Position numbers and translations under genes: made by a program. A stretch of DNA of 64,000 nt from Spiractinospora alimapuensis (GTDB lineage Bacteria; Actinomycetota; Actinomycetes; Streptosporangiales; Streptosporangiaceae). Numbering within the stretch: the first letter of the stretch is position 1; every line of letters begins with the position of its first letter. The stretch lies in contig NZ_CP072467.1 of the NCBI RefSeq assembly GCF_018437505.1, positions 868,001-932,000 on the forward strand, in the 5' to 3' direction. Of the stretch, positions 1-64,000 are shown in pieces. Below the pieces are notes generated by a model. The model ran no database searches and had not been told where the DNA came from. It saw nothing but the letters and a program-made list of their open reading frames with translations.

Positions 1-481
1 CGCGCGGCGCGGCGTCGATCCACCCCTCGGCCACGAAGACGGCACCCATCTCCTCACCCAGGCGGCGCACCATCATCCCGACGTTGCCGCGCGTCGCCGG
101 ATCCTCCGCGGTGGCCCGGTGCATCAGGAACCGGTAGAGGTTCAGGTTGGCCCCGATGACGCCGAGGTACACACCGATCGTGGCGTGCGCCCGCTCCCGC
201 AGGTCCGAACCGAGGGTCAGCTCCTCGCGGATCCGTGCGACGAGGGGCTCCACGTGCCGGACGGCGAGGGCCCGGTAGAGGCCGTTCTTGTCGCCGAAGT
301 GCCGGTAGAGGATGGGCTTGCTGATGCCGGCCTCGGCGGCGATGGCGGCCATCGTGGCGTCGGGGCCGTCCCGCTGGATCACGGTGTCGGCGGCGTCCAG
401 GATGGCGCGTCGGCGTTCCGGGTCCCGACCACGAGTCCCATCCGCCCCCTCCGGGGCCAGTCCGGAGGGGGGCGCGCTCAC
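1..481 (-). CDS. TetR-family transcriptional regulator (3' end beyond window)
   Basis: The reading frame runs leftwards from a GTG at 481 to the window edge, giving about 160 residues without a stop, so the C-terminus is missing. The GTG is preceded by a strong GGGGGAG ribosome site, which decides the start. After about 20 flexible residues comes the typical TetR helix-turn-helix: residues RRRAILDAA, then TMAAIAAEAGISKPILYRHF and DKNGLYRAL. The remaining part is the variable ligand-binding and dimer domain with a GVYLGVIGANLNLYRFLMHRA stretch. The family represses neighbouring genes and is released by a small ligand; the target here cannot be read because the downstream side is cut off. It was not an independent open frame because it has no stop inside the window. 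Confidence 0.85.
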   Translation of the reverse strand, partial: MSAPPSGLAPEGADGTRGRDPERRRAILDAADTVIQRDGPDATMAAIAAEAGISKPILYRHFGDKNGLYRALAVRHVEPLVARIREELTLGSDLRERAHATIGVYLGVIGANLNLYRFLMHRATAEDPATRGNVGMMVRRLGEEMGAVFVAEGWIDAAPR

Positions 482-805
482 CGGTCTCCCCCGAAAATGG
501 CCCTGGCCCTCGGGTCCGGGAGATATCGGGTCGGTGGCTCGCACATGTCTCGCATTCCTCGCGGTTCTCGCACTCGGGTGTGGATCGTTGGGACGCGGAC
601 GTGGTCGCCGCGATCGTGCCCCGAACGCGGCGAAACACATTCTCGCTGCCGGTCGCGTCGCGGCCCGAACGCGCGTTGGGGGATGCCCCAGGCCGGTGTC
701 AGGCGGCGCGGTCCCCTTCCCTCTTCCCTGGGGAGGGGGAGATTCACACCCTAGATGTACTGACCATGGAGGTTGGTAACACCCACCCCGCGTGATGCAT
801 ACGAA
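482..805. other. intergenic stretch without a supported gene
   Basis: About 320 bases between the TetR start and the IS481-like region. Several overlapping open frames exist on both strands, but none has a ribosome site with a recognisable protein, and they shift between frames as expected of GC-rich non-coding DNA. The divergent side presumably holds the TetR promoter. No repeat or hairpin of note was seen. Confidence 0.5.
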
Positions 806-861
806 GAGGGCCTCCGGTATCGATGGGGATTGCGACATCATCACCGGACCGGAAGGCCCTC
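806..861 (+). repeat. inverted repeat at the left end of the IS481-type element
   Basis: GAGGGCCTCCGG at 806-817 faces CCGGAAGGCCCTC at 849-861, directly before the transposase start. The same arrangement occurs in reverse orientation at 11272-11331 beside the decayed copy, so it belongs to the element and not to the host sequence. It may lie at or near the terminal repeat or form a hairpin over the transposase start. Confidence 0.55.
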
Positions 862-862
862 G

Positions 863-2035
863 ATGCCTCACGCTACCCATCCCAACGCCAAGCTCGCACC
901 GGCTGGCCGCCTGGCATTGGCCCGCTGCATTGTCGAGGACGGATGGCCGCTGCGCCGGGCCGCTGAACGCTTCCAGGTCTCGGCCACCACCGCCCAGCGC
1001 TGGGCCGCGCGCTACCGCACCGGCGGCCCAGCCGCCATGACCGATGCCTCCAGCCGTCCCGCCCGCTCGCCCCGGCGCACCTCCATCCGCCGTCAGCGCC
1101 GCGTCATCAAACTCCGCCACCTCAACCAGTGGGGACCGGCCCGTATCGCCGGGCACCTGCACATGCCCGCCTCTACCGTCCACCGCATCCTCACACGCCA
1201 CGGCTGCGCTCGCCTGGCCCACCTGGACCGCGCCACCGGCCGCACCGTGCGCCGCTACGAACGCGCCCGCCCCGGCGAACTGGTCCATGTCGACGTCAAA
1301 AAACTCGGCTCCATCCCCGACGGCGGCGGCCACCGCGCAGTGGGCCGCCACGCGGGAGTACGCAACAAGCAGGCAGCCACCACCGCCCGACGCAACGGGT
1401 CCCCGGTGATCGGCCACAGCTACCTGCACACCGCCCTGGACGACCACTCCCGCCTGGCCTACACCGAAATCCTGGCCGACGAACGCAAAGAGACCGCCAC
1501 CGCCTTCTGGCAGCGCGCAGCGGCCTACTTCGCCTCGGTGGGCATCACCGTGGAGCGGGTCCTGACCGACAACGGGTCCTGCTACAGATCCGGTCTGTGG
1601 CGCGAAACGCTGACCCAGACCCAGATCGCACACAAGCGCACCCGCCCCTACCGGCCCCAAACCAACGGCAAGGTCGAACGCTTCCACCGCACCCTGACCG
1701 ACGAATGGGCCTACGCCCGCCCCTACACCTCAGAGACCCAACGCCGCCACGCATTCACCGGATGGCTGCACCACTACAATCACCACCGCTTCCACACCGC
1801 CATCAACGGCCCACCCACCACCCGCGTCACCAACCTCACAGGACAGAACACCAGATCGTTGATGGGGGTGTCTTGGACCTCCTGCGGGCGCGACGAAGGG
1901 TGCCAATGCTCTGGGCGTGAACACCAACCTGGACGCCCTTCTGATCGCACGCTCTGTCTCTCTGGGCGGCCACGTCGTGGGTTGGTCGCCGAAACCCGGA
2001 AGACGCGACCCGGCGCGGCTGTTGACCGACGCTGA
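863..2035 (+). CDS. IS481-type transposase with a foreign 3' extension
   Basis: DDE transposase of an insertion sequence; it cuts and joins element ends. ATG at 863 gives an N-terminal winged-helix/HTH region (LRRAAERFQVSATTAQRWAARY), a second HTH near residues 75-110, then an rve integrase core. Acidic residues are visible in HVDVKKLG, LTDNGS and KVERFHRT, so the DDE triad looks intact. Family members normally stop soon after a motif like RVTNLTGQ-T. Here that motif lies at about 1840 and the frame continues for another 58 residues (to 2035) into sequence that in another frame encodes an IS982-type remnant. The natural stop is therefore probably lost and the protein is a fusion, possibly inactive. 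Residues up to about 332 are normal; everything after is junction sequence. A decayed relative lies at 10790-11331. Confidence 0.8.
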   Translation: MPHATHPNAKLAPAGRLALARCIVEDGWPLRRAAERFQVSATTAQRWAARYRTGGPAAMTDASSRPARSPRRTSIRRQRRVIKLRHLNQWGPARIAGHLHMPASTVHRILTRHGCARLAHLDRATGRTVRRYERARPGELVHVDVKKLGSIPDGGGHRAVGRHAGVRNKQAATTARRNGSPVIGHSYLHTALDDHSRLAYTEILADERKETATAFWQRAAAYFASVGITVERVLTDNGSCYRSGLWRETLTQTQIAHKRTRPYRPQTNGKVERFHRTLTDEWAYARPYTSETQRRHAFTGWLHHYNHHRFHTAINGPPTTRVTNLTGQNTRSLMGVSWTSCGRDEGCQCSGREHQPGRPSDRTLCLSGRPRRGLVAETRKTRPGAAVDRR

Positions 2036-2380
2036 ACTGGTCTGCGTCGCTGTCGCCCAGGGCCTGCTGGGATGTGACTCCGAGCGCCGGTGGCCGAACA
2101 CCGCGCCAGCCCGGATCGGCCACCTGTTCCCGCGCCTGCCTCACGCGTCGCGGTCGAACGCTCCGACGTGGGCGAGATCACCGGCTACCGCCACGACACC
2201 TCCCACCACGCCCTCTGGGGCGCCACGGCGCGGCATCCGCTCACCCACCCCCAAGAACTCGACGAACGCGAACCAGCCCCCCACCTCCTCCATCCCCAGC
2301 GGACCGCCCCCGTCACAGGGCCGATCGTGTGCGACGAGGGCTTCACCGGCGCCCTTCGCCCCCTCGTGGTACGGGCCACG
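1917..2380 (+). pseudogene. IS982-type transposase remnant
   Basis: From GTG 1917 the frame reads like the start of IS982 transposases: a TNLDALL opening, then LLTDAELVCVAVAQGLLG and SERRW. After about 75 residues the match leaves this frame; in the frame used from about 2140 on, VERSDVGEITGYRHDTSHH and later IVCDEGFTG resemble the family's VERSDLA-GYGYC-SHS and ADKGFAGR segments. The gene is thus frameshifted and heavily shortened (about 155 codons against roughly 260-300 for the family). It ends against the stop of the acyl-CoA dehydrogenase gene. No terminal repeat was recognised. Confidence 0.6.
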
Positions 2381-3607
2381 TCATCGGACGGGCTGTCCGG
2401 TGACGGCCCGTCCGATGATGAGTCGTTGGATCTCGCTCGCGCCCTCGAAGATGGTGAAGATCGTGGCGTCGCGGTGCCAGCGTTCCACCGGAAACTCCGT
2501 GGTGTAGCCGTTCCCGCCCAACAGGCGGATGGCGTTCTGGGTCACCCAGGTCGCCGTCTCGCTGGCGAAGAGTTTGCTCATCGAGCCCTCGGCCTGGGCG
2601 AAGTCACGGTCGTTGCGGCCCATCCACGCCGCGCGCCACACCAGCAGGCGGGCCGCGTCGATCCGCGTCGCCATGTCGGCCAGGGTGAACGCGACGGACT
2701 GTGTGTTCGCCAGCGGGGCGCCGAACTGCTCCCGCTCCACCGTGTAGTCCCGGGCGCACTCGTAGGCCGCGCGGGCACAGCCCACGGCCATGGCCCCGAC
2801 CGTGGGTCGGGAGGTCTCGAACGTCTTCATCGCGGCCTGGCCGCCGGACCGCTTGCCCTCCCTCGCGCGGGCCAGGCGCGCGTCCAGCTTCTCCTTCCCG
2901 CCGAGCAGACAGCGGCCGGGGACACGGACGTCGTCCAGCACGACCTCGGCCGTGTGCGACGCCCGGATCCCGTGCTTGGAGAACTTCTGGCCCTGCCCCA
3001 GCCCCTTGGTTCCCGGAGGGACGACGAAGGTCGCCTGTCCCCGCGCGCCGAGCTCCGGGTCCACGGAGGCCACCACCACGTGGACGTCCGCGATGCCCCC
3101 GTTGGTCACCCAGGTCTTGGTTCCGTTGATCACCCATTCGTCGCGCGCCTGGTCGTAGCGCGCACGGGTCCGGATGGCCCCGACGTCGCTGCCCGCGTCG
3201 GGCTCGGAGGAGCAGAACGCGCCGAGGCGGACGTCGTCGGCGTCGCCGAACATCGGGGGAACCCACTCGCCCTGTTGTTCCGGCGTCCCCGTGGCGGCGA
3301 CCGACACCGCGGCCAGGGTGGTCCCGGTCAGCGCCAGCCCGATGCCGGGGTCACCCCAGTACAGCTCCTCGTAGGTGACGGGGATGCCGAGCCCACTGGG
3401 CTCGAACCACTGGGTGGCGAAGAAGTCCAGGGAGTAGAGTCCGATCTTGGCGGCTTCCTGCAGGATCGGCCACGGGGTCTCCTCCCGCCGATCCCACTCC
3501 GCCGCGGCCGGCCGGATGACGTCGCGGGCGAATCCGTGCACCCACTCCCGCACCTCCCGAACGTCGTCACTGGGTTCCGGATGGAACACGGGGTGGCCTT
3601 CGCTCAT
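2381..3607 (-). CDS. acyl-CoA dehydrogenase
   Basis: FAD enzyme that makes the 2,3-double bond in an acyl-CoA thioester and passes electrons to ETF; cytoplasmic. The 408-residue protein starts at ATG 3607 (an upstream in-frame start at 3670 would add 21 poorly fitting residues). Visible signatures are the FAD/substrate segment GAFCSSEPDAGSDVGA near residue 145, TWVTNGG, and the C-terminal FTIFEGASEIQRLIIGR, where the Glu of FEGAS is the usual catalytic base position. REQFGAPL and LLGGNGYTTEFPVERWHRDA are family hallmarks. Substrate chain length cannot be told from sequence. Its neighbours are a RamB-type regulator and isocitrate lyase, suggesting a role in fatty or branched acid degradation feeding acetyl-CoA into the glyoxylate shunt. 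Base use is normal for the genome, unlike the IS debris next to its 3' end. Confidence 0.9.
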   Translation of the reverse strand: MSEGHPVFHPEPSDDVREVREWVHGFARDVIRPAAAEWDRREETPWPILQEAAKIGLYSLDFFATQWFEPSGLGIPVTYEELYWGDPGIGLALTGTTLAAVSVAATGTPEQQGEWVPPMFGDADDVRLGAFCSSEPDAGSDVGAIRTRARYDQARDEWVINGTKTWVTNGGIADVHVVVASVDPELGARGQATFVVPPGTKGLGQGQKFSKHGIRASHTAEVVLDDVRVPGRCLLGGKEKLDARLARAREGKRSGGQAAMKTFETSRPTVGAMAVGCARAAYECARDYTVEREQFGAPLANTQSVAFTLADMATRIDAARLLVWRAAWMGRNDRDFAQAEGSMSKLFASETATWVTQNAIRLLGGNGYTTEFPVERWHRDATIFTIFEGASEIQRLIIGRAVTGQPVR

Positions 3608-3730
3608 GGTGGTCCCTGTTCTTTGGTGTCCCGGGCGTGCCGAATCTGGAGTTACCAACGGTAACAGCACCGGGGTCGGAACTGAACCTCCCGTCCGCGA
3701 CCGGATCCGGTCGCGGACGGGGGACGACGG

Positions 3731-5200
3731 TCACTCCACCGCGTATCGCTCCAGGAACCGGTAGACGTCGGTGTCGTCCACGCCCGGAAAACTGCCCGGG
3801 GGCAACGCGGCGAGCACGTGGGAGTGGGCGCGCGCCGAGGGCCACACCTGCCCCTCCCACCGCGCGGCGAGGTCGGCGGGCGGGCGCAGACAGCACTCTC
3901 CCGTCGGACAGCCCGAACGCCGCCGGTTGGTCGTCTCGCGTCCACGGAACCAGCGCGACTCCTTGTAGGGAACACCCAGGGTGATGGCGAAGTTGCGCTC
4001 CCGCCCCGGGTCCACGTAGGCCACACACCAGTGCGTGCCGTTGGGCTTGTCGGTGTACTGGTAGTGGACGGAGTAACGGTCCGCGAGGGTGAAGACCTGC
4101 CGGCCGGCCCAGTACCGACACATCCGTTGTCCCTCGATCGCGCCGGCGTCGTCGGTGGGAAACACCAGGCCGTCGTTCTCGTAGGCCTTGTAGATGATGC
4201 CCGACTCGTCGTTGCGGATGAAGTGGCCCATCAGGTCCAGGTGTCGCGTGGAGAGGTTGGTGAACCGGTGCGCCGCCATCTCGTAGGACACCGAGTACAC
4301 GTCACGCAGATCCTCGACCGAGATGTCGCGGGCGGCCTTCGCCTCCTGGAGGTAGGGGGCGGCGGTCTCCTCCGGGATGAGGACCGCGGCAGCGAAGTAG
4401 TTGGCCTCGACCCGCTGCCGTAGGAAGTCGGCGAAGTCGCGTGGCCGCGCGTGATCCAGGACGAAGTGGCCGAGTGTCTGCAGCAGCACCGTGCGGGGTG
4501 TGTGCATACCGAGGCTCTCCCGGCGCAGGAAGATGCGCCGGTTGCGCATGTCGGTGACCGAACGGACCGACCGTGGCAGGTCCTGGACGTAGCGCAGGGA
4601 GAACCCGCAGTGGGTGGCGATCGCGAGGATCATGCCCTGTGACAGGGCGCCCCCCTGGTAGTCGACCGCGTGCAGGACCTCTTGGGCCGCCCGCTCGACG
4701 TGTTCGAAGTAGTTTCCCCGCTCACGCATCTGGCGCCGGAGGTCGGCGTTGGCCCGGCGCGCCTCCTCGGGGGTGGCCGTCGGTTTGACGTCGCGCCGAC
4801 GAAGCTCCTCGTACAGGCCCACGAGGTGCTCCAATACGTCGTTGGGGACCCGTTTCCCGACGCGCAGGTGCGGGAGGTTCAGTTCCCGGTAGAGGGGATC
4901 CCGCTGCGCCTCCTCCACCGCGATCTCCAACTGGGCGCGGCGGCTGGGCGGCTGACGGGACAGCAGCTCCTCCACGGGGACGTCCAGCGCCTTGGCCAGG
5001 GACCCCAGCAGCGACAGCTTGGGCTCCCGCTTCCCGTTCTCCAACAGCGAGAGCTGGGACGGGGCCCGGTCGACACGCTCGCCCAGTTGCGCCAGGGTGA
5101 GCCCCCGGCTGCGGCGAAGGTGCCGAAGTCGCTGCCCAAAGGTCACAAGATCCACACCTTCAGGCAAAGACAGGATTTCTTTGGTTCCGAACTGCGGCAT
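3731..5200 (-). CDS. ramB: RamB-like regulator of acetate/glyoxylate metabolism
   Basis: 489-residue transcription factor. The N-terminus holds a Cro/C1-type HTH (residues about 20-75: LRHLRRSRGLTLAQLGERV and SQLSLLENGKREP), the middle an IrrE/ImmA-like region (HFVLDHARP, ANYFAAAVLIPEE), and the C-terminus a cysteine-bearing short-chain-acyl sensor-like domain (TGECCLRPPADLAARWEGQVWP). This architecture is that of RamB, which in corynebacteria and mycobacteria controls isocitrate lyase and other acetate genes. The gene is divergent from aceA with a 155-bp gap containing a perfect palindrome, which fits direct control of aceA and itself. A second short inverted repeat (5199-5213) covers the start codon and suggests autoregulation. 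Whether it activates or represses here is unknown. Confidence 0.88.
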   Translation of the reverse strand: MPQFGTKEILSLPEGVDLVTFGQRLRHLRRSRGLTLAQLGERVDRAPSQLSLLENGKREPKLSLLGSLAKALDVPVEELLSRQPPSRRAQLEIAVEEAQRDPLYRELNLPHLRVGKRVPNDVLEHLVGLYEELRRRDVKPTATPEEARRANADLRRQMRERGNYFEHVERAAQEVLHAVDYQGGALSQGMILAIATHCGFSLRYVQDLPRSVRSVTDMRNRRIFLRRESLGMHTPRTVLLQTLGHFVLDHARPRDFADFLRQRVEANYFAAAVLIPEETAAPYLQEAKAARDISVEDLRDVYSVSYEMAAHRFTNLSTRHLDLMGHFIRNDESGIIYKAYENDGLVFPTDDAGAIEGQRMCRYWAGRQVFTLADRYSVHYQYTDKPNGTHWCVAYVDPGRERNFAITLGVPYKESRWFRGRETTNRRRSGCPTGECCLRPPADLAARWEGQVWPSARAHSHVLAALPPGSFPGVDDTDVYRFLERYAVE

Positions 5201-5232
5201 AGCTTGATGCTATAGAAAGATTCGCGAATCTT
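5199..5232. promoter_or_regulatory. palindromic operator candidates between ramB and aceA
   Basis: AAGATTCGCGAATCTT at 5217-5232 is a perfect 16-bp palindrome in an otherwise AT-richer gap, 124 bases before the aceA start. A second, looser repeat, ATAGC-TTGAT-GCTAT (5199-5213), overlaps the ramB start codon. Position between a RamB-like regulator and isocitrate lyase makes the palindrome the likely binding site; the sequence is not the published corynebacterial RamB consensus as I remember it, so the identity of the binder is an inference. Confidence 0.6.
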
Positions 5233-5355
5233 CACATCGAATTCTCGTGCACACTTCTTCCCATGGGCCAAGAATCGGAAGTGCCGGCGGGGAACTCCCG
5301 ATACGCGGTGTCTCCAGCCGGCAGCATCACGACTGGACCTAAGGGGCGGTACACG

Positions 5356-6651
<1,296 letters not shown>

Positions 6652-6665
6652 GGAGCTGGTCCGGT

Positions 6666-6720
6666 AGGGGCGGTCCCCTCTCCGCTTTCGTGGCTGGAGT
6701 CGGAGGGAGGGGCCGCCCTC
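6666..6720 (+). terminator. probable terminator after aceA
   Basis: AGGGGCGGTCCCCTC shortly after the aceA stop can pair with GAGGGGCCGCCCT-type sequence about 40 bases later. The stem is GC-rich with small mismatches and is not followed by a T run, as is usual in such genomes. Confidence 0.4.
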
Positions 6721-6865
6721 GTTCGTTCGCCCCGTTCGGCCGACGCCGGACGGGGGCCGCGCCGCCCCGACGCGCCCCCGAGACCTCGGCGGTCGCTGTC
6801 GGGGCCGGATCCGAGCGACGGACGCGACGGCCCGGTGCGCTGGGGCAGGACCTAAGCTTTTGCGC

Positions 6866-7714
6866 ATGACCACCGCGAAGGCCGAACCGCGGGACGACAG
6901 TGTCCCTTCCTCTCCCGGGTCCCCCGCCGTCGCCGCGTTGACGCCGCGGCTGTTGGGCTGGGAGATCGCCGTGGTGTTGGCGGCATCCGTCGCCGCCTAC
7001 GCGGTCGAGTCCACGATCTCCTTCGTCGGGGTCCTGACGTCGCCGGAGAGCCTGTCGGCGCAGCAGGCCAACCTGGTGGTCCCCGGCGCGCAGTCCGAAC
7101 GGCCGTGGCTGGACCTCGCCGTCCAGGTGTTCCGGATCGTCAACGCGCTCGTCCCGGTCGTTCTCGTCGTCTACCTGCTGCACCGCACCCGGGAGTCCGC
7201 CGCGCGCATCGGGTTCGACGTACGACGCCCGGGCTTCGACCTCGGCTACGGCGCCCTGCTCGCCGGCCTGATCGGCGCGGGGGGCCTGGTGGTCTACCTG
7301 GTCTCGGTCAATCTCGGACTCACGCGCCCCATCGCGCCGAGCACCCTGCACCCCCACTGGTGGCAGATCCCGGTCCTCGTTCTCCAGGCGGTGAAGAACG
7401 GAGTCCTGGAAGAGGTGATCGTCGTCGGTTACCTCATGCACCGCTTCGGGCAGCTCGGCCGGATGTGGGGCTGGTCCCCGCGCCGCTCGGCGATCGTCGC
7501 GACGGCGACCAGCTCGGGACTGCGCGCCTTCTACCACCTCTACCAGGGGGTGGGAATGTTCTTCGGGAACCTGGTGATGGGGGTCGTCTTCTGCTGGTTC
7601 TACCATCGCTTCGGTCGGGTGATGCCGCTGGTGGTGGCGCACGCGGTCATCGACATCGTGGCGTTCGTCGGAGCGGTGTACCTGATCGGCGCGCTGGACT
7701 GGTTGCCGGTCTAG
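6866..7714 (+). CDS. CPBP-family intramembrane metalloprotease-like protein
   Basis: 282-residue integral membrane protein with about seven hydrophobic segments (first at about residues 30-55). The abortive-infection/CPBP signatures are seen in order: NGVLEEVIVVGYLMHRFG (the EE pair), GLRAFYHLYQG, and VVAHAVIDIVAFVG. The usual Arg of the EExxxR motif is replaced by Val, so protease activity is uncertain. In bacteria members process or protect peptides or serve in prenylated-protein processing; the role here is unknown. It stands alone, converging with the MFS gene with no gap. Confidence 0.75.
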   Translation: MTTAKAEPRDDSVPSSPGSPAVAALTPRLLGWEIAVVLAASVAAYAVESTISFVGVLTSPESLSAQQANLVVPGAQSERPWLDLAVQVFRIVNALVPVVLVVYLLHRTRESAARIGFDVRRPGFDLGYGALLAGLIGAGGLVVYLVSVNLGLTRPIAPSTLHPHWWQIPVLVLQAVKNGVLEEVIVVGYLMHRFGQLGRMWGWSPRRSAIVATATSSGLRAFYHLYQGVGMFFGNLVMGVVFCWFYHRFGRVMPLVVAHAVIDIVAFVGAVYLIGALDWLPV

Positions 7715-8968
7715 TCAGCGCCGAGGGCGCTGGGCGTCCAGGGAGTCCTCCAGGTAGCGCGGACGTGCGATGAGGAGTCCGGCGGTGGCGTTGGCGACGA
7801 CGGCGCACAACGCGATGACGACCGACAGGCCCCAGCCACCGGTGGCCCCGTAGGCCAGGCCGAACAGCAGGGGTCCGGCCCCACCGATGAGGTAGCCGAC
7901 GCTCTGGGACGTCGCGGACAGCGTCGCCGTCCCCGCGGCGGTCCGGGTTCGGATGGCGAAGAGGGTGAGGGCCAACGGGAAACTGGACATGGCGACACCG
8001 AGGAGGGTGGACCACACCCAGGGCGCCGCGACCGGCGCGATCCCCAGGCCGACGAGGCCGACCACGTAGCAGCTACTACACGCGACCACGATCCATCGCT
8101 GGTCGCGGATCCGGACGGCGAGCCCCGGGAGCAGCAGTGACGTGGGGATCGCCAGCGCGGACAGGTAGGAGAGCTGCACTCCGGCCTCGGCGGCGCCCAG
8201 GCCACTGGTCCGCAGGAGCTGGGAGTACCAGCCGAACAGGATGTAGGCCAGCGCGGACTGGGTGCCGAAGTAGGTGATGCTCTGCCATCCCATCGCGCTG
8301 CCCAGGACGCGGCGCACGCTCAGCGTGGAGCTGCCGGCGGCCGAGGAGGTACCTCCCAACAGGACGATGACCCACGGAACCGCGGCGATCACTGCGAAGG
8401 CAGCGTACCCGGTCAGGACGATCCGCCAGTCGCCGCTGACGGCGTGCATCGCGGGTACGGTCAGCGCCGCGGCGAGCGCGCTGCCGACTGCCATGGCGGT
8501 GGTGTACAGCGTCGTCAGCGCGCCCACGCGGTCGGGAAAGAGTCGCTTGATCAGGCCGGGGAGCAGGACGTTGCCCACGGCTCCGCCCGACAGGGCGACG
8601 GCGCTGCAGACCATGAACAGCCACGTGGGCTCGGCGAACCCACGTGCTCCGGAGCCGAGCGCGATCGCGCACAGGGCCACCAGCAGGAGGCGCTGTTCCC
8701 CGATCAGGCGGGCGAGCACGGGGGTGAAACCACCGAAGAGGGCGAAGCAGACGACGGGAAGCGTCGTCAGCAGGCCAGCGCCGAGCGCGCTGAGGCCCAG
8801 TCCGTTGGTGAGCTCCTCCAGGATCGGCCCAACGCTGGTCACGGCGATGCGAAGGTTGAGGCCGGCCAGGCCGATGCCGAGGACGAGAAGTATCGCGACG
8901 GTCCAGGAGCGGCGCGCCGGGAGCCGAACCTCGCTCTCACGTTGTGTCATCTCCACCCGAGCAATCAT
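7715..8968 (-). CDS. MFS transporter, CynX/NimT type
   Basis: 417-residue, twelve-segment major facilitator protein of the cyanate/nitroimidazole transporter branch. Recognisable parts are GLAGLNLRIAVTSVGPIL in the first helix, LTTLPVVCFALFGGFTP, and the RLIGEQRLL loop. ATG 8968 was chosen; an internal ATG at 8950 has its purine-rich stretch directly adjacent and is too close. Start upstream at 9016 would overlap the divergent promoter. It faces the GntR regulator gene across a 130-bp gap, so the regulator probably controls its expression. The exported compound cannot be told from sequence. Confidence 0.85.
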   Translation of the reverse strand: MIARVEMTQRESEVRLPARRSWTVAILLVLGIGLAGLNLRIAVTSVGPILEELTNGLGLSALGAGLLTTLPVVCFALFGGFTPVLARLIGEQRLLLVALCAIALGSGARGFAEPTWLFMVCSAVALSGGAVGNVLLPGLIKRLFPDRVGALTTLYTTAMAVGSALAAALTVPAMHAVSGDWRIVLTGYAAFAVIAAVPWVIVLLGGTSSAAGSSTLSVRRVLGSAMGWQSITYFGTQSALAYILFGWYSQLLRTSGLGAAEAGVQLSYLSALAIPTSLLLPGLAVRIRDQRWIVVACSSCYVVGLVGLGIAPVAAPWVWSTLLGVAMSSFPLALTLFAIRTRTAAGTATLSATSQSVGYLIGGAGPLLFGLAYGATGGWGLSVVIALCAVVANATAGLLIARPRYLEDSLDAQRPRR

Positions 8969-9087
8969 AGGATGACCCCATAACTGGATTCGACTCGCCC
9001 CCGGAACCGGTACCATGCCTGAACCTGGCCCAAGCTCCTGCGCAGGCGCGGAACCCCGTCCGAAACGAGACCGACCAATGGCCGATC

Positions 9088-9093
9088 AGGAGG
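9088..9093 (+). promoter_or_regulatory. strong ribosome binding site that fixes the GntR start
   Basis: AGGAGG at 9088-9093 lies five bases before GTG 9099. The alternative starts (9015 and ATG 9078) have no comparable site, so the shorter protein is preferred. Confidence 0.7.
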
Positions 9094-9098
9094 AAGGC

Positions 9099-9776
9099 GT
9101 GCCCCTCGCCTCGACACGACGAACGGGACTCGTCGAACAGGTCATCACCCAGATCCGCACCCAGATTGACTCAGGCGAGTGGCGGGTCGGCGACCGGATA
9201 CCGACCGAGACGGAACTGTCGGACCAACTGGAGGTGGGGAGGAACACGGTGCGCGAGGCCGTGCGCGCCCTCGCCCACACGGGTCTGTTGGAGATCCGCC
9301 AGGGCGCCGGCACGTTCGTGCGGGCGTCCAGCGAACTCGCGGGGGCGCTACGTCGCCGCGTGGAACGCGGAAAGCTACGCGAGACCCTGGAGGTGCGCCG
9401 CGCCTTGGAGGTGGAGGCGGCCCGGCTGGCGGCGACCCGTCGCACCGACACCGACCTCGAGGAACTCAACACCCAGTTGCGCCGGCGCAAAGCGGCCCAC
9501 GACGTGGGGGACCCGGCCGCGTTCGTCGACTCCGACGTCGCCCTGCACCGCGCCGTCGTCCGCGCCTCCCACAGCCCGCTGCTGATCGAGCTGTACAGCA
9601 ACCTGACCCCCGGAATCACCGAGGGTATCGCCAGCATGGTCCTCGAGGACGGGACCGAGACGGTGCCCATCGACCACACACCACTGGTCGCCGCCATCCG
9701 CGACCGGGACCCCGACGCCGCGGCCCAGGAGACCACGCGGTTCATCGACGAACTCCTGGAGGAGAACCAGGACTAG
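9099..9776 (+). CDS. FadR-type GntR transcriptional regulator (FCD domain)
   Basis: 225-residue one-component regulator. Residues about 8-75 form the winged helix (IRTQIDSGEWRVGDRIPTE, ELSDQLEVGRNTVREAVRA, GLLEIRQGAGTFVR); residues about 90-220 form the all-helical FCD effector domain with its Asp and His positions (DSDVALHRAVVRASHSP, DHTPLVAAIRDRD) that normally bind a metal and a carboxylate ligand. It is divergent from the CynX-type exporter, the most likely target. The strong AGGAGG site fixes the GTG start; longer versions from 9015 are improbable. Confidence 0.88.
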   Translation: MPLASTRRTGLVEQVITQIRTQIDSGEWRVGDRIPTETELSDQLEVGRNTVREAVRALAHTGLLEIRQGAGTFVRASSELAGALRRRVERGKLRETLEVRRALEVEAARLAATRRTDTDLEELNTQLRRRKAAHDVGDPAAFVDSDVALHRAVVRASHSPLLIELYSNLTPGITEGIASMVLEDGTETVPIDHTPLVAAIRDRDPDAAAQETTRFIDELLEENQD

Positions 9777-9784
9777 CACCCGCT

Positions 9785-10240
9785 TTACGGGGGTGGGATC
9801 TGGCCCCGCCATGGCTGGTGCGGCGGCGTGTGCCCCGTCGGCGTGTGGTTCCATTCACCGCTCGGCGGGGGGTGGACCGGCCCGGGACCGCCCTGGTGGT
9901 GGTGCCAGGCGGGGCCGACCGGCGACGCGGTCGCGGAGGTGTCACGACGGGCCGCGGTGAGCACGAGCGCGAGGGCGGCGCCCCCCAGCAGCAGCGCTCC
10001 GACGATGGTGCGCACCGTCATCAGCACCGGGTGAACGCTGGAGCCGATCTCGACCATCTGGTACAGGATCAGGAGATTCCAGCCGTAGGCGATGGGAAAG
10101 TAGGCGACGAGCAACGCGGCCGCACAGAGCCCCCCGCCTCGTCGCCGCCGGTCGCCGAGCACGGCGAAGACCCCCACTCCCACTCCGAGGAGGAGGAAGG
10201 GCACCTGGTAGGCGAGCCCCTGCAGGGCCGGAGGTAGCAC
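9785..10240 (-). CDS. small membrane protein, second of a tandem pair
   Basis: 151 residues starting at GTG 10240, two bases beyond the stop of the preceding gene. Four hydrophobic segments are visible (LAYQVPFLLLGVGVGVFAVL, GLCAAALLVAYFPIAYGWNLL, a third around VHPVLMTVRTIVGALLL, a fourth GAALALVLTAARRD). The last 45 residues are hydrophilic and rich in Pro, Gly and His. Its layout, a helix pair followed by Arg-rich loop and a final helix ending in RRD, mirrors the upstream partner, suggesting the two are distant paralogues that may form a heterodimer. No family recognised. Confidence 0.6.
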   Translation of the reverse strand: MLPPALQGLAYQVPFLLLGVGVGVFAVLGDRRRRGGGLCAAALLVAYFPIAYGWNLLILYQMVEIGSSVHPVLMTVRTIVGALLLGGAALALVLTAARRDTSATASPVGPAWHHHQGGPGPVHPPPSGEWNHTPTGHTPPHQPWRGQIPPP

Positions 10241-10241
10241 G

Positions 10242-10589
10242 TCAGACTCCGTTCCGGAACCGCGGAGCGGCCTGGTGGGTCCCCGTCGCGGGGCGAGCTC
10301 CCGTGGTCGGTGGGTCCCGGCGCAGCGCGGCAACGGCCAACAACAGCAGCGCGAGCACCAGAACGGCGGTGTGCACGATGTCGTACGCGGTCCACAGCCA
10401 CGGGTCGACCGCCCCGGCGACGACGGTGACCAACCACGGGGAACTGGCCGCGTACACGATCATGAGGATGGAGCCGACGATCGTGAACACACGCCGATGG
10501 GGCGCGCACCTGTCGGCGACGACCAACCCCACGACGCCGGCCGCGGCGAACAACGCGCTCGACGTGAGGGGGACCAGTATCTCGATCAT
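10242..10589 (-). CDS. small membrane protein, first of a tandem pair
   Basis: 115 residues from ATG 10589 with four hydrophobic stretches (VPLTSSALFAAAGVVGLVV, VFTIVGSILMIVYAASSPWL, around AYDIVHTAVLVLALLLLAV) and a short polar tail. It shares the loop-and-helix pattern and the closing RRD with the following gene, to which it is directly coupled. No catalytic motif and no known family seen. Downstream of it the pair converges with the GntR regulator. Confidence 0.6.
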   Translation of the reverse strand: MIEILVPLTSSALFAAAGVVGLVVADRCAPHRRVFTIVGSILMIVYAASSPWLVTVVAGAVDPWLWTAYDIVHTAVLVLALLLLAVAALRRDPPTTGARPATGTHQAAPRFRNGV

Positions 10590-10789
10590 GACCTGCCCGA
10601 CCGATCCGTGAGTGTGTCGCGCCTCACCCTACCGATCAGCACCCCACACGTACCCGCCTCGGCCGCTTCCGGCCCCGCCTTCGGGGGACCGCCGTGGCCA
10701 TGCGGTGACCGACGGGAGACGCGTCCCTACCGCACACACCGTCGCTGGTCGACGGGACGAGCCGGCGCGCAGTGGACCCCGCGACCGTG

Positions 10790-11331
10790 CGCGAAAAAGG
10801 CGGCGGCGCGTGCCCGCGGCTGGTGGCGGTCTCTTCCCTGTTATCGGTCAGGATCTCGGTGGAGGCCAGCCGGAAGTGGTCATCTCTGGCGGTGTGCGGA
10901 TAGCCAAAGCCGATCACGGGTTGGCGCCTTCGCGGGCGGAGGCGCTCGTGCGCCTGTTCGCCCTGCCTTGGGCTCGACCGTGGACACGGTGGCCCCGCCG
11001 GCAGGGATGACGCCCGAGTTTCTCTCCGCCGACGTGGACCAGCTCGCCGGGGTGCTGGCGTTCGTCGGGGCGCATCACGCGTGTTGTGGCCCGGTCCAGG
11101 TGGTACGGGAGGGCGCAGCGGTAGCCGGCCAGGAGCCGACGCACGGTCGAGGCGCGCATGCCAGGTGTCCGGCGGTACGGGCAGGTCCCCACCCGTGGAG
11201 GTGGCGGAGTTCGATGACGGCACGCTCGGGTCGGGTGTGGGCGCGGCGTCGGTCTGGATGGCGTGGGGCCTCGAGGGCCTTCCCGCTGGTGGACGTGAGA
11301 CATCCACACCAGGACCGAAGGCCCTCCTATG
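10790..11331 (-). pseudogene. decayed IS481-type transposase
   Basis: Reverse-strand remnant related to the transposase at 863-2035. It keeps the terminal inverted repeat (11272-11331), lacks the first 60 or so codons, and then follows the intact copy across frame changes: ASTVRRLLAGYRCA, LDRATTRVMRPDERQHPGEL and GEKLG match the HTH and first-Asp region, and further on PVIGFGYPHTARDDHFRLAS and EILTDNREETAT match the second part of the core. The first catalytic Asp has become Gly (HVGGEKLG against HVDVKKLG). The rest of the gene is gone. Confidence 0.75.
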
Positions 11332-11765
11332 TCGTTTCAGCAGGGGGCAGGGCCACCAACCAACAGGGTCTGGACATCCAGCCCACCGGCGTACAGGATC
11401 GTGTTCCCGTCTTCGCCATACCGCCGCTGGCGGAGACCGGTCACGTGCCCCGCCGTGCGTCGTCGATCCCGTCGCCACCCTGGCCGTGTGGTGGTCCCGG
11501 TGAGGGGGCCCGTCCTCGCCAACATGCCGTCGCCGGTGGGCGAGGACGATCGCCGTGGCTCCCGAGTCCACGCACGACCCCGCGCTCCCCGTTCCGTGTC
11601 CGCCGCGACGCCTCACCGAGGATCACGTAAACCCCGAATCGCCACCTCCGGCGCCGAGCCTCGGGATCCACGGGCGGGCGGGGCGGGGCGACGAGGACGA
11701 CTCCCCCACCGGGGCGTCGGTCTGCTTCGCGGTCGGGTCCCGAAATCGCCGTGGCCGTCGCGGCC
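11332..11765. other. gene-free stretch beside the IS481 remnant
   Basis: About 430 bases between the remnant and the RraA-like gene. Open frames exist but change frame constantly, have Arg/Pro-rich compositions typical of shadows, and none matches a known family. I see no hairpin or repeat here. Confidence 0.45.
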
Positions 11766-12440
11766 TCAGGGGCGTCCCACCGCTCGGGCGGCGACGGGGG
11801 CTCCGGACCAGCCGGTGACGCGTGAGGGGTCCAGATTGAGGACGTCCAGCGTGCTGCGTCCGTTGGACAGCGCGTCCAGGACGGTGCGCTCGTGTTCGGA
11901 GGCGGCGATGGTGGCGGCGACGATCCGCGCGGTGTCGGCGCGGGCGAGGACGACCGCTCCGTCCTCGTCGGCGGCGACCCAGTCGCCGCGCCGCACCGGC
12001 TGGGCTCCCCCGGCCAGATGGACCGTCTCACCGACGCTTCCGCCACGTTCGGAGGTGGGTTCACGTACCGAGACACCGGTGCCGACGACCGGAAGTCCAC
12101 AGCGGGTGATGCCCACGACGTCACGCACGCTCCCCTCGACCATGATCCCCGCGAGGTCGCGAATCTGGGCGGCCACCGCCAGGATCTCGCCGACGTAGCC
12201 GTAGTCCGGATCCGCGGCGGTGTCCACGACGAGGACGGTACGCGGCGTCGCCTGCGCGACCGCGACGTGGATGGCGAGGTTGTCACCGGGCAGGCACGCC
12301 ACGGGCAGCGCCGCTCCCGCCAGGGCCGCTCCGGGCCATACCGGGAACAGGTGAGATCCCAGCGACTGGGCCCCGTTCTTGGCGAGTGCCGTCGTTCCCA
12401 ACGCGGTCAGGGTGTCCGCGAGCGCCACGTCAACCTCCAT
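11766..12440 (-). CDS. RraA-fold protein (oxaloacetate decarboxylase/HMG aldolase or RraA type)
   Basis: 224 residues from ATG 12440. The family fold is recognised by GDNLAIHVAVAQA near residue 55, GYVGEILAVAAQIRDLAG, the active-site GSVRD near residue 110, LPVVGTGVSV and the closing GDWVAADEDGAVVL. Members are either metal-dependent 4-hydroxy-4-methyl-2-oxoglutarate aldolase/oxaloacetate decarboxylases or RNase E inhibitors; the conserved Arg and Asp of GSVRD fit the enzyme branch, but substrate cannot be fixed. An in-frame extension to 12560 looks unlike the family. It stands alone between an IS remnant and the FolP2-like gene. Confidence 0.8.
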   Translation of the reverse strand: MEVDVALADTLTALGTTALAKNGAQSLGSHLFPVWPGAALAGAALPVACLPGDNLAIHVAVAQATPRTVLVVDTAADPDYGYVGEILAVAAQIRDLAGIMVEGSVRDVVGITRCGLPVVGTGVSVREPTSERGGSVGETVHLAGGAQPVRRGDWVAADEDGAVVLARADTARIVAATIAASEHERTVLDALSNGRSTLDVLNLDPSRVTGWSGAPVAARAVGRP

Positions 12441-12665
12441 CACCGGCCAGGACAGGGCACGTGCGCCACGGGAGGTCCGGAGGGACGGCCGGCCACGCGC
12501 GCCTTGCGCTGAGCCTCCGCTCATGCACAAATACTCACGGGTAACTTCGGGGTCGCGCAAGGTGTCGGGGCGAGAAAAACCGCGAAAGGTGCCGGGAGGG
12601 GTTCGTCCGGACGACGGCCCTGACTCCCCCGGTGGCGGAACGGTGGGGCGCGGTCGCCGGCCCCG

Positions 12666-13499
12666 TCATCGTCCCGCGAGGACACCCACCCGATCCAGGG
12701 CGTCACGCGCGGCCGCGGCGTCGTGGACCCGGAAGACGCGCGCCCCCTGCCACGCCGAGACCGCGAGAACGGCCAGTGTGCCGGCCAGCCGCTCACCCAC
12801 CGGCGCGTCCAGCGTCTCGCCGATGAAGTCCTTGTTGGACACCGCGACCAGCACCGGCCACCCGGTGTCGGTGAGCTCCCGCAGGCGGCGGGTGAGCTCC
12901 AGGGAGTGGTAGGTGTTCTTGCCGAAGTCGTGGGTGGGGTCCACGAGGATCCGTTCGGGGGCGACGCCGAGGTCCACCGCACGCTCGGCGAGTCGGCACA
13001 CGGTGTCGACGACGTCGGCGACGACGTCGGTGTACTCCGGGCGGTGGGGGTCGGTGCGGGGCGCCAGTCCCCCGGTGTGGCTGCACACCAGCCCGGCGCC
13101 GTGGTCGGCGGCGACCCGGGCGAGGTCGGGGTCCGCGCCGGCCCACGTGTCGTTGATGAGGTCGGCTCCGGCCCGCGCGCACAGGTCGGCGACCTCGGCG
13201 CGCCAGGTGTCGACCGAGACCACGACGGTCGGGTGGCGGCGGCGGACCTCTTCGATGAGTCCCACCGTCCGGCGCGCCTCCTCGACGGCGTCCACGGCCG
13301 GACCGTAGCCGGCCCGGACACCACCGATGTCCACGATGTCGGCTCCGCGACTGACCGCGGTGTCGACGGCGCGGACCGCGGCGTCGAAGCCGAAGGTCGA
13401 GCCTCGGTCGTAGAAGGAGTCCGGTGTCCGGTTAACCACCGCCATCACGGCGTGGCTTCCGACGGGGAAGGAACGCTCCCCCAGGCACAGTTCGCCCAC
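12666..13499 (-). CDS. folP2: FolP2-like dihydropteroate synthase homologue
   Basis: 277-residue TIM-barrel pterin-binding protein. GTG 13499 is chosen because GGAGGT lies four bases upstream and residues 1-20 give the usual first strand before MAVVNRTPDSFYDRG. That motif, with NRT-DSFYDRG rather than the NVTPDSFSDGG of true synthases, and VDIGGVRAGYG rather than VDVGGESTRPG, is the signature of the mycobacterial FolP2 group, whose DHPS activity has been questioned. Later parts (INDTWAGADPDL, HTGG, DPTHDFGKNTYHSLEL, VSNKDFIGETLD) are conserved. The gene starts inside the last 68 bases of the Lrp/AsnC gene, so the two are probably co-translated. A role outside folate synthesis is possible. Confidence 0.8.
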   Translation of the reverse strand: MGELCLGERSFPVGSHAVMAVVNRTPDSFYDRGSTFGFDAAVRAVDTAVSRGADIVDIGGVRAGYGPAVDAVEEARRTVGLIEEVRRRHPTVVVSVDTWRAEVADLCARAGADLINDTWAGADPDLARVAADHGAGLVCSHTGGLAPRTDPHRPEYTDVVADVVDTVCRLAERAVDLGVAPERILVDPTHDFGKNTYHSLELTRRLRELTDTGWPVLVAVSNKDFIGETLDAPVGERLAGTLAVLAVSAWQGARVFRVHDAAAARDALDRVGVLAGR

Positions 13500-14445
13500 C
13501 CTGACCTCCGTCGCGCGCGACCCGGTGTCGTTCCTTGACCACGCCGAGGTGGGCCCAGGTCTCCACCTCGGTGATGTCGGCGAGAGAGCGGACCGCCCCC
13601 AGTGTCTCCACGACCCCGGCCCGGTCGGCGCCGGCGACCACGCCGATGACGTCGAAGCGACCAAAACCACTGATCGCGAAGTTCACTCCGGGAACCCTAC
13701 CAAGGTGAGCGGCCGCCGCCGCGGCGTCGCCGCGACAGTGGGCGCCGAATCCCACGCACTCGTTGACCCCCATGGTGGCCGGCTCCAGCAGCGCGGTGAC
13801 GTGCACCATCCCGATGCCGATCAGGCGCACGACGCGCGAACGGGTCGCGGCCTGGGAGAGCCCCACGTGTCGGGCCAGCTCGGCGTAGGACGCGCGGCCA
13901 TCCTCCTGGAGGAGGCGGATGAGCCGCCAGTCCAGCCCGTCGACGGCGGCGCGAGGGTCCGAGGCGCCGACTGGTTCGCGTGGTCCCACGGCCGCGCGGA
14001 ACACGTCGGTGCGCGCGACGCCCGTGACGCGCCGCAGGGTGGCGAGCTCCGTGGCGAGCTGGTTGTCGTTGGCCGTACGCAGGTAGGCGACGACGGGGAC
14101 CCGCCCCGCGGTGTGCGCGGCGAAGATGACGGAGTCGCGATGCTGGAGTTCGGTCACCAGATGTTCACTCGCGCCGTGCACGGTGAACTCCACCAGCGCG
14201 AACACCTGCATCCCGGTCAGTCCCGCGTGGGGGATCCCCACGACGCGGATCGCTCCGGTGGTGAGCATGCGGCGTACCCGCGCCCGCACGGCCGTCCGGG
14301 ACAGTCCCACGCCCTCCGCCAGGGTCTGGTAGGTCGCTCGTCCATCGGTCTGGAGCGCTTTGATCAGCGCAGCGTCGATGGCGTCGAGCACGGCGCGGCC
14401 TTCCTGTCGAATGGTGTCACCCAGCGGGCCCTGGGGCCAGATCAT
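13432..14445 (-). CDS. double-domain Lrp/AsnC-family regulator
   Basis: 337 residues built from two AsnC units. The first HTH is at about residues 18-60 (LDAIDAALIKALQTDGRATYQTLAEGVGLS), followed by a RAM-like domain; the second HTH is at about 160-205 (LDWRLIRLLQEDGRASYAELARHVGLS), followed by another RAM domain. Such tandem forms are frequent in actinobacteria and usually sense amino acids or related metabolites. ATG 14445 is preferred; the frame runs further upstream to 14625 but with unlikely composition. It is divergent from the LCP gene and overlaps the FolP2-like gene at its 3' end. The target is not evident. Confidence 0.82.
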   Translation of the reverse strand: MIWPQGPLGDTIRQEGRAVLDAIDAALIKALQTDGRATYQTLAEGVGLSRTAVRARVRRMLTTGAIRVVGIPHAGLTGMQVFALVEFTVHGASEHLVTELQHRDSVIFAAHTAGRVPVVAYLRTANDNQLATELATLRRVTGVARTDVFRAAVGPREPVGASDPRAAVDGLDWRLIRLLQEDGRASYAELARHVGLSQAATRSRVVRLIGIGMVHVTALLEPATMGVNECVGFGAHCRGDAAAAAAHLGRVPGVNFAISGFGRFDVIGVVAGADRAGVVETLGAVRSLADITEVETWAHLGVVKERHRVARDGGQGGRTVPGGAFLPRRKPRRDGGG

Positions 14446-14654
14446 GACACTCGTGCCAGGATCTGGTGGCGAATCCGCACAAATTCCCGCACCGAATAGC
14501 GGATGGGGGCCATTCGGTGCTCGGTACCCCACTCCGGGAGCGGGCGCCGGGCCGGAACCGGGTGCGGTGGACGCGCGCCGACCTGGCCCCTCGCCACCGA
14601 GTGGGCGCCAGCCTGTGATACCCATAAGTCCGACTCTTGACAGAAAGGAGGACG

Positions 14655-16187
14655 ATGCCCGAGTCGTCGCCCCCAGTGTCCCGTCCGGGGACCGCGCGTG
14701 CCCTCCTGTGGACCGCTCTCTCCGTCATCCTTCCGGGTTCCGCGCATCTGCGGGCCGGGAAGCGCCGCGCCGGTACCGCGCTGATCGTCGGGTACGTCGT
14801 CCTTCTCGTCGCCGCCGGAGTCGCCGCCTACCTCATGGGCGACGCCACACGCGCCGCTCGGTTGGCCCTGCGCCCGAACGTCCTGCTCGCCCTGGGCGGG
14901 TCGGCCGTGGTGCTGGCCCTGCTGTGGTGCACGGTCGTCGTCCACTCCTACGTCCTGCTGCGGCCCGAACGCAGTGGCGTTCTCGCCCGCCTCACCTCGG
15001 TGGTCGTCGTCGCCGCGCTGTGCCTCACCGTCGCCGCGCCGGCCGCGGCGACCCTGCGCGGCACCTACATCGCGCACGATCGCCTCACCTCGATCTTCGG
15101 GGCGGACGCGCCCGACCATCCGTCGTCCTCCGAGGATCCGACCGCGGTGTGGGGCGACCGGGACCGGGTCTCCATGCTGCTGATCGGCAGCGACGGTGGG
15201 GACAACCGCTACGGGGTGCGCACCGACAGCATGATGGTCGCCAACATCGACGTCGAGCACGGCGACGTGGTGCTGATCGGTCTGCCGCGAAACCTGCAGA
15301 ACGTGCCGTTCCCGGAGGACTCCGAACTCGCCGAGCTCTACCCCGAGCCCACCGGCTTCGACCAACTGCTGCAGGACGTGTACCAGGTCGTCGAGGAGGA
15401 TCCCGAGCTCGCGGTGACCCCGGGAGTGCCCAACCCCGCGGCCGACACCCTCAAGGACACGATCGGCTACGCGATCGGTCTGGACGTCGACTACTACGCC
15501 ATGGTCGACATGCAGGGGTTCGAGGACCTGATCGACGCGATCGGCGGGGTGCGGATCCGGATCGAGGACGAGATTCCCTGGGGCCATCGGGGTGACGTCC
15601 TGGAGCCGGGTGTCCAACAGCTCACCGGCCAGCAGTCCCTGTGGTACGTGCGCTCCCGTATCGGCAGCGACGACTACACGCGGATGGGACGGCAGGGGTG
15701 CCTGATCCAGGCGGTCGCCGAGCAGGTCGACCCCTGGACCGTCGTCACGAGCTTCCAGGACCTCGCGGACGCGGCCGAGGCGACCCTGGAGACCGACGTC
15801 CCCCTGGCCTTGGTGAGCAACTTCGTCGACCTGGCGGAACTCGTCCCGCAGGGGTCCATGCGCACGCTGCAGCTATCGCCACCGCAGGTGTCGACGGCCT
15901 ACCCGGACTGGGAGGAGGTCCGGGAGATGGTGGCCGAGGCGGTACAGGAGCAGGAAGACGCCCAGGCCGCGGCCGAAGAGGACGCCACCTCGACCCCTGA
16001 CGCCACCGAGACCGGCGCGGCCGACGACGACGCCCCCGACGAGGACGCGGACACCTCCGAGGAGGGCGCCGAGGACGAGGAGTCCACGGAGTGGCAGGAC
16101 TGGAGCGGCTCTCCCAGTGCCTCCCCCACCACACCGGGCCGTCAGGTGGGCGACGAACCGGCGTCCCTGGACGAGATCTGCCCGTAG
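14655..16187 (+). CDS. LytR-CpsA-Psr (LCP) family cell-wall glycopolymer ligase
   Basis: 510-residue membrane-anchored enzyme that transfers lipid-linked glycopolymers (teichoic acid or arabinogalactan type) to peptidoglycan, outside the membrane. ATG 14655 follows a perfect AAAGGAGG. Three to four hydrophobic segments occupy residues about 20-140; the LCP domain follows (LLIGSDGGDNRYGVRTDSMMVANID, LIGLPRNLQNVP, LDVDYYAMVDMQGFEDLIDAIGGV, LWYVRSRIGSDDYTRMGRQ). Conserved Arg and Asp residues that bind the pyrophosphate of the lipid are present. The tail (about residues 425-510) is very acidic and Ser/Thr/Pro-rich. More transmembrane segments than the usual single one point to the actinobacterial multi-span subtype. 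Confidence 0.88.
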   Translation: MPESSPPVSRPGTARALLWTALSVILPGSAHLRAGKRRAGTALIVGYVVLLVAAGVAAYLMGDATRAARLALRPNVLLALGGSAVVLALLWCTVVVHSYVLLRPERSGVLARLTSVVVVAALCLTVAAPAAATLRGTYIAHDRLTSIFGADAPDHPSSSEDPTAVWGDRDRVSMLLIGSDGGDNRYGVRTDSMMVANIDVEHGDVVLIGLPRNLQNVPFPEDSELAELYPEPTGFDQLLQDVYQVVEEDPELAVTPGVPNPAADTLKDTIGYAIGLDVDYYAMVDMQGFEDLIDAIGGVRIRIEDEIPWGHRGDVLEPGVQQLTGQQSLWYVRSRIGSDDYTRMGRQGCLIQAVAEQVDPWTVVTSFQDLADAAEATLETDVPLALVSNFVDLAELVPQGSMRTLQLSPPQVSTAYPDWEEVREMVAEAVQEQEDAQAAAEEDATSTPDATETGAADDDAPDEDADTSEEGAEDEESTEWQDWSGSPSASPTTPGRQVGDEPASLDEICP

Positions 16188-16333
16188 GTCCGGCCCCGTC
16201 GGGTGCGGGGGCGGACCCACATCGAACGGAAAAGCCACGTGCGGTCGAATCGGTCAGAGGCCGCGGACCGGTCAGACCGCCTTCGCCGCGAAGGTAACGT
16301 TCGCCGTGTGGGACACAACCGGGGGGACGCGAC

Positions 16334-17068
16334 GTGACACGGATCGTGGTGACACTCCTGTGTCTGGGGGCCGTCGTCGCCGCCGTCGTGCTGTGGGCCG
16401 CTCCCCTGCTGGAGCGGGTGGGCGTCAGCGGCGCCGTGCTCCCCTGGACCGAAGCGTGCTCGGTGGGTGAGGGCGACGCCTCGTTCGCGCTCTCCCTCGA
16501 CCAGGCCCAGCGCGCCACGACCGCAGTCGCCCTGGAGTCCCGGGACGACGTGGAGGACGTCGAGGTGGACGTCCAGGACGTCGAGTCCGACGCCCTGGAC
16601 CTGCTGCGCGACGGTCCCGCCGACGGCCCCGGCCCCGTGTTGACCTGCTCGGTGTCGGGATCGGACGATCTGGTCGAGGAGGACCTCAACGACTCCGGAC
16701 TCACCCCACGCGCCGAGAACGTGCTGGAGGAGATGCGGGACGTCTTCGGCGAGCTCAGCGTCGGCGGGTTCGAACCCGGCGGAGTCGACGAGGGGCACGG
16801 AGAGAACTCCGCCCACTACCAGGGACGCGCCGTCGACGTGTTCTTCCGCCCCGTGAGTGAGGAGAACCGTCGCGCCGGGTGGGTCCTCACCAACTGGTTG
16901 GTCGCCCACGCCGGTGACCTCGACGTCGACGTGATCATCTTCGATGACCGGATCTTCTCCTCCCGGCTGCCCCAGTGGCGCGACTACAACTCCCCCGATC
17001 CCGACAACGAGATCCTGCGCCACCTGGACCACGTCCACGTCGACGTACGACGCGGCTCGGGCGACTGA
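16334..17068 (+). CDS. secreted/membrane-anchored protein with M15-like (ARB_07466-type) domain
   Basis: 244 residues from GTG 16334 (GGGGGGACG upstream). Residues 3-27 form a signal or anchor helix (VVTLLCLGAVVAAVVLWAAP). A variable acidic part follows. The C-terminal domain (about 140-240) carries HYQGRAVDVFF and DHVHVDV, which resemble the H-x6-D and H-x-H zinc ligands of D-Ala-D-Ala carboxypeptidase-like folds. It could trim peptidoglycan, or be a catalytically inert relative. The position between an LCP ligase and TldD/E is compatible with a cell-envelope task but is not proof. Confidence 0.65.
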   Translation: MTRIVVTLLCLGAVVAAVVLWAAPLLERVGVSGAVLPWTEACSVGEGDASFALSLDQAQRATTAVALESRDDVEDVEVDVQDVESDALDLLRDGPADGPGPVLTCSVSGSDDLVEEDLNDSGLTPRAENVLEEMRDVFGELSVGGFEPGGVDEGHGENSAHYQGRAVDVFFRPVSEENRRAGWVLTNWLVAHAGDLDVDVIIFDDRIFSSRLPQWRDYNSPDPDNEILRHLDHVHVDVRRGSGD

Positions 17069-17171
17069 CCACGTCGTCCCACGGACCATCCGCGCCGCGG
17101 CGCCGTCTCGGTCCCGAAACGGGCGGGGCGGCCCTGGAACCCGCGCCGGGCGACACGTTACGGTGCTCTAC

Positions 17172-18659
17172 GTGCCTGCAATAGACGCGGAATTCCTCGC
17201 CCTTCCCGCCCGAGAACTGGCCGACGCCGCCCTGCAACGAGCCCGGGACCTCGGCGCGGAGCACGCCGACGTACGGCTGCAGCGCATGGTCGGTCAACTG
17301 GTCGTACTCGCGGACGGTGGTGTGGAGTCCGCCGCCGACACCGACACCCTCGGGTTCGCCGTCCGGGTCATCAAGGACGGCACCTGGGGGTTCGCCGCGA
17401 CGAGCCTGCTGGGCGTCGACGCCGCGGTGGCGACCGCCACGCGTGCGGTGGAGTCGGCCGTGATGTCGGCGGCGGTGAACTCCGAGCGGATCGAGCTCGC
17501 ACCGGAACCGGTCCACACCGACGCCACCTGGGTGTCGGCGTACGAGGTGGACCCGTTCTCCGTTCCCACCAGTGACAAGACCGACGTGCTCGCCGGGTGG
17601 AGCCGAGGCCTGCTCGCCGACCCACGTGTCGATCACGTCGACGCCCACCTGTGGCAGGTCAAGGAACAGAAGTTCTACGCCGACTCCGCCGGAACCACGA
17701 CCACGCAGCAACGTGTGCGCATGGCTCCCGTTCTGGAGGTCATCTCGACCGCGACGGGGACGTTGGAAAGCATGCGGACGATCACCCCGCCCGCGGGCCG
17801 TGGCTACGAGTACCTCACGGCGATGGAACCGGAGCTGGCCGAACTGCCCGAGCTGCTCGCGGAGAAGCTCGCCGCGCCGAGCGTGGAGCCGGGGGACTAC
17901 GCGCTACTCATCCACCCGTCCAATCTGTGGCTCACGATTCACGAGTCGATCGGACACGCCACCGAACTGGACCGGGCGCTCGGGTACGAGGCGGCCTACG
18001 CGGGAACGTCGTTCGCCACCCCGGACAAGCTGGGATCCCTCCGCTACGGCTCGGAGATCATGAACGTCACCGGGGATCGCACGGTGCCCCACGGGCTGGC
18101 CACCGTGGGCTACGACGACGAGGGCGTCGCGGCCGGCTCCTTCGAACTGGTCCGCGACGGCGTGCTCGTCGGGCACCAGCGTGACCGTCGGATCTCGGCG
18201 CTGCACGGCCACGACCGGTCCAACGGATGCGCCTACGCCGACTCCGCGGAGTCCGTTCCGATCCAGCGGATGGCGAACGTGTCCCTGCGGGCGGCGCCGG
18301 ACGGCCCTTCGACCGAGGAGATGATCTCCGGTGTCGACAACGGCATCTACGTGGTCGGAGACCGCAGTTGGTCGATCGACATGCAGCGCTACAACTTCCA
18401 GTTCACCGGACAGCGCTTCTACCGGATCTCCGGCGGCCGGCTGGCGGGACAGCTTCGCGACGTCGCCTACCAGGCCACCACGACCGACTTCTGGGGGTCG
18501 ATGGCGGCGGTCGGCGGACCCCAGACCTACGTGCTCGGCGGGTCCTTCATGTGCGGGAAGGGGCAGCCGGGGCAGGTCGCGGCCGTGAGTCACGGCTGTC
18601 CGACCGCCCTGTTCGAAGGAGTCCGGGTTCTCAACACCGTTCAGGAGGGTGGCCAGTGA
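17172..18659 (+). CDS. tldD: TldD-type metallopeptidase subunit
   Basis: 495 residues. TldD carries the catalytic centre of the TldD/TldE heterodimeric protease, which cleaves unfolded peptides and matures some modified peptides; cytoplasmic. The zinc motif HESIGHATELDRAL is at about residue 256, with DYALLIHPSNLWLTI before it and the third-ligand region (GSFMCGKGQPGQVAAVSHGCP) near the C-terminus. A GTG at 17172 or nine bases earlier could start the protein; both lack a clear ribosome site. The gene overlaps the TldE partner by GTGA, so the two are translated as a pair. Confidence 0.9.
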   Translation: MPAIDAEFLALPARELADAALQRARDLGAEHADVRLQRMVGQLVVLADGGVESAADTDTLGFAVRVIKDGTWGFAATSLLGVDAAVATATRAVESAVMSAAVNSERIELAPEPVHTDATWVSAYEVDPFSVPTSDKTDVLAGWSRGLLADPRVDHVDAHLWQVKEQKFYADSAGTTTTQQRVRMAPVLEVISTATGTLESMRTITPPAGRGYEYLTAMEPELAELPELLAEKLAAPSVEPGDYALLIHPSNLWLTIHESIGHATELDRALGYEAAYAGTSFATPDKLGSLRYGSEIMNVTGDRTVPHGLATVGYDDEGVAAGSFELVRDGVLVGHQRDRRISALHGHDRSNGCAYADSAESVPIQRMANVSLRAAPDGPSTEEMISGVDNGIYVVGDRSWSIDMQRYNFQFTGQRFYRISGGRLAGQLRDVAYQATTTDFWGSMAAVGGPQTYVLGGSFMCGKGQPGQVAAVSHGCPTALFEGVRVLNTVQEGGQ

Positions 18660-20065
18660 GCCGTCCAGCAGCCGTGCGACGATCCGCCCAGGACACGGTC
18701 GAGCGCGCGCTCCACCTCAGTCGGGCCGACGAGACGATGGTGCTGGTCTCCGAGACCAGCAGCGCGAACCTGCGGTGGGCCAACAACACGCTGACGACCA
18801 ACGGCGTGACACGGGGACGCACGGTCACCGTGATCGCGCTGACCCACGGCCCCCAGGGCACCGCCGCCGGGGTGGTGAGCCGCACCGGAGCACCGGACGA
18901 CGCCCTGGCCGAGCTGGTCGCCTCGGCGGAGGCGGTGAGCCGCGAGGCCGCCCCGGCGGAGGAGGCCCGTCCCCTCCTCACGCCCGAGGACGCCGCGTCG
19001 GGCGACTTCACCTCCGAGGCTCCGGTCACCGACATGTCGGTGCTGCGCGACGTCGCCGACGGACTCGGGGAGGCCTTCGGCCGCGCGCGGTCGACGGGGC
19101 AACTGCTGTACGGCTACGCCGAACACGACCTCACCACCACCTATCTCGGCACCTCCACCGGGGTGCGTCTGTGCCACAGTCAACCGACCGGGACGATCGA
19201 GCTCAACGCCAAGAAACCGGAGTTCGCGAGCTCGACGTGGGTCGGGCAGTCGACCCGCGACTTCGGTGACGTGGACGTCCTCGCACTCGCCGCGGAGACC
19301 GATCGCCGGACCCAGTGGGCGAGCCGCACGATGGACCTGCCGGCCGGGCGCTACGAGACCCTGATGCCCCCGTCGACGGTCGGCGACATGATGATCGACC
19401 TCTACCAGGCGATGGGCGCGCGCGACGCCGAGGAAGGGCGGACCGTCTTCTCGCGGCCGAACGGGGCCACCAGTGTCGGTGAACGGCTGGCCCACCTCCC
19501 CGTGACCCTGCGCAGTGACCCGGCCGAACCGGGCCTGGAGTGCGCCCCCTTCCTGGCCACCGAGCGGACCGGCCGGACGGTGACGGCGTTCGACAACGGC
19601 CTCCCGCTGCGGCCGACCCGGTGGATCGACCAGGGCACGGTCGGCGCGCTCGGTCAGACCCGTCACTCCGCCGACCTCACCGGTCAGCCGGTGACGGGCT
19701 TCGTGGACAACCTCGTGCTGGAACACCACGGCGCGACCCGCACCCTGGACGACATGATCGCCGACACCCGGCGCGGTCTGCTGCTCACCTGCCTGTGGTA
19801 CATCCGCGTGGTCGACCCACAGACGCTCCTGCTCACCGGACTGACCCGCGACGGGGTCTACCTGGTGGAGGACGGGGAGATCGTGGGCGCGGTCAACAAC
19901 TTCCGGTTCAACGAGTCGCCGGCGAGCCTGCTGGAGCGCGCCACCGAGGCCGGGGTCACCGTCCCGGCGCTCTCCCGCGAGACGGGCGACTACTTCTCCC
20001 GGACGGCCATGCCCGCGCTGCGCGTTCCCGACTTCAACATGTCCTCGGTGAGCCAGGCCTCGTGA
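18656..20065 (+). CDS. tldE: TldE/PmbA-type partner subunit
   Basis: 469 residues, starting at the GTG that overlaps the tldD stop as GTGA. It lacks the HExxxH zinc motif, as expected for the non-catalytic partner, and keeps the family folds seen in ANNTLTTNGVTRGRTVTV, FVDNLVLEHHGATRTLDDMI and DPQTLLLTGLTRDGVYLVEDGE. It forms the substrate-enclosing heterodimer with TldD. No peptide precursor or modification gene is nearby, so the substrate is unknown and a general proteolytic task is the safest reading. Confidence 0.88.
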   Translation: MSRPAAVRRSAQDTVERALHLSRADETMVLVSETSSANLRWANNTLTTNGVTRGRTVTVIALTHGPQGTAAGVVSRTGAPDDALAELVASAEAVSREAAPAEEARPLLTPEDAASGDFTSEAPVTDMSVLRDVADGLGEAFGRARSTGQLLYGYAEHDLTTTYLGTSTGVRLCHSQPTGTIELNAKKPEFASSTWVGQSTRDFGDVDVLALAAETDRRTQWASRTMDLPAGRYETLMPPSTVGDMMIDLYQAMGARDAEEGRTVFSRPNGATSVGERLAHLPVTLRSDPAEPGLECAPFLATERTGRTVTAFDNGLPLRPTRWIDQGTVGALGQTRHSADLTGQPVTGFVDNLVLEHHGATRTLDDMIADTRRGLLLTCLWYIRVVDPQTLLLTGLTRDGVYLVEDGEIVGAVNNFRFNESPASLLERATEAGVTVPALSRETGDYFSRTAMPALRVPDFNMSSVSQAS

Positions 20066-20143
20066 CACACGGGACGTTCCCGAGACAACGTCGTAATCGA
20101 GTCTTGATGTACTGAGCGGGCTGTCCGTGTACATTGGGCAACA

Positions 20144-20168
20144 ACGTTCCGATCCCCCGTCGGAACGT
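20144..20168. promoter_or_regulatory. inverted repeat upstream of the small Cys-rich gene
   Basis: ACGTTCCGA (20144-20152) and TCGGAACGT (20160-20168) form a perfect 9-bp inverted repeat with a 7-base spacer, about 110 bases before the start at 20280. TTGATG (20104) and TACATT (20130) just upstream could be promoter elements with a long 20-base spacer. Operator or RNA hairpin cannot be told apart. Confidence 0.4.
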
Positions 20169-20279
20169 GATTGCGGTGTTCCGAGCCCCCGTCGGGCACC
20201 GTGGCGCGACGTCGGGTGGTTTGCCCCCGTAGCCACCCGGCGTCGCCGTTTCCCCTCACCCGGTGGTAGAGCTGTCGGC

Positions 20280-20504
20280 ATGAACGCACCCAGCGAGACC
20301 GACGACCCCACCCCCCGGTGCTCCCGCAAGGACTGCCACGCGAACGCGCGGTGGGTACTGGTGTGGAACAACCCGCGGATCCACACCCCCGACCGGCGCA
20401 AGACCTGGCTCGCCTGTGACGAACACCGCGAGTACCTGGGCGAGTTCCTCGGCCGCCGTGGCTTCCTGCGGGAGACGGTCCCCTTCGACTCCTTCACCGA
20501 GTGA
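20280..20504 (+). CDS. small Cys-rich protein (conserved actinobacterial, unknown function)
   Basis: 74 residues from ATG 20280. Two cysteine pairs, CSRKDC near residue 14 and LACDEH near residue 47, look like a small zinc-binding knuckle; WVLVWNNPRIHTPDRRKTW between them is strongly conserved in similar actinobacterial proteins that are often labelled acetone carboxylase without support. No enzyme motif is present. It lies alone between tldE and pstS. Function not assigned. Confidence 0.7.
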   Translation: MNAPSETDDPTPRCSRKDCHANARWVLVWNNPRIHTPDRRKTWLACDEHREYLGEFLGRRGFLRETVPFDSFTE

Positions 20505-20657
20505 GTCCGGCGCCGACGCCGACCCCGGCGGTGTGTGCCCGCACCTGGACCTCGATCGATCCGGACACTGCCTGACCGGCCAGGGGGCGTGGTCACGCGC
20601 TGTTCACCGGCTGCTAGGTTCGTCTCTGCAAGCTGGTCATCCGTTGGAGAGGAACTC

Positions 20658-21770
20658 GTGCGGCCACGATTCGGGCGATCCCGCGCATTGGGCGGGGCCG
20701 CGCTCACCAGCGTCCTGCTCGCCGGCTGCGGAGGCGACGCGGCGGTACCGCCAGAGGACGCGCCCCCCGTCCCCGACGAGCTGGCCTGCTCCGAGGGCAC
20801 GATCAGCGGAGCGGGTTCCAGCGCGCAGGAGCTCGCGATGCAGGTGTGGATCGCGGGGTACCAGCAGGAGTGCGACGACGCGACCATCAACTACGACCCG
20901 ATCGGTTCGGGCGGCGGACGCAGCCAATTCATCGACGGCGCCGTCACGTTCGCCGGCACCGACGCCGCGCTGCACGGTGAGGAGACCGAGGAAGCGCGCG
21001 ACCGCTGCGCGGGCGCCACTCCCGTCAACCTCCCCGCCTTCGCCGTTCCCATCGCGGTCGTCTATCACGTGGACGGCATCGACACGGGGCTGAACCTCTC
21101 GCCCGAGACCATCGCCGGGATGTTCAACCAGGACATCACCGCCTGGGACGATCCCGCCATCGCCGCGGACAACCCCGACCTCGACCTCCCCGACACCGCC
21201 ATCCAGCCGGTGAGCCGCTCCGACGAGTCGGGAACCACCGAGAACTTCACCGAGTACCTCCACGCGGCCGCCGGCGAGGCCTGGCCGCACGACGCCAGCG
21301 GCCAGTGGCCGATCGAGCCCGTGGAGGCGGGGCAGGGCAACTCCGGTGTCGCCTCCGCCGTGGAGGGCGGCGACGGCATGATCGGCTACGTGGAGGTCTC
21401 CCACGCCGGTGAGCTCGACGCCGCGAACGTCGGTGTGGGTGACGCGTTCGTCGCTCCGTCCCCGGAAGCGGCCGGCCGGGTCGTGGCCGAGGCCACCCCA
21501 CGTGAGGGCAACGAGGAACACGACCTCGCGCTCGACCTGGACTACGGCACCACCGCCGCGGACACCTACCCCGTCGTGCTCATCGCCTACGAGGTCGCCT
21601 GCCTCGCCTACGACGACGCCGAGGAGGTCGACCTGCTCACCGGCTTCCTGTCCTACGTCGTGAGCGAGGAGGGCCAACGCGCCGCCTCGGCCGAGACGGG
21701 GTCGGCGATCCTGCCGGAGAGCGTCCGCGCGGACGTGCGGGCGGTCGTCGACGTCATCACCGTCGACTGA
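20658..21770 (+). CDS. pstS: phosphate ABC transporter substrate-binding lipoprotein PstS
   Basis: 370 residues; catches phosphate outside the membrane for PstCAB. GTG 20658 sits behind GGAGAGGA. A lipoprotein signal ends in LLAGC at about residue 25. Binding-site segments are GAGSSAQELAMQVW, DPIGSGGGRSQFIDG, FAGTDAAL and SRSDESGTTENFTEYL, all typical of PstS. No pstC, pstA, pstB or phoU follows within the window (the next gene is on the other strand), so the gene is solitary here, as some extra PstS copies are. Control by PhoP is common for such genes but no clear box was found. Confidence 0.88.
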   Translation: MRPRFGRSRALGGAALTSVLLAGCGGDAAVPPEDAPPVPDELACSEGTISGAGSSAQELAMQVWIAGYQQECDDATINYDPIGSGGGRSQFIDGAVTFAGTDAALHGEETEEARDRCAGATPVNLPAFAVPIAVVYHVDGIDTGLNLSPETIAGMFNQDITAWDDPAIAADNPDLDLPDTAIQPVSRSDESGTTENFTEYLHAAAGEAWPHDASGQWPIEPVEAGQGNSGVASAVEGGDGMIGYVEVSHAGELDAANVGVGDAFVAPSPEAAGRVVAEATPREGNEEHDLALDLDYGTTAADTYPVVLIAYEVACLAYDDAEEVDLLTGFLSYVVSEEGQRAASAETGSAILPESVRADVRAVVDVITVD

Positions 21771-21842
21771 TTCCACCGCCGAGCCCTCCCTCCGACGGCT
21801 CACCGCTCGGTATTCGACGGAACGCCGCCGGGTCAGGTGTGC

Positions 21843-22517
21843 TCAGGTACTCGGCGTCGCCCGCGCGCCGTCCACCTCGGCGGCGGATTGGGCGCTGTTC
21901 GCGATGGCGCGGCGATGGACCAGGGCCGCACCGAGGGCCAGGGCGCCCAACGCGACGGGAGCGATCGGGGCGTCGTGCACGAAGAACGGCGCCCCGGCGA
22001 GCATGAGGATGAACGCGCCGGTCGAGGCGTGTCCTCCGCGTCGCAGCGCGACAGCGGCCAACACCACCGCCAGGCCCCAGCTCACGCCACCCGCCATCGT
22101 GATCAGCGTGACGGGCCCTCCGGCACCGTCCAGGGGTGCGGTGAAGTCGGTCGTGAACGCGTTCACCTGCTCGGCCACGAGGCGTTGTTCGTTCGGGGCG
22201 AGGTCCTGGGCGCGCACGGCGAGAACCCCGCTGGCGACACCGGCGACCGCGTCCATGGCGGTGTAGGACACGACGAAGATCCCGGCGAAGGCACGGCTCG
22301 CCACAGCGGCGGCGCCGGCCAGTCCGCGGGTGAGCGCCATGACGGACAGCGTCAACAATCCGAACAGTGGCAACAGGGCAACGTGCAGCCCCAGCCAGAG
22401 GAGAGGGTTGTCCATCATCGTGTGGTGGTGGCTCTCCCCTCGGGGGTGGGCGACCAGTACGATCGCCAACACCAGCGGCGCGGCGACGGTCACGAAGCGT
22501 CGGAAGCGTTCGTTCAC
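21843..22517 (-). CDS. membrane protein of unknown function
   Basis: 224 residues from GTG 22517, with six to seven hydrophobic segments (FVTVAAPLVLAIVLVAHP, then PLLWLGLHVALLPLFGLLTL and others). A short His-rich stretch, SHHHTMMDN, follows the first helix and could bind a metal. Downstream parts alternate small residues and a polar loop (APNEQRLVAEQVNAF). No family recognised; the composition is that of an integral membrane protein. It is convergent with pstS and divergent from rtcB. Confidence 0.65.
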   Translation of the reverse strand: MNERFRRFVTVAAPLVLAIVLVAHPRGESHHHTMMDNPLLWLGLHVALLPLFGLLTLSVMALTRGLAGAAAVASRAFAGIFVVSYTAMDAVAGVASGVLAVRAQDLAPNEQRLVAEQVNAFTTDFTAPLDGAGGPVTLITMAGGVSWGLAVVLAAVALRRGGHASTGAFILMLAGAPFFVHDAPIAPVALGALALGAALVHRRAIANSAQSAAEVDGARATPST

Positions 22518-22770
22518 GGCGTGTCCTCTCCCTGTGCTGTCCTCGCTCGCGCCGCCTCACCGCCGCGCGGCTCCTGATGTCTCGGCGGGAACGCTACGCG
22601 GGAGGACCGGGGTCGGGCGTCCCCCGAGGGTCTGATTCCTGGCGTGGTCCCAGCGGGCGCCTCGGGCCGGTACGGGTCCGAGGCACCGAGGCACGCGGAA
22701 ATCCGATTGCGCGTCCTCAGCCCGCTCTGGCTCCATTGGGGTATCCGATGATGGAAATGAGGAGAGAGTC

Positions 22771-23955
22771 ATGTTCTCCGAGGTGTCCGGAGCGCGAACC
22801 CCGATCCGGATGTGGGCCGACCCGGCCACGGTGGATCCCGGCGCGATGCGGCAACTGCGCAACGTGTCCGCGGTGCCATGGATCCACGGGCTCGCCGTGA
22901 TGCCGGACGTCCACTACGGCAAGGGCGCCACCGTCGGTTCGGTGATCGCCATGCGCGACGCCGTGTCCCCCGCCGCCGTGGGTGTGGACATCGGCTGCGG
23001 GATGACCGCGGTCCGGACCTCCCTCACCGCCGAGGACCTGCCGGAGGACATGCGGTCCCTTCGCTCCGCGCTGGAGAAGGCGGTCCCGGTCGGGTTCAAC
23101 GCCCACGACACACCGGTCGACCCGCGACGGATCCACGGCCTCAGGACCGCCGGGTGGACCGAGTTCTGGGACCGGTTCGACACGCTCGCGCCCACGGTGC
23201 TGCGGCGACGGGACCGGGCGGAGAAGCAGATCGGGACGCTGGGTGGTGGGAACCACTTCCTCGAGGTCTGCCTGGACGACGACGGTCGCGTCTGGGTGGT
23301 CCTGCACTCGGGGTCGCGCAACATCGGCAAGGAGCTCGCCGAGTACCACATCAGCCAGGCCCGCGACCTGCCGCACAACCAGGATCTGCCCGACCGTGAC
23401 CTCGCGGTGTTCGTCGCCGGGACCCCGGAGATGGACGCCTACCGGCGTGACCTCTACTGGGCACAGGAGTACGCGCGCCGGAACCGCGACGTGATGATGG
23501 GGCTGGCGTGCACCGTGCTTCGGGACGGCTTCCCGGGCGTCACCTTCCCGGAGTGGATCACCTGCCACCACAACTACGTGGCGGAGGAGACCTACGACGG
23601 AGTGGACGTTCTGGTCACCCGAAAAGGGGCGATTCGTGCGGGATCCGGTGATCTCGGGATCATTCCGGGCTCGATGGCGACCGGCACCTACATCGTCCGG
23701 GGACTCGGCAACCCGCGGTCGTTCAACTCGGCATCGCACGGGGCGGGGCGAGTGATGAGCCGGTCCCGAGCCAAGAAGACCTTCACCCAGGACGACCTGA
23801 TCAGTCAGACCAGCGGGGTGGAGTGTCGAAAGGACGTCGGCGTCCTCGACGAGATCCCCGGCGCGTACAAGGACATCTCCGCGGTGATCGACGCACAGCG
23901 TGACCTCGTGGAGGTCGTCGCGCACCTACGCCAGGTGATCTGCGTCAAGGGCTGA
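22771..23955 (+). CDS. rtcB: RtcB-type RNA ligase/repair protein
   Basis: 394 residues. RtcB seals 2',3'-cyclic-phosphate or 3'-phosphate RNA ends to 5'-OH ends using GTP and manganese. Metal-binding and guanylate sites are seen: MPDVHYGKGATVGSV, GVDIGCGM near residue 72 (Cys), GGGNHFLE, HSGSRNIG, CHHNY, and SASHGAGR near residue 322 with the His that is guanylylated. The length fits the short bacterial form. No archease or RtcA gene is adjacent; bacterial RtcB is often stress-linked and repairs cleaved tRNA or rRNA. Confidence 0.93.
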   Translation: MFSEVSGARTPIRMWADPATVDPGAMRQLRNVSAVPWIHGLAVMPDVHYGKGATVGSVIAMRDAVSPAAVGVDIGCGMTAVRTSLTAEDLPEDMRSLRSALEKAVPVGFNAHDTPVDPRRIHGLRTAGWTEFWDRFDTLAPTVLRRRDRAEKQIGTLGGGNHFLEVCLDDDGRVWVVLHSGSRNIGKELAEYHISQARDLPHNQDLPDRDLAVFVAGTPEMDAYRRDLYWAQEYARRNRDVMMGLACTVLRDGFPGVTFPEWITCHHNYVAEETYDGVDVLVTRKGAIRAGSGDLGIIPGSMATGTYIVRGLGNPRSFNSASHGAGRVMSRSRAKKTFTQDDLISQTSGVECRKDVGVLDEIPGAYKDISAVIDAQRDLVEVVAHLRQVICVKG

Positions 23956-23957
23956 AC

Positions 23958-23984
23958 CGGTGGTCCGTCGTCGACGGGCCACCG
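23958..23984 (+). terminator. probable terminator after rtcB
   Basis: CGGTGGTCCGTCG followed at once by its near-complement (one G-U pair) forms a tight stem starting two bases after the rtcB stop. No T run follows. Confidence 0.5.
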
Positions 23985-24111
23985 CCACACCGCCAGCGTC
24001 GTGGGTGTCGGGGTTTCGTCGCCGCGCCAGAGGGCAATCTCTGGGACGCGACGTCTGATACGCGGGGCCCCACCGCGCACTCCCCCGCGTCGGGAGCCCG
24101 AAAGGCCGTTG

Positions 24112-24717
24112 ATGGGCATGGGTCTGTGGAACGCCGTCCTCCTCAGTGTCCTCGTGCTGCTCGTCGTGGCCGGCGTCACGGCTGGCGTCGCCTGGAGACG
24201 GCACGGTCGTCGACTGCGCGAACGGTTCGGACCCGAGTACCTACGGCTGCTGATGGAGAGCGGGGACCGCCGCAGCACCGAACGGGAACTCGCCCAGCGC
24301 CTACGCCGCCACCGTCGCCTGACCCTCCGACCACTCACGCCGGCCCAGCGGGCGGAGTTCACGCGGGAGTGGGCACAGGTGCAGGAGGAGTTCGTGGACG
24401 GGCCGGAGATCGCGGTCCAGCGGGCCGAGAACCTGGTGGCGCGGATCGCGTCGGCCCTGGGCTACCCGTGCGAGACCGTGGAGCAGCGACTGGACTACCT
24501 GTCGGTGGAGTTCCCCGGGAGTGTCGGACACTACCGCGGAGCCCAGGAGCTCCGCGGCGGCGGAGGTCAGGGCCCACCCAGCACGGAGGACCACCGTCAG
24601 GCCCTGATCCGGTATCGCGACTTCCTCACCCAGCTCCTGGAGAGCCCGGCACAGTCCGGCGACCGACCCAGCGATCCCCCGAACCAGCCACCGCTGGCCA
24701 ATGCGGACACCCCCTGA
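24112..24717 (+). CDS. membrane-anchored protein, first of a related pair
   Basis: 201 residues from ATG 24112. One N-terminal transmembrane helix (VLLSVLVLLVVAGVTAGVAW) is followed by a basic stretch (RRHGRRLRERFG), then a helical domain: LTPAQRAEFTREWAQVQEEFVD and AVQRAENLVARIASALGYP, ending in RYRDFLTQLLE. The same domain recurs in the following gene, separated by 17 bases. Similar proteins are common, uncharacterised actinobacterial genes. A cytoplasmic-facing domain is likely because the basic residues follow the helix. No function assigned. Confidence 0.65.
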   Translation: MGMGLWNAVLLSVLVLLVVAGVTAGVAWRRHGRRLRERFGPEYLRLLMESGDRRSTERELAQRLRRHRRLTLRPLTPAQRAEFTREWAQVQEEFVDGPEIAVQRAENLVARIASALGYPCETVEQRLDYLSVEFPGSVGHYRGAQELRGGGGQGPPSTEDHRQALIRYRDFLTQLLESPAQSGDRPSDPPNQPPLANADTP

Positions 24718-24734
24718 CCCGAAGGAGGACCCCC

Positions 24735-25217
24735 ATGGCCCCCGACCCCGCGACCCCCTCCCCCCGTGACGCCGACGGCGACGCGCCCCGCACCCTCGCC
24801 GGGAGCGGACGACGTCCCAGAACCATCGTTCCGCGCTCCGCGCCCAGCGGCTCCGATCAGGCCCCGCCATCCCCCGACTCCGGCTCCACGGCGGACGCCG
24901 CCAGTGCCACCCCCGCCGCGCCCGCCGCGCCGGCCTCCGATGAGCCCTGGTCCGGCTTCTCCGCCCAGGAGCGCGAGGGACTGCGCGGCCGATGGCGCCA
25001 ACTACAGGGCGACTTCGTCGACGACCCCAACGCCGCGGTCCGCGACGCCGACGCCCTCGTCGCCGAGACGCTACGCACCCTCCAGCAGCGCCTCAGCGAC
25101 CACCACGCGTCACTCGAGGCCCGGTGGACGACCAACGACGCCGACACCGAACAGCTCCGGCACACCATCCGCCGCTACCGCGCGTTCCTCAACACCATGC
25201 TCGCCGCCGGTGACTGA
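24735..25217 (+). CDS. Pro/Ala-rich protein sharing the domain of its neighbour
   Basis: 160 residues from ATG 24735, preceded by GAAGGAGG. The first half is a disordered Pro/Ser/Ala segment without membrane helix. The second half repeats the neighbour's domain in shorter form: LRGRWRQLQGDFVDDP, AAVRDADALVAETLRTLQQRL, and LRHTIRRYRAFLNTML. The two products probably interact through the common domain, one fixed to the membrane and one soluble. Unknown function. Confidence 0.65.
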   Translation: MAPDPATPSPRDADGDAPRTLAGSGRRPRTIVPRSAPSGSDQAPPSPDSGSTADAASATPAAPAAPASDEPWSGFSAQEREGLRGRWRQLQGDFVDDPNAAVRDADALVAETLRTLQQRLSDHHASLEARWTTNDADTEQLRHTIRRYRAFLNTMLAAGD

Positions 25218-25725
25218 CCGGCGGCGCCGACCTGAGCCCGGAGTGACCCGCAGGGCCGACAGGGGGTTCAGGGGTCGAACCCCTGGACCGCGTGGGGCAG
25301 CTCCCCGCCTCCGACGGCGGTCCGGCCCGGTGAGTGCGCCCCGCCAGGCTCGACGCGGCGACTGCCACAGGCCGACCCCTCGGACACCGCGGCCGGCGTG
25401 GGGACGGGCTGCCTCGGGCCAACAGCTCCTGCCGACCAGTGGCCGAGCCCACCACGCAAAGCCCCCCGTGACACGAGCGAGCCCCCGCCCCTAGCGAAGC
25501 GGCGGGAACAGACTCGTCGTCCCCGACGTCTCCACACTCCCGAGCCTCGCCCCCTGGCCAGGCCGCACCGCCGCGCGATAGCCCGCATCACACCAACGTC
25601 CCCCACCCCCATCCCCCCATCAGGGATTTCTCTACCCCGATCAAGGTTTCCGCACATCCAGCAAGTGGATGTACACGTTCACCTGCTATAGCGGGGTCGG
25701 ACCTGCCACGGGACGTGGTTTGACG
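25218..25725. other. gene-free stretch before the IS5 region
   Basis: About 500 bases. Open frames on both strands are Arg/Gly- or Pro-rich shadows without a ribosome site. The last 150 bases are richer in A and T. I see no tRNA, repeat or hairpin that I could defend. Confidence 0.45.
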
Positions 25726-25994
25726 TCATGAGATAACGATGTGGCCTGGGAGCATGTCGCGCCACTTCCTCCCCTCAACCACGGGCGCGGTGGGCGATGG
25801 TGTGATCACCGCAGCATGCTCGATGGAACGCTGTAGAAGCTCCCGACGGGCTGCGCCTGGCGTGACCTCACCAAACGCTGCGACCCTTGGCATTGTGTCC
25901 AAAGCCGCCACCGCCACTGGGCTCATGAGGGCGCCTTCGGCCGCGTACCGCACCACCTGCGGGCCCACGACGACGCTGTGGTCACGTCTGCGTC
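25726..25994 (-). pseudogene. C-terminal fragment of an interrupted gene
   Basis: About 85 codons on the minus strand end at a TGA at 25726-25728. The peptide (for example VVVGPQVVRYAAEGALMSPV, ELLQRSIEHAAVITPSPTAP, WRDMLPGHIV) has balanced composition and looks coding. It begins exactly at the insertion point of the IS5 element (TA at 25995-25996), and no continuation is found beyond the right end, where another transposase remnant lies. The family is not recognised; the assignment as a broken gene is an inference. Confidence 0.35.
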
Positions 25995-26053
25995 TAGGCC
26001 GTGTTTTGTGGAGGGTCTGCGGGGTGGGCGGGGTCTTTGGAACTCTTGGTCTC

Positions 26054-26455
26054 ATGGTTCGACGCCATGAACTCACCGACGAGGAATGGGCTTTGCTCGC
26101 CCCGCTCATGCCCGCCCACCCCCACAAAGGAAAGCGGTGGGCCGACCACCGCAAGGTCATCAACGCGATCCTGTTCAGAACCCGCACCGGGATCCCCTGG
26201 CGGGATCTGCCCGAGCGGTACGGGCCCTGGGAGACCGCCGCCGGGCGGCACCGCCGCTGGTCACTGGACGGGACCTGGGACAGGATCGCCGAACGGCTGC
26301 GTATCGACGCCGCCACCGGCGAGGCCCTCGAGGTCGGCATCGACTCCACCACCGTGCGCGCCCACCACCACGCCGCCGGCGCCACAAAAAAGGGGAAACG
26401 GCCCGGAACGAACCGGACGGATCCGAAGCACTGGGACGCTCCCGGGGAGGACTGA
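26054..26455 (+). CDS. IS5-family transposase, ORF A (N-terminal part)
   Basis: ATG 26054 gives 133 residues if read without frameshift. The start, RRHELTDEEWALLAPLMP, and RTGIPWRDLPERYGPWET are the DUF4096-type N-terminal domain of this group; the first catalytic Asp is in GIDSTTVRAHHHAAG near residue 98. At 26386-26392 lies A AAA AAG in the zero frame; without slipping, translation ends at 26455 after a short tail. The complete transposase needs the -1 shift into ORF B. Confidence 0.8.
   Translation: MVRRHELTDEEWALLAPLMPAHPHKGKRWADHRKVINAILFRTRTGIPWRDLPERYGPWETAAGRHRRWSLDGTWDRIAERLRIDAATGEALEVGIDSTTVRAHHHAAGATKKGKRPGTNRTDPKHWDAPGED
26386..26392 (+). promoter_or_regulatory. -1 ribosomal frameshift site (A AAA AAG)
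   Basis: The heptamer in the codon phase ACA-AAA-AAG followed by GGG matches the X XXY YYZ slippery pattern known from dnaX and several IS elements. A shift by -1 places the ribosome in the ORF B frame, which continues with homologous transposase sequence (SEALGRSRGGLTTKIHL). Confidence 0.8.
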
Positions 26456-26931
26456 CCACCAAAATTCACCTGATCGCCGACAACCGTCGCCGCCCCTTGG
26501 CCATCGCCACCAGCCCCGGCCAACGCGGGGACACCCGCATGTTCGAGCCGCTAATGGCCGCGCTACGGCTACCGCGCAGCGCCGGCCGCTCACGGACTCG
26601 CCCAGACCGTCTACTGGCAGACAAGGCCTACTCCTCATCAGCGATCCGGGCCCACCTGCGCAGACGAGGCATCCGGGCGACCATCGCCCAACCCCACGAC
26701 CAAAGCGCCAACCGCAAACGCAAAGGAGCCAAAGGCGGCAGACCCCCGACCTTCGACCGGGACACCTACCGAAACCGCAACACCGTCGAACGATCCATCA
26801 ACCTACCCAAACAAAACCGAGCAGTCGCGACCAGATACGACAAACGCGCCGCGATCTACGACGGAACCACGCAAATCGCCTCCATCCGGATCTGGCTCCG
26901 CGACCTCACCCGTTCAAAAAACACGACCTAG
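26390..26931 (+). CDS. IS5-family transposase, ORF B (reached by frameshift)
   Basis: About 179 residues after the slip. It carries the rest of the DDE domain: RGGLTTKIHLIADN, the second Asp in LLADKAYSS, and the Glu in RNTVERSINL. Together with ORF A this gives a protein of about 292 residues, the usual size. It has no convincing independent start with a ribosome site, so expression by frameshift from ORF A is the best model. The TAG stop overlaps the target dinucleotide. Confidence 0.8.
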
Positions 26932-26935
26932 GGTC

Positions 26936-27060
26936 CTCCGTTACGGTTGGGGACATCCCCGGCAGTGGCCTGTGCGTGTTCTGGCCGACAAGACCTACTC
27001 CACTCAGACCATCCGGTCCTGGCCGCGTTCACGCCACATCGGCCGCAGCATCCTGAGTGC
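26936..27060 (+). pseudogene. IS5-type transposase fragment
   Basis: A short frame reads RVLADKTYSTQTIRSWPRSRHIG, close to the LLADKAYSSSAIRAHLRRRGI segment around the second catalytic Asp of the neighbouring element. The rest of the gene is missing on both sides. It predates or was split from the intact element next to it. Beyond it, up to 27376, no gene is supported. Confidence 0.55.
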
Positions 27061-27376
27061 AGGGACCACAGTGGGCCAACCGACAAACTCGTGGCCCTAC
27101 ACCCTGAGGGCCTCCCACACCCAACCGTGCAGCTCCCAAGCGCCGCGTTCTGGCAGAACGCCGTATCGGTTAACTCAAGCACCACCGGACACACCACGAC
27201 CCACCGAACACTCCCCAGTGGACTCGGACCTCAGCACCGACCATACGACGAGCCCTTCGCGTGGTCGGTGAACACTCGGTGGCCGCTAACCGAGCACCGG
27301 CCGCCGGCATCATGCTTCGCCCGGAACCGGGAATTCGATGGCCGGTGGCGATCAATGCCTGCCACACTCCTCCGAC

Positions 27377-28264
27377 ATGAACACATACGGTGAGCCCCCG
27401 ACCCGAGTGGGGCAGACGACCCTGGACGACGGCAGAGTGCTCGGGTGGGCCGAGTGGGGGCCACGCGACGGGGTTCCCGTCGTCCTGTGTCCCGGTGCTG
27501 GCACGAGCCGGTCGCTCGGGCTCGCCTGTGGGGTTCCTGACGCCGTGGGTGCGCGGCTGATCTCGGTGGACCGCCCCGGGTTGGGTGTCTCCAGCCCCGA
27601 CCCCGGACGGACTCTGCGCGACTTCGCCACGGATCTGGAGAACCTGACGAGTCTCAGGGACATCGGGCACCCCGCCGTGGTCGGAAACTCCCAGGGAGCT
27701 CCGTTCGCGCTCGCCTGCGCGGCGATGGGGACCGCGTCGGCGGTCGCGGTGGTGGCCGGCGCCGACGAGGTGGCAGCGCCGGAGTTCGCCGCCGACCTGC
27801 CGCCCGAGCTGCACGCGCTGGTCGAGGCCATCGACGACGACCCGGCGGGGGTCGAGGCGGACTTCCTGACCTTCACCGCCGACCGGATACGGAACATGGT
27901 GCTGTCCAGGAGCCCCACCCGTGACCTCGCGGTGTACAAGGATCCCGGGTTCGACGCGGCGTACCGGCGCGCGCTCGCGGAGGGGTTCGCCCAGGGAGCG
28001 GTGGGCTACGCACGAGACACGGTTCTCGCGATGGACCAGTGGGATCTCCCGCTGTCCGCCATCACCGTTCCCGTCGACATCTGGTACGGAACCGAGGACA
28101 CGACGCACTCCCCCGACCGGGGCCGGTTCCTGGCGACACGGATCGCGGGAGCCGAACGCCATCTGGTTCCCGACGCCGGGGGTTCCCTGCTGTGGACCCA
28201 CGGGGAGCGCGTCCTCGGCACACTGCTGGCGCGGACCCCCACGGGTCGTGGGGATCCGAGGTGA
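27377..28264 (+). CDS. alpha/beta hydrolase
   Basis: 295 residues from ATG 27377. The fold is recognised from VVLCPGAGTSRSLGL (oxyanion loop), the nucleophile elbow VGNSQGA near residue 106 and the acid loop GTEDTTHSPDRG near residue 238. The expected catalytic His region reads GGSLLWTHGERVL, where the usual GGH is GGS, so the His is either shifted to the THG position or the enzyme is altered. Typical of soluble esterases or peptidases of unknown substrate. It lies behind IS debris and before convergent GNAT gene. Confidence 0.8.
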   Translation: MNTYGEPPTRVGQTTLDDGRVLGWAEWGPRDGVPVVLCPGAGTSRSLGLACGVPDAVGARLISVDRPGLGVSSPDPGRTLRDFATDLENLTSLRDIGHPAVVGNSQGAPFALACAAMGTASAVAVVAGADEVAAPEFAADLPPELHALVEAIDDDPAGVEADFLTFTADRIRNMVLSRSPTRDLAVYKDPGFDAAYRRALAEGFAQGAVGYARDTVLAMDQWDLPLSAITVPVDIWYGTEDTTHSPDRGRFLATRIAGAERHLVPDAGGSLLWTHGERVLGTLLARTPTGRGDPR

Positions 28265-28302
28265 GCCCCCGACTCGGCCGCCGGAACGGCCGCGCCGCGT
28301 CG

Positions 28303-28833
28303 CTATGCCTCCGCGCCGGTCCGGGCGTCGGCGTGTGGGGACGACGCCAAGGACAGGGAGTAGGCGAGCAGGGTGAAGTCGACGCCGTCCGGGGTCCAGT
28401 CGAGGGAGGGGCGGCGGTGGAAGCCCAAGGCGTCGTAGAGGCGCTGGGCTCGGCGCATCGTGGGTTGGGTGCACAACAGGAGCGTGTGGGCCCCCGACCG
28501 CCGCGCCCGGGTCACGGTGGCGCCCACCAGGGCCCGGGCGACACCACGCCCCTGGGCGTCGGGGGCCACCGCCAGGGCGCGGATCTCCGCCTCCTCGTCG
28601 CTGGTCACGAGTTCGCTCTGGTCGCCCCGCCACATCAGGGTGACCGTTCCCACCAGGCGGTCCTCCTCGACGGCGACCAGCACCTCATCCCTGGTGTCGG
28701 CCCCCATTCCGAGCCGCCGTAGTTCCGCGGCGTAGGAGTCGTCCTCCCGGAGGAACCCTCGCTGGACGTAGGCGGTGACGCGCAGGTCACCGATGGTGGG
28801 GAACTCCTCGGGGGACGCGGGGCGTACTAGCAT
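28303..28833 (-). CDS. GNAT-family N-acetyltransferase
   Basis: 176 residues from ATG 28833 behind GGTGGAG. Acetyl-CoA-binding motif A is seen as EIRALAVAPDAQGRGVARALV at about residue 88, followed by LLLCTQPTMRRAQRLYDALGFHR. The acceptor (amine, amino acid or antibiotic) cannot be predicted. The gene is divergent from mobA with a 40-bp gap, so the promoters overlap. Confidence 0.88.
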   Translation of the reverse strand: MLVRPASPEEFPTIGDLRVTAYVQRGFLREDDSYAAELRRLGMGADTRDEVLVAVEEDRLVGTVTLMWRGDQSELVTSDEEAEIRALAVAPDAQGRGVARALVGATVTRARRSGAHTLLLCTQPTMRRAQRLYDALGFHRRPSLDWTPDGVDFTLLAYSLSLASSPHADARTGAEA

Positions 28834-28873
28834 GAACTCCACCAGACCGATCGGGACACGTGAGGCACGGACA

Positions 28874-29431
28874 ATGATCGTACACCCGTACGATGCGGTG
28901 ATCCTCGCCGGAGGTCGCGCCCGCCGTATGGACCACGCCGACAAGCCGGGGGCCCGCGTGGGCGACCGGAGCCTGTTGGAGCGAGTCGCCGACGCGGTTT
29001 CCGACGCCGAGCACCTGGTCGTGGTGGGCCCACCCCGCCCGTCGCCGGCGGCGCGCTACGTCCGCGAGGACCCGCCGGGGTCCGGCCCGGTCTCCGCCCT
29101 GCGCGTGGGACTCGCCGAGGTACGGGCGCCGGCGGTCGCGTTGCTCGCGGCCGACATGCCCTTCCTCGCCCAGACGCACCTACGCCCGTTGTGGGACGCG
29201 CTGGCCTCGCGGGACGGCGCCGTGCTCGGTGACGCGTCGGCACACCCCCAGTGGCTGGCGGGCGTGTGGCGTACGGACAGTCTCCGCTCGGCGCTCCGGC
29301 ACTACACGGGCGGTTCCTTGCGTGGAGTGCTGTCCGGCCTGGACTTCGCGCTCGTCACCGACGGTGGACACGCGGCCTTCGACTGCGACACCCCCGAGGA
29401 CCTCGCCGAGGCCCGGCGCCGGCTGCGGTAG
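28874..29431 (+). CDS. mobA: molybdenum cofactor guanylyltransferase (MobA-like)
   Basis: 185 residues from ATG 28874. MobA attaches GMP from GTP to molybdopterin. The nucleotidyltransferase signature LAGGRARRMDHADKP is at about residue 10, LLAADMPFL near 90 provides the metal-binding Asp, and DCDTPEDLAEAR closes the protein. In actinobacteria similar proteins may also serve related nucleotidylations (for example FbiD-like or CTP types), but the LAGG-RM-K pattern favours MobA. moaA lies 5 kb away, which supports a Moco role. Confidence 0.8.
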   Translation: MIVHPYDAVILAGGRARRMDHADKPGARVGDRSLLERVADAVSDAEHLVVVGPPRPSPAARYVREDPPGSGPVSALRVGLAEVRAPAVALLAADMPFLAQTHLRPLWDALASRDGAVLGDASAHPQWLAGVWRTDSLRSALRHYTGGSLRGVLSGLDFALVTDGGHAAFDCDTPEDLAEARRRLR

Positions 29432-29441
29432 GCCGCGCCGG

Positions 29442-29951
29442 TCAGCCGCGCGAGGCGGCGATCGACGCCGTGGCGCCCGCGCAGAGCGCCAGGAGGTCGT
29501 CCGGACTCAGCTCCAACTGCGCTCCGCGCCGTCCGGCGGAGACGTAGACGGTGTCGTGGTCGGTGACGGTGCGATCCACGAGGGTCGGCAGGCGTTTGCG
29601 CTGACCGAGCGGAGATATTCCCCCAGTGACGTACCCCGTGGCGCGCTCAGCCGCGAGCGGGTCAGCCATGACCGCGCGTTTGCCACCCACGGCGCGGGCG
29701 AGGGCCTTGAGGTCCAGCGAACCGGAGACCGGGACGACCGCGACGGTCAGGACGCCGTCGACCTCGGCCACGAGCGTCTTGAAGACGCGCTCCGGCGCGA
29801 CACCCAACTCGGCGGCCGCCCGTTCCCCATAGCTCGCGGCCCCCTCGGTCTCGGCCTCGTACCCGTGCAGCACGAAGTCGATCCCGGCCCGCGTCACCAC
29901 CGTCACCGCAGGAGTCGACCCGGCCCCCCGCCCCTTCGCCGTCCTGGCCAT
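29442..29951 (-). CDS. ybaK: YbaK/EbsC-type aminoacyl-tRNA deacylase
   Basis: 169 residues from ATG 29951, behind GAGGAGGGCGGG. YbaK removes cysteine from mischarged tRNA-Pro. The family core is seen in ELGVAPERVFKTLVAEVDG, the AVVPVSGSLDLKALARAVGGKRAVMAD helix and TGYVTGGISPLGQRKRLPTLVD. The conserved Lys after FKT and GGISP loop are in place. It is convergent with mobA. Confidence 0.9.
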   Translation of the reverse strand: MARTAKGRGAGSTPAVTVVTRAGIDFVLHGYEAETEGAASYGERAAAELGVAPERVFKTLVAEVDGVLTVAVVPVSGSLDLKALARAVGGKRAVMADPLAAERATGYVTGGISPLGQRKRLPTLVDRTVTDHDTVYVSAGRRGAQLELSPDDLLALCAGATASIAASRG

Positions 29952-30090
29952 CCCGCCCTCCTCGACGTTCTCACCCTGCCGCCCATTCTGCCTCTGGGGG
30001 ACACACCCCACTGCCAAGACCCCACACCGGCCCGAAGGCGCGGCTCCACGTGCCGGGAAGCCACCGTGCCCGCCCGGTCACCATCACTGA

Positions 30091-30116
30091 CCATCGGGGG
30101 TTTCCACCCCCGATGG
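30091..30116. terminator. perfect hairpin in the gap before the DUF1023 gene
   Basis: CCATCGGGGGT (30091-30101) and ACCCCCGATGG (30106-30116) form an 11-bp stem with a TTCC loop. It lies in a 400-base gap (29952-30350) that holds no supported gene. It looks like an intrinsic terminator but is not next to a gene end, so a small unseen transcript or a regulatory hairpin is possible. Confidence 0.4.
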
Positions 30117-30350
30117 GCGACTCCCACCCGGTCGAACGGCAGACGCGGAATACGCCTCGCGACTGAGGCGCCGCGGCTGCGTCGGTCCCTACTGTGAGCG
30201 GGAATCGGGCGGGTGGTGGTGCTAGCCCTACCCCTTCGGTAGCCGTGGCGCGAGCAGGAGGTCGGGGGGATACGTCATCGTGGCGCACACGCCCCGACAC
30301 GTACCGTCAGACACGTTCCTAGAAAACCGGCACAGAAGCGAGGAGAGACG

Positions 30351-31181
30351 ATGGTCGCCGTGCCGCACACTCCAGTTCACTTGGGCCAGCCCCTTGAGTA
30401 CGTCCCGCGCGACGTCGGCGGTGATCAGATCCTCGCTCGCGACGCCGGAGGGACCGGGCGCATCGTGGAGGCCATCGGCGACCTGGCCACCGCCGACCAC
30501 ATCGCGGTCATCGTTCCCGGAAACGGGCACCACCAGGGCAACTACTACACCAACGAGGAGGCCGTGGCGCCCCGGGCGCGCGGGTGGACACTCCTGCGGG
30601 AGATGCGGGCGACCGCGCCGGAGGTTCGCTCGGCGGTGGTGGTGTGGGTCGGGTACCACGCGCCCAGCGGCTTCGTCTCGGCCGCGTCCAACCGTCCCGC
30701 GCACCACGGCGCCCACGACCTCGCCCGGTTGACCCACGGCCTGCCCCGCGCCAGCCACATCACACTGGTGGGACACAGCTACGGCACCACGGTGTGCGGT
30801 CTGGCCCTCTCCTCCGCGCGGGTCCAGGACTGCGTCGCGTTGGGAAGCCCCGGCATGGGGGTGCGCTCGCACACCGAGCTCGACTACGCGGGACGGCTGT
30901 GGGCGGCACGGGCCGAGGGCGACTGGATCCGCTTCTTCCCCCAGGCGCGCGTGGGCAGCCTCGGGTTGGGCCGCGACCCGCTCCACCCGCGACTGGGCGC
31001 GACCCGGATCGCGACCGGCGCCATCACCGGTCACTGCGCCTACTACACGGCGGGCAGTGAGTCCCTGCGCAACGTGGCCCGGATCGCCACCGGTCGCTAC
31101 CAGGACGTCACCCTGGCCACGGAGACACACACCGTCGCCACCGTCGAGACCGTCGACTCACGCGTCATGGAGGTCGTGTGA
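30351..31181 (+). CDS. DUF1023 alpha/beta hydrolase
   Basis: 276 residues from ATG 30351. The nucleophile elbow LVGHSYGTTVCGLAL is at about residue 140, and the N-terminal AVIVPGNGHHQGNYY region matches the actinobacterial DUF1023 group. A conserved His late in the protein (GHCAYYTAGSESLRNVARI) completes the triad. The substrate is unknown. The stop overlaps the start of the ABC ATPase as TGATG, so hydrolase and exporter are one operon and may act on the same compound. Confidence 0.85.
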   Translation: MVAVPHTPVHLGQPLEYVPRDVGGDQILARDAGGTGRIVEAIGDLATADHIAVIVPGNGHHQGNYYTNEEAVAPRARGWTLLREMRATAPEVRSAVVVWVGYHAPSGFVSAASNRPAHHGAHDLARLTHGLPRASHITLVGHSYGTTVCGLALSSARVQDCVALGSPGMGVRSHTELDYAGRLWAARAEGDWIRFFPQARVGSLGLGRDPLHPRLGATRIATGAITGHCAYYTAGSESLRNVARIATGRYQDVTLATETHTVATVETVDSRVMEVV

Positions 31182-32161
31182 TGGACGCCAACGATCCGGT
31201 CATTCACGCGGTCGACGTCGTCAAGACCTACGGCGCACGCGACGGGCGACGTGCCCTCGACCAGTTCTCCCTCTCGGTCACGCCGGGGACCGTGCACGCA
31301 CTGCTCGGCCCGAACGGCGCCGGGAAGACCACCGCGGTACGGGTCCTCACGACGCTGCTGCGCTTCGACACCGGTCGGGTGACGGTCGCGGGCTGCGACG
31401 CCGCCTCCGCTCCCGAGCGGGTGCGTTCGCGAATCGGTCTGGCGGGACAGCACGCCGCCGTCGACGACGTCATCACCGGTCGGCAGAACCTGGAGATGTT
31501 CGCGCGGCTCTACCACATGCGCCGTCGGCAGGCCCGTGCCCGCACCGACGAGCTCCTGGAGCGTTTCGGTCTGGAGGACGCGGCCGACCGGCCCGTACGC
31601 CACTACTCCGGAGGGATGCGGCGGCGGCTCGACCTGGCGGTCAGCCTGATCCGTAGCCCCCGGGTGTTGTTCCTGGACGAGCCCACGACCGGGCTGGACC
31701 CACGCAGCCGCGCCGACGTGTGGCAGGCCGTGCGGGAACTGCTGGACAACGGCACCACGGTCCTGCTCACCACCCAGTACCTGGAGGAGGCCGACCAGCT
31801 CGCGGCGATGATCTCGGTGGTGCAGGCCGGTCGGGTCATCGCCGAGGGGAGCCCGACCGAGCTGAAGCGCCGCGTGGGCGCGGGCCGTGTGCACGTCGAG
31901 GCCGCGGACCGGGCCGACCTGCCGGCGATCGCCGGCGCGGTTCGCCACGCGACGGGTGAGGACCCCGACGTCAACCTCGAACAGATGCGGGTCGCGGTCC
32001 GCGCGCGGGAGGGGACGCGGACGCTGCGGGCCGCCGTGCGGGCGCTGGACGACGCCAACGTCGACGTCGCCGACATCGCGTTGCACCGACCCAGCCTGGA
32101 CGACGTCTTCCTGAGTCTGACCGGCCAGGAGGAACGGCGCACGCTCGGAGGTGTGGCATGA
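31181..32161 (+). CDS. ABC transporter ATPase, DrrA/daunorubicin-resistance type
   Basis: 326 residues. Walker A GPNGAGKTT is at about residue 43, the signature YSGGMRRRLDLAVSL near 140, and Walker B LFLDEPTTGLDPRSR near 160, followed by a C-terminal DUF4162-like extension typical of DrrA-type drug exporters. It drives the permease encoded by the next gene, with which it overlaps by ATGA. The transported compound is not known. Confidence 0.92.
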   Translation: MDANDPVIHAVDVVKTYGARDGRRALDQFSLSVTPGTVHALLGPNGAGKTTAVRVLTTLLRFDTGRVTVAGCDAASAPERVRSRIGLAGQHAAVDDVITGRQNLEMFARLYHMRRRQARARTDELLERFGLEDAADRPVRHYSGGMRRRLDLAVSLIRSPRVLFLDEPTTGLDPRSRADVWQAVRELLDNGTTVLLTTQYLEEADQLAAMISVVQAGRVIAEGSPTELKRRVGAGRVHVEAADRADLPAIAGAVRHATGEDPDVNLEQMRVAVRAREGTRTLRAAVRALDDANVDVADIALHRPSLDDVFLSLTGQEERRTLGGVA

Positions 32162-33009
32162 CGGTCCTGACGCACCCGCGCGAGGACACGGGCGAGGCGG
32201 AGCCGTGGTTCACCCGTCTGGCCTGGGGGGCGACCGACACCTGGGTGGTCACCCGACGTCATCTGCTGCACCTCGCGCGCAAGCCCGACGAGGTGGCGGG
32301 GACGTTGATGATCCCCGTGCTCGCGGTCCTGTTGTTCGGCTTCGTCTTCGGTGAGGCGATGGGCGCCGCGTTGACCCTCCCCGACGGGGACTACCGCGAG
32401 TTCCTGATGCCGGGACTGTTCGCGTTGACCATGGCGTTCGGGATCGGCAACACGACGATCGCGGTGGTGTCCGACACCCAGCGCGGCGTGGTGGACCGGT
32501 TCCGGTCCCTGCCGATGTCCTCCTCGGCGGTGCTCGCCGGCCGCGGGCTGGCCGACGTCATGATGGCCGTGGTCGACCTCGCGATCCTCGTCGGTATGGG
32601 CATACTCGTGGGGTGGCAGGTGCGCGGTGACCCGCTGTCGGCGCTCGCCGCGTTGGGCCTGCTGTTGCTGCTCCGGTTGGCGTTCAGTTGGATCGGCATC
32701 TACCTGGGGTTGTTGCTGGCCAGTCCCGAGGCCGCCATGAAGTACTTCTCGCTCGTCTTCCCGCTGGCGATGGTCGCCGACACCTTCGTCCCCACCGACA
32801 TGATGCCGAGCTGGCTGGCCCCGCTGGCGGAGTGGAACCCGCTGAGCGCGACGGTGATCGCGACCCGGGAGCTGTTCGGGAACCCCTCGATCACCGGGGA
32901 CTCCTTCGTCGCGCAGAACGCGCTGCTGCTGGCCGTGGTGTGGCCCCTGGTGCTGATGGCGGTGTTCGTGCCCCTCGCGGCGCGCCGCTTCCGCCGGCTG
33001 AGTGGGTGA
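32158..33009 (+). CDS. ABC-2 type permease, DrrB-like
   Basis: 283 residues with about six transmembrane segments (first around PVLAVLLFGFVFGEAMG; others LVGMGILVG, LGLLLLLRLAFSWIGIYLGLLL, FPLAMVADTFVP and LAVVWPLVLMAVFVPLAARRF). Family pieces FLMPGLFALTMAFG and DRFRSLPMSSSAVLAGRGLAD are typical of DrrB. Start ATG at 32158 overlaps the ATPase stop. It forms the membrane part of the exporter. Confidence 0.9.
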   Translation: MTVLTHPREDTGEAEPWFTRLAWGATDTWVVTRRHLLHLARKPDEVAGTLMIPVLAVLLFGFVFGEAMGAALTLPDGDYREFLMPGLFALTMAFGIGNTTIAVVSDTQRGVVDRFRSLPMSSSAVLAGRGLADVMMAVVDLAILVGMGILVGWQVRGDPLSALAALGLLLLLRLAFSWIGIYLGLLLASPEAAMKYFSLVFPLAMVADTFVPTDMMPSWLAPLAEWNPLSATVIATRELFGNPSITGDSFVAQNALLLAVVWPLVLMAVFVPLAARRFRRLSG

Positions 33010-33028
33010 GCCGAGGCGGGATGGAACG

Positions 33029-33067
33029 ACGGTCGTGACTCTCCGCGGGGGCGGGCGTCACGACCGT
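33029..33067 (+). terminator. terminator after the ABC exporter operon
   Basis: ACGGTCGTGAC (33029-33039) and GTCACGACCGT (33057-33067) form a perfect 11-bp stem with a 17-base GC-rich loop. It stands between the exporter and the convergent Uma2 gene and may serve both. Confidence 0.6.
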
Positions 33068-33106
33068 CACTGGTGGCCGCGGCGGCGGGCGTGGCCACTC
33101 CCGGGC

Positions 33107-33667
33107 TCAGGCTTGCGGGTCGGTGGGGTGCGTGCCGGTGTCGACGGTGAGTTCCCCCAGGGTGCTGGACAGACGCGCCACCGCGCCGTAGGTTCGCCGC
33201 TGTCGATCCTGGTACTCCCCCGCCTGCGGTGTCCACAGCCAGGTGCAGGCGGCGCGATAGGGGTCGAAGAGCACGTACAGCGGGATCCCGGCCGTGGCGT
33301 GGAAGCCCGCCTTGTCCTCGTAGTCGTGGCGAACGCTGCTGGGCGAGACGACCTCGATCGCGATCTCGATCAGATCCGGTGGGTACTCCGCGAGGTTCTT
33401 GGCCTCCTCCGCCGCGGGAATCAACGCCAGGTCGGGGCAGAGTTCGCTGTCGAGCTCGACGGAGGGAACCCGGACGTCGCTCACGAACTCCCATCCCGCG
33501 TCCAACTGGCCCGCCAACGCGTTCCACACCAGCCGCAGTGTCTTGTTGTGCACCGGCCGGACCGGCTTCATCATGATGCCGCCCCGCAGGATCTCGACCT
33601 TGTAGCCGCCGATCTCCTCGCCGAGGTTCCGCACCGTCGACCGCGCACCGTCGAGTGCCGAGGACAT
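33107..33667 (-). CDS. Uma2-family (PD-(D/E)xK fold) protein
   Basis: 186 residues from ATG 33667. The restriction-endonuclease-like core is seen in LCPDLALIPA, IEIAIEVVSPSS and DYEDKAGFHATAGIPLYVLFDP. Such proteins are abundant in actinobacteria and cyanobacteria, mostly of unknown task; a nuclease function is inferred only from the fold. It is alone in its orientation between the exporter and moaA. Confidence 0.8.
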   Translation of the reverse strand: MSSALDGARSTVRNLGEEIGGYKVEILRGGIMMKPVRPVHNKTLRLVWNALAGQLDAGWEFVSDVRVPSVELDSELCPDLALIPAAEEAKNLAEYPPDLIEIAIEVVSPSSVRHDYEDKAGFHATAGIPLYVLFDPYRAACTWLWTPQAGEYQDRQRRTYGAVARLSSTLGELTVDTGTHPTDPQA

Positions 33668-33795
33668 GGCACCACCTCCGGTTCTCACGCCGGGTCCGGA
33701 CGGGCGTCGCGGCCGGTCGATCCGCCGATCCCGCACGGGACCGGCGGTGCGTGGACGGCGGGGCTCCTCAGGGAGAAGGGACGCGTCGGCTCCCG

Positions 33796-34785
33796 TCACC
33801 CACCGATCGCGGACATCGGGCGGGCCGGCTGCAGGAAGCTGGGGTCGTTGATGCCGTGTCCGGGGAGTTTGGTGGCCACGGCGGCGCGCCACCGTTCGGC
33901 GAGTTCCTCGTCGGAGGCTCCGTCGCGCATCGGACCGCGCAGGTCGGACTCGTCGCGGGCGAACAGGCAGTTGCGGACCTGACCGTCGGCGGTGAGCCGA
34001 ACCCGGTCGCACGCACCGCAGAAGGGGCGGGTCACCGACCCGATCACCCCCACGCGGTGCGGCCCGCCGTCCACGAGGAACGTCTCCGCGGGGGCGCTGC
34101 CGCGCTCCTCGTCGTCCGCCGGCCGCAGGTCGAACGCCGCCCCGAGCCGGTCCAGGATCTCGTCGGCGGTCACCATGGTGTCGCGCCGCCAGCCGTGCTG
34201 GGCGTCCAACGGCATCTGTTCGATGAACCGGAGTTCGTAGCCCCGGTCCAGGCAGTAGCGCAGCAGGTCCACGGCTTCGTCGTCGTTGACGTCGCGCATC
34301 AGTACCGCGTTGACCTTGACGGGCGTGAGTCCCGCGTCGGCGGCGCCGGCCAGACCGTCCAGGACGTCGCTGAGACGGTCCCTGCGGGCCAGGTCCTTGA
34401 AGACGTCCGGCTTGAGAGTGTCCAGGGAGACGTTCACCCGGTCCAGGCCCGCCTCCGCCAGCGCCGGGGCGAAGCGGGCGAGGCCGATCCCGTTGGTGGT
34501 GAGCGCGGTCTTGGGCCGGGGCTCCAGCGCGCTGGCCGCGGCGATGATCCCGGGCAGGCCCTTGCGCAGCAACGGTTCGCCGCCGGTGAAGCGCACCTCG
34601 GTGATCCCGAGCATCGTGACCCCGACGCGCAGCAACCGGCCCAGTTCGTCGTCGGTCAACAGCTCCGGCTTGGGCAGCCACTCCAGGCCCTCGGCGGGCA
34701 TGCAGTAGGTACACCGGAGGTTGCACCGATCGGTGAGTGAGACCCGCAGGTCGGTGGCGACTCTTCCATAGGAGTCGGCGAGCAC
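33796..34785 (-). CDS. moaA: GTP 3',8-cyclase MoaA
   Basis: 329 residues. MoaA is the radical-SAM enzyme that starts molybdopterin synthesis from GTP. The first cluster motif CNLRCTYC follows TDR at residues 21-28; the second cluster uses FCGACDRVRL and a Cys in RNCLF; the C-terminal GG tail essential for MoaC-coupled catalysis is present (SAIGG). GTG 34785 was chosen: GGGAGG precedes it by eight bases, while GTG 34803 has no site. Divergent from the GH15 gene across 450 bases. Confidence 0.93.
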   Translation of the reverse strand: MLADSYGRVATDLRVSLTDRCNLRCTYCMPAEGLEWLPKPELLTDDELGRLLRVGVTMLGITEVRFTGGEPLLRKGLPGIIAAASALEPRPKTALTTNGIGLARFAPALAEAGLDRVNVSLDTLKPDVFKDLARRDRLSDVLDGLAGAADAGLTPVKVNAVLMRDVNDDEAVDLLRYCLDRGYELRFIEQMPLDAQHGWRRDTMVTADEILDRLGAAFDLRPADDEERGSAPAETFLVDGGPHRVGVIGSVTRPFCGACDRVRLTADGQVRNCLFARDESDLRGPMRDGASDEELAERWRAAVATKLPGHGINDPSFLQPARPMSAIGG

Positions 34786-35234
34786 TGACCCCACCTCCCT
34801 CACGACATGGTCCAGCTGACCGGAATTCTCCAGTCCCCCAACCCTAAAAGATCGTGGGAGCCCTGCGCCACCAGGCGGTACCGTCCGGCCTGGGCGGACG
34901 CTCTCGGCGTCGTCCGCGTGAGTCTGCGCACCCGCATTAGTGGAGTTGCTCCCAGCGCGTCACGCCTTATGATCGTCGGAGCCGTTCCGGTGGTCCTCTC
35001 CAACCCCGAAAGACGTCTCTATTGTGATGTCCAGAGACCGCCATGCCTCCGCACAATCCCGGTAGCGTTAGGGAAACCGGCACGACACGCGTCGGTAACT
35101 CTGGGTAAACAGACGACTTCTGCGCAGTCCAGGACTAACGTAACCGGAAATCGCGGACATGCATCGGGGGGTGCGGAGTCCGGATCCGGCGCTCAGACTC
35201 CGGATGGGGAATTTCCGTACGAAGGTGTAAGGGG
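34786..35234. other. divergent promoter region between moaA and the GH15 gene
   Basis: About 450 bases, AT-richer than the genes. A reverse-strand frame (34800-35003) is too weak to be a gene. I looked for a Moco-type RNA element by eye and cannot defend one. The GH15 start is preceded by AAGGGG. Confidence 0.4.
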
Positions 35235-37040
35235 GTGAGCCGCGTGCCTGGGCGGATCGAGGACTACGCGCTCATTGGCGACATGCAGACCGCCGCGCTC
35301 GTGAGCCGGGACGGTTCCGTGGATTGGCTGTGTCTGCCGTACTTCGACTCCCCGGCGTGTTTCACCGCCCTGCTGGGGGACGAACAGAACGGAAACTGGT
35401 GGATCCGACCGGCCGCGGCCGAGCCGCACGCCACGCGCCGCCGTTACCGGCAGGACACACTGATCCTGGAGACCGAGTGGGAGGTACCCGAGGGAGCGGT
35501 CCGGGTCATCGACTTCATGCCACCCCGCACCGACTCACCGCACCTGGTGCGGATCGTCGAGGGGCTGCGCGGAACCGTGCGGATGAACACGGCGCTGCGG
35601 CTGCGGTTCGACTACGGCAGTGTGGTGCCGTGGATCCACCGGGACGGCAATGAGGTCGTCGCGGTCGCGGGACCGGACTCGGTCTGGGTCAGCTCACCGG
35701 TACCGATGGAGGGGCACAACTTCTCCCACGACGCCACCTTCACCGTGAGCGCCGGCCAGCGGGTTCCCTTCGTGCTCACCTGGCATCCGTCGCACGAGAC
35801 GGAGTCGGCGCACCTCGACGCCGAGAAGTCCCTGAGTCGCACCGAGCGGTTCTGGCGTAACTGGGTGGAGACCTGCACCTACGACGACCAGTACCGCGAG
35901 CCCGTCATCCGGTCCCTCATCACCTTGAAGGCGTTGACGTTCAGCCCCACCGGCGGCATCGTGGCCGCGCCCACCGCCTCCCTGCCCGAGGAGATCGGCG
36001 GGGTGCGCAACTGGGACTACCGCTACTGCTGGCTGCGGGACGCGACCATCACCCTCGAGGCGTTGATGCGCAGCGGCTACACCGCCGAGGCGCGGGAGTG
36101 GCGCGAGTGGCTGGTACGCGCCGTGGCGGGCGAACCACAGCACATGCAGATCATGTACGGCATCCGCGGCGAACGTCGACTGTCGGAGTGGACGGCCGAC
36201 TGGCTCCCCGGATACGAGAACTCCCGCCCCGTCCGCATCGGCAACGCCGCCGTGGGCCAGCACCAGCTCGACGTGTACGGCGAGGTGATGGACTCCCTGC
36301 ACCTGGCCCGGCGATCGGGCCTGCAGGGCGAGGAGCACATCTGGGGCGTCCAACGGTCCCTGGTGAACTACCTGGAATGGTGCTGGGACGAGCCGGACGA
36401 GGGCCTGTGGGAGGTGCGGGGTCCGCGCCAGCAGTTCGTCCACTCCAAGGTGATGGCGTGGGTCGCCGCGGACCGCGCGGTGCGGATGATCGAGGAGTTC
36501 GGCAAGGAGGGACCCGTCGAACGGTGGCGCGCGCTCCGCGACACCATTCATGCCGAGGTCTGTGAGTACGGCTTCGACCAGCAACGCAACACCTTCACGC
36601 AGTACTACGGAAGCAAGGAACTCGACGCCTCGCTCCTGCTCATTCCGGAGGTCGGGTTCCTTCCCTACGACGACCCCCGGGTGGTCGGCACGATCGAGGC
36701 GATCCAGCGGGACCTCATGGACGACGGGTTCGTGTTGCGCTACCACACGGCCGGGGACGACTCCGTCGACGGGCTTCCCGGGCAGGAGGGCGCGTTCCTC
36801 GCGTGCAGCTTCTGGCTCGCCAACGCGCTGTTGTCCATCGGTCGGGTGGGCGAGGCGCGGGAGCTGTTCCACCGACTGCTGTCCCTGCGCAACGACGTCG
36901 GGCTCCTCGCGGAGGAGTACGACCCGCACGGCAAGCGGCAGGTCGGCAACTTCCCCCAGGCGTTCAGCCACGTCCCTCTGGTGACCACCGCGCTCAACCT
37001 CTCGCGTCACGACGGCATGCGGCGCGGCGAGACCGACTAG
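35235..37040 (+). CDS. glycoside hydrolase family 15 protein (trehalase/glucoamylase-like)
   Basis: 601 residues from GTG 35235. The N-terminal beta-sandwich domain (IEDYALIGDMQTAALVSRDG, VDWLCLPYFDSPACFTALLG) is followed by the (alpha/alpha)6 barrel. Catalytic segments are RNWDYRYCWLRDATITLEAL and GLLAEEYDP, with the two essential carboxylates expected in the barrel. This two-domain form matches the actinobacterial acid trehalase group as well as glucoamylase-like enzymes. No signal peptide, so cytoplasmic. A hydrolase for trehalose or a short alpha-glucan is the likely role. Confidence 0.88.
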   Translation: MSRVPGRIEDYALIGDMQTAALVSRDGSVDWLCLPYFDSPACFTALLGDEQNGNWWIRPAAAEPHATRRRYRQDTLILETEWEVPEGAVRVIDFMPPRTDSPHLVRIVEGLRGTVRMNTALRLRFDYGSVVPWIHRDGNEVVAVAGPDSVWVSSPVPMEGHNFSHDATFTVSAGQRVPFVLTWHPSHETESAHLDAEKSLSRTERFWRNWVETCTYDDQYREPVIRSLITLKALTFSPTGGIVAAPTASLPEEIGGVRNWDYRYCWLRDATITLEALMRSGYTAEAREWREWLVRAVAGEPQHMQIMYGIRGERRLSEWTADWLPGYENSRPVRIGNAAVGQHQLDVYGEVMDSLHLARRSGLQGEEHIWGVQRSLVNYLEWCWDEPDEGLWEVRGPRQQFVHSKVMAWVAADRAVRMIEEFGKEGPVERWRALRDTIHAEVCEYGFDQQRNTFTQYYGSKELDASLLLIPEVGFLPYDDPRVVGTIEAIQRDLMDDGFVLRYHTAGDDSVDGLPGQEGAFLACSFWLANALLSIGRVGEARELFHRLLSLRNDVGLLAEEYDPHGKRQVGNFPQAFSHVPLVTTALNLSRHDGMRRGETD

Positions 37041-37053
37041 CCGGTCGTTCCCG

Positions 37054-37087
37054 ACAGCGGCGGTCCCCTCCCGGGGGCCGCCGCTGT
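37054..37087 (+). terminator. terminator after the GH15 gene
   Basis: ACAGCGGCGG (37054-37063) pairs with CCGCCGCTGT (37078-37087), and the inner CCCC/GGGG extends the stem; TTTC follows. It is the best-formed terminator of this region. Confidence 0.75.
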
Positions 37088-37211
37088 TTCGGTGTGCCCG
37101 CCCCGTCCGTGGACGAGGCGCGGACCGCGGGCCCCAGCGGTCCCGGACCCGGATCCCGGTCTGTGGAGACAATCCGCACCACGTCGCCGGTTGACTCCCA
37201 CCCGCCACAGG

Positions 37212-37243
37212 TGCAAATTAATCGCAGATGCGAATTATTTGCA
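37212..37243 (+). promoter_or_regulatory. 32-bp near-perfect palindrome, probable metal-regulator operator
   Basis: TGCAAATTAATCGCA (37212-37226), two bases, then TGCGAATTATTTGCA (37229-37243): the arms match except for the middle AT positions. It is strikingly AT-rich for this genome and ends 19 bases before the permease start, where it would block transcription. The TGCAA ends recall Fur-superfamily sites (Nur, Zur) in actinobacteria, but the exact regulator is a guess. Confidence 0.65.
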
Positions 37244-37262
37244 GGAACGGACCTCGGGAAGG

Positions 37263-38379
37263 GTGACGACGCTGGCGACCACCGTGAACAGGAGTACCGG
37301 CGACCAAGAGTCGACCGAGCCCCGGGACGACCTCGGGTACTCCGCACAACGCCGCCGCACCGCCCTGTGGGTGACCTGCCTGACGCTCGTGCTTGGCCTC
37401 AGCGTCGTCCTCGCCGTCGGCATCGGCCCCGTACGAGTGGCGCCGGGGACGGTGGCCCGCATCATCGGGCACAACGTCATCGGATGGCCCGGCGACGTCA
37501 CCTGGACCGCGTCCGAGGCGTCGATCGCCTGGGACGTGCGGCTCCCCCGTGTGCTCCTCGGGGCGGCCGTCGGTTCCGGCCTCGCCGTCAGCGGTCTGGC
37601 GCTGCAGGCGATGGTGCGCAACATGCTGGCGGACCCCTACATCCTCGGCGTCACCTCCGGCGCCTCGACCGGCGCCGCCGGTGCGATCCTGTTCGGGTTC
37701 GGCGCCGGGTTCGGGGAAAACGCCCTGTCGGCCAGCGCGTTCCTCGGCGCGTTGGGCGCCTCGGTGCTCGTGTTCTTCGTAGCCCGCGCCGGAGGGCGGA
37801 TCACCTCACTACGGTTGCTGATGGCGGGCGTCGCGGTCGGCTACGCCCTATACGCCGCCACCAGTTTCCTGATCTTCGCCGCCGACTCGGCCGAGGGAGC
37901 ACGCTCGGTGCTCTTCTGGCTCCTCGGCTCGCTGGGGCTGGCACGGTGGTCGGGCCCACTGGCCGTCGTCCTCGTGGTCGTGTGCGTGACCGTGCTGGCG
38001 ATGATGCTGTGGAGCCGCCAGTTGGACGCGTTGGCCATCGGTGACGAGACCGCACGCGTTGGGCGTCCGACCCACCCGCTTTCGGGTCGGCATGCTCGCC
38101 CTGGTCTCGCTGTGCGTCGGCTCGGTCGTGGCCGCCGCCGGCGGCATCGGCTTCGTCGGTCTCGTGATTCCCCACCTCGCCCGCCGCCTCGTCGGCGCGG
38201 CACACACCCGGGTCGTCCCGGTCGCCGCCCTGGTCGGCGCGATCTTCCTGGTGTGGGCCGACGTCGTGGCGCGGGTCGCCCTCATCCCGCGGGAGCTGCC
38301 GATCGGGATCATCACGGCGCTCGTCGGCGCCCCCTTCCTGCTCCTGCTGGTCCGCCGATTCCACTCCGCGACCCATTGA
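37263..38379 (+). pseudogene. FecCD-type ABC permease, frameshifted
   Basis: Membrane permease of a siderophore/cofactor importer. From GTG 37263 the frame codes for about 262 residues of a normal FecCD protein (GLAVSGLALQAMVRNMLADPYILGVTSGAS, LLMAGVAVGYALYA, AIGDETAR). At about 38060 it leaves the family; the expected continuation ALGVRPTRFRVGMLALVSL lies in another frame and ends at 38379 with IGIITALVGAPFLLLLVRRF. Two bases seem to be missing inside a CGCGCG-like run (CGCACGCGTTGGGC). Restored, the product would be about 372 residues, the usual length. Either the gene is dead or this is a sequencing slip; the following genes are intact. Confidence 0.8.
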
Positions 38380-38409
38380 CAGCCCCCCACGACCCGAAAA
38401 AGGACGGGA

Positions 38410-39390
38410 ATGCCCCGCTCACTGAGACTTCCGCTGTGTGTGGCGACGCTGACCCTGGCGGCGAGCGCCTGCGGCGGCGGCACCACCTCCACCGACGCGG
38501 CCGCGGGGGATCCGGTGACCGTCGACAACTGCGGCACCGAACTCAGCTTCGGGACCCCTCCCGAGCGGGTCATCCTGTTGGAGAGCGCTCCGGTGTCCGC
38601 GCTGTCGGCACTCGGAGTACTCGACTCGGTGGTGCTCCGCGCGGGCGCCTACCCCGAGGAGTACTACGACGACGCGACCAACCAGACGATCCAGGACACC
38701 GCCTCCCTGGGCGACGACCTGGACGAGAGCGGGCACCTGGAGATCTCCCAGGAGGTGATCATCGCGGAGGACCCCGATCTGGTGATGGGGCTTCCCGACG
38801 GGATCACCCGTGAGTCGCTGGACTCGGTGGGCATCCCCGCCCTCGTCCATCCGGTCTACTGCCCCGAGGGGGTGGAACCGGCGCGGTTCGACGACGTGTA
38901 CGACCAGGTGGAGAGCTACGGCCGGATCTTCGACCGCGCCGATGAGGCCGACGAGGTCGTCACCTCCCTGCGGGAGCGGGTGGAGACGATCGAGCGCCAG
39001 GCCGCCGACGAACCGGAGCGCACCGCCGCCGTCCTGTTCCCCACCGTGGGTGGCGGCACCACCTACGCCTACGGCAGTCACAGCATGGCCGACCCGCAGC
39101 TCGCCGCCGCCGGCCTGACCAACGTGTTCGGCGACGTCGAGGAACGCGTCTTCGAGGTCGCCACGGAGACCCTGGTCGACCTGGACCCCGACGTGCTCGT
39201 GCTCCTCCACGTCGACGGTGACCCCGAGCCGGTGCGCCAGGCCATGGTCGACCTCCCGGGCGCCGACAGCATCACCGCCGTCCAGGAGGACGCCATCCAC
39301 GTCCAACTGTTCAACTTCACCGAGCCGCCCACGCCGCTCGCGGTGGACGGCCTGGAACGCATCGCCGAGGAGTTCGGGACGGACCAATGA
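38410..39390 (+). CDS. periplasmic-type substrate-binding lipoprotein of the FecB class
   Basis: 326 residues from ATG 38410 behind AAAAAGG. A lipoprotein signal ends ASACGGG. The two-lobed class III fold is seen in GTPPERVILLESAPVSALSALG, IIAEDPDLVMGLP, TVGGGTTYAYGSHSMADPQLAAAGLTNVFG, LDPDVLVLL. It resembles both iron-siderophore binders and the actinobacterial family labelled as F420-0 binding (a label without firm proof). It is the capture protein of the importer. Confidence 0.85.
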   Translation: MPRSLRLPLCVATLTLAASACGGGTTSTDAAAGDPVTVDNCGTELSFGTPPERVILLESAPVSALSALGVLDSVVLRAGAYPEEYYDDATNQTIQDTASLGDDLDESGHLEISQEVIIAEDPDLVMGLPDGITRESLDSVGIPALVHPVYCPEGVEPARFDDVYDQVESYGRIFDRADEADEVVTSLRERVETIERQAADEPERTAAVLFPTVGGGTTYAYGSHSMADPQLAAAGLTNVFGDVEERVFEVATETLVDLDPDVLVLLHVDGDPEPVRQAMVDLPGADSITAVQEDAIHVQLFNFTEPPTPLAVDGLERIAEEFGTDQ

Positions 39391-40172
39391 TCACCGCAGC
39401 GGGAATCTCGTTCGCGTTCGGGACCGCCCCCGTCCTGGAGGGTGTCGACATCGAGGCGCGTCCCGGACGCGTGGTGGGCCTCATCGGTCCCAACGGCAGC
39501 GGCAAGACCACCCTGCTGCGCACCCTCTACGCCGCGCTGCGTCCCCGTGCCGGCATGGTCACACTGGACGAGGCCCCCGTGGCGGACGTTCCCCCTCGGG
39601 AGGTCGCCCGTCGCCTCGCCGTCGTGGCGCAGGAGGGCACAGGGGAGCTGCCCCTGTCCGTGACCGACCTCGTCCTCCTGGGGCGTACGCCGCACCTGTC
39701 CACCTTCCAGCGGACCGGCGCGGAGGACCACGCGATCGCGGCGTCCGCGCTGCGCCGGGTGGGGGCCCGGCACCTGGCGGACCGCGTCTTCTCCGGCCTG
39801 TCTGGCGGTGAGAAGCAGCGGGTGCTGATCGCGCGGGCGCTCGCCCAACAGGCCGACCACCTCCTCCTGGACGAACCAACGAATCACCTGGACATCCGCT
39901 ACCAACACGAGGTGCTGGACATCGTGCGCGGACTGGGTGTCACCACCGTCGTGGTGTTGCACGACCTGAACCTCGCCGCGCGGTACTGCGACGACCTCGT
40001 GCTGTTGCACGAGGGCCGCGTCAGCGCCGCCGGAGCGCCCGCCGACGTGTTGTCCCCCGAGGTCCTCGAACCCGTCTACCGCATCGGGGTGGAGCAGGTC
40101 CGCACCGGCGACGAACTCCACCTGCTCTTCCGCCCACTGCGCCACGACGCGGCCGTCGAGAAGAGCGCCTGA
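39387..40172 (+). CDS. ABC importer ATPase, FecE class
   Basis: 261 residues from ATG 39387 overlapping the binding-protein stop (ATGA). Walker A GPNGSGKTT near residue 34, signature LSGGEKQRVLIARAL near 137, Walker B LLLDEPTNHLDIRYQ, and VVVLHDLNLAARYCD. It energises the permease encoded by the frameshifted gene two places upstream. It may also pair with another permease if that gene is really dead. Confidence 0.92.
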   Translation: MITAAGISFAFGTAPVLEGVDIEARPGRVVGLIGPNGSGKTTLLRTLYAALRPRAGMVTLDEAPVADVPPREVARRLAVVAQEGTGELPLSVTDLVLLGRTPHLSTFQRTGAEDHAIAASALRRVGARHLADRVFSGLSGGEKQRVLIARALAQQADHLLLDEPTNHLDIRYQHEVLDIVRGLGVTTVVVLHDLNLAARYCDDLVLLHEGRVSAAGAPADVLSPEVLEPVYRIGVEQVRTGDELHLLFRPLRHDAAVEKSA

Positions 40173-40214
40173 ACGACCCACCACCCACGCCGACCCCACA
40201 CGAACGAGGAACGG

Positions 40215-41027
40215 ATGCCCCACCCCACTCCCCGACCCTGGTCCGCCTCCGAGGCCTCGGACGAGGCGGTGAGCTCCGAGTACGCTCAGTCGAACATCAC
40301 CGGGTACTGGGACCACCGCGCTGAGTCCTACGACGCCTTCCAGACCCGGCGGCTGCGCAACGACGAGATCCGACGGGCCTGGCTGTCGGTCTGGGCACGA
40401 CACCTTCCCGCCTCCCCCGCGCGGATCCTCGACGCCGGGACCGGTCCGGGCCACATGGCGCGCCTCCTCACCGAACTGGGCCACTCCGTGATCGGAATCG
40501 ATGCCTCCCAAGGGATGATCGACCGCGCGCGTGCGCACGCGCGGGTACACAGCGCGCCCACGGGAACGAGTCCGGAGTACCTCCGCGCCGACGCCGTCGC
40601 TCCGGACTTCCCGCCCAACAGCTTCGACGTGGTGACGAGCCGCTACGTCCTGTGGACCCTGCGTACGCCCGAGGAAGCGCTCGCGAACTGGCTCCGACTC
40701 CTGCGCCCCGGAGGTCGACTCGTGTGTGTCGACAGCACCTGGTTCCCCGACGGCGTCCGCGCCGGTGGCACCGGCGACGCGTCGTTCCGTTCCCGCTACG
40801 ACGACCAGGTCCTGGCCCGGCTGCCTCTGGCCGAGTCCGACACCATCGAGGACACCGCTGCCGCCGTCCGACGCGCCGGCTTTGCCGCGACCACCGTGAC
40901 TCCCCTGCCGGAACTGCTGGAGCTGGACCACCGCCACGGGGTCGCCAGGGACCACGAGCCTCGGATCCAGTTCGTCGTCTCCGCCCGGCGTGACCGAACC
41001 GCACCGCCTGTCACTCAGCGGCAGTAG
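40215..41027 (+). CDS. class I SAM-dependent methyltransferase
   Basis: 270 residues from ATG 40215. Motif I LDAGTGPGHMARLL near residue 76, then VIGIDASQGMIDRARAH, and the post-motif SFDVVTSRYVLWTL with RPGGRLVCVD. The N-terminus YWDHRAESYD is that of a metabolite (not nucleic acid) methyltransferase. It follows the importer ATPase by 42 bases and probably belongs to its operon, suggesting modification of the imported or exported chelate or cofactor; this is inference. Confidence 0.82.
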   Translation: MPHPTPRPWSASEASDEAVSSEYAQSNITGYWDHRAESYDAFQTRRLRNDEIRRAWLSVWARHLPASPARILDAGTGPGHMARLLTELGHSVIGIDASQGMIDRARAHARVHSAPTGTSPEYLRADAVAPDFPPNSFDVVTSRYVLWTLRTPEEALANWLRLLRPGGRLVCVDSTWFPDGVRAGGTGDASFRSRYDDQVLARLPLAESDTIEDTAAAVRRAGFAATTVTPLPELLELDHRHGVARDHEPRIQFVVSARRDRTAPPVTQRQ

Positions 41028-41036
41028 GGTGCTGCC

Positions 41037-41714
41037 ATGACATCACGGCCCCTGAACGAGCTCATGGACGAGGGTTGGGCGAAGGCCCTGGAGCCGGTCG
41101 CCGAGACGATCGGCAGGATGGGGGACTTCCTGCGCGCGGAGATCGCCGCGGGGCGCACCTACCTCCCCGCGGGCGATAACGTGCTGCGCGCGTTCCACCA
41201 GCCCTTCGACCAGGTCCGGGTCCTGCTGGTCGGCCAGGATCCCTACCCCACCCCGGGGCACGCGGTCGGCCTGAGCTTCTCGGTGGCGCCGGAGGTCCGC
41301 CCCATCCCCGGGAGTCTGCGCAACATCTTCACCGAGTACTGCGACGACCTCGGCCTCCCGCAACCCAGCAACGGCGACCTCACCCCGTGGACGGAGCGCG
41401 GTGTCCTGCTGTTGAACCGGTCCCTCTCGGTGGCACCGCGCAAGCCCAACTCCCACGCGAACAAGGGCTGGGAGGATGTCACCGACCAGGCCATCCGTGC
41501 CCTCGCCGCCCGTGGTACCCCCATGGTGTCGATCCTGTGGGGCAGCAAGGCCCGCAACCTGCGCCGCCTGATGCCCAACGTCCCGGCGGTGGAGTCCACC
41601 CACCCCAGCCCCATGTCGGCCCACAACGGCTTCTTCGGCACCCGCCCCTTCAGCCGCGCCAACGCCCTGCTCCAACAGCAGGGCGCCGACCCCATCGACT
41701 GGACCCTCCCCTAG
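41037..41714 (+). CDS. ung: uracil-DNA glycosylase, family 1
   Basis: 225 residues from ATG 41037. UNG removes uracil from DNA after cytosine deamination. Water-activating loop [22 protein letters not shown] starts near residue 63, and the leucine-loop [17 protein letters not shown] lies near 187. Length and motifs are normal. It directly follows the methyltransferase gene (9 bases) and may share its transcript. It lies beside the CRISPR arrays but is a housekeeping gene. Confidence 0.93.
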
Positions 41715-41875
41715 AAGGGGCGTTCCACCATCGGGCACGGCCCAGCACCAGCGGGGAAGGGAGCAGTGGCCTCCCCACCGACGCACGGCTGTCCCGATCG
41801 TCGTGCTCCACGTCCGCGACGCGCGACTGGTGCCGAGTTCCACGCGAGAAAGTCAATTCGGGAAAAGACCACGTG

Positions 41876-41949
41876 TGTCCGTTATGCCGGAATTTCGAGA
41901 AGCAAAGAAATCCGACGCTTGCCAGTGGTAAGCACGCAGGTCATAAAGT
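41876..41949 (+). repeat. CRISPR leader, copy 1
   Basis: 74 bases directly before array 1, matching copy 2 at 42422-42495 with about four differences (agaagCaaag/agaagTaaag, CAcgcagg/TGcgcagg and one in cataaag/catgaag). AT-rich relative to the flanks. The similarity fades upstream but a further stretch (41780-41835 against 42240-42309) is also related, so a longer block was duplicated. Confidence 0.8.
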
Positions 41950-42160
41950 GTCCGTTCCCCGCACGCGGGGATGCCCCCTCTTGCCACCGCGACGGTGACC
42001 GGGGAGTTGGGTCCGTTCCCCGCACGCGGGGATGCCCCCGCACAAGATCCTTACGCCCCGCCATACCCATCGTCCGTTCCCCGCACGCGGGGATGCCCCC
42101 CCGCCATACCCATACACCAAACCGTTCAACGGGTCCGTTCCCCGCACGCGGGGACGACCC
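41950..42160 (+). CRISPR. CRISPR array 1, four repeats, type I-E-like
   Basis: Repeats of 28 bases start at 41950, 42011, 42072 and 42133, an exact 61-base period with 33-base spacers. The repeat begins GTCCGTTCCCCGC, contains ACGCGGGGATG and ends in CCCC. The last copy is degenerate (GGGGACGACCC), as is usual at the leader-distal end. The palindromic centre fits the small hairpin of type I-E repeats processed by Cas6e. No cas gene lies in the window. Confidence 0.95.
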
Positions 42161-42327
42161 CCAACCTCGGCCATCCCCACTGCGAGACCTGGTCGACACC
42201 ACGTCGGAGGCTAACTACCCGCGCCACCAAGGAGCCATCATCCGTGGAGTTGGCATTACGCCTGTCGGCATCGCTGTTGTCTTGCGACGGCTTCGCGACA
42301 CGCGACTGGCGTCGTAACCGGGTGGCG

Positions 42328-42363
42328 CGGCGGGCCAGGCGCGCGCAGTTGCCTGGCCCGCCG
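42328..42363 (+). terminator. perfect hairpin between the two CRISPR arrays
   Basis: CGGCGGGCCAGGC (42328-42340) and GCCTGGCCCGCCG (42351-42363) form a 13-bp stem with a 10-base loop, followed by TGTTCGTG. It probably ends array 1 transcription. It is absent from the corresponding place before copy 1. Confidence 0.65.
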
Positions 42364-42421
42364 TGTTCGTGTGTGGCACCCTGTTTCGCACGCGCGTTAA
42401 TTCGGGGGAGGCAGTATTGCC

Positions 42422-42495
42422 TGTCCGTTATGCCGGAATTTCGAGAAGTAAAGAAATCCGACGCTTGCCAGTGGTAAGTGCGCAGGTCATGAAGT
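42422..42495 (+). repeat. CRISPR leader, copy 2
   Basis: Almost identical to 41876-41949 at the same distance from the first repeat, so leader function (promoter and adaptation site) is likely for both arrays. Includes AATTTCGAGAAG and CGCTTGCCAGTGGTAAG. Confidence 0.8.
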
Positions 42496-42950
42496 GTCCG
42501 TTCCCCGCGCGCGGGGATGATCCCCGGCGAAACGCCAGCTCACGCAGATCCGCGTCGTCCGTTCCCCGCGCGCGGGGATGATCCCGCGGCCCGCATCGAC
42601 TCATACCGCCGGCTGTAGTCCGTTCCCCGCGCGCGGGGATGATCCCGGTTCGGGGACGAAGCTGGTCTTCACCAACGAGTCCGTTCCCCGCGCGCGGGGA
42701 TGATCCCGAGGAGAACGTTCACCGTGACCACCGCCCTGTGTCCGTTCCCCGCGCGCGGGGATGATCCGCTCTACGAGATCCTCATAGGTGATCGCCGCGG
42801 GTCCGTTCCCCGCGCGCGGGGATGATCCCGGTCGACCGAGGCGGCGAAGCATTCGATCGGCGTCCGTTCCCCGCACGCGGGGATGACCCGCACTGCGACG
42901 TGCTTCGCGCACGACCACCGCCGTCCGTTCCCCGCGCGCGGGTATGGCCC
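42496..42950 (+). CRISPR. CRISPR array 2, eight repeats, type I-E-like
   Basis: Repeats start at 42496, 42557, 42618, 42679, 42740, 42801, 42862 and 42923, again exactly 61 bases apart, with seven 33-base spacers. The consensus reads GTCCGTTCCCCGC then GCGCGGGGATGATCC, differing from array 1 in the stem (GCGCG against ACGCG) and at the 3' end (ATGATCC against ATGCCCC). The seventh repeat carries array-1-like CGCACGCGG, and the last is degenerate (GGGTATGGCCC). No spacer is repeated within the array by eye. Confidence 0.95.
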
Positions 42951-43205
42951 CGGGGGCTACGACAAGCCACCCATGACCAGTAGCTCCATCACGTACGTCA
43001 CCACTGTCCGGAACTAGCGTCGCCCCCGCGCATTCGCACTGTAGGACCGCTGGCGCGCTTGGTGGGTGCCGCTCGGAATGTGCGCGGGCGTTCCTGGGAG
43101 CCCCGCCGCGGTACGGGCGCTGGCGCGACCACACCGCTCCGATCTGACTGTCGTGCTCCGCGCCGTGGTCGCCTGGGTGAGGGGGTCGGCCCGGTGGGGG
43201 CGCGA

Positions 43206-43249
43206 TTGCCTGTGCTGTGGGCCGTTTTCCTATCATGGCGGCGCGCCAT
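43206..43249 (+). promoter_or_regulatory. candidate promoter and operator of the NACHT gene
   Basis: TTGCCT (43206-43211) and TATCAT (43231-43236) are spaced 19 bases apart. ATGGCG-GCG-CGCCAT (43235-43249) is a perfect inverted repeat overlapping the -10 element. The start codon follows about 40 bases later. The rest of the 335-base gap after array 2 holds no supported gene. Confidence 0.4.
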
Positions 43250-43286
43250 CGCTCCGTTGGCAGCGTCGAACCGGGGAGGACCCCGC

Positions 43287-46200
43287 ATGTCTGGCTCACG
43301 ATCCGCGCTGTCCTACGCCGAGGCGCTCCGGGTGCTCGGGGGCGGGGACTCGGCGGCCGCGGCGTTCGCGGAACGGGTCGCGGAGGGGGCGCTGGAACTG
43401 CTCGGGGTGCCCGGGTTGGGTGGGCTGCGGGGACTGATCGTCAAACACGGGCGGGAGCAGCTCGGCCGGCTCACGGGGACGCTCCGGGGCGCGGGGCGGT
43501 TGGACCGGTCCGACCGGCTCGCGGCGGCGCACGCGATCATCGTCGTCGAAGCGTACTTCGAGGCGTTGGCCGAGGACCCCCCGGAGGGGATCCCGATGGA
43601 GTTCTCCGCGGCGGAGAAGTCCGCGTTGGGCAGCGTGGAGTCCGTTCCGGACGGCCGTTCGGCATTGCTGCGCCAACTCGCCTCCGCCCCGATCCCCCTC
43701 CCGTCGCCCTCCCGTTCCCCGGAGGAGAACCGGCTCGCGGTCCAGGAGTATCTCGACACCACGTTGGTCGCGGCGACTCGCAGGTTCGTGCGGGGACTGG
43801 CGTGGTGGGACGAGGCGGACGAGACCCGTCGCGGCGCGTTGCTGGACGCGCTCGGTCGGGTCACCGGGCGGGCCATGACCCGCTACGCCGAGTCCTACCG
43901 ACAGCTCGTGGCCGAGCACGCGGAGTTCGCCGCGTGGAACGCGGGTGTCGAACACGCCGCGACGCGTCACCGGGTGGAAACCGGCCTCGCCCAGCTCGGC
44001 GGGTTGCTGGCCCGCATGAGCACCGGTCCCACCGCCGGCGAGCGCCGCTCCGTGCTCGCCGCCCGCCACCGCGCCGTCCTGACTCGCCCCATCCTGGACA
44101 CCCCCGAGATCCCGCGCGGGTTCGTCCTGCCGACGTTGGAGGAGAGCTACATCAACCCCCGGGGGCGCGTGGGGCAGGCCGTCCGGGACGTGCAGCCCGG
44201 TTCGGACGCGTGGGCCGAGGACAGTCCGCTCCGGGACGACATCCAGTCCGTGTTGGCGGGGGAGCTCACCGGTCCCGACGCGGTCGACCGGCCGCTGGTG
44301 CTGCTGGGCCATCCGGGGTCGGGCAAGTCACTGCTCACCCAGGTGCTCGCGGCGCGGCTTCCGGCGGAGGACTTCCTTCCCATCCGGGTCACCCTGCGCG
44401 ACGTGCCGGCCGACGCACCGGTGCGGGAGCAGATCGAACACGCGCTGCGAGAGGCGATCGGGGAGCCGATGTCCTGGGCGGACGTCGCCCGCTCGGCGGA
44501 GGGGGCCCTTCCGGTCGTGCTGCTGGACGGTTTCGACGAGCTGCTCCAAGCCGCGGGGAAGGACCAGGGCGACTATCTGGAGCGGGTCCGGGAGTTCCAG
44601 CGTCGGGAGGCGGAACTGGGACGTCCCCTCGCCGCGGTGGTCACCTCCCGGACCGTGGTGGGCGATCGGGTGCGGTTCCCCGACCGGTGCCCCGTCATCC
44701 GACTGGAGCCCCTCACCAGTGCCCAGATTCGCCGTGGGCTCGCGGTGTGGAACGACGCGAACCCCACCGCCGACCCGCTGACGCTCGACCACCTGACCCC
44801 CGTTCGTGAGCTCGCCGAACAGCCCCTCATGTTGCAAATGCTGATGCTCTACGACGTGGAGGGCGCCGCGCTGCGCACGGGTACCGAACTCAGCCGTAGT
44901 GGCCTCTACACCGAGCTGCTGACCGCCTTCGCCGCGCGCGAGGTGCGCCGCGCTCACTCGCACCTGGTGGCCGCGGAGACCGCCCGAGCGGTCGAGGAGG
45001 AGCTGCGTCAGTTGGAGGTCGCCGCTCTCGGGATGTTCCTGCGCCAGGGACAGCGCATCACGGCCGACCAGTTGGACACCGATCTCGCCGCGCTCCGCGC
45101 CGAACCGCCCCAGCCGGCCCAGGCGGCCCAGGCGGCCCCGTCACCGACCGGAGGGGGCCCCGACGCGCGGCGCGTCCTCGGCCGCTTCTTCTTCGTCAAC
45201 GTCTCCCGGGCCAACGACCAGCACCACGAACGGTTGGTGTACGAGTTCCTGCACGCCACGTTCGGTGAGTTCCTCGTGGCACGGGCGGTCGTGAGCGCGG
45301 TCGTGGACCTGGCGACCGCCCGCGCGGAGTCGGCCCGGGGACGGCTCCCCACACCCCTGGACGACGGCCCGCTCTACGCGCTGTGCTCCTTCGGGGTACT
45401 GGCGCGCCGCTCCCCGGTCGTGGAGTTCGTGGAGGAACTCCTCGCGCATCGCTTCGGCTCCGCCCTGGTACGCCGGTCCGACGTCCACGCGCTGCTGGTG
45501 GAATTGTTCCGCGCCGCCCCCTACCCGCACCCGGCACGTTCCCGAGGCGGCTACGAGCCCATCCGACTGCCCGTCACCTCCCGACAGGCCCGCTATACCG
45601 CGAACCTGCTCTGCCTGCTGGTATTGGTGTCCCCGGAGCCGATCGACATCGCCGAGCTGTTCCCCGACGCCGAGGACTCCCGAGCAGCGTGGCGGGGGCA
45701 GGCGGGCCAGTGGCTGGACCTGCCCTGGGACGGCTGGCACGGCATGCTGGACACGGTCCGGCTGCGCCACACGGCCGCGGACGACGGCTCGTTGGTGAGC
45801 GTGGTGGAGCGAGAGCGCGGCGACCCGCTCAACGTCGGCGAGTGTCTGGGTCTGGAGATGAGGCACGCCGGCGACATCGACATCGTGGACCCACGCGCCA
45901 TCGAGGTCCCTGCGGCGGGAATCACCGGCCGGCTCCTGCGCTCGATCGCGCTGCGCGTCAACGGTACCGCCGCCCGCACCACACTGACGCTGCTGCCCTA
46001 TCTCCGCCACGTCTCCGACCTGCTCACCGAGTGGTTCGACGACGCCGTGGACGCGGGGGTCCTGTGGTCGCAGACCCACGACATCCTGGAGCTCCGACTC
46101 GCGCCTCCCAGCACCGACCCCCGGGGACGGCTCACCCGCTACGAGCGACTCCTGGCCACCCGTACCCTCGGTCGGATCGAACTGCTGACGCTGCGTCAGG

Positions 46201-46646
46201 CCACCGAGGACCTCGCGGTACTGAAACACCGACCGTCTCCTCCTCCGACCGGCGACACCGAGTCAACGATGGACACCGACCTCTACCGGAGTTTCCTTCG
46301 GTCGACGGTGCTGCGGTACCTGGACCAGCTCCACCGACGTGTCGAGGGTCCGGTCCTCCATCCTCGCGAGGTGCGCCCGGTGCTGGACCATCTCGCCTCC
46401 CACCTACCGCAGAAGGACTCCCCCGCCGTCCACCACGTGCGAGATCGCCTGGCGAAACAGGCGACACCCCCGCAGCGCCCCGCGCCCGTCGCGGCGGCGG
46501 GTGACACGCCCGGCCCCGGTGCCGGTCCACCGCGCGGCGCCACCGGCGGCGGGCGAGTGGATCCGACCCTCAGCCGGAGGAACGAGCACGCGCGCCAGTT
46601 CGGCTCCGGCGGCGGCACCAAGGGCCTACACGGAAGTGCCGGCTGA
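43287..46646 (+). CDS. NACHT-domain STAND NTPase, probable anti-phage sensor
   Basis: 1119 residues from ATG 43287 behind GGGGAGGA. The N-terminal helical domain (about 1-110: GVPGLGGLRGLIVKHGREQLGRL, AAAHAIIVVEAYFEAL) resembles the NACHT-associated N-terminal helical domains of actinobacteria. The NTPase core has Walker A LLGHPGSGKSLLTQVL near 341, Walker B VVLLDGFDEL near 410 and the VVTSRTV sensor near 450, followed by a winged-helix part (EQPLMLQMLMLYDVEG) and FLHATFGEFLVARAVV typical of NACHT. From about 700 to 1020 comes a long helical sensor region, and a Pro/Gly-rich tail. Bacterial NACHT proteins of this kind sense phage components and kill or arrest the cell. Its place next to two CRISPR arrays strengthens a defence role; the effector is not a recognisable enzyme domain. 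Confidence 0.85.
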   Translation: MSGSRSALSYAEALRVLGGGDSAAAAFAERVAEGALELLGVPGLGGLRGLIVKHGREQLGRLTGTLRGAGRLDRSDRLAAAHAIIVVEAYFEALAEDPPEGIPMEFSAAEKSALGSVESVPDGRSALLRQLASAPIPLPSPSRSPEENRLAVQEYLDTTLVAATRRFVRGLAWWDEADETRRGALLDALGRVTGRAMTRYAESYRQLVAEHAEFAAWNAGVEHAATRHRVETGLAQLGGLLARMSTGPTAGERRSVLAARHRAVLTRPILDTPEIPRGFVLPTLEESYINPRGRVGQAVRDVQPGSDAWAEDSPLRDDIQSVLAGELTGPDAVDRPLVLLGHPGSGKSLLTQVLAARLPAEDFLPIRVTLRDVPADAPVREQIEHALREAIGEPMSWADVARSAEGALPVVLLDGFDELLQAAGKDQGDYLERVREFQRREAELGRPLAAVVTSRTVVGDRVRFPDRCPVIRLEPLTSAQIRRGLAVWNDANPTADPLTLDHLTPVRELAEQPLMLQMLMLYDVEGAALRTGTELSRSGLYTELLTAFAAREVRRAHSHLVAAETARAVEEELRQLEVAALGMFLRQGQRITADQLDTDLAALRAEPPQPAQAAQAAPSPTGGGPDARRVLGRFFFVNVSRANDQHHERLVYEFLHATFGEFLVARAVVSAVVDLATARAESARGRLPTPLDDGPLYALCSFGVLARRSPVVEFVEELLAHRFGSALVRRSDVHALLVELFRAAPYPHPARSRGGYEPIRLPVTSRQARYTANLLCLLVLVSPEPIDIAELFPDAEDSRAAWRGQAGQWLDLPWDGWHGMLDTVRLRHTAADDGSLVSVVERERGDPLNVGECLGLEMRHAGDIDIVDPRAIEVPAAGITGRLLRSIALRVNGTAARTTLTLLPYLRHVSDLLTEWFDDAVDAGVLWSQTHDILELRLAPPSTDPRGRLTRYERLLATRTLGRIELLTLRQATEDLAVLKHRPSPPPTGDTESTMDTDLYRSFLRSTVLRYLDQLHRRVEGPVLHPREVRPVLDHLASHLPQKDSPAVHHVRDRLAKQATPPQRPAPVAAAGDTPGPGAGPPRGATGGGRVDPTLSRRNEHARQFGSGGGTKGLHGSAG

Positions 46647-46741
46647 CGGACGCCAACCGCTCTACTCTGGGACAACCGCGGCGACGCCACACGCGGACGC
46701 CGCGGCGTGGCCGGCGTGGCGCACGGACCAATCCGACATCA

Positions 46742-47650
46742 ATGCCAAAATCGTTCACGATGACGCAACAGCCCTACATTCTGGTGGTCAACTCCCGGGT
46801 TGTGCACCGCCCCCTGTTCCTGATCGGGGCACCGCACTCGGGAGTCGAGGTACTGGCCCGCGCCCTGGGCCACTGCGCGGGTCTCTACCTCACGTCCGGT
46901 CGACCCGCCGTGCTGCAGGCGATCTACGCCCTGGCCCGCCGCCCCTCGATCACGCACGGGCGCGCGGCGGGCACCGCCGCCATGTTGCGGGACGCCTTCG
47001 CCACGGCGTGGCAGCTCACCACCGACAGTTGCCCGGACTGCTCGCCCCGGGCGCGACCCGGCACCGCACCGTGGGACGTCGACGCCACCCTGTGCCGGCA
47101 TGGGCGCGGGATGGAGGCGTTCGGTGACGCCAGCCCGGACCTGCTGTACTCGGCCGAGGCCCTCGCGCTGACCTTTCCCGACGCCCGCTTCGTCCAGGTG
47201 ATCCGCGACGGGCGGGACGCCGTCGCCTCGATGCTGGGCGACAGCCAGATGATGTCGTGGTTCCGTACCGACGTCGTGGCTCGGCTGGACGAACTCCCCC
47301 ACCCGTTCTTCGGGATCGAGACCGAGGAGGACAAGGCGGGTTACGGAGAGCTGTCCAACGCCGCGCGGTGCGCCCTGCGCTGGCGCAGCGCGATCCGCCT
47401 CTCCGCCCGGCTGCGCAGTGAGCTGGCCGAGGACCGGATGATCACGATCCGCTACGAGGAGATCCCGGGCAACGAGGTCGCGGTCGCGGAGCGACTGACG
47501 AGCTTCGTCGGGCGGGGGGTCTCCGCCTCGGAGCTCATGACCGACACCAGCTACCGGATCGGCATGTGGCGACGCGGACTCGACCGAGATCAGTACGCCC
47601 ATGTCCGCACCACCGCGGGGACGGAACTCGCGCGGCTCGGCTACACCTGA
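46742..47650 (+). CDS. sulfotransferase family protein
   Basis: 302 residues from ATG 46742 (other starts at 46760 or 46784 are possible; none has a good ribosome site). The P-loop-like PAPS site reads FLIGAPHSGVEVLARALG near residue 28 and the 3'-phosphate site VIRDGRDAVASMLGD near 157, both typical of bacterial carbohydrate or small-molecule sulfotransferases; YEEI in the later part supports this. The acceptor is not known. It stands between the NACHT gene and the phosphonate genes and may modify the same glycan, but no operon link is visible. Confidence 0.78.
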   Translation: MPKSFTMTQQPYILVVNSRVVHRPLFLIGAPHSGVEVLARALGHCAGLYLTSGRPAVLQAIYALARRPSITHGRAAGTAAMLRDAFATAWQLTTDSCPDCSPRARPGTAPWDVDATLCRHGRGMEAFGDASPDLLYSAEALALTFPDARFVQVIRDGRDAVASMLGDSQMMSWFRTDVVARLDELPHPFFGIETEEDKAGYGELSNAARCALRWRSAIRLSARLRSELAEDRMITIRYEEIPGNEVAVAERLTSFVGRGVSASELMTDTSYRIGMWRRGLDRDQYAHVRTTAGTELARLGYT

Positions 47651-47785
47651 GAACAGCACGTCACGGGGTCGCGGGTGCCGACGGTGACGCACCGGACCAA
47701 CAAGCTGGAATTCCAGCGTGGCTCCGGCCCGCCCCTCGGCACTCTGGACGGATGCATACTCGCGTCGACGAGAGGACGGGCATCC

Positions 47786-48166
47786 GTGATCCCCCACACA
47801 TCCCTCACTCACGCCCAACCGCCCCGACCCCACCCCGCGATCGTCGTCTCCTCTCCCCCGTCGGCCCCACTGTCCCATTTCGGCCAACTCGCCCAGGCGG
47901 TCGCCGAGACCCTCGCGACTCGACGCGACCCCCGTCAACTCCATCCCCTGATGACACCGGCCGCGTTCGAGTGTCTCCAGGACAACATCGGCGTCTACGG
48001 TTGGCGCACCACACCACGCCTACGGCGTCTGCGCTCCCTCTCCCCCCGCCCAGGCGCCCTCGAGGTCTGCGCCGTCGTGCAGTGCGGCGGACGGGTCCGG
48101 GCGCTCGCCCTGCGCTTCGAGGGTGTCGAGCGGGCCTGGCTCTGCTGCTACCTACGCACCGCCTGA
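47786..48166 (+). CDS. Rv3235-family protein
   Basis: 126 residues from GTG 47786 (GAGAGGACGGG upstream); the longer frame from 47675 is unlike the family. The conserved C-terminal domain reads FGQLAQAVAETLATRRDPRQLHPLM, RLRRLRSLSPRPGALEVCAVVQCGGRVRALALRFEGVE, WLCCYLRTA. Members are small, widely conserved in actinobacteria and of unknown function. Upstream residues are Pro/His-rich and probably disordered. Confidence 0.7.
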   Translation: MIPHTSLTHAQPPRPHPAIVVSSPPSAPLSHFGQLAQAVAETLATRRDPRQLHPLMTPAAFECLQDNIGVYGWRTTPRLRRLRSLSPRPGALEVCAVVQCGGRVRALALRFEGVERAWLCCYLRTA

Positions 48167-48203
48167 CGACCGGCTCATGATCGTCACCAGTAGGATGATC
48201 CGC

Positions 48204-48365
48204 ATGGGTGAAATCGGACTCTTCGAACTTGTCCTGCTGGTGGCGATGCTGGCGGCCCCGCTCGCCATCCTCGGCGCGGCCGTCGTCTACGTCGTGCGCG
48301 TCGCCCGGCTGGGACCCGCGGAAACACTCAACCGCGCGACGCGCCGCAGAAATCTCCCGCAGTAA
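48204..48365 (+). CDS. short single-span membrane protein
   Basis: 53 residues from ATG 48204 (or three residues longer from 48195). One transmembrane helix (LLVAMLAAPLAILGAAVVYVVRVA) and a basic tail ending RRRNLPQ. Position is just before the phosphonate genes. No known family. Confidence 0.5.
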   Translation: MGEIGLFELVLLVAMLAAPLAILGAAVVYVVRVARLGPAETLNRATRRRNLPQ

Positions 48366-48533
48366 TCAACCGACTACTTTTCGCACGCACACCGCATCTC
48401 CGTTCCCAGACTTCTCAGTTTCGAACAAAGAAACCACCAAGGACGTAACGATTCGTTCAACATCGGTACGAGTTGCGTTCCAGCTCCTTTAACCCGATGC
48501 TAGATTCGATGCGTCCCCAACGAACGCCTCGGC

Positions 48534-50843
48534 GTGCAGGGTGATCAAAGCCGCGCCGGCCGACCTCGGTTAATCCGCGGCACCACGACAGAAGCCAGAT
48601 TCCTTTCTGGAGTAGACTTGACCCGCCCTGCGACCTTCGTGGCTCGACGCTCCGCCGCTGTTTGTCGGTTACTTCGCTGCTGGCCTGCGGCTGAATACAT
48701 TTATCAGACCGCAATTCACCGTGGCGCGGCCGACGCTGGATTGCATTTCCGACTGGGGCAGGTTCGCGAACACCGCGGAAATCCCGCAGGCGCGCTCGAC
48801 GCCTATACGACGGCAATTCAGCTCGACTCCTCCGCCGCGATCCACCATTTCCGTATGGGGCGCGCGCTGGAACAGCTCGACCGACTCGCCGAGGCCGAAG
48901 AGGCTTATGCGGAGGCGCTGCTGCGGGATTCCGCCGACACCGTGGCCCTGCGTCAGCGCGCGAAACTCCGGGAGAAGCGGAAGAATTTCCAGGCCGCCGC
49001 CGAGGACTACGAGCGGGCGCTGGAACTGGCGCCGCACCGCAAGGACCTGCACCTCGCCCTGGCCAACGCGCTGGAGAAGGCCTGCGCGCCGTTGCGCGCC
49101 GTCGACGTCTACTCCGGACTGCGCGAACGCTTCGGGGACGACGCCAAGGTGCGCCGCAAACTCGCGATCGCCTACGACAAGTCCGGTGACTGGCAGGCGG
49201 CGCGCGACATGCTCAGTCACGTCATCGCCGAACGCCCCGCGGACAGGGACGCGCACTACCGGCTCGCCGGCGTCATCGACCGGTTGGGGCGGATCCCGTT
49301 CGTACTGCGGGAAGGTGAGGTCCTCCACGTCACCTCCTCCGAACCGGACGACCTGGGCAGCCGGGCGATGTCCCACTTCGAGACCTCGCTGGCGGGGCAG
49401 CCCAAGAAGGTGACCTGGCTACACCGGGCCGCGGCCCGTCTGGCCCGGCGCAAGACGCTGTACAAGGTCGCCATGCGGGTCCCCATCGTGGCGACGCGCC
49501 TGCACCGTCGTGTGTCCCGCCCGGAGACCCGGTTGCGGCGGCTGTACGAGCTCGGCCAGATGTACGAGCGTGCGGGGAAGCTCGCGGAGGCGGCGCGGCA
49601 CTACCGGTCCGCCGTGGCCGGCCTGGAGAGCGTCGACGCCATCTGGGTGCACAAGGCCGAGCCGGCGTGGCGGTTCCGCCTGGCCTACGTCGAGACGCGG
49701 CTGGGGGCCAACCTCGCCGAGGCAACGGCCGACGACGCCGCGCCCGACGCCGACGACGCCCGGCTCCTGCGTGAGGCCCACCCCGACACCGAGGCCTCCT
49801 CGATGTTGGTACGCGGACAGCAGCCGGGCGGCTTCTTCGACGCCACGATCGTGGACGTCGGCCTGCGGGTCGAGGGTTTCCTGCTGCCGACCGACGGTGA
49901 CGACACGGTCGACATCCACCTCGACGGCGCGCCGGTGAAGAGTGTCGCCACCAACCCCAAGGCGTGGCTGCGTCCCTTCAGTTTCGACCTGTCCCACAAG
50001 GTCCTGGCCCAACTGCCCACGACGTCGCGCCTCACCCTGTCCTGCGGTGACCGCCCACTGGTCAGCACCCGGGGCAGCACGGTCATGGCGTTGACCGTGC
50101 CCGACGGCTCCAGTCGCCTCCCCGAACTGATGGACGCCGGCTACACCATCAGCAAGAAGGGTGTGCTGGCCGCCCCGCCGGAGGAGATCTCCGACCGGCA
50201 GCTCCGGTACCTCAAGTCCTACGGCGAGGCCAAGGACAAGTTCGAGGAGGTTCTGGGCAAGAAACTGTTCCTGCTGTACGGGACGCTGCTGGGCTGCTAC
50301 CGGGACCGGGCCTTCATCGCCGGGGACGACGACTTCGACGTCGCCTACATCTCCGACGCCACCGACCCGGTGGAGCTGAAGTCGGAACTGCAGGACCACG
50401 CTCTGGCGCTGCTGGCCGCCGGATACGACATCAGCATCACGGTCACCGGGCGCCTGTTCAAGGTTCGCCTGGGCCGGACCTGGCTGGACGTCAACGCGTT
50501 GTGGTTCTACGCCGACCGCGCCTGGGCGTTCGACGCCCACAACCTGAAGCGGTCACAGTTCGAACCGGTGTCCACCATGGAGTTCCTGGAACACGACGTC
50601 TACGTGCCGCGTGAGATCGAGGCGTTCCTGAGCGACAACTACGGCACCGACTGGCGTACACCCCAACCCGATTTTCGCTATTACCGCAGTGAAGAGGACC
50701 GTCGGATCCTGCGCCGTTCCTGGCTCACGCCCAGTGAGGCCCGGGAGTTCGCCCGCCTGTGCGCTCTGGAGCAGAGCCGCAACCCACGGGCCGGAACCTT
50801 CGTCGGTATCGGTGACCCCGCCGACACCGGGTTCAGCGTCTAG
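48534..50843 (+). CDS. TPR-LicD-type phosphotransferase, first gene of the phosphonate cluster
   Basis: About 769 residues. LicD proteins transfer phosphocholine or similar phospho-groups from a CDP or CMP donor to sugars. Residues about 55-260 contain several TPR units (AGLHFRLGQVREHRGNPAGALDAY, AIHHFRMGRALEQLDRLAEAEEAY, DLHLALANALEKA); a middle beta-rich part follows; the LicD-like nucleotidyltransferase core is near 575-605 (LFLLYGTLLGCYRDRAFIAGDDDFDVAYI), with the Asp residues that bind metal. GTG 48534 is only one choice; TTG 48618 after GGAG is another. The gene is 82 bases before pepM and directs the phosphonate to a polymer in my reading. Its N-terminal part is AT-richer than the rest. 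Confidence 0.75.
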   Translation: MQGDQSRAGRPRLIRGTTTEARFLSGVDLTRPATFVARRSAAVCRLLRCWPAAEYIYQTAIHRGAADAGLHFRLGQVREHRGNPAGALDAYTTAIQLDSSAAIHHFRMGRALEQLDRLAEAEEAYAEALLRDSADTVALRQRAKLREKRKNFQAAAEDYERALELAPHRKDLHLALANALEKACAPLRAVDVYSGLRERFGDDAKVRRKLAIAYDKSGDWQAARDMLSHVIAERPADRDAHYRLAGVIDRLGRIPFVLREGEVLHVTSSEPDDLGSRAMSHFETSLAGQPKKVTWLHRAAARLARRKTLYKVAMRVPIVATRLHRRVSRPETRLRRLYELGQMYERAGKLAEAARHYRSAVAGLESVDAIWVHKAEPAWRFRLAYVETRLGANLAEATADDAAPDADDARLLREAHPDTEASSMLVRGQQPGGFFDATIVDVGLRVEGFLLPTDGDDTVDIHLDGAPVKSVATNPKAWLRPFSFDLSHKVLAQLPTTSRLTLSCGDRPLVSTRGSTVMALTVPDGSSRLPELMDAGYTISKKGVLAAPPEEISDRQLRYLKSYGEAKDKFEEVLGKKLFLLYGTLLGCYRDRAFIAGDDDFDVAYISDATDPVELKSELQDHALALLAAGYDISITVTGRLFKVRLGRTWLDVNALWFYADRAWAFDAHNLKRSQFEPVSTMEFLEHDVYVPREIEAFLSDNYGTDWRTPQPDFRYYRSEEDRRILRRSWLTPSEAREFARLCALEQSRNPRAGTFVGIGDPADTGFSV

Positions 50844-50925
50844 GAACCGTTTCCCCCTCTCCCCCATTCCCGTCGTGACGTGACCACGTGGCGGCGGGAC
50901 AACCGGATATTTGGAGTGCAAGGAC

Positions 50926-52239
50926 ATGACAGAGCGACCGCAGGTCTACGTGGGCATGAGCGCAGACCTCATCCACCCGGGGCACATCAACATTCTGCGC
51001 GAGGCGAGCCAGCTCGGGGACGTCACCATCGGGCTCCTCACCGACGCCGCGATCGCCAGCTACAAGCGTCTCCCCCACATGTCCTACGAGCAGCGCAAGA
51101 CCGTGGTGGAGAACCTCGCCGGGGTCACCCGGGTCGTCGCCCAGGAGACGTTGGACTACGTCCCCAACCTGGAGAGCCTGCGTCCCGACTTCGTCGTGCA
51201 CGGCGACGACTGGAAGTCCGGGGTCCAGGAGCGCACCCGTGAGCGCGTGATCTCCGCCCTGGACCAGTGGGGCGGCAAGCTCGTCGAGGTCCCCTACACC
51301 CCGGGCATCTCCTCCACCCAGCTCAACTCCTCGGTCAAGCAGGTCGGCACCACGCCGGACGTGCGGCTCACTCGCCTGCGCCGGCTGCTCGACGCCAAGC
51401 CGATCACCCGCATCATCGAGGCGCACAGCGGCCTCACCGGGCTGATCATCGAGAGCACGAGCGTCAAGCGTGAGGACGGCAGCACCGTCGAGTTCGACGG
51501 CATGTGGTCCTCCTCCCTCACCGACTCCACCGCGCGCGGCAAGCCCGACATCGAGGCCGTGGACATCTCCTCCCGGCTGCAGATGGTCAACGAGCTGTTC
51601 GAGGTCACCACCAAGCCGCTGGTGTTCGACGGCGACACGGGGGGCAAGCCCGAACACTTCCCCTTCACCGTGCGCTCGTTGGAGCGGCTCGGCGTGTCCG
51701 CGGTCATCATCGAGGACAAGGAGGGGCTCAAGCGCAACTCCCTGTACGGAACGGACGTCGCCCAGACCCAGTCCAGCATCGAGGACTTCTCCAACCGCAT
51801 CGCGATCGGCAAGAAAGCCCAGATCACCGACGACTTCATGATCATCGCCCGGATCGAGAGCCTGATCCTGGAGAAGGGCATGGAGGACGCGGTCGCGCGC
51901 GCCGAGGCCTACATCGACGCCGGCGCCGACGGCATCATGATCCACAGCCGGCAGAAGACGCCCGACGAGGTCTTCGAGTTCTGCTCCCGCTTCAACAAGC
52001 TGCCCCGCCGCGTGCCGCTGATCGTGGTTCCCACCAGCTACCACCAGGTCACCGAGGCCGAGCTCGTCGACCACGGCGTGAACCTCGTGATCTACGCCAA
52101 CCACATGCTGCGTGCCGCCTACCCGCAGATGGCGAAGGTGGCCACGACGATCCTGGAGCACGGCCGCGCCTACGAAGCCGACCCGATGCTCGCCCCGATC
52201 AAGGACGCCCTCGCGATCGTTCCGGCGAACGAGTCATGA
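50926..52239 (+). CDS. pepM: nucleotidyltransferase-PEP phosphomutase fusion
   Basis: 437 residues from ATG 50926. Residues 1-130 form a CTP-type nucleotidyltransferase ([18 protein letters not shown] with HPGH at about 17-20, [13 protein letters not shown]). Residues about 150-437 form PEP mutase, which rearranges PEP to phosphonopyruvate; the family-defining [10 protein letters not shown] is near 262 and [13 protein letters not shown] and [15 protein letters not shown] follow. The fusion joins the first step of phosphonate synthesis to activation of a phosphonate as a CMP-ester. Overlaps the decarboxylase gene by ATGA. Confidence 0.93.
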
Positions 52240-53372
52240 TCGCGCCCAAGGAGTTCACCCAGGTCTGTGAGGAGCAGGGCATCACGCTCTTCACGGGCGT
52301 GCCCGACAGCCTGCTGAAGAATCTGTGCTCGCACGTGATGGCGGAGCTGCCCCGGGACCGGCACATCGTCGCCGCCAACGAGGGCGGTGCCGTCGGCATC
52401 GCCATGGGCCACTACCTGCGCACCGGCAAGCCGGCCCTGGTCTACCTGCAGAACTCGGGGTTCGGCAACATCGTCAACCCGCTGCTCTCGCTCGCCGACC
52501 CCGACGTGTACGGCGTGCCGATGCTGGTCGTCATCGGGTGGCGCGGCCAGCCGGGTGTGAAGGACGAGCCGCAGCACGTGAAGCAGGGCCGGATCATGGA
52601 GGCCGCGCTGGACGCGCTGGAGGTCCCGTGGTCGGTGCTCCCGAAGGACCCCGAGGACGCCGCGACGGCCGTCCGCCGGGCCGTGTCCGCGGCGGTGGAG
52701 CAGGGCGGCCCGTCGGTGCTCCTGGTGGAGAAGGGCACGTTCTCCGACGCCGCGACGTCGCAGGAGGCCCCCGCCTCGACGCTGCCCAGCCGGGAGGACG
52801 CCCTGATCGCCCTGGCGGACGCCGTGGGCGACCAGTCGGCCATCGTCTCGACGACGGGCATGCTCAGCCGGGAACTGTTCGAGTACCGCGAGCGCAGCGG
52901 CACCGACGGCAGTCGTGACTTCCTCACCGTGGGAGGTATGGGGCACGCCAGCGCCATCGCGTTCGGCCTGACGACCGGTGGCGACGACGAGGTCTGGTGC
53001 TTCGACGGCGACGGCGCGCTGCTCATGCACCTGGGCGGACTCGCGGTCATCGCCGACCACGCGCCGGACCGCTTCTTCCACGTCGTGTTCAACAACGGCG
53101 TCCACGACAGCGTCGGCGGTCAGCCGACCTCGATGGACGTCGTGGACACCGCGGCCACCGCGAAGGCGCTCGGGTACCGCTACGCCGCGTCGGTGAGCGA
53201 CCTGGCGGAGCTTCCCGACCGGGTCGCCGAGCTGCGAGCCCAGGGCGGCCCGAGCCTGCTTGAGCTGCGGGTGCGCCCCGGGAACCGGGCCGACATCGGG
53301 CGCCCCACCCGGACCCCACAGGAGAGCCGCGAGGCGTTCATGGCCGCACTCGGTGGAGGTGCCTCGGAATGA
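52236..53372 (+). CDS. ppd: phosphonopyruvate decarboxylase
   Basis: 378 residues. Thiamine-diphosphate enzyme that removes CO2 from phosphonopyruvate, giving phosphonoacetaldehyde and pulling the unfavourable mutase step. Signals are [12 protein letters not shown] at the start, [13 protein letters not shown] (the catalytic Glu region), [14 protein letters not shown], and the TPP/Mg motif [13 protein letters not shown] ending [12 protein letters not shown] near residue 290. Start ATG overlaps the pepM stop, and its own stop overlaps the dehydrogenase start, so the three enzymes are made as a unit. Confidence 0.95.
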
Positions 53373-54502
53373 CCCGCACCTGCTACGGTTTGGGGGCCGT
53401 GGACCAGCTCCCCCGCCTGGTCGAAGAGCTGGGTGGGCGCAGGGTCCTGCTGGTGTGCGGCGAACGTTCGTTCGCCGCGTCCGGCGCGGACACCATGCTC
53501 CCCGAGCTGCGGCGGCGGGCGGAGGTGCGCCGGTGGAGCTCCTTCGAGCCCAACACCAACGCGACGGACCTGCTCGCCGGACTCGGCATCGTCGAGGAGT
53601 TCCAGCCGGACACGGTGGTGGCGGTCGGTGGCGGCAGTGCGATGGACATGGCGAAGCTGCTGTGCGCCTTCCCTGACGCGCGCGACACGGAGGCGTTGCA
53701 CACCGCGATCCGAAGCGGGAAGCCCACGGCGCCCCGTGGGCCGCGTCTCGTCCTGGTTCCCACCACGAGCGGTTCCGGGTCGGAGGCCACGCACTTCGCC
53801 GTGGTGTACATCGGCACCGACAAGTACTCCATCGCCGCGCCCGGCCTGCTCCCGGACGTGACGGTGCTGGATCCCGCCCTGACCCTGAGCGGCTCGCCCT
53901 ACCAGCGGGCGACGTCCGGGATCGACGCGGTGTCCCAGGCCGTGGAGAGCCTGTGGGCCGTGGGTGGAACGGCGGAGAGCAGGGGCTTCGCCCGGCGTGC
54001 GCTGCGGGTGCTCCTCCCGGCGATCGAGGGTTTCGTCCACACCCCGGACACCGGGAACGCGCGGGCGATGGCGGTCGGGAGCCACCTGGCGGGCCGGGCC
54101 ATCAACGTGTCGAAGACGACGGCGGCCCACGCGCTGTCCTACGGTCTCACCAAGGGCTACGGGGTGAGCCACGGTCACGCGGTGGCGTTGACCCTCGGAC
54201 GGTTCGTGGAGGCGCACGCCAACGCCGTCGACGCCGACCTCCAGCCCGCCGTCGACGTCGAACGGCACCGGGACGCCATGTCCCGGGTGTTGGACGCGCT
54301 GGGCGCCGCGGACGGTGCCGAGGCCCGACGGCGATTCACGGAGCTGGGCGAACGCCTCGGTCTGTCCATGCGTCTGGACGAGGTGGGAGCCGACTCCGAG
54401 GAGCGCGTCCGCGCGCTCACCGCGAGCGTCAACACCGAACGTCTGGGCAACAACCCGGTGCGGTTCTCCGCGGAGGGACTGGTCGCGCTGCTGCGCGCCT
54501 GA
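53369..54502 (+). CDS. iron-type alcohol dehydrogenase, probable phosphonoacetaldehyde reductase
   Basis: 377 residues from ATG 53369. NAD(P)-dependent group III alcohol dehydrogenase: VAVGGGSAMDMAKLL near residue 93, VPTTSGSGSEATHFAVV near 133, and the metal ligands in GIDAVSQAVES and YGVSHGHAVALTL. Enzymes of this type (PhpC/FomC) reduce phosphonoacetaldehyde to 2-hydroxyethylphosphonate. With pepM and ppd it gives the route PEP to HEP, so HEP rather than aminoethylphosphonate is the expected product; no aminotransferase is present. Confidence 0.88.
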   Translation: MTRTCYGLGAVDQLPRLVEELGGRRVLLVCGERSFAASGADTMLPELRRRAEVRRWSSFEPNTNATDLLAGLGIVEEFQPDTVVAVGGGSAMDMAKLLCAFPDARDTEALHTAIRSGKPTAPRGPRLVLVPTTSGSGSEATHFAVVYIGTDKYSIAAPGLLPDVTVLDPALTLSGSPYQRATSGIDAVSQAVESLWAVGGTAESRGFARRALRVLLPAIEGFVHTPDTGNARAMAVGSHLAGRAINVSKTTAAHALSYGLTKGYGVSHGHAVALTLGRFVEAHANAVDADLQPAVDVERHRDAMSRVLDALGAADGAEARRRFTELGERLGLSMRLDEVGADSEERVRALTASVNTERLGNNPVRFSAEGLVALLRA

Positions 54503-54524
54503 CCCCAGCGAGGGACCGGACGGA

Positions 54525-54564
54525 CGTGCGGGGGCGGCACCCAGCGGGGTGCCGCCCCCGCACG
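54525..54564 (+). terminator. perfect terminator of the phosphonate operon
   Basis: CGTGCGGGGGCGGCACCC (54525-54542) and its exact complement (54547-54564) form an 18-bp stem with an AGCG loop, 22 bases after the dehydrogenase stop. Confidence 0.85.
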
Positions 54565-54844
54565 CGTGTGTGCCGCGGCCTGTCGCCGGCGGCGGTGTCC
54601 CCCTGTCGTCCACGCGACGCGAGACACGCCACACCCGTTCCCAGTGGGACCGGGCCCACGTCCTTCACGGGCGCGGTGACCGCGATCGTGCCCATCCGCG
54701 TTTTCCGCGACCGTCCGGAGGCCACGAACTCCCCGCGGGGACTCCCGCGACGGGGATGCCGACCGGCCTGGGGCGGACACGGCCGGCTCGACGATCCACC
54801 GGCCAGCTTCGCGCGGCCCCTCTCCCTTATGGACCGGGCGGGCC

Positions 54845-54882
54845 GCACGTGTGGAGCCGGTACGACCGTGCCCCACACGTGC
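54845..54882 (-). terminator. terminator of the osmoprotectant ABC operon
   Basis: GCACGTGTGG (54845-54854) and CCACACGTGC (54873-54882) form a 10-bp stem; it lies just past the stop of the binding-protein gene on the minus strand. The 280 bases between it and the phosphonate terminator hold no supported gene. Confidence 0.55.
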
Positions 54883-54899
54883 GCAAGAACCCCGACGAC

Positions 54900-55847
54900 C
54901 TAGATCAGGTCGTGGTCGATGAGGAAGTCCTCGGCGATGATCTCCTCGAGTTCGCCCTCCTCGATCAGGCGGGCGTTGAGGTCCTGCATCACCTCGTCGG
55001 TCAGTGCCTCGGTGATGGGCGCGAACAGGTCGCGCAGCGCGTCGCCGTACTCGTCGTCGATGTCGGAGCGGGTCGTCAGGGCGACGTTGTAGCTGGGGAA
55101 GGACTCCAGGTCGTCCTCCAGCACCTCGAGGTCGTTGGTGACGATCTCTCCGTCGGTGGCGAAGACCTCGCCGAAGTTGCACGGGTCGCTGTCGGGAACG
55201 CGGGTGTGGATCACGCCGAGTTCCATCTCGTGGAGCTGGCCGCCGGGGAGGTCGAAGCCGTAGTCCTGCTCCAGTCCGGGCAGGCCGTCGTCGCGGGTGA
55301 TGAACTCCGCGGCGGCGCACATGGACGCGTCCTCGGGGGTGTCCTCGACCAGTTCGGCGTACTCGGAGATGGTGGTGACCCCGAGGCCGGAGGCCACGCC
55401 AGGGGCGCTCGCCACGGCGTAAGTGTTGTTCATCGGCCCCGGGTCGTACCAGACGACGCCGTTCTCCTCGTCCTCTTCCGCGACGGCCGCGTAGAGCTCC
55501 TCGGCGCTGTCGGGGGCGTCCTCGATCTCGTGTCCGAGCAGGGCGCTCCAGCCGGTGCCGGTGTACTCCCAGTAGAGGTCGATCTCCTCGGTCTCCAGGG
55601 CGCGACGCACGTTCTCCGTGCCCTCGATGCCGGTCTCGTCCACGGGGTCGGCGCCGGCCTCTTCCAGGGCGCGGATCGCGATGTGGCCGAGGATCGTCTG
55701 CTCAGGGAACTCCTTCGATCCCACGACGATGGGGGCACCGTCGAGGGAGCCGTCGCCCGGCCCACTGTCGGACCCGCCGCCTCCACAGGCGCTGAGCGCG
55801 AGCGCCGTGACGGCGACGCCCGCGAGAGTCCGATGTGTCTTGGCCAT
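54900..55847 (-). CDS. osmoprotectant-binding lipoprotein (OpuAC/ProX-like)
   Basis: 315 residues from ATG 55847 behind GAGGAGTAGAG. A lipoprotein signal ends ALSACGGGG. Fold signatures of glycine betaine/choline binders are VGSKEFPEQTILGHIAIRALE, GTENVRRALETEEIDLYWEYTGTGW and DPGPMNNTYAVASA. Aromatic residues (W, Y) expected to cage the quaternary amine are present. It is the last gene of a four-gene operon with two permeases and an ATPase. Confidence 0.9.
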   Translation of the reverse strand: MAKTHRTLAGVAVTALALSACGGGGSDSGPGDGSLDGAPIVVGSKEFPEQTILGHIAIRALEEAGADPVDETGIEGTENVRRALETEEIDLYWEYTGTGWSALLGHEIEDAPDSAEELYAAVAEEDEENGVVWYDPGPMNNTYAVASAPGVASGLGVTTISEYAELVEDTPEDASMCAAAEFITRDDGLPGLEQDYGFDLPGGQLHEMELGVIHTRVPDSDPCNFGEVFATDGEIVTNDLEVLEDDLESFPSYNVALTTRSDIDDEYGDALRDLFAPITEALTDEVMQDLNARLIEEGELEEIIAEDFLIDHDLI

Positions 55848-55852
55848 GATCT

Positions 55853-56659
55853 CTACTCCTCAGAGTTGTCGGAAAGCCCCCGCGGGCGCAAGCGGTCCTC
55901 CGCGAGGCCGGCGAGGTAGTCGATGAGCAGCGCCAGTACCGCGGTGAGCACGGCGCCGACCAGGGTGATGAGGGGACGGACCTGCACCGAACCGGTGACG
56001 ATCAGGCTGCCGAGTCCGCCGGCTCCGATGAAGGTGGCGACGGCGGCCGAGCCCACGTTGATGACCAGGGCGGTTCGGATCCCGGCGAGGATCACCGGCA
56101 CCGCGAGGGGGAGCTCGATGCGCAGCAGGACCAGGCCCGATCCCATGCCCATCCCCCGCGCCGACTCGATCACCGTGGGGTCGACCTGTCGCAGCCCTAC
56201 CATCGTGTTGCGCAGCACCGGCAGCGCCGCGTAGGCGACCAGCGCGGCGACGGCGGGCCAGAACCCGATGTCCCAGATGAGGGCGAACAGCGCGACGAAC
56301 CCGATGGAGGGCACGGCGACACCGATGTTGAACACGGCGACGGTGAACGGGGTGATCGGTCGCGCCCACCGCCGGGTCAGCACGATCCCCAGCGGGACGG
56401 CGATCACCAGCACCAGCAGTGTCGACACGACGGTCAACGAGACGTGCTCACCCGTGCGTTGGGCGATGTTGGCGACGGTGAGGACCCGGGACTCGATGCT
56501 GTCCAGCGGACGCCGCTGGACCCACCAGGCGAGTGCCAAGAGCACGGCCAGGAGCAGGAGCGGCATGAACAGGTAGCCGGCGAGCGTGCGGCGCGGCCGG
56601 GTGGGCCGCGTGGCCGGTGGCGCCGGCGCGGCCGGGTCCTGCGTGGGTCGGTCCGTCAC
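55853..56659 (-). CDS. osmoprotectant ABC permease (second)
   Basis: 268 residues from GTG 56659, overlapping the ATPase stop. Six transmembrane helices; the EAA-like loop reads NTMVGLRQVDPTVIESARGMGMGSGLVLLRIELPLAVP, typical for ABC importers of the OpuB type, and GAGGLGSLI near the end. A long Pro-rich N-terminal tail precedes the first helix. Confidence 0.9.
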   Translation of the reverse strand: MTDRPTQDPAAPAPPATRPTRPRRTLAGYLFMPLLLLAVLLALAWWVQRRPLDSIESRVLTVANIAQRTGEHVSLTVVSTLLVLVIAVPLGIVLTRRWARPITPFTVAVFNIGVAVPSIGFVALFALIWDIGFWPAVAALVAYAALPVLRNTMVGLRQVDPTVIESARGMGMGSGLVLLRIELPLAVPVILAGIRTALVINVGSAAVATFIGAGGLGSLIVTGSVQVRPLITLVGAVLTAVLALLIDYLAGLAEDRLRPRGLSDNSEE

Positions 56660-57855
56660 AGCGATGGCGACGCACCTCCCCCGGCGGTGTCGGCGTCGGC
56701 GACACCGAGCTGTCCGCTCGCCCGGCCCCGCTCGGCGGCGCGCATCCCGCGCACGGCCTCGTTGATGGCGTGGATGTCGACGGTGCCGCGGTACCGGTCA
56801 TCGTCGTCGACGACGATCGCGGTGGAGAAGCTGGCGACGAGCATCTCGTTCAGCGCGTCGCTCAGCGTCGCCCGCTGGCGCACCACGGCGTCGGCGAGGA
56901 GACCGGTCCGGTCCAGCTCGCCGTCGACGGCGGAGTCGAGGTGGTCGCGGCCGAGCCACCGGCGGGGGCGGTCGTCGTGGTCCAGGACCAGCACCGCCGT
57001 CTGGTCGGAGCGGCGCAGCGCGTCCTCGACATCGGCGCGGGTGGCGTCGGCGCGCAGGGTGGGCCAGTCACCGATCTCGATGTCGGCGACCCGGCTCAGG
57101 TTCAACCGCTTGAGCCCCGCTCCACGTCCGATGAAGTCGGCCACGAAGTCGTTCTCGGGCGCGACCAGGATCCTCTCCGGGGTGTCGTACTGGACCACCT
57201 GGGAACGTTCGCGCAGGATCGCGATCCGATCGCCCATCTTGATCGCCTCGTCGATGTCGTGCGTGACGAACACGATGGTCTTCTTGATCTCGCTCTGGAT
57301 CCGCAGGAACTCGTTTTGCAGCCGGTCGCGGGTGATGGGGTCGATGGCACCGAACGGCTCGTCCATCAGCATGACGTCGGGATCGGCGCTCATCGCGCGC
57401 GCGACGCCGACCCGTTGGCGTTGTCCACCGGACAGCTCCTTGGGGTAGCGGCGGGCGTAGACGCCTGGATCCATCCCGACCATGGTGAGGAGTTCCTCGA
57501 CCCGCTCCTTGATCCGGCCCGGATTCCACTTGAGCAGTTTGGGGACGGTCGCGATGTTGTCGTGGATCGTCATGTGGGGGAACAGGCCGATCTGCTGGAT
57601 CACGTAGCCGATCTGGCGTCGTAGCTGGTCGGGGTTGACGTGGGTGACGTCGACGTCGTCCATCCGGATCCGGCCGGAGGTCGGCTCGATCAGACGGTTG
57701 ATCAGCTTCATCGTGGTCGTCTTGCCGCAGCCCGACGGGCCGACGAACACGACCACCTCGCCCTCGGGGATCTCCATGGTGAGGTCGTCGACCGCGGGGG
57801 TCTGTTGACCGGGGAACCGCTTCGTCAGGTTCTCCAGGTGGATCTTGGTGGTCAT
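56656..57855 (-). CDS. osmoprotectant ABC ATPase with CBS domains
   Basis: 399 residues from ATG 57855. Walker A GPSGCGKTT at about 39-47, signature LSGGQRQRVGVARAM near 135, Walker B LMDEPFGAIDP, then two C-terminal CBS domains (from about 265) that sense ionic strength in the OpuA family. An acidic and Gly-rich end follows. It overlaps both neighbours by 4 bases (ATGA and GTGA), a sign of tight coupling. Osmotic stress control is likely. Confidence 0.93.
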   Translation of the reverse strand: MTTKIHLENLTKRFPGQQTPAVDDLTMEIPEGEVVVFVGPSGCGKTTTMKLINRLIEPTSGRIRMDDVDVTHVNPDQLRRQIGYVIQQIGLFPHMTIHDNIATVPKLLKWNPGRIKERVEELLTMVGMDPGVYARRYPKELSGGQRQRVGVARAMSADPDVMLMDEPFGAIDPITRDRLQNEFLRIQSEIKKTIVFVTHDIDEAIKMGDRIAILRERSQVVQYDTPERILVAPENDFVADFIGRGAGLKRLNLSRVADIEIGDWPTLRADATRADVEDALRRSDQTAVLVLDHDDRPRRWLGRDHLDSAVDGELDRTGLLADAVVRQRATLSDALNEMLVASFSTAIVVDDDDRYRGTVDIHAINEAVRGMRAAERGRASGQLGVADADTAGGGASPSL

Positions 57856-58496
57856 CGGAGGCCTCGCGAAGTGGTGAGCCGGGACACTAGGACGTAGAGG
57901 GCGTCGAGGACGACGGCGACGACGATCACGCCGAGCAGCCCGCCCAGGGCGATGTTCAGGGACGCGGGGCTGCCGATGCGCCCCAGCGCGCGGAAGATGT
58001 CGTTGCCGAGACCGGGCCCGTTCACGTAGGCGCCGATCGCCGCGATCCCCACGATCAGGACCGTGGAGACGCGCATTCCGGTCAGGATCACGGGCCAGGC
58101 GAGTGGGAGCTCGACGAGCAACAGTCGGCGGGCCCGCCCCATCCCCATGCCCGCGGCGGACTCGACGACGGCCGGGTCGACCTGGCGCAGGCCGACGATC
58201 GTGTTGCGCACGATCGGCAGCAGCGAGTACATGACCAGCGCGACGAGCACGTTGGTCCAGCCGATGCCCAGCGGCACGATGAACAGTCCGAACAGCGCGA
58301 GCGAGGGGATGGTGAGGAACGCGCCCGTCACCGCGAGGATGATCTCCCGTGGCCGGTCCGTCCGGTAGGTCGCGACACCCAGCCCCACCCCCACCACCGT
58401 GGCGATCGCGACGGCGACGAGGACGATCACCGTGTGGTCGATCGTGAGCTCCAGAAGGTGATCCCACCGTCGCCCCAGGTATTCAAGAAAGTCCAT
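57852..58496 (-). CDS. osmoprotectant ABC permease (first)
   Basis: 214 residues from ATG 58496. About five transmembrane helices; EAA-like loop NTIVGLRQVDPAVVESAAGMGMGRARRLLLVELPLAWP nearly repeats that of the second permease, so the two form the heterodimeric channel. First gene of the operon; the divergent gap to fhs has room for its promoter. Confidence 0.9.
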   Translation of the reverse strand: MDFLEYLGRRWDHLLELTIDHTVIVLVAVAIATVVGVGLGVATYRTDRPREIILAVTGAFLTIPSLALFGLFIVPLGIGWTNVLVALVMYSLLPIVRNTIVGLRQVDPAVVESAAGMGMGRARRLLLVELPLAWPVILTGMRVSTVLIVGIAAIGAYVNGPGLGNDIFRALGRIGSPASLNIALGGLLGVIVVAVVLDALYVLVSRLTTSRGLR

Positions 58497-58666
58497 ATCA
58501 CCGCATTCAATGACCGATTCTCACGACTAACCGAGAATGTGCCAGGTGGGCGCGTGAATCGCAAGAACAGCAAGATCACGATGTGCCTGTGACCAGGCAC
58601 GAGGCCACTCAAGAGACGGAGAAACTCGTCACCTTCCCTCGACGAAACACGCGAAGATTCTTTGGG

Positions 58667-58686
58667 CGCAACTCGTTGCGTTATAC
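58667..58686 (+). promoter_or_regulatory. inverted repeat and possible -10 region upstream of fhs
   Basis: CGCAAC-TC-GTTGCG (58667-58680) is a perfect 6-bp inverted repeat, followed at once by TTATAC (58681-58686), which could be a -10 box. The fhs start lies about 60 bases downstream. The repeat would make a suitable operator; no regulator is known. Confidence 0.4.
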
Positions 58687-58744
58687 GGCACAAGAGGCCA
58701 GTATCGGGGTGTGTGGATATCCGCCCCGAGCTGTAGGAGACGCA

Positions 58745-60412
58745 ATGGCTCCGTTCCCCAGTGACCTACGGATCGCACGTGACGCCACGTTGACGCCGCT
58801 GACGGAGATCGGTCGACAGATGGGGCTGGGCGCGCACCTGTTGCGTCCCTACGGCTCCGACGTCGCCAAGATCGACCTCGAGGCGGTGACGGAGTTGGCC
58901 ACGTCGGCCGACGGAACCCCCACACCTCCCGCGAAGTACGTCGTGGTCACGGCGATCACCCCGACCAAGGCCGGCGAGGGAAAGACCACCACCACCGTGG
59001 GCCTCGGACAGGGCCTGAACCGGCTCGGGCACCAGGCGACGATCGCGGTGCGACAACCGTCCATGGGACCCACGTTCGGCATCAAGGGCGGCGCCGCGGG
59101 CGGCGGCTACAGCCAGGTCGTGCCCATGGAGGCACTGAACCTGCACCTCACCGGGGACAGCCACGCGGTGACGGCGGCCAACAACCTGCTCGCCGCCATG
59201 ATCGACAACCATCTGCACCACGGGAACACGCTCGGCCTGGACCCACACACCATCACGTGGCGCCGTGTCCTGGACGTCAACGACCGGGCGCTGCGCAACA
59301 TCGTCATCGGCCTCGGCTCCGCCGCGGACGGGGTTCCGCGCCAGACCGGCTTCGACATCACCGCGGCCTCGGAGGTCATGGCCCTGCTCGGACTGACCCG
59401 GGACCTCGAGGACCTGCGGGACCGACTGGGCCGCATCGTGGTCGGCTACACGCCCACGGGCGAGCCGGTGACCGCCGAACAACTGGAGGCGGCGGGGGCG
59501 ATGGCGGTGCTCCTGCGCGACGCGCTGCAGCCCAACCTGTTGCAGACCCTGGAGAACACCCCTGTCCTCGTGCACGCGGGCCCCTTCGGCAACATCGCGA
59601 CCGGCAACTCCTCGATCCTGGCCGACCTCATCGGCATCCACTCCGGGGAGTACCTGGTCACCGAGGCCGGGTTCGGCGCCGACATGGGGGCGGAGCGGTT
59701 CTTCAACATCAAGTGCCGGGCCTCCGGGCTCACGCCGGACGCGGCGGTCGTCGTCGCCACCGTCCGGGCCATGCGCGAGCACGCCCAGCCGGAGGACCGC
59801 TTCCCCGGGGAGGCCAACCTCCGGCACCACATCGGCATCGTGCGCACGCACGGGGTGACGCCGGTGGTGGCCGTCAACGCGTTCCCCGACGACACCGACG
59901 AGGAGCACCGGGCGATCGCCGACATCGCCGCGGACATGGGCGCCCGGTGCGCGGTCGCGACCCACTTCGTGGACGGCGGACGCGGTGCCGAGGACCTCGC
60001 CGCCGCCGTGGTGGAGGCCTGCGCCGAGGGCTCGGACTTCGCGTTCCTCTACCCCGACTCCGCCCCGCTGACGGAGAAGATCGAGACGATCGCCCGGCGG
60101 GTGTACGGAGCCGGCGACGTCTCCTACAGCGCCCAGGCGGCCCGGCAACTGGAGACCTACGAGAAGGCCGGATTCGGCGGTCTGTCCGTGTGCGTCGCCA
60201 AGACCCACATGTCCACGACGGCCGATCCGTCGGCCGTGGCGGGCGCCCCGCGTGGGTGGACCCTTCCCGTGCGCGAGGTACGTGCGTCGGTGGGCGCGGG
60301 CTTCGTCTACCCCGTGTGCGGGGACATGCGCACCATGCCCGGCCTCGGGGCCTCCCCCGCGGCCGGACGCATCGACCTGGACGCCGACGGGGAGATCCTG
60401 GGACTCTCCTAG
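58745..60412 (+). CDS. fhs: formate-tetrahydrofolate ligase
   Basis: 555 residues from ATG 58745 behind TAGGAGA. The enzyme makes 10-formyl-THF from formate, ATP and THF. The P-loop TPTKAGEGKTTTTVGLGQGL is at about residue 72, and further family blocks are VRQPSMGPTFGIKGGAAGGGYSQVVPMEALNLHLTGD, ITAASEVMALLGL, EAGFGADMGAERFFNIKCR and VCVAKTHMSTTADP. The length is normal. It has no folate or formate genes beside it (no folD, no formate dehydrogenase). Confidence 0.95.
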   Translation: MAPFPSDLRIARDATLTPLTEIGRQMGLGAHLLRPYGSDVAKIDLEAVTELATSADGTPTPPAKYVVVTAITPTKAGEGKTTTTVGLGQGLNRLGHQATIAVRQPSMGPTFGIKGGAAGGGYSQVVPMEALNLHLTGDSHAVTAANNLLAAMIDNHLHHGNTLGLDPHTITWRRVLDVNDRALRNIVIGLGSAADGVPRQTGFDITAASEVMALLGLTRDLEDLRDRLGRIVVGYTPTGEPVTAEQLEAAGAMAVLLRDALQPNLLQTLENTPVLVHAGPFGNIATGNSSILADLIGIHSGEYLVTEAGFGADMGAERFFNIKCRASGLTPDAAVVVATVRAMREHAQPEDRFPGEANLRHHIGIVRTHGVTPVVAVNAFPDDTDEEHRAIADIAADMGARCAVATHFVDGGRGAEDLAAAVVEACAEGSDFAFLYPDSAPLTEKIETIARRVYGAGDVSYSAQAARQLETYEKAGFGGLSVCVAKTHMSTTADPSAVAGAPRGWTLPVREVRASVGAGFVYPVCGDMRTMPGLGASPAAGRIDLDADGEILGLS

Positions 60413-60416
60413 CGAC

Positions 60417-60445
60417 GCGGGCCCGGACCCTGGATCCGGGCCCGC
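60417..60445. terminator. terminator after fhs
   Basis: GCGGGCCCGGA (60417-60427) and TCCGGGCCCGC (60435-60445) form a perfect 11-bp stem directly after the fhs stop. Confidence 0.75.
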
Positions 60446-60461
60446 GACCGCGGACGACGGG

Positions 60462-60497
60462 GGCGCCCCTCCGCGCGTCCCCGCGCGGAGGGGCGCC
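60462..60497. terminator. bidirectional terminator between fhs and the tct operon
   Basis: GGCGCCCCTCCGCGCG (60462-60477) and its perfect complement (60482-60497) form a 16-bp stem with a TCCC loop, ending one base before the tctB stop. Being symmetric it can stop both converging transcripts. Confidence 0.8.
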
Positions 60498-60498
60498 G

Positions 60499-61000
60499 TC
60501 ACGGCAGGGGCATCGTGAACGCGTAGGGGATGACGAACGCGGTGAGCCCCACGCCCACGACCGTGGCCACGACCACGGTGGCCCATCCGCCCGCCCGCAC
60601 GAACAGGAAGCTGGCGAGCAGGAACGCCGTGGTCACGACCGCGTAGTGGACGACGCCGATCAGGCCTACGTAGACGCCCATGAGGACGACGAGCACCACC
60701 ACCCGTCGGGACTCGTCGCTGCCCGCCATCTCCCGGGTCCGCGTCACGATCCCGCGGAGTGCGCCTCGCCACACCGCGCGCACGACGAGGACGAGGCTGA
60801 GCGCGGCGATGACGGCGCAGGCGAGGAACGGGGTGAGTCCGGGGCTCGTGAGCAGGCCGAGGTCACCGCGTCGGGGCATCGTCCACGCCTGGCTTCCCGC
60901 CCACGCACACCGCGACCAGGCCGAGCCCGAGTCCGAGGTCGCCCACCGACCTGGTCGGTGTCCGTTCCTCCGCGACCGTCGCCGGTTCCGGCGCGGTCAC
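60499..61000 (-). pseudogene. tctB: TctB-type small membrane subunit, frameshifted
   Basis: The true start is the GTG at 61000 overlapping the tctC stop as GTGA; this frame codes for GDLGLGLGLVAVCVGG, the first TctB helix, but ends at a TGA about 46 codons in. The remaining subunit (SPGLTPFLACAVIAALSLVLVV onwards, four helices to 60499) is in another frame, reachable from AWTMPRRGDLGLL. The total of 502 bases is one more than a multiple of three, so one inserted (or two deleted) bases near 60890-60925 explain it. The intact ORF from ATG 60879 (126 residues) alone lacks the first helix. TctB is the small helix subunit of tripartite tricarboxylate transporters. Confidence 0.75.
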
Positions 61001-62103
61001 CGCAGTGCCTCCGGCCACGGCGCGGCGTTCTCGGCTCGTTCGTGCGGAGGCCAGACGAAGTCCTCGATCTCGGGGATGTCAAGGTCCGCCGGGTTCTGCT
61101 CCGTCAGGCCCAGGGTGTCCAACGCCCAGGACCGGCTTGCCTCCACCCGCGCCATGGCCTCGTCGGACTCGGGACCGACGGTGAAGTCGACGACTCCCCC
61201 GAGGTCGCTCTCGTAGAGGTCGACGAAGCCGTCCTGTTCGGTGGCGTTCCGCACCGACTCGGCCAGCCGTTCCACGATCTCGGGGTCGGTGTCCCGGGGC
61301 ACGTAGATCCCGAACCAGGGGTTGATCGCCACCTGCTCGACGAGGTCGGGGTAGGACTCCGTAATCGGCGGGATCTCGGTTCCGGCGAACTCCACCACGT
61401 CCTCGAACAGGTTGACGATGGGGCGCACGTCCCCGGACTCGGCCATGGCCACCACGTCGCCCTGGGTCACGGAGATGAAGTCGACCTCGCCCGCGGCGAG
61501 GTAGCGGGCGGCCTCGCTCCCGCCGTCATAGGGGATGTGTTCGGCCTCGGTTCCGGTCTCCTCGGTGAGCAGTTCACCGAAGATGTGGCCGTTGCTGCCG
61601 GGCCCGGGCGTGCCGTACCGCATCGAGGAATCCTCCTCCATCGCGGCGACGAGGTCCTCCACGGTCTCCACGTCGCTGTCACCGGCCACGTAGATGGTGG
61701 TGGGCGAGGGGCCGGCGAGCAGCGCGTAGAAGTCCTCCCAGGACACGTCGGACTGGTCCATGACACGCCACATACCCGCCGTGCTGGCCCCACCGAAGAT
61801 CGAGTAGCCGTCGGCGCGGTCGTTGGCGACCTGTGAGGCTCCCACCCCGCCGGTCGCGCCCTCCACGTTGGTGACCTGGACGGCGACTCCGAGGTCGTCC
61901 TCCATCTCCGTGGCCAGGCCCCGGCTGACCAGGTCGGAGCTACCGCCCGCGGACCACCCGACGGTGAGCTCGACGGGTCGGGCGGGATAGGCGTCGGCGC
62001 CCGTCCCGCCACTGGCGCAACCGGCCAGGCCCAGGACGGTGACCATCGCGACGACGCCGACGGGCAGCGCCACGCGGCGGGGGAATCGGTGGGTGGGGCG
62101 CAT
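60997..62103 (-). CDS. tctC: TctC-type substrate-binding lipoprotein
   Basis: 368 residues from ATG 62103, which has AGGAAAGGAAG upstream; GTG 62127 is possible but has no site. The lipoprotein signal ends LGLAGCASGG. The TctC fold is seen in YPARPVELTVGWSAGGSSDLVSRGLA, VTNVEGATGGVGASQVANDRADGYS, YGTPGPGSNGHIFGELL and NPWFGIYVPRDTDPEIVERLAESV. It captures a carboxylate (tri- or dicarboxylate) outside the cell for the TctAB membrane part. A TctA gene is missing downstream. Confidence 0.9.
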   Translation of the reverse strand: MRPTHRFPRRVALPVGVVAMVTVLGLAGCASGGTGADAYPARPVELTVGWSAGGSSDLVSRGLATEMEDDLGVAVQVTNVEGATGGVGASQVANDRADGYSIFGGASTAGMWRVMDQSDVSWEDFYALLAGPSPTTIYVAGDSDVETVEDLVAAMEEDSSMRYGTPGPGSNGHIFGELLTEETGTEAEHIPYDGGSEAARYLAAGEVDFISVTQGDVVAMAESGDVRPIVNLFEDVVEFAGTEIPPITESYPDLVEQVAINPWFGIYVPRDTDPEIVERLAESVRNATEQDGFVDLYESDLGGVVDFTVGPESDEAMARVEASRSWALDTLGLTEQNPADLDIPEIEDFVWPPHERAENAAPWPEALR

Positions 62104-62133
62104 GATTGTCTTCCTTTCCTCGCTCACCGCACG

Positions 62134-62904
62134 TCACGGCCTGACCGCCTCGCGCACGACCCGGACGTTGTCACTGGCCTGGTCGACGATGGAGTTGACG
62201 TCGCTGCCGACCGAGCACATGGTGATGCCGTCGTGGATGAGTTCGATGGCCATGCGTGGGTCGAAGACGTGGATGGCCGCGACGAGACCCCGCTCGCGCG
62301 CGGCGGCGATGACCCTGCGGTAGGCCCGGCGCAGCTCGTCGTGGGTGACGTCCGCGGGCAGGCCCAGGTCGACGGAGAGGTCGAACGGCCCGATGAGGAA
62401 CCCGCCGAGGCCCTCGACCGCGGCCAGGGCGTCGACGTTGTCGACGGCGCGGGCCGTCTCGATCTGGACCAGCAACAGCGTCTCGCGGTCGGCCGCGCGC
62501 ATGTACTCGGCGGCGGGGCCGGGAGCGTAGTCGCTGTGGGCGCGACGGAGGGCGACGCCGCGTCGCCCGCGGGGAGGGTAGAGGCCGTGGGCCACGACCT
62601 CCTCGACCTGCTCCACCTCCTCCACCTGGGGGACGACGAGTCCGGCGGCGCCGGCGTCGAGCGGTTTGAGGATGGTCTCGCGGCGGATCTCCGGGACCCG
62701 CACCAGGGGCGCCACGCCCCGGCCGCGCGCCACCGCGATGAGTCCGGCCATCTGGGAGTAGTCGTAGGTCCCGTGTTCCATGTCGATGATGAAGAAGTCG
62801 AAGCCGGCCGTGGCCACCATGACCGCGGTGTTGGGGTTGGCGACTTCGGAGATCATGGTCCCGAGGACCGTCTCTCCCTCGTCGACCCGTTGACGGAACG
62901 ACAT
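62134..62904 (-). CDS. HpcH/HpaI-family aldolase
   Basis: 256 residues from ATG 62904 with GGAGGAAACGT before it. Class II metal-dependent aldolase cleaving 2-keto-3-hydroxy acids: GFDFFIIDMEHGTYDYSQM, GAAGLVVPQVEEVEQVEEVVAHGLYPPRGRRG, LVQIETARAVDN, and GPFDLSVDLG with the metal-binding Glu and Asp. The downstream transporter and upstream dehydrogenase suggest degradation of an imported hydroxy or keto acid. Confidence 0.9.
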   Translation of the reverse strand: MSFRQRVDEGETVLGTMISEVANPNTAVMVATAGFDFFIIDMEHGTYDYSQMAGLIAVARGRGVAPLVRVPEIRRETILKPLDAGAAGLVVPQVEEVEQVEEVVAHGLYPPRGRRGVALRRAHSDYAPGPAAEYMRAADRETLLLVQIETARAVDNVDALAAVEGLGGFLIGPFDLSVDLGLPADVTHDELRRAYRRVIAAARERGLVAAIHVFDPRMAIELIHDGITMCSVGSDVNSIVDQASDNVRVVREAVRP

Positions 62905-62955
62905 ACGTTTCCTCCTCGTGTCAGCGCGTGGTGCTGGACGCTCGGGGTGGCTGGG

Positions 62956-63927
62956 TCAGTCCGGACGGACGGGGGCGGCGGTGGGGTCGAGCGGGCGGTC
63001 GTCGAGCACGGCGGTGATCCCGTGGGCCGCGTGCAGGGACATCCGGCGCAGCGCCGCGGCCGTGTGCGCCGCGGTGTGTGGGGTGAGCACGACGGTGTCG
63101 AGGTCGAGCAGGAGCGAATCGTCCGGGGGTGGCTCCACGGCGTAGACGTCGAGGCCGGCACCACCGATCCGGCCGGCGCGGAGCCGTTCGACGAGCGCGG
63201 GTTCCTCCAGCACCCCGCCGCGCGCGGCGTTGACGACGACGGCCCCGTTGGCGAGCAGGTCGAGTTCCGTGGGCCCGATGAGCCCTCGGGTGTGCTCGGT
63301 CAGGGGAACGTGCAGGGTGAGTGCGTGTGCGCCGCGCAACGCGTCGGTGAGCGTCGCCGCGCGGGTGACGCCGGGCGGGGTCGTGGTGGCGGCTTCGGGC
63401 ATGTCGTGGCCGCGCACGTTCATCCCCATGGCCTGGGCGATGGTGGCGACCCGCCGGCCGACCCGCCCCAAGCCGATCACCGCGAGCGTGCTGTCGGCGA
63501 GCTCCAGCCCCGCCAGTCCGTCCCGCTCGAGGAACCGTCCGGAGCGGACGGCGTGGCTGGCCTGGGGGAACCGCCGTGCCGCCGCGACGAGCAGACCGAT
63601 GGTGTGCTCGGCGACGGACGCGCTGTTGGCCTCGGGGGTGACGAGGACGAGCACCCCCCGCTCGGCGGCCGTCCGCACGTCGATGGCGTCGGTGCCCACC
63701 CCGTGTCGGGCGATGACCCGCAGGTGGGGGGCCGCGTCGATCCGGGTGGCGTCGAACGTCCCGGTACGCACCAGGACGCCGGTCACGTTCGCGCACACGG
63801 CGTCGAACGGGGTCGCGTCCGGCCCGTAGCCGAGGGCGACCGGGCCGTGGCGGCGAAGGTGGTCCACGGCGTCGGGGTGGACGGGGTCGTCCACGTAGAC
63901 GAGGCCGGGGACTCCTCCGGCGGTCAC
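62956..63927 (-). CDS. D-2-hydroxyacid dehydrogenase
   Basis: 323 residues from GTG 63927, which overlaps the stop of the upstream gene as GTGA; the frame from 63975 is longer by 16 unlikely residues. NAD-binding motif VIGLGRVGRRVATIAQAMG near residue 150; the catalytic Arg in NAARGGVL, the Glu in YAVEPPPDDSL and the His in LTPHTAAHT are in place. Substrate may be a hydroxy acid released or imported in this operon. Confidence 0.9.
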   Translation of the reverse strand: MTAGGVPGLVYVDDPVHPDAVDHLRRHGPVALGYGPDATPFDAVCANVTGVLVRTGTFDATRIDAAPHLRVIARHGVGTDAIDVRTAAERGVLVLVTPEANSASVAEHTIGLLVAAARRFPQASHAVRSGRFLERDGLAGLELADSTLAVIGLGRVGRRVATIAQAMGMNVRGHDMPEAATTTPPGVTRAATLTDALRGAHALTLHVPLTEHTRGLIGPTELDLLANGAVVVNAARGGVLEEPALVERLRAGRIGGAGLDVYAVEPPPDDSLLLDLDTVVLTPHTAAHTAAALRRMSLHAAHGITAVLDDRPLDPTAAPVRPD

Positions 63928-64000
63928 CGCTCCACCCCGTCGGAGACCATCTCGGCCGGCGGCGGCAGCGGGCACGCGACGTCGGCGGCGAGCCGTTCCA
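63924..64000 (-). CDS. C-terminal end of an unidentified gene (5' part beyond window)
   Basis: A frame entering from the right edge reads ERLAADVACPLPPPAEMV and stops at TGA 63924-63926, four bases into the dehydrogenase gene. The overlap shows it belongs to the same operon. Too short to identify; it could be any catabolic or transport gene, for example the missing TctA, though that is pure speculation. Confidence 0.5.
   Translation of the reverse strand, partial: ERLAADVACPLPPPAEMVSDGVER

Follow-up and report, generated by a model that had tools for sequence, protein, structure and literature searches.

A stretch of 64,000 nucleotides of the Spiractinospora alimapuensis genome (the window) contains, at 48618-54564 on the + strand, four genes in the order TPR-LicD, fused cytidylyltransferase-PEP mutase, phosphonopyruvate decarboxylase (Ppd) and iron-family alcohol dehydrogenase (ADH), which are probably a minimal phosphonyl-tailoring operon, a compact further example of a type already described. 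We think it likely that the operon makes the donor CMP-hydroxyethylphosphonate (CMP-HEP) and that the TPR-LicD protein transfers HEP from it to a surface polymer. The features of the region are as follows:

46742..47650, +, sulfotransferase (PF13469), a possible accessory gene
47675-48166, DUF6459 gene, between the sulfotransferase gene and the operon
48618..50843, +, TPR-beta-LicD protein, 741 aa, from TTG 48618 (the ORF is open from GTG 48534)
50926..52239, +, putative fused HEP cytidylyltransferase (about 50926-51375) and PEP mutase (about 51376-52236), pepM (PF01467 + PF13714, TIGR02320); start ATG 50926, alternative start TTG 50911
52236..53372, +, Ppd, Fom2-like phosphonopyruvate decarboxylase (TIGR03297)
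53369..54502, +, iron-family ADH, putative FomC-like phosphonoacetaldehyde reductase (PF00465/PF25137)
54525..54564, +, terminator-like hairpin with 18-bp perfect arms and a 4-nt loop, no T run

The single orientation and gene order given in the preliminary description, its ATGA overlaps among the last three genes (pepM/ppd at 52236 and ppd/adh at 53369) and its perfect hairpin after the operon were all recovered, the protein domains being found by Pfam and NCBIfam. The end of the TPR-LicD gene is separated from the pepM ATG by a gap of 82 nt, with no overlap between the two, and its TTG start appears more likely than the GTG, because a GGAG lies at 48609 and the Glycomyces relatives begin at the aligned position. 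The hairpin arms occupy 54525-54542 and 54547-54564 (fold energy -48.3 kcal/mol for 54519-54575). A scan of genome contigs gave 332 relatives and 80 loci were kept for comparison; since an ORF with HxGH and EDKx5NS is present in all 80, and at E 1e-20 Ppd is found in 78 and an iron-family ADH in 70 (several contigs end short), the gene set is, on these sequence counts, conserved and chance is excluded. The GC3 of the four operon genes (0.87-0.96) is near that of the neighbours (0.80-0.90), so composition gives no sign of transfer and a recent foreign origin was rejected as far as composition goes; the only low-GC part is the 451-bp stretch before TPR-LicD (60% GC). A gene-order search of 297 genomes nevertheless found the fusion in this genome only. 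In an empty-site comparison of nine relative stretches around DUF6459, four align with the window DUF6459 gene and three with the gene at 20535-21770, and these were the only window genes on the comparison list to align; the stretch around the transporter of relative L127 aligned with the transporter only, and no insertion boundary could be placed.

The last three genes are very like the start of the fosfomycin pathway. Protein 2 has CTP_transf_like (PF01467) and PEP_mutase (PF13714) domains, scores 415 bits against the NCBIfam PEP mutase model TIGR02320 (cut-off 320), and has the Fom1-type layout, in which a PF01467 domain with HxGH (here HPGH) and ISST motifs is N-terminal to a PepM with EDKx5NS. 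The best PDB match of its N-terminal domain is 5x3d (E 2.1e-68), which is identical over the 69 residues compared to the N-terminus of Fom1 from Streptomyces wedmorensis (locus L025). Protein 3 has the TPP-enzyme N and C domains and exceeds the cut-off of TIGR03297, phosphonopyruvate decarboxylase (434 versus 312.5 bits), and protein 4 is a Pfam Fe-ADH. Identities to the S. wedmorensis proteins are 78/78% for the two parts of Fom1 (NTase/PepM), 61% for Fom2 and 59% for FomC (over 370 aa). The usual iron-ADH motif has His where the FomC-type pattern has Gln, and protein 4 shares its metal-site pattern D186/Q190/H254/H269 with the 12 ADHs of loci L016-L027 (L025 and L026 included); as PsrA (TIGR03405) the ADH scores 165.9 bits, far under the cut-off of 423.7. 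By this orthology the fused N-terminal domain is a HEP-cytidylyltransferase orthologue and the ADH a FomC-like phosphonoacetaldehyde reductase, orthologous within the cassette, in agreement with the CMP activation and the PepM, Ppd and PhpC/FomC-type route to HEP that had been proposed. The expected lack of an aminotransferase also held, in that no PhnW-type enzyme is over the cut-off in the genome (the three weak matches score 29-111 bits against a cut-off of 401), and AEP was rejected as the product with respect to the PhnW family, though a transaminase from some other family could still make it.

The Fom1-Fom2-FomC trio turns PEP into 2-HEP-CMP (PMC8158854). As none of the later fosfomycin genes is matched in the window, the trio is predicted to stop at CMP-HEP here. 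The S. wedmorensis cluster has the same three enzymes in the same order with the same predicted product; what sets the window apart from it is that none of Fom3, Fom4, FomD, FomA and FomB of L025 has a match (E 1e-3, window only) and that TPR-LicD is present instead. The earlier statement that no phosphonate antibiotic genes follow is thus borne out for the fosfomycin tailoring genes in the window, and the idea of a fosfomycin remnant was rejected because all five later proteins lack a match there. A small-molecule pathway such as fosfomycin's, or a truncated form of one, is in our estimate very improbable: the trio is 59-78% identical to the fosfomycin enzymes and the fusion tree nests the fosfomycin pair beside L021 (98/95), but, in addition to the missing Fom genes, the hairpin and then betaine-type ABC transporter genes on the opposite strand lie downstream, and ten non-fosfomycin cassettes (supported 96/95) form the sister group of fosfomycin in the concatenated tree, with L027 outside. 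The AU test does not reject a tree in which the 11 non-fosfomycin actinobacterial rows make up one clade (p 0.104). An origin of the fosfomycin cassette from inside the other actinobacterial cassettes agrees with the fusion tree, which nests it, but not with the concatenated tree, which makes it a sister.

The candidate transferase is protein 1, the product of the only LicD gene in the genome. Pfam finds in it TPR families and LicD (PF04991, 28.8 bits, cut-off 22.6), and all 20 sequences aligned, its own included, have Asp at positions 570, 574 and 624; this score and the conserved acidic active site place it in the LicD family. AlphaFold models of the full protein (pLDDT 82.7 and 87.5) predict helices at about 1-365, strands at about 386-493 and then the LicD domain. 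No segment is hydrophobic enough for a membrane helix (maximum KD19 1.28), and the protein is predicted to be soluble. Two points count against transfer to a surface polymer by this protein: the best PF04991 stretch is short, covering only profile positions 8-34 of 227, and the LicD fold was left unconfirmed in a Foldseek and VIA-align comparison of the pLDDT 82.7 model, where TPR proteins took up the matches listed and no LicD/FKRP chain was among them.

The occurrence of TPR-LicD next to pepM elsewhere, which the preliminary description had put forward as a check, was found: the whole TPR-beta-LicD architecture is present in four of ten other cassette genomes, in all four on the pepM contig, with 31-44% identity. 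In Nonomuraea sediminis (L021) a TPR-LicD gene (44% identity) immediately precedes pepM-ppd-adh in the same orientation, 20 bp from pepM, and PF13469 sulfotransferase genes are nearby, much as here; unlike the window, L021 also has a second TPR-LicD gene, two GT2-TagF genes and a CDP-alcohol phosphatidyltransferase gene. Glycomyces sp. NRRL B-16210 (L022), a published phosphonoglycan strain, has the same NTase-PepM, Ppd, Fe-ADH order (79/74, 71 and 64% identity) with TPR-LicD genes beside the cassette (33 and 31%), but these two copies are convergent to adh (as are the two of Glycomyces L024) and are accompanied by GT2-TagF and membrane TagF-like genes, whereas the window has one TPR-LicD gene, upstream, and no polymer-synthesis gene (glycosyltransferase, TagF) among the 41 of its proteins scanned with Pfam, which are part of its ORFs. 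In the genome of L016 TPR-LicD lies about 11 kb from adh. That no polymer gene is among the scanned window proteins, unlike L021 and L022, weighs against the surface-polymer reading, as does the lack of TPR-LicD in six of the ten cassette genomes, namely the two fosfomycin genomes and four with other LicD-family proteins (loci L017, L018 and L027 and the genome of L019).

Beyond the cassette genomes, a class-wide search at E 1e-15 matched six of 393 other genomes, all only in the beta/LicD end, no match extending into the TPR part. Teichoic acids should be common among these 393 genomes. The association of TPR-LicD with the HEP cassette speaks against a different division of labour, which we consider unlikely, in which the operon makes CMP-HEP for another enzyme, such as a TagF-like one, and TPR-LicD is a CDP-polyol (glycerol or ribitol) transferase of teichoic acid. 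In its favour, TagF matches occur at four other places in the genome, and a membrane TagF-like gene, which could encode the HEP transferase in the loci that have it, lies upstream of pepM in Glycomycetaceae loci; a search of 86 sequences, among them the locus of the query itself, found the protein in five (L018, L019, L022, L024 and the contig of L016). At E 1e-4 it is matched neither in the window nor in the four TagF loci of the genome, which counts against this division of labour here, and its presence in Glycomycetaceae loci as a candidate transferase that the window lacks counts against HEP transfer by TPR-LicD. Cps7C of Actinobacillus pleuropneumoniae, compared by description only, speaks for transfer by TPR-LicD through its architecture and for the CDP-polyol reading through its donor: like TPR-LicD it joins an N-terminal TPR to a C-terminal FKRP-like nucleotidyltransferase domain and uses a cytidylyl-activated donor; unlike it, Cps7C is 378 aa, has no beta domain in the description compared, and is a polymerase that moves glycerol-3-phosphate from CDP-glycerol, not a CMP-phosphonate (PMC11666461).

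The product might instead be a phosphonolipid, with TPR-LicD or a CDP-alcohol phosphatidyltransferase encoded elsewhere moving HEP to diacylglycerol. Protein 1 matches the diacylglycerol cholinephosphotransferase Mf1 below threshold (41 bits, cut-off 225), and CDP-alcohol phosphatidyltransferase genes lie near pepM in L021 and L019; yet none was found among the 41 window proteins scanned, glycan and teichoic-acid-type enzymes are among the neighbours in the related loci, and the Glycomyces product is given as a glycan (Yu 2014). We regard a lipid product as improbable.

The sulfotransferase gene upstream is the genome's only PF13469 match at E 0.001, and PF13469 genes are beside pepM also in L016. 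An HMM built from four seeds finds it in two of the 80 loci, and these two had themselves supplied seeds; the gene is therefore no more than a lead and was rejected as a fixed part of the operon. Two L017 proteins resemble sulfotransferases by eye, with no Pfam match. In the literature covered, outside which subscription papers mostly fall, we found no description of sulfotransferases in phosphonoglycan loci or of TPR-LicD in phosphonate loci.

CMP-phosphonate donors have been proposed for surface tailoring, and LicD-like phosphotransferases or glycosyltransferases noted in such Pnt neighbourhoods (Rice 2019, PMC6697681). The window has both marks, a PepM with fused nucleotidyltransferase and an adjoining LicD-like phosphotransferase, and differs in that the PntC enzymes assayed are PF12804 proteins acting on AEP, where PF01467 and HEP are predicted here (PMC6697681). 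As no TagF/GT2 gene was found among the 41 window proteins scanned, such genes being usual in the loci compared but defining only by interpretation, we class the operon as a Pnt locus only and not as a Glycomyces-type phosphonoglycan cluster.

Transfer of HEP to a surface polymer remains our preferred reading, on the grounds that the trio matches Fom1-Fom2-FomC, that the later Fom proteins have no match in the window and no PhnW is over the cut-off in the genome, that the sole LicD gene adjoins pepM, that TPR-LicD recurs in other cassette genomes but in neither of the two fosfomycin genomes, and that GT2-TagF proteins are among the neighbours in L021 and L022. PEP would be converted to CMP-HEP by the fusion, Ppd and ADH, as their close orthology to characterised enzymes suggests. 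From there we infer that TPR-LicD uses CMP-HEP and moves HEP in the cytoplasm to a hydroxyl of a polymer under assembly, perhaps an exopolysaccharide or wall teichoic acid, through a phosphonate ester linkage, and that the TPR superhelix docks the polymer or partner enzymes. A more speculative variant, which we hold to be improbable, takes TPR-LicD as a CMP-HEP transferase working like Cps7C or FKRP, which attach each new unit to the terminal hydroxyl of the one before. HEP carries a free hydroxyl that AEP lacks, so the enzyme could join HEP units head to tail; the result would be a short poly(hydroxyethylphosphonate) resembling a teichoic acid, with a backbone that contains C-P bonds, and the neighbouring sulfotransferase might cap or decorate it.

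The steps of phosphonyl tailoring after C-P bond formation have been called enigmatic (Rice 2019, PMC6697681). Here a whole CMP-HEP cassette stands with one candidate transferase that is predicted to be soluble, and the attachment step could therefore be rebuilt in vitro with four proteins. Fused relatives are spread across many phyla and the fosfomycin pair lies inside the actinobacterial part of the tree. This suggests that the cytidylylation seen transiently in fosfomycin synthesis may be characteristic of a CMP-HEP cassette that is widespread.

The four genes occupy a single stretch of the host chromosome, whose 5.86 Mb form one contig (the window being its bases 868001–932000) and whose relatives mark it as actinobacterial:

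48618–54564, + strand: genes in the order TPR-LicD, cytidylyltransferase-PEP mutase fusion, ppd, iron-family alcohol dehydrogenase (ADH)

All four lie on the + strand, in one orientation as the preliminary description had it, and the ATGA overlaps it reported do join the fusion, ppd and ADH genes; its perfect terminator-like element is an 18-bp perfect hairpin directly after the ADH gene. A gap of 82 nt separates the end of TPR-LicD from the pepM ATG. The operon had been begun at GTG 48534, which we replace; we infer that TPR-LicD starts at TTG 48618, because GGAG lies just 5' of this codon and the N-terminus then agrees with those of the Glycomyces proteins.

The firmest part of our reading, from sequence likeness to Fom1, Fom2 and FomC and from features of the ADH, is the predicted production of CMP-HEP (2-HEP-CMP, activated 2-hydroxyethylphosphonate) by the last three gene products. 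The N-terminal domain of the fusion matches PDB 5x3d (E 2.1e-68), whose chain is identical, across the 69 residues compared, to the Fom1 N-terminus of the Streptomyces wedmorensis fosfomycin cluster (L025), and identities of the window proteins to the L025 trio are 78 (nucleotidyltransferase), 78 (PepM), 61 (Ppd) and 59% (ADH). L025 has FomA and FomB matches above the cut-off and a FomD match below it, and homologues of all five of its genes Fom3, Fom4, FomD, FomA and FomB are present in L026, a second fosfomycin locus. Conversion of PEP to 2-HEP-CMP by Fom1, Fom2 and FomC is described in a section of one study (PMC8158854). The window dehydrogenase does not reach the PsrA cut-off. It shares with the 12 ADHs of the actinobacterial loci L016–L027, fosfomycin ADHs included, a Gln at a position occupied by His in the usual iron-ADH motif. 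HEP is the likely phosphonate of the operon.

A scan of genome contigs gave 332 relatives. In the best 80 of these 332, which were taken further, HxGH and EDKx5NS always fall within one ORF (80/80), accompanied by Ppd in 78 and by an iron-family ADH in 70 loci (E 1e-20; several contigs are short), and the titles of these 80 name Actinomycetota, Bacteroidota, Pseudomonadota, Ignavibacteria, Spirochaetia, archaea and others. Within the host's own order the fusion occurs in 1 of 297 genomes, the host itself; in seven others of the 297 the match is essentially confined to the mutase part. Parts of a wider survey put PEP mutases fused to nucleotidyltransferases at ~60%, with 23.6% fused to PF01467, and propose CMP-phosphonates as surface-tailoring donors (Rice 2019, PMC6697681). 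A single branch sets the actinobacterial cassettes, together with the window, apart in the fusion tree (14 rows, 100/99, midpoint root), and likewise in the concatenated tree (13 rows, 100/100, outgroup root). The fosfomycin pair falls inside the actinobacterial cassettes in the former; in the latter it is sister to 10 other cassettes, with L027 outside, and a topology that groups every non-fosfomycin row is not rejected (p 0.104). In both trees fosfomycin makes up a single twig of the wider cassette.

TPR-LicD is the sole LicD gene of the host genome (search E up to 1). In two AlphaFold models of its product (pLDDT 82.7 with 8 aligned sequences, 87.5 with 20), the chain forms a TPR superhelix as far as residue ~365, a beta domain at ~386–493 and, after it, the LicD domain. 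This last domain carries GTLLG and GDDDFD, with another Asp further on; D570, D574 and D624 are conserved without exception in all 20 aligned sequences, and no membrane segment was found in the protein. Set side by side by description alone, it resembles Cps7C in its plan of TPR plus transferase domain. Cps7C is reported, in parts of one paper, to have TPR at the N-terminus and an FKRP-like nucleotidyltransferase domain at the C-terminus, to put glycerol-3-phosphate from CDP-glycerol on the growing chain and to depend crucially on two aspartates; the capsule polymerase is reported there to need its TPR domain to elongate the linker (PMC11666461). A portion of another account gives the TPR part of Cps1B, another polymerase, a role in oligomerisation and calls it dispensable for activity (PMC5974469). 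By analogy with Cps7C, TPR-LicD would take CMP-HEP as donor, and its TPR part may handle the polymer or partner enzymes.

The preliminary description had also raised, as a check, the occurrence of TPR-LicD near pepM elsewhere. Whole genomes were searched for 10 of the 13 actinobacterial cassette loci (all but L015, L020 and L023), and four have TPR-LicD, every time on the pepM contig:

L021, Nonomuraea sediminis: two copies, of which one precedes pepM by 20 bp
L022, Glycomyces sp. NRRL B-16210: two copies, convergent to adh
L024, G. paridis: two copies, convergent to adh
Genome of L016: one copy, ~11 kb from adh

The two fosfomycin genomes have none. A class-wide search (E 1e-15, two candidates scored per genome) matched 6 of 393 other genomes, at the beta/LicD end only and with E 2.6e-24 or weaker. 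The LicD HMM, its seeds drawn partly from loci among the 80 searched, matched 20/80 loci, including 8/13 actinobacterial and 0/2 fosfomycin loci. Two phosphonoglycan strains, S. nassauensis and NRRL B-16210, have a phosphonate that we take to be HEP. The former is named as a producer in part of PMC12723261, and the cluster of the latter is tabulated in part of PMC7375171.

Neither a glycosyltransferase nor TagF was found among the 41 window proteins scanned. One window gene belongs to a family that ties wall polymers to peptidoglycan:

14637–16187: LytR_CpsA_Psr-family protein (PF03816), 32 kb upstream of the operon

PF04464 (TagF) matches at four places in the host genome, and wall teichoic acid is therefore a plausible acceptor. 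One of these matches (G000:C1:2214308-2215394 of the host contig; L105, L106) is split into two neighbouring stretches read in different frames, either a frameshift or a sequencing error. GT2-TagF proteins lie within the clusters of L021 and L022. A conserved membrane protein that weakly resembles TagF is encoded at:

L022:8008-9846
L018:8021-9835
L019:6222-7865
L024:8123-9808
L128:2726-4450

It adjoins pepM or TPR-LicD in L018, L019, L022, L024 and on the L016 contig, its hosts being Glycomycetaceae and one Micromonosporaceae bin, and in the strains that carry it, it is a rival candidate phosphonyl transferase; neither the window nor the host's four TagF loci match it. CDP-alcohol phosphatidyltransferases (PF01066) near pepM (L021:14732-15523, L019:4653-5504) make a phosphonolipid branch possible in those two strains.

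Upstream of the operon lie:

20535–21770: phosphate-binding-type protein (PF12849)
43059–46646: NACHT-type protein of 1195 aa with an NNH7 N-terminal domain (PF22738), giving no PADLOC match
46742–47650: PF13469 sulfotransferase, its end 967 bp upstream of the start proposed for TPR-LicD
47675–48166: DUF6459 protein, conserved and single-copy in the host, between the sulfotransferase and TPR-LicD

PF13469 occurs in the host genome in this one gene, and the only PF13469 gene is found beside the only LicD gene. Elsewhere pepM has one such gene beside it in L016 and two in L021, those of L021 being 24% identical to the window protein and not close relatives; the sulfotransferase seed HMM found none in the other 78 of 80 loci. 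The sulfotransferase is a lead only as a part of the system. DUF6459 lies ~2–6 kb from a homologue of the PF12849 gene in 3 of 9 relative stretches and 26 kb from it here, which suggests that 20535–47650 is insert-rich or rearranged.

We conclude that the operon is a compact further phosphonyl-tailoring locus, with TPR-LicD as the clear candidate for the transferase step.
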